Source: Planctomycetota bacterium (GTDB taxonomy: Bacteria; Planctomycetota; MHYJ01; JACQXL01; JACQZI01). From it: a stretch of 15,637 nucleotides of DNA. The DNA is taken from NCBI GenBank assembly GCA_016207825.1, contig JACQZI010000033.1, forward strand, positions 1 through 15,637. The letters run 5' to 3'. The position numbers were made by a program, and so were the translations under genes. Below the pieces are notes generated by a model. That model saw only the letters and a list, made by a program, of their open reading frames with translations, did no database searches and was not told where the DNA came from. Shown piece by piece: positions 1 through 15,637 of this stretch (positions are counted from its first letter, which is position 1; each line of letters begins with the position of its first letter).

Positions 1-3000
1 AGTCTCTGTCCCGTCAAAGTTATTCAATAGACCTCTTTCAAAGGTGCAGCCGACTATCCAGTTCTTGGTGAAATTCGTATCCTGGCCGATGGTATCGGCC
101 GTTGACACCGCCCCACCCGATGACACCTGGTATTGCTTTGACGCATATAATCTGGTCGAATCCGTTACCTGGCTGGATACGCCTGCTGTCGTAGTGGCAG
201 AACGCGTTCTTTCATTGGTCGTGCTTTCAGTTAACCCGTAATTAAAACTGTTGGTTAACTCTGTCTTTTCCCCTATCTTATTTACTGAGCTTAATCCCAG
301 TAAAGCCGAATTGCCGTTCGTGCCGCTAGTCCCCTGGATATTTCCGGATAAATTATCCATAATCTGGATGGTTGAGCCCAAGCTTGTCTGGTGATTGGCC
401 GGCCCCTTAAAGGTCGTCTGTTGGGACATATACATATTAACACGCTGGCTCAAGGCATAATTCGCCCTGACTGCGCCGACCGATGTATCGGAATTGGTTT
501 CGCTCGTAATCTTAGCGAGTTTATTCTCCACGCTCTGGTAACGGTATTCGCCGGAAAGAGTGAGCTTTTCCGTCATATTGTAATTTCCCTGGAGGCTCGT
601 AACTTCTGTCTTTTCCCCTCCGACTAACGCGCCTGAAACCAGGTTATAATTCTTAAGAAGCTCCTGGACATCATACCTAACGCTAAGATTAAGTTTATCG
701 GTCAATTTATCGCTAATGCTTGTCCCGTATTTGGCCGTGCCCTGCTGTATTACCGCGTTGGAGGACATAAATCCCGGCCGCAGGTGCTGGTAATAAACAT
801 CCGTGGTTATATTCTCTATCGGTTTTGAATCTGCCTTGATATAATACGCGCTTCCTTCTGAGGATGATAAATTAGTCACTTCATTAAAGGTCAATCCGCC
901 GTTAAGCGAAACATAATTCGGGATGCCGCGTGATTCGGACTGGGCATATTCCACCTTGACTTTAGTCTCAAGCGGCAGTTTTACCGTTAAATCCGCGCCG
1001 CCTAAGGTGTAATCCTTATCTAATTCCTCTTCGGATACATATCCGGTGCCGATTGTAACTTCGTCTATAGGCGAATAGGCCACCCTTCCTCCGTATACCC
1101 CTTCATTTAAATGGGTCCGGTCGGGCTCGTACTCGTAATCCACCACGATATACATCCCATTGCCGTTAAGGATATTGGTTGATATAATACTGCTTGTTGG
1201 GTCTACCGAATTAACAACCTGCTTAAAGATAATACGCCCCATGTCATAATCTATCTCGTAATCAACTCCCCTTGTTTTAATAATCGTCTCGACCGGTAAA
1301 TTGGTCAGCTGGTCGCGGGAGACAAGCTTTACCTCTTCGCTTCCCTCTATCACATTCTTGTGCTTCAAGTAATAGAACGAGCCGCCGGTAGCGCGGAATT
1401 CGTTATGCGCCGCCACCTGGTATGCCCTGGCTCCAAACAGTTTTACCTCGGTATTCGGGATAAACAGATAATCAGCTCTATTATTATTCGTGTTCAAAGC
1501 CACCTTAGCTCCGTAAAGAGTCCGGTTATAGGCAAAAAGCTCATTACTCGCTAAATCTGTTTGGTAATTCCCAACCAAAACTTGAGACGCGGATGGCGTA
1601 TGCCCGGCTGACAAATAGAATAGTCCCTGCGTATTGGTGGCATCCCATGCCACGGTTGAGTCATCTCCGTATAGCGGATAATACTTGTCCGGGTCTATGT
1701 AACGCGACATTGCCCGGTACCGGTCTCGCTTGCTGTCGAATGATGAAGTAATCGTATAATCTTTCTTGAATGTGCCTGACATATAATATGCCAATCTCCC
1801 GCGGGCGGTAAAGCCGTCGTCAAAACCTTCATTAACCTTGTTTGTATTTACGATATCCGTATTGCCTGAAGTGGTATTGTAGCCGGCAATGCCTTCGCCC
1901 AGGACTAATAAGTGTAATCCCTCTACGCTTTGCTTCGGGGACGTCGCTGCTGCTCCGGAGTCTGAAGAGTTTGTAGAGTTTATAGAGTTTTTGGAGTCTA
2001 TTGGGAAGTTTACCTTGCATAATAAGCCTTCGGTTACCCTCACTATTTTAGGACTTTCTTTCACTTGCAACTTGTCACCTGTAACTTGTAACTTTAAGGC
2101 ATGCGTTCCGGGAACGACTCCAGGCACGTGGTATTTGCCGTCTTTATCCGTGGTGATAACCGTTCCGTCTTCCATTATTATCTTGGCCTGGCCGACACCA
2201 ACTTCCCCTTCATCCTGGATGCCGTTGCCATTGGTATCTTCAAACACCTTGCCGATAATCGTGCCCAAATCGAATATCGGGTCGGGCACGACCAGGACTT
2301 CTTCCCTGGCGATGTTTGAAGTACCTTCGGTAACCGGGGGCTTGTTATACCAGAACCGGGCATAGGCGCGGTTTTCGTATTTGCCGAAGGCTACACCGCT
2401 TCCCACGACCAATTGATAAGACACTACCTTTGTGGTCGCCGTTGCGGTTGTCCCGAACCAGCCGGCATCATATGTTAGTGTATTGGTATCAACACCTGCT
2501 GGATCAGTCCGGGTAATATTACCAGCCCCGTCTATTAAAATGCTTGACCCCTTTACATACTTAAAACCGGGCGGAATGCGGTCTATCAGCTGGGTTGGGT
2601 TGTTGATATCAGTCGGATCAACTCCATTATTGGTTAAAGTTATCTTATATGTCACGACATCACCAACTGAAACCTTTTGCTTATTCGCTTTCTTGGTTAT
2701 CTGGATATCAGCCGGGTCTGTCCCGATAATGTAAAGAGTGTTATTCATGTTTCCGACAACCAATTGGCCGGTATTCATAATTGACACTGATGATATAAAT
2801 CCGTTTGCCCCGCCGCCGGCATATTCTTTCGGCCACCCGCTAAGCGCTGTTCCAGCGGTGCCGGTATCTGTTAAGGCGTAAATACGCGATACGAAACCGT
2901 CATTCAGAGTCCCGAAATAAATGCGTCCCTTGGAATCAACTGTCGGCGAGCTTTGTATGCCTATTCCGGCATTAAAAGTCCATTTTTCAGAACCATCACT

Positions 3001-6000
3001 TTTGTTTCTTGCGTATAAATTGCCGTTATTGCATCCGACGTATAGAGTGGTTCCGTCAAGAGAAAGAGCGGCGGAAGACCAGATAGAATTACCTGCGCCT
3101 AAATTAACGCTCCATCCGACTGCACCGGTATTTGCGTTTATCTGATGGAATCTACCGGATAGATCGCCAACATAAATATAACCATCACCGGCAACCAGAG
3201 GAGTAGCTTTGACCTGCGCTGTAATCTGCACCCCCGTATTCCACAGTGTGTTATAAGTCCCGGGCCACATAGCATAAGGAGTTGTATCCTGATAGCAATA
3301 CACCTTATTATCATTGCACCCGATATATATTTTTCCGTTTTTATCCAGCGCCGGGGATGATTCGAACGGACTGCCGCTGGGGTTAACCTGCCAAAGCAAC
3401 CGACCCGCTGTCATATCATCATAGAGGGCATACAAAGTTGAACCCGCCGCAAAATAAACCCTGGTATTACTGGCGTCGCCAGTAATGGCCGGCGATGAAA
3501 GAATCGCGCCCATAGCAGTACCATATGACCAACGCGGCGCTCCGCCCACAAGGGGATAAGAATGCATAACGCCGGAATCATCCCCAAAATAGACGGCTTG
3601 TTTGACAGCGGATATTGCCGGAGAGGATTTAACCATTCCTACCAATGTACTCCACTGATTACCGGCATCTTTATTAATACAATAAAAACTTGACCCTGCC
3701 GCAGAATTGCAACCAAAATATATATTCCCGTCTTTATCTACCGCGGCGGAACTTTGAATAGACCCACCTGCAGGATATGTATGCGCTTCAGTTGTGCTGG
3801 TCGGGCCGGCGAATGTGGATTGACCGGTCCGGCTGACATTGCTTCTGAACATTATCTGAGAATACACGGCATCCGGAGAGGTCGAGCCGCCGTTATTAAT
3901 GGCATAAAGACTGCCGTTGCTTCCTATATACAATGTCCCATCCGAACCAATTACCGGAATATTATATCCTGAACCGACTCCTACCGAATAAGTCCATTCA
4001 GGCGACACAGGAGCAACTCCGGTATCTTTTAGAGCGCAAACATAGTCGCCCATATCGTCATAAAAATATATTATAGGGTTAGGCAGGTTTTTCCCGATTG
4101 TGACTCCGTAATTAATTACTCCGGCAGCCGGCGGAGGGTCATACGACCAGCGCATAGCTAAAGATCCCGCGGTTGGGGTAACCGAGTAAAGAGAACCGTT
4201 ATTAACAGCAAAATAAGTAACTTCCCCCGAACCGATTGCCGGGGCAGTAGTGATAGTAAAACCCACATTATAAGGATTATACTTATTCAGGCCGTCGCTT
4301 AAATTAAGTGCGTATATTTGACTGCTCACCGCCACATAGACAACGCTATTAGCCTCGTCAATTGCCGGAGCATACTTTATCTGGAAGGCGCCGAAATTAC
4401 GGGACCATTTATTCCCGGAATTATCAGGGTTATGGGCAAACATATAGCCGTTTGTCGTTCCGCAATAAATAAACCCTTGGCTATCTATCGCCGGTGAGGC
4501 TTCAATAGAGCCCATGGCCGGGAAATAGTCCCATTTTGGAGAGCCATCAGGATTAACCGCATATAATTTGCCGTCGCCCGCCCCGAAATAAACCGTGCCG
4601 TCAGAGCCTATGGTCGGAGCTGAATATATAGAGCTGAATATTACTCCCGCACCGCTCGGATAATCCCATTTATACGCACCATCCGATGATCGCACTGCAT
4701 AGAGCTTACTCTTCATTAAACCATCCATCGTGTTAACGCATATATATATGGTGCCGTCAGACCCAAGAGCAGGTGAAGCATAAATATATCGATCGTTACT
4801 GCCAATGTATTGGGGAATATCATAAACCCACCTTTTGGCGCCGGTTGAATCATAAGACTCAAGCCTACTAGTGGTTCCGATATAAACATTTCCTTTGCTA
4901 TCCAAAACAGCCGCTGAAGTCATGCCACCCATGCCTAAAGCCGCCCATTTTAATCCGCCGGTTGTAGGTCCGGCATATTCCGCGCGGCTGGTATTTGCCA
5001 AATCACAATGCGCTTTAGGCCAGGCGGTATCTGCCAGGGTAGCATTATTCGGCATAAATTCGACCGTATTAGAAAACGTACTGTAATCAGGGCCCGGGTC
5101 AAGGCGGTATGCCCTTACTTTATAATAATAAGTAACCACATCCGTTATATCGGTATCCGTATAAGCGCTGGCAGGCGAAATAACGGCATCAAGGAAACTA
5201 AAAAAACCTTCACCCTCTTTTTTGCGGGCTATGATAAAACCGGTCTCGTCGCTTGAAGTATCTGTCCAGGAAATGGCGATTTCGTTGGTGGCAAGCACTA
5301 TTCCGGTCAATCCGCTCGGTGCGGATGGCCAGGTGGAATCCGATGCCTCATTAGAATAAGAGCTATAAGATGGGTAACTTCCCGCGGTATAATATGACCG
5401 GGCACGGTAAGTATAAGTAACCGAATTAGAAAGCCCTAAATCACCATACCAAACAGTCGGACTTCCTGTAGCCGTCCCTATTTCCGCATAACCGCCGCCA
5501 TTTTTTCGTTCCAATTTAAAGCCGGCCCAAGGCGCGGAATTATTCGTCCAGGAAATAGATATGGCATTTGCCGTATCTGTAACCATCGCCAATAGGTCTA
5601 ACGGATATCCTAATCCTACTACCTGGTCGCTATTTAAAGTGCCGCTATAACCAACGGCGTTACGTGCTTTTATATAATACCAAAAATTATTAGTGCCGGA
5701 AGTGGTTGTGATAGTGTTATCCGTATAAGTGATAACCGACCCTGTTCCGGCAACGGCGCTAACCGTTATGGTGGATCCGAATGCGGGAGACCGTTCAATG
5801 TAAAAATCCAGTTCGTCGTCAGAATTATCCGTCCAGCTAATTACAGCCTGGTAAGAAGAAAGAGCTATTGCATTAAAAGACGAAGGTGCCGCCGGATAAG
5901 TTTGGGCAATAATTTCATCTGAATAAGGGCTGTCCGCCGCAGGGGAGTTCCGATAAGCCCTGACACGATAAGTATATATATTGGAAGGGGTGACTGTGCT

Positions 6001-9000
6001 ATCGTCATACCAAGTATTCCATTGGCCGCTAGTCCCTATTTGGGTAAATGTTGTTTCTCCTTCAAACTTTCGTTCTATCTTAAAGCCATTATGATCACCA
6101 TTACTATACGACCAACTCAAAGAGACCTTGTCAGGAGACGTATAAACCGCCTTTGATAGGTTTGTAGGCGCAGGCGGTGGCGTTTTTTGATAGGACTCAT
6201 TGGAATAACTGCTATAATCACCGCCTCTGTAGGCTTGTATACGATACCAGTATTCGGTTGAAGCGCTGACCGTATCATCAGTAGCAGAAATCACATTACT
6301 ACCAGCCCCAGGCGGAAGATTACTAAAGCTTCCGAACTGTCCTACTTTACGCTCTATCCTGAACCCCGTTTCGTCAATGGAATTATCCTGCCAGTTTAAA
6401 TCAATCCTGGTTGGTGAAATAGAAGTTGCCACCATCAAAGAAGGCGCCGATGGATAAGTAATATCTGATGCAGTTCCAGACGTGCTTTCGCCGGCATAAT
6501 TAGTTGCCTTTATTTTATAGGTATACGTTGTAGACGGCGATATACCGATATCATAATAAGTTAATTGCGTTCCCGAACCCTGGTTCGCGCTGACCGTCAT
6601 AATGTGGGTAAAATCAAGGTCGCCCGTTTTTTGCCGCAATATTTTAAAACATAATTCCTCTATCGAAGCGTCCGTCCACCTGACCTGGACCTTACCGGAT
6701 TGGGCGGTTACGCTTAAGCCGGTAGGTGTAACAGGAACAGCGCCAAAGGTATCTAATGTCTGCTGATTAGTCTCTGAAGGAGTGCTATCACCCTGGCTAT
6801 TAAAGGCATATAACTTATAATAATACCTGGTTGATGGCTCCAAGCCAGTATCAGTATATTTTATAGTGCCTCCGTCAGATGGGTCTATCGTGGCAATAAC
6901 GGTATACGCTTGCTCAGGATGATACGCACGCTCCAGCCTAAATCCTTCCTCATCAGAAGAACTATCCCACCAAGAAAGAATAAACTGGGATGAATTCACC
7001 ATGTCAAAACTTATCCCTCCGGGCTGGCTTGGAGCACTGCCGGGCAGGTTTTGGGTTTGCGCTGAATTATAATTATAATCACTGTCACCGGCTGAATTAT
7101 ATGCACGCACCCTGTAGTGATATGTCGCATTAAAAGTTAAGCCGCTATCAAGATATTTATTGGTGCCTGTTGAAATATACCCAACAGCTGTATAAGGCCC
7201 GGCAATATTATCCGCCCGTTCTATCTTAAACCCATCTTCATTATCGGAGTTATCAACCCAAGTCAGTTTTATCTGCGAAGAAGAAGGCGCATACCCGGAC
7301 AAACCGCTGGGAGGAGTGGGTGTTGTAGCCGGTGCAGGGTATGTGGTGGCTGAAACCTCGGTTGAATTACCGGTCTCGCCCTGGAGATTATAAGCCCTTA
7401 TTACATAATAATAAGGCGTGTTTGCAAGCAACCCAACCGTATCGGAAAACGAGGTGACATTGGCATTAAGTGTGCCGGAAATAACTAATGTATATGGACC
7501 TCCTGATAACGTCCAGCGATATACCCTGAATTCTGTTTCATTCCATGAATTATCCTGCCAGGAAAGGTTAATGCGCTTGGCGCTTATGGCTACTGCTGAA
7601 ACATTGGTCGGGGTAAGAGGCTTAGTTGCCGGCGGAGGATTGGTCAGTGCGTCATCTTGGTTAGATTGACCGCTTTCTCCGGCGCTGTTATACGCAGTCG
7701 CGTAATACCAGTATTTGGTTGAATGGTCCAAGCCGGTATCCGAATAAGATTCCACGCCTATTCCAACAGTTTTAATATAGTTCCATGTTCCCGTCCCATC
7801 TTTCTGGCGGTATATATAAAACCCTTCTTCATCGCCTGAAGTGTCATTCCAGGTTATATTAACCTGGGAATCAGAAACGGCAACGGCGTTTAAGGTGTTC
7901 GGCGGGCTGGGCGGATTAGTCGGCTGCGCCGGAGTGGTCGCGGAAGCCACCCCTGCGAACATACTGCCTCCCTGGGAGTTATATGCCTCTATTTTATAAT
8001 AGAAAGTTGTGGAAGATGCCAAACCTGTATCTGAATAAACCTCTGTATTAGGGTCAATAGTGGCAATTTGGGTAAATGGATCTGTCCCGGTAGTATTACG
8101 GTAAAGCTTAAACCCCTCTTCATCGGAAGAATTATCATCCCAGTAAACGTCAATTGCCGAAGACGATACGGCGATAACCGTCAGGTTTGAAGGGGTTATC
8201 GGAGGATTAAGCGGTATTGCCGGAGTGGCTGCCGAAACCTCGGCTGAATTGCCGGTTCCCTGGAAGTTATATGACTGGACGACATAATAATATGTGGTGG
8301 AAGGGGTGACGGTAATATCGGAAAACGATTGGATACCCGGGTCAACCCGATACTGCACCGGATAAGGTCCTCCAAACACTTCACTGCGGTTAATATAAAA
8401 TCCGGCTTCATTATTCGAAGCATCTGTCCACGTTACATTAATAAGGGCATAAGAAGCGGCTGTGGCAGTGGTCCCGGTCGGGGCTGCCGGCGGCGAAGAA
8501 GGAGCCGATTTGGTAGTCGCGTTGGTTTCATTGCTACCTCCAATGCTTTCACCCCATACATTCCAGGCGTAAATTTTATAATAATAATTGGTGGAAGGAT
8601 CGACATCGCGGGGAGGATTAAGATCAATAAAGGAAGTAACCCCTGCTCCAACGGTCGCGTACCAGCCATAACTCCATGGACCATTAATACTCCGGTATAT
8701 CCTAAACTCTGTTTCGTCATTGGAGCTATCATTCCAGGATAAATTAACCTGGGAGTAAGAAGGCGCGCTGCATGTGGCATTTGAAGGATTGTTCGGCTTG
8801 CCGGGTGTTGTAACTGACTTATCATTCTGCGGTAAATAAGTTTCAAAACCGCCTCCGCGGGCAAGCACCCTATAATAAAATGTTCCCTTTTCCCAAACCG
8901 TATTGTCTGTGTAGTTTGTGGTATTGGCGGAAACATCGATAATATTAATCCAAGAACCATCAATTCCTGTCAGGGAACGCCTGATAGCATAACCTTCTTC

Positions 9001-9657
9001 GTTTGAACTATCGGTCCATGTAATATTAACCGAGGTGTTAGTCGTAGCGGTTACCGCCACATTGGTCGGAGGATTCGGGGCAGTAGGTCCTGCCGGAGAT
9101 GTGCCTCCGCTATCACTACCACCACCACCGCCGCCACCGCCGCCTGCAGCTGCACCAAGCACGCCGATCCCGCCCCAGAAATACCACTTGCTAAAGATAG
9201 AACCGCCTTTGGCCTGGGAAAGCAGGTTTTCAACCGGTCTTATATTGGGCTTAAAACCGGATGTGCCTTTTTCCATCCCCAGTTGCAGAAGCTCCCCAGT
9301 GGCGCTTTTCTGGTAACGGACGATTTTACAGCCGGCTGACTCCTGGCTTTTCATATATTCCTTAAAGCCGGGCTCGCTCAATCTTTCGCCGTTCTTGAAA
9401 TATTCAACCGGATTTGAAGGACCGGAAGGTTTCTTAAGAAGCGTATCTTCCTTACATTCCTTGAAGATACGGTAATAATAATCGCCGTAGTTTCCACCCT
9501 GGTCCCTAATCAGCGATTCCCGGATGCTTTTTTCTATCTCGTCTTTAGCCATCTCTGCCGGGTAGACTATTTCCACCAGGTCGGCGGCATACGATAACGA
9601 GCAAGTAACAAGGAACAATAAAAAAGCAGCCAGTAAATACTTTATTTCTGTTTTCAT
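1..9657 (-). CDS. Giant secreted FN3 / PQQ-propeller / DUF11 / SdrD-B / outer-membrane beta-barrel protein (3' end cut by window)
   Basis: One minus-strand frame is open from the ATG at 9657-9655 to base 1, giving at least 3219 residues; the C-terminus is outside the window. Residues 1-24 form a signal peptide (MKTEIKYLLAAFLLFLVTC, then SLSYA before AD). Residues 25-155 are unrecognised. Residues 157-180 are a short hydrophobic stretch ending in nine glycines. Residues ~189-1537 hold about 14 FN3-like domains, ~1543-2312 about 16 PQQ/WD40-like repeats, 2313-2459 a DUF11-type domain (DIQITKKANKQKVSVGDVV), and ~2464-2535 an SdrD-B/Cna-B-like domain with an acidic calcium-loop-like motif DTNGNGIQDEGE (2474-2485). 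From ~2590 on, alternating strands and the motifs YYPLYGDDST and GVDYEIDYDMGRIIF resemble large outer-membrane barrels. The start overlaps the upstream stop as ATGA with no Shine-Dalgarno, so translation is probably coupled. I infer an outer-membrane-anchored adhesin or scaffold; no catalytic domain is visible. Confidence 0.93.
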   Translation of the reverse strand, partial: MKTEIKYLLAAFLLFLVTCSLSYAADLVEIVYPAEMAKDEIEKSIRESLIRDQGGNYGDYYYRIFKECKEDTLLKKPSGPSNPVEYFKNGERLSEPGFKEYMKSQESAGCKIVRYQKSATGELLQLGMEKGTSGFKPNIRPVENLLSQAKGGSIFSKWYFWGGIGVLGAAAGGGGGGGGGSDSGGTSPAGPTAPNPPTNVAVTATTNTSVNITWTDSSNEEGYAIRRSLTGIDGSWINIIDVSANTTNYTDNTVWEKGTFYYRVLARGGGFETYLPQNDKSVTTPGKPNNPSNATCSAPSYSQVNLSWNDSSNDETEFRIYRSINGPWSYGWYATVGAGVTSFIDLNPPRDVDPSTNYYYKIYAWNVWGESIGGSNETNATTKSAPSSPPAAPTGTTATAASYALINVTWTDASNNEAGFYINRSEVFGGPYPVQYRVDPGIQSFSDITVTPSTTYYYVVQSYNFQGTGNSAEVSAATPAIPLNPPITPSNLTVIAVSSSAIDVYWDDNSSDEEGFKLYRNTTGTDPFTQIATIDPNTEVYSDTGLASSTTFYYKIEAYNSQGGSMFAGVASATTPAQPTNPPSPPNTLNAVAVSDSQVNITWNDTSGDEEGFYIYRQKDGTGTWNYIKTVGIGVESYSDTGLDHSTKYWYYATAYNSAGESGQSNQDDALTNPPPATKPLTPTNVSAVAISAKRINLSWQDNSWNETEFRVYRWTLSGGPYTLVISGTLNANVTSFSDTVGLLANTPYYYVIRAYNLQGETGNSTEVSATTYPAPATTPTPPSGLSGYAPSSSQIKLTWVDNSDNEDGFKIERADNIAGPYTAVGYISTGTNKYLDSGLTFNATYHYRVRAYNSAGDSDYNYNSAQTQNLPGSAPSQPGGISFDMVNSSQFILSWWDSSSDEEGFRLERAYHPEQAYTVIATIDPSDGGTIKYTDTGLEPSTRYYYKLYAFNSQGDSTPSETNQQTLDTFGAVPVTPTGLSVTAQSGKVQVRWTDASIEELCFKILRQKTGDLDFTHIMTVSANQGSGTQLTYYDIGISPSTTYTYKIKATNYAGESTSGTASDITYPSAPSLMVATSISPTRIDLNWQDNSIDETGFRIERKVGQFGSFSNLPPGAGSNVISATDDTVSASTEYWYRIQAYRGGDYSSYSNESYQKTPPPAPTNLSKAVYTSPDKVSLSWSYSNGDHNGFKIERKFEGETTFTQIGTSGQWNTWYDDSTVTPSNIYTYRVRAYRNSPAADSPYSDEIIAQTYPAAPSSFNAIALSSYQAVISWTDNSDDELDFYIERSPAFGSTITVSAVAGTGSVITYTDNTITTTSGTNNFWYYIKARNAVGYSGTLNSDQVVGLGYPLDLLAMVTDTANAISISWTNNSAPWAGFKLERKNGGGYAEIGTATGSPTVWYGDLGLSNSVTYTYRARSYYTAGSYPSYSSYSNEASDSTWPSAPSGLTGIVLATNEIAISWTDTSSDETGFIIARKKEGEGFFSFLDAVISPASAYTDTDITDVVTYYYKVRAYRLDPGPDYSTFSNTVEFMPNNATLADTAWPKAHCDLANTSRAEYAGPTTGGLKWAALGMGGMTSAAVLDSKGNVYIGTTSRLESYDSTGAKRWVYDIPQYIGSNDRYIYASPALGSDGTIYICVNTMDGLMKSKLYAVRSSDGAYKWDYPSGAGVIFSSIYSAPTIGSDGTVYFGAGDGKLYAVNPDGSPKWDYFPAMGSIEASPAIDSQGFIYCGTTNGYMFAHNPDNSGNKWSRNFGAFQIKYAPAIDEANSVVYVAVSSQIYALNLSDGLNKYNPYNVGFTITTAPAIGSGEVTYFAVNNGSLYSVTPTAGSLAMRWSYDPPPAAGVINYGVTIGKNLPNPIIYFYDDMGDYVCALKDTGVAPVSPEWTYSVGVGSGYNIPVIGSDGTLYIGSNGSLYAINNGGSTSPDAVYSQIMFRSNVSRTGQSTFAGPTSTTEAHTYPAGGSIQSSAAVDKDGNIYFGCNSAAGSSFYCINKDAGNQWSTLVGMVKSSPAISAVKQAVYFGDDSGVMHSYPLVGGAPRWSYGTAMGAILSSPAITGDASNTRVYFAAGSTLYALYDDMTAGRLLWQVNPSGSPFESSPALDKNGKIYIGCNDNKVYCYQDTTPYAMWPGTYNTLWNTGVQITAQVKATPLVAGDGYIYVGDLSGRFHQINANTGAVGWSVNLGAGNSIWSSAALSLDGTTLYVGCNNGNLYARNKSDGSEKWTFNAGIGIQSSPTVDSKGRIYFGTLNDGFVSRIYALTDTGTAGTALSGWPKEYAGGGANGFISSVSIMNTGQLVVGNMNNTLYIIGTDPADIQITKKANKQKVSVGDVVTYKITLTNNGVDPTDINNPTQLIDRIPPGFKYVKGSSILIDGAGNITRTDPAGVDTNTLTYDAGWFGTTATATTKVVSYQLVVGSGVAFGKYENRAYARFWYNKPPVTEGTSNIAREEVLVVPDPIFDLGTIIGKVFEDTNGNGIQDEGEVGVGQAKIIMEDGTVITTDKDGKYHVPGVVPGTHALKLQVTGDKLQVKESPKIVRVTEGLLCKVNFPIDSKNSINSTNSSDSGAAATSPKQSVEGLHLLVLGEGIAGYNTTSGNTDIVNTNKVNEGFDDGFTARGRLAYYMSGTFKKDYTITSSFDSKRDRYRAMSRYIDPDKYYPLYGDDSTVAWDATNTQGLFYLSAGHTPSASQVLVGNYQTDLASNELFAYNRTLYGAKVALNTNNNRADYLFIPNTEVKLFGARAYQVAAHNEFRATGGSFYYLKHKNVIEGSEEVKLVSRDQLTNLPVETIIKTRGVDYEIDYDMGRIIFKQVVNSVDPTSSIISTNILNGNGMYIVVDYEYEPDRTHLNEGVYGGRVAYSPIDEVTIGTGYVSEEELDKDYTLGGADLTVKLPLETKVKVEYAQSESRGIPNYVSLNGGLTFNEVTNLSSSEGSAYYIKADSKPIENITTDVYYQHLRPGFMSSNAVIQQGTAKYGTSISDKLTDKLNLSVRYDVQELLKNYNLVSGALVGGEKTEVTSLQGNYNMTEKLTLSGEYRYQSVENKLAKITSETNSDTSVGAVRANYALSQRVNMYMSQQTTFKGPANHQTSLGSTIQIMDNLSGNIQGTSGTNGNSALLGLSSVNKIGEKTELTNSFNYGLTESTTNERTRSATTTAGVSSQVTDSTRLYASKQYQVSSGGAVSTADTIGQDTNFTKNWIVGCTFERGLLNNFDGTET
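1954..1998 (-). repeat. Five tandem copies of a 9-nt repeat encoding an Asn/Ser-rich linker
   Basis: On the minus strand the units are GACTCCAAA, AACTCTATA, AACTCTACA, AACTCTTCA and GACTCCGGA. They encode a [DN]-S-x tripeptide repeat (DSKNSINSTNSSDSG) between the SdrD-B-like domain and the barrel-like region. The low-complexity, polar character fits a flexible linker. Confidence 0.85.
2060..2094 (-). repeat. Five tandem copies of a 7-nt repeat within the giant gene
   Basis: On the plus strand the units are ttcactt, gcaactt, gtcacct, gtaactt and gtaactt. Because seven is not a multiple of three, the reading frame rotates, giving a 21-nt / 7-residue super-period in the protein (KLQVTGD then KLQVKES). 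It lies at the C-terminal edge of the SdrD-B-like domain. Confidence 0.85.
2722..5031 (-). repeat. About 16 PQQ/WD40-like beta-propeller repeats, apparently two 8-blade modules
   Basis: The translation holds repeated blades of the form SSPAIGSDGTVYFGxGDGKLYAVNP followed by a KWxY-type strand, 35-55 residues each; I count about 16. A leader motif typical of the beginning of such propellers occurs twice: DLANTSRAEYAGPT near 4995-4950 and NVSRTGQSTFAGPT near 3840-3800. It therefore precedes blades 1 and 9, dividing the array into two sets of eight. No PQQ-dehydrogenase catalytic residues were identified, so a binding or structural role is more likely than an enzyme. Confidence 0.85.
5050..9093 (-). 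repeat. Array of about 14 fibronectin type III domains inside the giant protein
   Basis: The translation cycles with a period of about 96 residues (~289 bases). Each unit starts with a proline-rich linker such as PSAPSGL or PNPPTNV, then a strand ending in xITWTD, then a nearly invariant NSSDEEGFxIxR-type segment, an aromatic strand pair (YSDTGLxxSTxYYYKIxAYN) and an exit such as SNEVSATT. I count 14 units; edges are approximate. These are hallmarks of bacterial FN3 domains, which act as extended spacers or binding modules. Units differ clearly in DNA sequence, so the array is old rather than a recent expansion. Confidence 0.9.
9118..9144 (-). repeat. GGN-type trinucleotide repeat encoding nine consecutive glycines
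   Basis: Nine glycine codons in a row (residues 172-180) follow a short hydrophobic segment, KWYFWGGIGVLGAAA (residues 157-171), and precede the first FN3 domain. On the plus strand it reads as alternating acc and gcc triplets. It separates the unknown N-domain from the FN3 array and probably forms a flexible hinge or a membrane-proximal spacer. Confidence 0.85.
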
Positions 9658-10442
9658 TTTTTATCTTTAAAGTCAAGCGGAATCGGGTTATCCGTAATAA
9701 AAGAGGTTGCCCCGCTGTTCGAATACTCAACCGGTAATATCTGGGTTTGGTATCTCTCCTCGAATATCAGCATCTTCGCCACGCCGGGGAAAGGCAAACC
9801 GCTATCCGCAAACCAGATTTTCGTAAACTTGCTTACCGTCTCACCGGTAAGCGAGGCGGATTCCCTGATAAGGTAACGCTGGCAATCAAAGCTTCCAAGG
9901 CCTTTATTGTCGGCTTTTATGCTGATGTGTTCCGCTTCGCTTTTCTCGTTGGGTTTCTCAAACGGGATAATCAACATGCTGCCGAGCATCTCAGTGAAAA
10001 ACTGTTCGGGGGAGTTTATCCCGGCGCTCTTGGACCAGGCGGTCGGGTTAATTTCTACCGGAAACTCGTTCGGAAGCTTTACCACCAAAGTATCCATCAA
10101 AGCCTGCCCGTTAGAATCAACCCTAAAGCGGACGGATTTCATCTGCTCGGTCTTTTCATTAGCCACCAGTTCAACTTCATAATAAGGCGGTGATTTCTTC
10201 GTATTTTCACCTATGACGCTGATTCTTAGGTATGCGGTGTTTATCTCTTTAAACCCGGCGTTATCCATCTGGCTTCTCATGATGCGGTATTTTATCCACG
10301 AGCCTTTGGACGGCTGTGATGCGGATTGCCCCGAGCCTTCGGCTAAACCAAGCAACTCGCTGCCCTGGTAAAAAAGGAAGGTTAAAGCAATTCCTGTAAT
10401 AAGCAATAAAGCAAGGGTTACTTTCAGGTATCTTGTTTTCAT
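9654..10442 (-). CDS. Unrecognised exported or membrane-anchored protein, translationally coupled to the giant gene
   Basis: The product has 262 residues from the ATG at 10442. I chose this start because it directly precedes a signal-like N-terminus (MKTRYLKVTLALLLITGIAL, then TFLFYQ); an in-frame ATG at 10481 would add 13 residues ahead of the signal. Neither start has a convincing Shine-Dalgarno. After a Ser/Gln-rich linker (GSGQSASQPSKG) comes a mixed-strand body starting GSWIKYRIMRSQM and including YYEVELVANEK and SVRFRVDSNGQ. There is one cysteine (in SFDCQRYLI), and I found no catalytic motif. The strand pattern is loosely like LolA-type periplasmic folds, but I do not recognise the family. 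The stop TGA overlaps the ATG of the giant gene by 4 bases, so both proteins are probably made from one mRNA; a role in its export, folding or anchoring is inference. Confidence 0.85.
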   Translation of the reverse strand: MKTRYLKVTLALLLITGIALTFLFYQGSELLGLAEGSGQSASQPSKGSWIKYRIMRSQMDNAGFKEINTAYLRISVIGENTKKSPPYYEVELVANEKTEQMKSVRFRVDSNGQALMDTLVVKLPNEFPVEINPTAWSKSAGINSPEQFFTEMLGSMLIIPFEKPNEKSEAEHISIKADNKGLGSFDCQRYLIRESASLTGETVSKFTKIWFADSGLPFPGVAKMLIFEERYQTQILPVEYSNSGATSFITDNPIPLDFKDKK

Positions 10443-10544
10443 AGTTATTTTATATAAGCAAATACCGTGCCATCCCGCCATAAGATGCCGAATCCGGCTT
10501 AAAATCGTTAACTAACGTAACTCCTTATAATTCATGATAATATA

Positions 10545-10572
10545 TCTATAGCCTCGTATTACCGTTTGGTAA
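10545..10572 (-). promoter_or_regulatory. Weak candidate promoter for the 262-aa / giant gene pair
   Basis: On the minus strand TTACCA (10572-10567) and TATAGA (10550-10545) are separated by 16 bases, each matching four of six bases of the sigma70 consensus. The -35 box lies inside the left arm of the inverted repeat, so a protein bound there would block it. The leader to the ATG at 10442 would be about 95 bases. The support is modest because short AT-rich matches occur by chance. Confidence 0.25.
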
Positions 10573-10656
10573 CCGCTGTTACTAAAGCGCAACACTGATA
10601 ATACCACTCACCTATATTAGACTTAGGGCCTTTTAAGGTTACCAAACGGTAATACG
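10555..10656. repeat. 20-bp perfect inverted repeat with clustered GGTAAC/GTTACC half-sites
   Basis: Arms at 10555-10574 (cgtattaccgtttggtaacc) and 10637-10656 are exact reverse complements around a 62-base loop. Each arm is itself palindromic (ttacc-gttt-ggtaa). Each is followed, in the same orientation, by the direct repeat cgctgttac (10574-10582 and 10655-10663), which adds further GGTAA/TTACC pairings. Related gttaac and taacgtaac boxes occur at 10507-10520. There is no T-tract, so this is not a standard terminator. It sits between the kinase stop and the next start and could be an operator cluster or a small mobile palindromic element. Confidence 0.85.
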
Positions 10657-10686
10657 CTGTTACCACAATCAGTGATATCAAAGAAC

Positions 10687-13600
10687 TTATTTATTGCCTA
10701 ACGCCGTAGCCAATCTCCTGTCGACATCCTTGGCGCAGCGGAAGCCTATATAATTAGAACAGAAATTACCGGTTACCCCGCCGCAGGTACCCTGCTGGCG
10801 ATAGGTATTCCTGAGAAACTTGGGGAATAATATCCACGAACCGCCCCTTAAGGTATGCCCTGAACCCTTCTTCCGGCTCATTTCTTTATTGTAATTATAC
10901 GAATCCTCATAAATATCTTCGCACCATTCAGCGACGTTTCCAATCATCTGGAAGCATCCATAAGGACTTTTGCCTGATTCATACTTATTGTCTGCAGATG
11001 GGACAGAGCCGCCGGAGCCGGTAAGGGCATTATTACAGGCATTTTCATCCCAGTTATTTCCCCATGGGTATATAAATTCTTTGGTCCCGCGGGCGGCTTT
11101 TTCCCATTCAGCTTCCGTCAACAAACGCTTGCCCGCCCACTTGGCGTATTCATTGGCATCCTTCCAGGAAACATGGACAACCGGATGATCCATCCTGTCC
11201 TTAATCCCCTTGCCGTCTCCTTCGGGGTCGCGCCAATTAGCACCCCGGACTTCCATGAGTTCGCAATCCTTCCAAACCCAGCTTTTCCCCGATATTTCCG
11301 CCTCTGTTTTATAGTTCTTGTTGGATTTAACAAAAATCTCGAACTGGGCATTGGTAATTTCGTATTTATCTATATAGAATTCCTTTACATCAATAGTGGA
11401 CTGCACCGGCTTTTCAAAGGGCTCCCCATCATCCGTTCCAATGCTAAACTGCCCGCCCGGCACGATAACCATTTCGGCATTATCATTATTTGATTTAATC
11501 AACCTGTAAACCCCGTCTGTTTTTCCGTTAATACTATCAGGGGTTATCCCGCAAAGCGCAAAAAAGTCCATCTCTATTTTGGTTTCCAGTTCGTCTAACG
11601 TTTTACCATTACCCGTTAACTTATCCGTATACTGCGCCTTTTCTTCTTCATCCAATTCAACCTTTGCCAGATTCCCTTTAAGGCTTATGATATGATTACG
11701 GGATTGTTTAAGCTCCCCTACCAAATCAATATATTCTTCCGGTGTTTTTACGTTGCCGACCGATTCATCCAGCTTGGCTACGGAATCCTGGTATGCCGTA
11801 TAATCCTCTTTAAATAATCCGCATTCAATATCCCTGATTTTGGCAACGACCTTGTCGCCAAGCACTTTCAGGTATTTGTCTTTATCACATTCGCTCTTGA
11901 ACTGTTTGGAAAACTCTAATTGCTCATTCAGTTTCTTTCCCTCCAAACCGGTTTCATAGCTTTTATAACGGTCTACCTGATAAGCCATTTGCAGGTCATC
12001 GAAAAGGGTGGCTGCCAATTCCGTTGCGGTCACGGCGTCAGGGTGTTCGTCTTTCAGTTCCTTCAAATCCGAAACCATCGTTTCTATCTTACCCAGGTAT
12101 CCGGAGGCCTTCTCACGAGCCATAACCTTCACCTTAAAATACATCGCCGAAGGCACCAGCTCATATTCCTCTGTTTTTATATTGATGAAATCAGAATCAA
12201 GCTTGGGATACAATTTATCATACTGGTTTTTTGAATCGAATTTCATGATATCATTGAAACTGTTTTGCAAATTGCTCAGCTTGGTCCCGGTAAAAACAAG
12301 CGGGGATTCTTCGAGCATTTTCGCAGCCACCAGCGACATTATTTTCTTGTTCCATCGTTCGGTTAAGGTATCCTGGAGTTTCTTGAGGTCGTTGTTCGAT
12401 TGGACCAAAGTGCTTTCGATTGTCCCGAATTCCTCCCATGCCGCATCAAGGTCTTTCAAAAGGAGCGCGTTGATTTTCGCCAGCCATTTTTTTATGAATG
12501 CGTCCTTAAGTCCCTGCAGCGGCGCGCTTTCCTTGCGCTCCAGCAAAGCGGAAGGCACCAGGTTATATTCCCTCCAGACAAAGTTCAGTTTATCACCCTT
12601 TTCTACCATGCCTTCTATTTTATCAGCCCATTTGGTAATCATGGAAGAACGGCGGTCGCTTACATCGTCATGCTCCTGGTATTTCGGGTCTATCTTGGTA
12701 AGGGCGGTCCAAGTCTCGGTAAATCTCGATTGCTTTATAAGGCCGTCAATCTGTACCAGGGCATTTTTGGTGGCGTCATTCAGGCTTGAGCCTGCCGCAG
12801 CACGGCCGTCTTTTCCCTGCGGCTTGAAAAGGACGCTGTATGCGAAAACACCTATGCCGATCATCAATACCGCCGCGATGCCGAATCCGATATAAAGCAT
12901 CCGGCTGCTCTTCTTCTGGCGCTTGGCAAAATCCGAAACCATGGTCGCATCCAGCGCAGAGGTGGAAGCATGTATCGGCGCCTGCTGCGCCCTAAAAGCC
13001 TCCAAATCCTCGATGAGTTGGGCAGGAGAAAGATAACGGGCGTTCGGGTCTTTCTGGATGCACTTCATGATGATGGCTTCCAGTTCCCTGGGGAAATCCT
13101 GGGCGAATTGAGAAACGTTCGCCGCCGTATCGTAAATATGATGCCGTATCATGCTCATGGCGCTGTCGCTTTCAAACGGGATGCGGCCGGTCGCCATTTC
13201 GTACATGACGATACCGAGTGAATAAATATCCGAACGGATATCCGCCGCGCTGCCCATGCCCTGTTCGGGTGAAATATATTTGGGCGTTCCGATGACCGTT
13301 CCGGCCATGGTCGCTTCCCCATCGACATTTTCGTTTAATTTAGCCAGGCCGAAATCCATGACCTTGACTTTCGTTTCCATGATATTGACATCCATGACGG
13401 CCATGCTTTCGGAAACACTTCCCCCCGGCTGGCTGTCGGTCGGCGGCTTCATCATGGAACTCGAATAGGAAACCATGATATTGGCGGGCTTGATATCGCG
13501 GTGGACGATCTTGGCGGGCGATTCCCAGGCGGCCCTCAAGGCACGCGCCACCGAATCCGCCACGTAAACGATTTCATTTACCGCAAACTTGCGGCCGCGC

Positions 13601-13944
13601 TCGACGAACTTGGAAAGGGGCTGTCCCTGGACAAACTCCATGATGAAGAAATACTCGCCGTCTTTTTCACCGACTGAGTAAACCTGGATGATATGCTCAT
13701 CCGTCATCGTGGCGAGTGTTGTCGCCTCGCGCTTGAAACGCTTGACGAATTCCGGGTCGGCGGAGAGTTCCTTTTTGAGGATTTTTATGGCGACTTCGCG
13801 GTTAAGGGATTTCTGTTTTCCGCGATAGACTTCACCCCAGGCGCCTTTGCCGAGCAGACGCTTGGTGCTGTATTCAAATTCGCCTATGGTCTTAATTTCA
13901 GCAGTTTGGGCAGGTTGTCCTGCCTGTTCTGTGGGGTCTGGCAT
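10687..13944 (-). CDS. Transmembrane Hanks-type Ser/Thr protein kinase with helical stalk and FGE-sulfatase-like C-terminal domain
   Basis: 1085 residues. The kinase domain (~25-320) has the glycine loop GKGAWG (32-37), Lys54 in VAIK, HRD at 148-150 with Lys152 and Asn155, DFG at 197-199 and SPE at 225-227, so it should be active. A Ser/Met-rich insertion (~158-191) separates the catalytic loop from DFG. One membrane segment (~349-372) follows a basic stretch (KRQKKSSR). A helix-rich stalk (~380-820) contains repeated KWxxKI and EYxLVPSA motifs. The C-terminal ~260 residues (MVIVPGGQFSIGT, FYIDKYEITNAQF, HPVVHVSWKDANEYAKW, GNVAEWCED, RGGSW, IGFRC) match the FGE-sulfatase/SUMF1 fold. However, the segment after RGGSW reads ILFPKFLRNTYRQ and lacks the paired active-site cysteines, so this is probably a binding or sensing domain rather than an enzyme. 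A kinase with this tail is common in Planctomycetota-like genomes. The start lies just below a perfect promoter. Confidence 0.95.
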   Translation of the reverse strand: MPDPTEQAGQPAQTAEIKTIGEFEYSTKRLLGKGAWGEVYRGKQKSLNREVAIKILKKELSADPEFVKRFKREATTLATMTDEHIIQVYSVGEKDGEYFFIMEFVQGQPLSKFVERGRKFAVNEIVYVADSVARALRAAWESPAKIVHRDIKPANIMVSYSSSMMKPPTDSQPGGSVSESMAVMDVNIMETKVKVMDFGLAKLNENVDGEATMAGTVIGTPKYISPEQGMGSAADIRSDIYSLGIVMYEMATGRIPFESDSAMSMIRHHIYDTAANVSQFAQDFPRELEAIIMKCIQKDPNARYLSPAQLIEDLEAFRAQQAPIHASTSALDATMVSDFAKRQKKSSRMLYIGFGIAAVLMIGIGVFAYSVLFKPQGKDGRAAAGSSLNDATKNALVQIDGLIKQSRFTETWTALTKIDPKYQEHDDVSDRRSSMITKWADKIEGMVEKGDKLNFVWREYNLVPSALLERKESAPLQGLKDAFIKKWLAKINALLLKDLDAAWEEFGTIESTLVQSNNDLKKLQDTLTERWNKKIMSLVAAKMLEESPLVFTGTKLSNLQNSFNDIMKFDSKNQYDKLYPKLDSDFINIKTEEYELVPSAMYFKVKVMAREKASGYLGKIETMVSDLKELKDEHPDAVTATELAATLFDDLQMAYQVDRYKSYETGLEGKKLNEQLEFSKQFKSECDKDKYLKVLGDKVVAKIRDIECGLFKEDYTAYQDSVAKLDESVGNVKTPEEYIDLVGELKQSRNHIISLKGNLAKVELDEEEKAQYTDKLTGNGKTLDELETKIEMDFFALCGITPDSINGKTDGVYRLIKSNNDNAEMVIVPGGQFSIGTDDGEPFEKPVQSTIDVKEFYIDKYEITNAQFEIFVKSNKNYKTEAEISGKSWVWKDCELMEVRGANWRDPEGDGKGIKDRMDHPVVHVSWKDANEYAKWAGKRLLTEAEWEKAARGTKEFIYPWGNNWDENACNNALTGSGGSVPSADNKYESGKSPYGCFQMIGNVAEWCEDIYEDSYNYNKEMSRKKGSGHTLRGGSWILFPKFLRNTYRQQGTCGGVTGNFCSNYIGFRCAKDVDRRLATALGNK

Positions 13945-13953
13945 AAGGGGCTG

Positions 13954-13982
13954 ATTATAATAAAAACCTATGTTTTTGTCAA
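13954..13982 (-). promoter_or_regulatory. Perfect-consensus sigma70-type promoter for the kinase gene, giving a near-leaderless mRNA
   Basis: On the minus strand TTGACA (13982-13977) and TATAAT (13959-13954) are both exact consensus hexamers with the ideal 17-base spacer. Transcription would begin around 13947, three bases or so before the ATG at 13944. No Shine-Dalgarno sequence exists upstream of that ATG (the leader reads CAGCCCCTT), which fits leaderless initiation. Confidence 0.85.
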
Positions 13983-14059
13983 CAGTATTTTTACTAAAAT
14001 ATAGAGATATTATATTATGTATTAAACAGCCATCCGGTTACATATATATAGGCGCCTCT

Positions 14060-14185
14060 ACCCGGAACGCAGTGACGTCCCGGCGAATGCCGGGATACAT
14101 TCCATAAAGCATAATCAGGCGTCCCGATACGCAGTGTCGGGGCCGCATCAGCCCCATTCTGGGCTGGGCGTCCCCGGAATTCCCG
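14060..14185. other. Hairpin-rich GC-high element between the MPIKKYYIP-type gene and the kinase gene
   Basis: Three hairpins follow one another on the plus strand: tcccggc-gaat-gccggga (14078-14095), cccgatac-gca-gtgtcggg (14123-14141, one G-T pair), and cagccc-cattct-gggctg (14149-14166). Two of them carry the shared core acgcagtg after a CCCG start (14061-14074 and 14123-14136), suggesting two diverged copies of one unit. The GC content contrasts with the AT-rich flanks. I see no convincing gene here; it resembles a REP-like dispersed palindromic element, or the decayed 3' part of the neighbouring gene. Confidence 0.55.
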
Positions 14186-14224
14186 AAAATTATACTTGAC
14201 CTGTAATGAAATGATGGTGAACAA

Positions 14225-14878
14225 CTAATATAATAAAAACGGGGAGTGAATCTGGCCAGCAGGACATCCCGCGAGGGACCAGACCCACTCCCCATAAGCA
14301 AAAAGACACCAAGAATACATTAGGAAATGACAACCGTTTGTGCATGGGCAATCTTCCGGGTCGTCCGGCGGCACAGTGCCGGATGCCACCATAATAAACC
14401 GATATTCAACGACGTTTGCATCCGGGTGCATGCTGGCGCGGGTCTGGTCTGTGGTCACCCGGCAACGCACTTCAATATCGCCGCCGCCTAAGCCTTTCAA
14501 TCCGATAATCGGCACAGTCGTAATCGGCGCACCGGGCGAGGGCTCGGTATCGCGAACCGTCAAACCTAAATTTACCCGGTCCGTATCGGAGACCAGCGGG
14601 CTATTCATCAGATACTGCCTTGCCATGGTGCGGATTTCTTTTTCATAAAGCTCGCGCGACTGGCGGTGCGCCAGGACATCAGCCCTGGTCCGGGTGGTTT
14701 TATTTTGCGCGGCGGTGTATAATGGTTCGTATGACATGCGTCGGGCACCAATAGCCATAACATCAGCCGGCGGAATGCCCCAGGTGACGGCGTTCGCCAC
14801 CACCCGATTCACAAAATTCCCCTGGAAATTGAAAAAGTCATCGTCCTGTTTGGGGATGTAGTATTTTTTTATTGGCAT
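14225..14878 (-). CDS. MPIKKYYIP-type hypothetical protein with probably altered C-terminus
   Basis: 217 residues. The start at 14878 is fixed by AAGGAG six bases upstream and by the N-terminus MPIKKYYIPK, which I recall from a family of unknown function in Planctomycetota and other environmental genomes. The N-terminal half is helical (DDFFNFQGNFVNRVVANAV, WGIPPADV, RTRADVLAHRQSRELYEKEI). It is followed by a strand-rich stretch (ITTVPIIGLKGLGG, DIEVRCRVTTDQTR, VVEYRFIMVASG). Family members as I remember them continue with a beta-rich end containing GK and RW(x)N motifs. Here the tail after DDPEDCPC is unrelated, Cys- and aromatic-rich (HFLMYSWCLFAYGEWVW), and is encoded across a terminator hairpin. 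I infer 3' truncation or replacement. An extended start at 14977 would run through the upstream hairpins and lacks an RBS. Confidence 0.75.
   Translation of the reverse strand: MPIKKYYIPKQDDDFFNFQGNFVNRVVANAVTWGIPPADVMAIGARRMSYEPLYTAAQNKTTRTRADVLAHRQSRELYEKEIRTMARQYLMNSPLVSDTDRVNLGLTVRDTEPSPGAPITTVPIIGLKGLGGGDIEVRCRVTTDQTRASMHPDANVVEYRFIMVASGTVPPDDPEDCPCTNGCHFLMYSWCLFAYGEWVWSLAGCPAGQIHSPFLLY
14234..14293 (-). terminator. Intrinsic terminator overlapping the end of the MPIKKYYIP-type ORF
   Basis: The plus-strand arms ggggagtg (14241-14248) and cactcccc (14286-14293) pair. After a 2-nt mismatch, tctgg (14251-14255) pairs with ccaga (14279-14283), and inside lies tccc-gcga-ggga (14267-14278). 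Read on the minus strand the hairpin is followed at once by GTTTTTATTATATT, a U-rich release tract. Residues ~196-213 of the ORF are encoded by this hairpin and the stop codon lies at the end of the U-tract. Confidence 0.75.
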
Positions 14879-14884
14879 TTTTAT

Positions 14885-14890
14885 CTCCTT
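14885..14890 (-). promoter_or_regulatory. Shine-Dalgarno AAGGAG deciding the MPIKKYYIP-type start
   Basis: AAGGAG on the minus strand lies six bases (ATAAAA) before the ATG at 14878. It settles the start against the upstream in-frame ATG at 14977. The sequence just 5' of it (14893 onward) is the foot of a large hairpin. Confidence 0.85.
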
Positions 14891-14892
14891 TT

Positions 14893-14953
14893 CCGCCCCG
14901 CTTTGCCCCCTTCGAGGACTCCCTATTAATCGGGGTCCTGCGGAGCGGGGCGG
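14893..14953. repeat. Long GC-rich stem-loop immediately 5' of the RBS
   Basis: The outer arms ccgccccgct (14893-14902) and agcggggcgg (14944-14953) are a perfect 10-bp inverted repeat. Within them aggactcc (14915-14922) pairs with ggggtcct (14932-14939) with one G-T pair around a nine-base loop. In the minus-strand transcript the hairpin ends two bases before AAGGAG. With no U-tract behind it, a role in mRNA stability or RBS control is more likely than termination. Confidence 0.8.
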
Positions 14954-14959
14954 GACGGA

Positions 14960-14974
14960 CCCGCCTTTGGCGGG
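14960..14974. repeat. Short perfect hairpin cccgcc-ttt-ggcggg
   Basis: A 6-bp GC-only stem with a three-base loop lies between the long stem-loop and the 21-nt tandem array. It is of the kind seen in dispersed palindromic elements. No function can be assigned. Confidence 0.7.
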
Positions 14975-14980
14975 CACGGT

Positions 14981-15190
14981 TTATATCGTTGTTGCTACGT
15001 CTTATATCCCAGTTGCTACAATTTATATCGCCTTTGCTATGAATCATATCCCCGTTGCTACGACTTGTATCCCTATTGCTACAAGCCATATTCCCATTGC
15101 TACGAGTTGTATCCCCGTTGCTACGGGTTATATTCCAGGGAATAAAGGTTATATTCCACGGAATACGGGTTATATTCCCTTAACTACGGG
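14981..15190. repeat. Ten exact-length tandem copies of a diverged 21-nt repeat
   Basis: Ten units of exactly 21 bases run without any indel, with consensus near TTATATCCCCGTTGCTACGGG. Units 1-7 share the TTGCTA core. Units 8 and 9 replace it with palindromic ATTCCAGGGAAT and ATTCCACGGAAT, and unit 10 ends in taacta-cggg-tagtta together with the following bases. Many units contain a small imperfect palindrome (CCCGT-TGCT-ACGGG). Because 21 is divisible by three, heptapeptide-like frames stay open on both strands, but neither has a supported start, so I treat the array as non-coding. Confidence 0.9.
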
Positions 15191-15195
15191 TAGTT

Positions 15196-15209
15196 ATCAC
15201 CTCCTTTCT
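15196..15209 (-). promoter_or_regulatory. Maximal Shine-Dalgarno sequence without a start codon
   Basis: On the minus strand AGAAAGGAGGTGAT is complementary to the usual 16S rRNA 3' tail over its whole length. The following bases (AACTACCCGTAGTTAAG) contain no ATG, GTG or TTG at usable spacing; the only GTG lies inside the motif and stops after six codons. The site sits directly before the 21-nt array. Confidence 0.7.
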
Positions 15210-15223
15210 CTAACCACAGATTT

Positions 15224-15260
15224 ATCTGATAATCTGATTTTCTGATACACTGATACTCTG
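15224..15260. repeat. 8-nt tandem repeat (nnCTGATA), about 4.5 copies
   Basis: The units are atctgata, atctgatt, ttctgata, cactgata and the partial ctctg. They start just past the stop codon of the upstream partial gene. The first units overlap a weak hairpin (cagatt at 15217-15222 with aatctg at 15231-15236). No T-tract is present on the minus strand, so it is not a clear terminator. Confidence 0.8.
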
Positions 15261-15262
15261 CC

Positions 15263-15637
15263 CTACGGCGGGACTCCTATGCAAGTAGCGTTTTCGAATT
15301 CTAAATAAGAGCTATCCGCTATCTTCACCCCGGCGCGGGTGCCGCCGCTGATATCACTGGCTAATTTATATACAATATAATAGGTCTTGGGCGTGGTGGT
15401 TACCTGCCAGCGGTTCATATTGAGGTAACACGTGCCGTTGGTAAAATTGCCTTTGGAGATAAGCGTATCGCCAACATCCCAGAAACCGTTATTATTATTT
15501 TCCATCCAGATTTGGACTTCTATTTTGTTATCCGGGCAGGGGGTCGCAACGCCTGTAACGCCCTTATCTATCCGGAACTTCTTCCAGCGTGCTGTGCCGG
15601 AAATGGTATTTGCGTTAAACTTGACATAAGCGATAGA
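15263..15637 (-). CDS. C-terminal end of an extracytoplasmic-looking protein (5' end cut by window)
   Basis: The frame is open from the window edge to a TAG at 15265-15263, showing the last 124 residues; an internal ATG at 15505 is not needed as a start. The sequence is strand-rich (IAYVKFNANTISGTARWKKF, KIEVQIWMENNNNGFWDVGD, TYYIVYKLASDISGGTRAGV). It contains an Asn/Asp-rich loop, ENNNNGFWDVGD, resembling calcium-binding loops of large surface proteins. The pattern of a W..F.I strand, the acidic loop, and a TYYIVY strand is what I would expect from one repeat of a multidomain secreted protein. I do not recognise the family. No membrane anchor or sorting motif is visible at the end (SYLEFENATCIGVPP). 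Confidence 0.8.
   Translation of the reverse strand, partial: SIAYVKFNANTISGTARWKKFRIDKGVTGVATPCPDNKIEVQIWMENNNNGFWDVGDTLISKGNFTNGTCYLNMNRWQVTTTPKTYYIVYKLASDISGGTRAGVKIADSSYLEFENATCIGVPP

Follow-up and report, generated by a model that had tools for sequence, protein, structure and literature searches.

The giant gene and its truncated 3′ end

Many giant DUF11/SdrD_B proteins of Gram-negative bacteria have, to our knowledge, no assigned outer-membrane route or anchor. A gene encoding a protein with both domains lies in the window analyzed here (the entire contig C33, G000:C33, 15,637 bases), and it raises the question of how such a protein could be tied to, or carried across, the outer membrane. 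The contig is part of a 2.9 Mb genome, 97.6% complete, of a groundwater bacterium of the Planctomycetota, and the closest named relative is Candidatus Brocadiia bacterium (Planctomycetota), isolate DeMMO3_52. The features identified are summarized in Table 1.

Table 1. Features of the giant gene and of the gene overlapping it (window coordinates; residues refer to the C33 protein).
Feature	Position	Strand	Basis or remarks
Giant gene	1..9657	-	At least 3219 codons, 3′ end open; full-length estimate from complete relatives ~3,470 aa
Signal peptide (MKTEIKYLLAAFLLFLVTCSLSYA), residues 1-24	9586..9657	-	Sequence; hydropathy 1.97 at residue 7
N-terminal domain, residues 25-157	9187..9585	-	Also in several fused paralogues
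Apolar and poly-glycine linker (KWYFWGGIGVLGAAAGGGGGGGGG), residues 158-190	9088..9186	-	Sequence
14 FN3 domains, residues 192-1530	5068..9084	-	Own-repeat profile and Pfam fn3
Two PQQ/BamB-type beta-propellers, residues 1546-2312	2722..5022	-	Pfam and blade profile
DUF11 (CLIPPER) domain, residues 2314-2455	2293..2718	-	Pfam, E 2e-7
SdrD_B domain, residues 2461-2560	1978..2277	-	Pfam, E 1e-7; alignment A1
Predicted outer-membrane barrel region, first 639 residues (2581-3219)	1..1917	-	Alignment, model of a relative, fold matches
Most conserved barrel-family segment (GSE..VRD..RG.DYEIDY..GRI.F)	1120..1428	-	Segment profile
DUF11-SdrD_B-barrel cassette	1..2718	-	88.5% DNA identity with the C12 paralogue
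Upstream secreted protein, 275 aa	9654..10481	-	4-base overlap (ATGA) with the giant gene

The frame runs from 9657 to 1 without a stop codon and begins with a signal peptide, as a preliminary description of this DNA had reported. Because the window spans all of contig C33, the gene is truncated by the assembly. The barrel region comprises ~880-955 residues in complete relatives (the C5, C8, and C37 paralogues and the relative L037), and ~250 residues are therefore absent from the C33 gene; in the structure model of a relative described below, 31 of the 44 strands listed are predicted to fall before the C33 break point. A second gene, on contig C12, is truncated at the identical codon, and the terminal 100 bases of C12 and C33 are identical. 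Shared truncation of this sort is typical where an assembly breaks at a repeat. The final 80 residues of such a barrel protein, with a terminus like ...GPFIRFVGTFSR, are found at the end of contig C17. In complete planctomycete relatives the chain terminates right after the barrel with no further domain, and the C-termini of complete relatives are aromatic and barrel-like (...GPFIRFVGTFSR, ...GPFIRLVATVVY, ...GVFLNLVGKF and similar).

Two of the paralogues showed features of their own. The C8 paralogue (L011 8690-8800, G000:C8) has a deletion with a frameshift within DUF11, which could be an assembly error or mark a pseudogene. Contig C37 (G000:C37, L012) carries a 7,641-aa open frame with the same barrel family at its end, and the orthologue in genome G001 has 7,625 aa.

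Domains preceding the barrel region

The N-terminal domain of ~130 residues matched no family in the Pfam search and shares 22% identity with the C5 paralogue (E 2e-10). Paralogues carry an apolar segment at the equivalent position behind this domain. We considered and rejected a membrane anchor at this point, as a stop-transfer helix there would leave the rest of the protein cytoplasmic. The 14 FN3 domains of the preliminary description were recovered with E-values of 7e-16 to 2e-37, using a profile made from ten repeats of the C33 protein itself, and the DUF11 and SdrD_B domains were likewise found in Pfam searches. The propellers are of the PQQ type, and a simple profile detected ~13 blades; the earlier count of 16 is plausible, though unproven. 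By comparison with PMC12617251 and the paralogues, K2323, D2359, and N2429 are probably the isopeptide residues of DUF11; they occupy plausible positions for a Lys-Asp-Asn triad and are kept in the paralogues, the bond itself being putative. Giant size together with isopeptide-type DUF11 domains is usual in surface stalks (PMC12617251).

The C-terminal region as a predicted outer-membrane barrel

Pfam searches assigned no family to the last ~640 residues of the C33 protein. This region, noted earlier as more than 600 strand-rich residues, is conserved across phyla by sequence comparison. AF2 was used to model the barrel alone of the complete relative L038, which is 54% identical to the C33 barrel, and the model reached a pLDDT of 70.6 and a pTM of 0.54; an earlier model that included SdrD_B was of low confidence (pLDDT 55.7). 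After residue 250, the L038 model predicts 34 strands, each 8-17 residues long, and six to eight more long strands are predicted ahead of residue 250. At moderate model confidence, the region would thus be a barrel of the outer-membrane type with 34 to ~42 strands, and the beta-sandwich repeats that the preliminary description had named as the contrary outcome were not seen in the model.

Foldseek returned 48 outer-membrane proteins and two apolipoprotein B structures among the best 50 matches to the L038 model, and all 50 rows listed by VIA-align were membrane barrels or complexes thereof. A profile of SdrD_B and barrel gave no match to PDB sequences. The in-out alternation of apolar residues in the model strands was 2.10 compared to 1.47 (s.d. 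0.16) in 2,000 within-strand shuffles, a weak test because beta-sandwiches alternate too. Taken together, the model, the fold matches, and the aromatic C-termini strongly indicate that the C-terminal region is an outer-membrane barrel, which makes the barrel proposed earlier the best reading of this part of the protein.

The barrel family and its two-gene form

By sequence comparison, the predicted barrel is a member of a family without a Pfam name that occurs in Planctomycetota, Omnitrophota, and Proteobacteria. The C33 barrel shares 43-95% identity with other members, and proteobacterial relatives show 25-30% identity over 93-99% of the length (E 1e-74 to 1e-32 among the matches listed). Relatives were also identified in Omnitrophota and in one deltaproteobacterium. 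Within the phylum, the barrel was found in 10 of 294 genomes, seven of which (C33's own genome counted) belong to the order of the C33 bacterium. Database labels of the relatives are TonB-dependent receptor and OmpA family.

The proteobacterial organization was determined for plasmid loci only, in eight of 25 plasmid records. At all eight, the barrel is a separate gene with a DUF11-type or giant ORF directly upstream on the same strand, at a spacing of -4 to +74 bases. The upstream partners are of very different sizes (Eleftheria, 2,647 aa; Vibrio, at least 3,691; Pelagibacterium, 1,907; Nitratireductor, 1,859; Pseudochrobactrum, 595; Phyllobacterium, ~3,405; Croceibacterium, 2,037; Sulfitobacter, ~6,458). 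The DUF11-SdrD_B module of C33 resembles the terminal pieces of the partners at eight of eight loci, strongly in six and weakly in Croceibacterium. Against the last DUF11-SdrD_B of the six giant partners, E-values were 4e-29 to ~2e-23, compared to 5e-5 or worse against the internal repeats of the same six proteins. Judged from these alignments, the terminal DUF11-SdrD_B of the partners is homologous to the module ahead of the C33 barrel. The pairing and the homologous terminal module therefore indicate that the C33 gene is a two-gene system fused into one, joined behind SdrD_B. The preliminary description had regarded the layout as a possible new class of self-anchored adhesin. The barrel is not confined to this gene: it belongs to a multi-phylum family and is encoded as a separate gene beside a DUF11/SdrD_B protein in Proteobacteria. 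A search of the open-access literature found no paper on the gene pair. Mentions of DUF11 in a paper on T11SS were set aside, as most of them are in fact DUF1194 and the barrels in question are different ones.

Pairing or fusion with DUF11-SdrD_B is not universal, and the barrel genes L045, L046, and L069 are without the module. The barrel occurs without a fused passenger in some Omnitrophota and in one distant planctomycete. In L070, from a distant planctomycete, the 2,073-aa barrel ORF is preceded by a separate ORF of 908 aa that looks secreted. In some relatives an OmpA-type peptidoglycan-binding domain terminates the passenger partner or is part of the barrel protein, and part of these systems is therefore periplasmic. 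In the Omnitrophota forms L043 and L044, the barrel is followed by an additional helical domain, which would be expected to lie in the periplasm.

Probable copying of the C-terminal cassette

The homology between C33 and C12 ends at window base 2718, which is the first residue of DUF11. The barrel proteins of C33 and C12 are 95% identical, compared to 83% for the orthologous pair of C12 and L037, which are orthologues over the whole length (76-78% DNA identity) with shared neighbors. In the barrel tree, C33 and C12 are joined before L037 (support 93/83). On the simplest reading of these comparisons, one of two genes whose passengers are unrelated received its C-terminal cassette as a copy from the other, and the assembly would have broken at C33 and C12 because of this copying.

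Resemblance to SprA

The barrel of SprA has 36 strands. The longest VIA-align alignments of the L038 model were to SprA (576 and 583 residues, Z 15.5 and 13.6) and extend over the whole model. SprA is also the top row (Z 15.5, 576 aligned residues, rmsd 11.7), although OprC (15.3) and others are level with it by Z. The sole part of the barrel with sequence resemblance to SprA is the most conserved segment, which matches the segment profile with an E-value of 8e-46 (the C33 row itself being in the profile) and has the patch G.DY..DY..GR in common with SprA. Searched against PDB sequences, the 103-column segment gave SprA residues 676-740 as its best sensible match (E 0.31). The designed WD40 protein Tako8 had the best E-value in this search and was dismissed, because that value arises artefactually from adding up tiny matches between repeats. 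The surface_SprA profile (TIGR04189) gave four matches in the whole genome, all to the conserved segment in four of the five main paralogues, with E-values of 0.0025-0.0047 and 14-15 bits against a cut-off of 200, and these span ~50-120 of the 2319 profile positions. No match in the genome thus reaches the 200 bits for surface_SprA membership. The SprA_N Pfam profile had no matches in the genome, and the control was likewise without a match. We take the sequence patch and the fold as a lead to distant kinship with SprA, not as membership.

Compared with viral contigs, the barrel gave one local match only, and compared with phages none. A protein on a viral contig (L063, IMG/VR contig, about 2614-2757) has the RGTDYSIDYANGTITF pattern of the conserved segment, and this small beta motif is therefore more widespread than the barrel family.

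Neighboring genes and DNA

Homologues of the 275-aa protein are found upstream of other fused barrel genes (C5, E 2e-24; L042, 6e-23; C12, weak), and the protein had no match in the Pfam search. From its conserved overlapping position alone, it may be an assembly or stability partner. Directly upstream of this gene pair, at 10687-13944 on the minus strand, is a gene for a 1085-aa protein with a Ser/Thr kinase and an FGE-sulfatase-type domain; no such gene was seen beside the C12 paralogue. Two more minus-strand ORFs (14225-14977 and 15263-15637) have look-alikes near the C8 and C37 barrel genes. An intergenic array of degenerate ~21-base repeats of the TTATATCCCCGTTGCTACGAG type is located at 14976-15191, and G-rich repeats of similar appearance lie behind the orphan barrel end on C17 (L018).

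Proposed function and alternatives

The explanation we favor, as the one that is probably but by no means certainly correct, is that the C33 gene is a fused two-gene envelope system in which a giant barrel, joined through DUF11-SdrD_B, displays an exchangeable passenger on the surface. The C-terminal ~880-950 residues would form a very large outer-membrane beta-barrel, DUF11-SdrD_B would act as the conserved junction module, and the 14 FN3 domains with the two propellers would be the exchangeable passenger. The signal peptide would take the protein across the inner membrane and the barrel would insert into the outer membrane, with the passenger displayed outside and still tied to the barrel. 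We infer the surface location from three features: a front part that would measure an estimated ~60 nm when stretched, domains of the stalk type, and a DUF11 of the isopeptide type (PMC12617251). That the passenger is exported through the lumen of the barrel, as with SprA, is conjecture by analogy. The data point to a family of barrels with a role in carrying or exporting giant surface proteins. That it might constitute a separate export class, in which giant multidomain surface proteins cross the wide lumen of an SprA-like giant barrel found outside Bacteroidota, the system being organized as two genes in Proteobacteria and fused in Planctomycetota and Omnitrophota, is a tentative and rather doubtful proposal.

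The main rival to surface display is a connector of the kind known from Deinococcus SlpA or OmpM, with a long N-terminal part that would stay in the periplasm and link the cell wall with the outer membrane. In its favor, the better fold matches include SlpA structures (E 1e-7 to 1e-5), and barrels usually have both termini on the periplasmic side; the OmpA-type peptidoglycan-binding domains of some relatives keep this possibility alive. The C33 protein (3219 aa) itself, however, has no SLH or peptidoglycan-binding domain in Pfam searches, a front part of an estimated ~60 nm, partners of up to 6,458 aa, and fused forms of 7,641 aa would strain the periplasm, and isopeptide-type DUF11 is usual for surface proteins; we regard a connector as unlikely. 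The beta-sandwich reading, by which the C-terminus would be a string of such repeats and no membrane barrel at all, could draw on the strand-rich sequence and the moderate confidence of the model, but is the least probable alternative given the uninterrupted run of strands of 10-17 residues, the aromatic C-termini, and fold matches that are almost all membrane barrels.

Other alternatives accept the barrel and give it a different role. A role as a transport channel or receptor, the front domains serving for binding, would agree with the annotation of relatives and with the TonB-dependent receptors among the fold matches. Six barrel proteins nevertheless lacked a TonB plug or receptor Pfam family at E-values up to 1, at least 34 strands are predicted compared to 22 in receptors, and ~270-390 residues aligned to receptors compared to ~580 to SprA. 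As a receptor would also leave the fixed pairing with DUF11 proteins unaccounted for, we consider it improbable. Slightly more improbable is a known secretion type, be it a type V autotransporter, two-partner secretion, or a component or cargo of the T9SS. The layout of passenger and barrel and the TpsA/TpsB-like two-gene form are in its favor, as are the top VIA-align row of SprA and the surface_SprA profile, which in this genome matches these barrels alone. Complete barrels, however, showed no autotransporter, POTRA, ShlB, YadA-anchor, or intimin family in Pfam at E-values up to 1, consistent with the earlier remark that no autotransporter domain was recognizable, and the SprA profile matches are local and far under the cut-off. 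With respect to T9SS cargo, or to the downstream sorting signal that the preliminary description had set against an anchor, the C-terminal signal TIGR04183 was nowhere over the cut-off in the genome, and the complete paralogues stop after the barrel without such an end.

The fused gene names a partner for giant DUF11/SdrD_B proteins, namely the adjacent barrel labelled as TonB-dependent receptor or OmpA family. The resemblance to SprA, if real, would mean that the T9SS translocon has a relative beyond the Bacteroidota.

Comparison with known systems

With SprA/Sov, the T9SS translocon of Bacteroidota, the C33-type family shares a predicted very large barrel, the longest structural alignment, and the G.DY..DY..GR patch. 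The sequence link, however, is local and weak, without a full-length profile match, and in the C33-type family the cargo-like part belongs to the barrel chain itself or to a neighboring gene. In type V secretion, too, a passenger and an outer-membrane barrel form a single chain or are encoded side by side, but the type V barrels have 12 or 16 strands, whereas the C33-family barrel is predicted to be two to three times larger and has no sequence relation, POTRA, or autotransporter domain in Pfam searches. Deinococcus SlpA and OmpM resemble the C33 protein in placing several N-terminal domains ahead of a large barrel (E 3e-6 for the fold match), while the C33 protein lacks an SLH domain and has a front part many times longer. 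The fibrillar adhesins with DUF11 (CLIPPER) and SdrD_B share the stalk modules FN3, DUF11, and SdrD_B (PMC12617251), but they are anchored by a sortase-type or lipid signal, whereas the C33 protein would be anchored by its barrel.

Follow-up and report, generated by a model that had tools for sequence, protein, structure and literature searches.

TA-led (leaderless) genes have been described in Actinobacteria, Deinococcus-Thermus and other groups (Zheng et al, 2011; PMC3160421). These genes lack a Shine-Dalgarno (SD) sequence, occur mixed with SD-led genes in one genome and have a -10-like signal some 10 bp ahead of the start codon; in medium-GC genomes this signal reads TAtaaT (PMC3160421). 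The main text of that survey does not name Planctomycetes. In Mycobacterium, a large class of transcripts lacking a 5' leader is reported to have been mapped experimentally (PMC4633059, PMC3898074). A survey of non-SD genes that included one planctomycete found a nucleotide bias that it ascribed to leaderless mRNA and/or S1 protein (PMC5397173). A search covering part of the literature found no mapped transcript starts in Planctomycetes.

The planctomycete locus analyzed here resembles the TA-led genes in the position of its -10 signal, in lacking an SD and in lying among SD-led genes, but differs from those in the TA-led survey in that both its -35 and its -10 element are near full consensus. 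Unlike the transcripts reported as experimentally mapped in Mycobacterium, its leaderless transcripts are predicted from sequence. The earlier planctomycete data (PMC5397173) concern a single species and an aggregate bias that does not separate leaderless mRNA from S1, whereas here we assign individual promoters with positions.

The kinase promoter and start codon

The window, meaning the whole 15,637-nucleotide stretch under analysis, corresponds to contig 33 of a genome of 2.89 Mb in 42 contigs. On its minus strand lies a Ser/Thr protein kinase gene (10687..13944) with a predicted leaderless transcript, identified by Pfam matches and a unique start codon. The 1085-amino acid product contains a kinase domain (PF00069, residues 25-305) and a C-terminal FGE-sulfatase domain (PF03781, residues 822-1072). 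Its nearest named relatives belong to Planctomycetota, and one carries the label Candidatus Brocadiia.

The kinase promoter (13982-13954, minus strand) reads TTGACA AAAACATAGGTTTTTAT TATAAT, with exact matches at the -35 hexamer (13977..13982) and the -10 hexamer (13954..13959). It matches at 12 of 12 positions, with a 17-base spacer within the 16-18 bases of sigma70-type promoters, and its hexamers and spacer are the same as those of the E. coli sigma70 consensus promoter. The exact TTGACA-N17-TATAAT pattern occurs only here within the window. Nine bases, CAGCCCCTT (13953-13945), separate the -10 box from the ATG at 13944-13942, a gap that falls in the range of about 6-11 bases typical of TA-led genes. 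We found no SD-like word in the 20 bases upstream of this ATG. An earlier note on this DNA had described a mismatch-free promoter nine bases before an ATG without an SD, and both parts of that description were borne out.

ATG 13944 is the sole ATG, GTG or TTG codon ahead of the kinase domain. No such codon lies in frame between the upstream stop and this ATG, and the next one downstream, codon 80, already falls inside the domain, so the start is about as certain as sequence permits. This also excludes, for ATG, GTG and TTG starts, the downstream start with its own ribosome-binding site that the note had named as a case against its reading. The N-terminal peptide expected from ATG 13944 is PDPTEQAGQPAQ, and the protein would begin with MPDPTEQ or PDPTEQ.

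Positions 13950-13945 are pyrimidines throughout, and the A of the ATG is therefore the first purine at the usual distance from the -10 box or beyond. Judged by that distance, the predicted transcription start zone (13944..13947, minus strand) extends from the A of the ATG to 3 nt before it. The 9-base gap is at the long end for a start exactly at the A, making a leader of 1-3 nt possible, and a second start site further upstream may also exist. We considered base composition as the feature that fixes the start site and rejected it, since a pyrimidine at -1 is about equally common in SD genes. Genes with leaders showed no clear initiator peak downstream of the -10 box.

In the mechanism we propose, a housekeeping sigma70-type promoter with perfect hexamers would direct transcription from the A of the ATG or from a base no more than about 3 nt before it, giving a kinase mRNA with essentially no 5' leader. 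Ribosomes, as 70S particles or as 30S subunits with initiator tRNA, would then recognize the 5'-terminal AUG directly rather than through SD pairing, and this mode would be common in the genome beside normal SD-led initiation. We infer all three central elements, namely the exact transcription start, the activity of the promoter in vivo and leaderless translation, from the sequence.

The neighboring gene (14225..14878, minus strand) encodes a 217-amino acid protein of a family without a Pfam match, and its start looks quite different. Its Shine-Dalgarno sequence AAGGAG (14885..14890, minus strand) places AGGAG 6 bases before the ATG (AAAAGGAGATAAAAATG), confirming the strong SD noted earlier for this gene. 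That it is a real gene is indicated by homologs from the same genus and order, whose alignments begin near residue 1. The family has several copies in this genome and is found in same-genus and same-order genomes, with no match in the 11 class genomes searched outside the order. Upstream of the gene, at 14976-15191, lies a degenerate 21-base tandem repeat array (GTTGCTACGAGTTATATCCCC, with later units TATATTCCACGGAATA). Elsewhere in the window, the gene that follows the kinase downstream (at 10442, minus strand) carries TATAAA some 6 bases ahead of its ATG, lacks an SD and has a weak promoter score; it is perhaps also leaderless. An open frame of at least 3219 codons (1-9657, minus strand) runs off the contig end and contains many repeated segments that resemble, by eye, fibronectin type III and PQQ-like repeats. 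No Rfam elements were found in the window.

Promoter positions across the genome

The genome contains 64 exact matches to TTGACA-N15..19-TATAAT, versus 2 to the reversed pattern. In a 1.21-Mb sample, exact pairs have a spacer of 16 bases in 18 cases, 17 in 10 and 18 in one. These counts, together with the clustering at spacers 16 and 17, show that the promoter type is real and widely used. A learned two-box weight matrix found promoters at 185 genes, versus 13-31 in shuffles, and the motif is over-represented before genes of this genome, as is characteristic of sigma70-type promoters.

The note had proposed scanning other genes for the same arrangement, and we did so on the 1.21-Mb sample, which represents 42% of the 2.89-Mb genome and in which 821 genes were called. 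Gene starts came from our own codon-usage script, which uses neither promoter nor SD input, and the two-box matrix was learned from upstream regions while ignoring position; we termed promoters scoring 10 or more strong. Of the 580 genes whose upstream space is free, 192 have a strong sigma70-type promoter. Distances from the -10 box to the start codon (d) show a spike at 6-11 bases that contains 65 of these 192 genes, versus 5 genes at 0-5 and 13 at 12-17. Individual counts at d=6 to d=11 are 6, 17, 11, 16, 12 and 3, while each distance from 0 to 5 has 0-2 genes and each from 12 to 20 has 1-4. Shuffled upstream sequences at the same threshold put 0-2 genes in the 6-11 window. The kinase promoter (d=9) shares the top score of the sample, 18.0. 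Looser thresholds give an excess of about 75-110 of the 580 genes (13-19%).

None of the 65 genes in the 6-11 class has an SD 5-mer and two have an SD 4-mer, whereas an SD 5-mer is present in 47 of 102 genes whose strong promoter lies 20-150 bases upstream (Fisher p=6e-13 for 0/65 versus 47/102; the background rate of the 5-mer is 6%). ATG is the start codon in 63 of the 65. The distance spike and the SD counts define two populations, leaderless and SD-led, and the anti-SD sequence expected at the 3' end of 16S rRNA is intact (GGATCACCTCCTTT). The genome thus very probably uses both initiation modes, as the note had suggested, and this kinase is probably leaderless, a prediction that gains support from the genome-wide spike and the absence of SD in the class. 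Taken as a whole, the reading that the perfect promoter yields a kinase mRNA with a leader of 0 to about 3 nt, started directly at its AUG in a mode common to the genome, is highly likely. Both an SD 4-mer and a strong promoter are missing from about 150 of the sampled genes that have free upstream space.

The kinase mRNA might instead come mainly from a promoter further upstream, such as a weak 9/12 site at 14025-13998, with the perfect promoter minor and initiation occurring on an SD-less, AU-rich, unstructured leader with the help of ribosomal protein S1. The upstream region is AT-rich and holds further TATAAT-like words, and many genes have neither an SD nor a strong promoter (of 300 genes that have free upstream space but lack a strong promoter, only 86 carry an SD 5-mer). 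This account would have to treat as minor a promoter unsurpassed in the sample, at a distance where the spike indicates that the genome places promoters systematically, and we consider it unlikely.

Kinase relatives and other genomes

The preferred reading, a leaderless kinase mRNA, can be compared with the start regions of related kinases. Within the same genome, three paralogous kinases with the same layout have promoters at similar distances: C8:253014 (a perfect promoter, d=7), C8:257325 (d=7) and one on C4 (d=8). Another paralog, on C29, combines an SD-like AAGGA with a perfect promoter at a distance of 29 bases, and one on C10 has an SD-like AAAGGAG. A same-genus homolog (L133) has TTGCAT-N17-TATAAT 6 bases ahead of its ATG. 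Three homologs (L122, L124 and L127), which belong to other families of this order, lack the promoter, and none of the checkable orthologs of other leaderless genes in a same-order genome (G003) was leaderless. An individual gene's start mode therefore appears to turn over, and the predicted leaderless trait shows no gene-by-gene conservation.

These homologs also bear on whether the kinase protein starts elsewhere, either at a rare codon before this ATG or at some later codon. The frame is open for 31 codons upstream of ATG 13944, but those codons include no ATG, GTG or TTG, a downstream start would fall at codon 80 within the kinase domain, and several homologs likewise begin shortly ahead of the domain; a different start is thus very improbable. 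That the consensus promoter adjoins the start codon by chance and means nothing for initiation is hardly credible: most kinase homologs of other families lack the promoter, but chance would leave unexplained the genome-wide spike, the lack of SD 5-mers in the class and the excess of exact promoters over the reversed control (64 versus 2).

Applied to the same-order genome G003, the same pipeline found 51 strong promoters; 15 of them lie 6-11 bases before the start codon, and the ranges 0-5 and 12-17 are empty. In contrast to the 192 of 580 genes found in the planctomycete, a 200-kb E. coli control run through this pipeline gave a strong score for 3 of 100 genes, none of the three at leaderless distance. 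The same matrix found few promoters in sampled stretches of high-GC relatives in the class.

Our comparison across the phylum rests mainly on pattern counts, in which TTGACN-N16..17-TANAAT is followed by ATG after 6-10 bases (leaderless) or, as a displaced control, after 14-18. The genome itself has 46 leaderless versus 18 displaced matches. Summed over the order (eight genomes besides this one) the counts are 183 versus 66, and over the class (fourteen genomes) they are 80 versus 23. One same-order genome (G002) shows no enrichment, with 26 versus 23. Elsewhere in the phylum, two genomes lean toward the leaderless distance (21 versus 5 in G060 and 16 versus 3 in G100), and G033, G108 and G074 have no such lean. 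We consider it likely that leaderless initiation is a major, lineage-wide mode in this order of Planctomycetota and, to a lesser degree, in its class, previously unmapped, with unusually consensus-like promoters at the start codon and fast per-gene turnover between families.

Implications for Planctomycetota

As a class, leaderless genes are already known from bacteria, and what is new here is the lineage and the scale; the case is well supported and useful, and not mechanistically novel. Planctomycetota have hardly been sampled in the initiation surveys we examined, and gene callers that rely on SD sequences may misplace starts in such genomes. In this lineage, predicted leaderless and SD-led paralogs of one kinase family coexist within a medium-GC, near-consensus promoter system, and with the two kinds of paralog side by side, the effect of start mode is testable.
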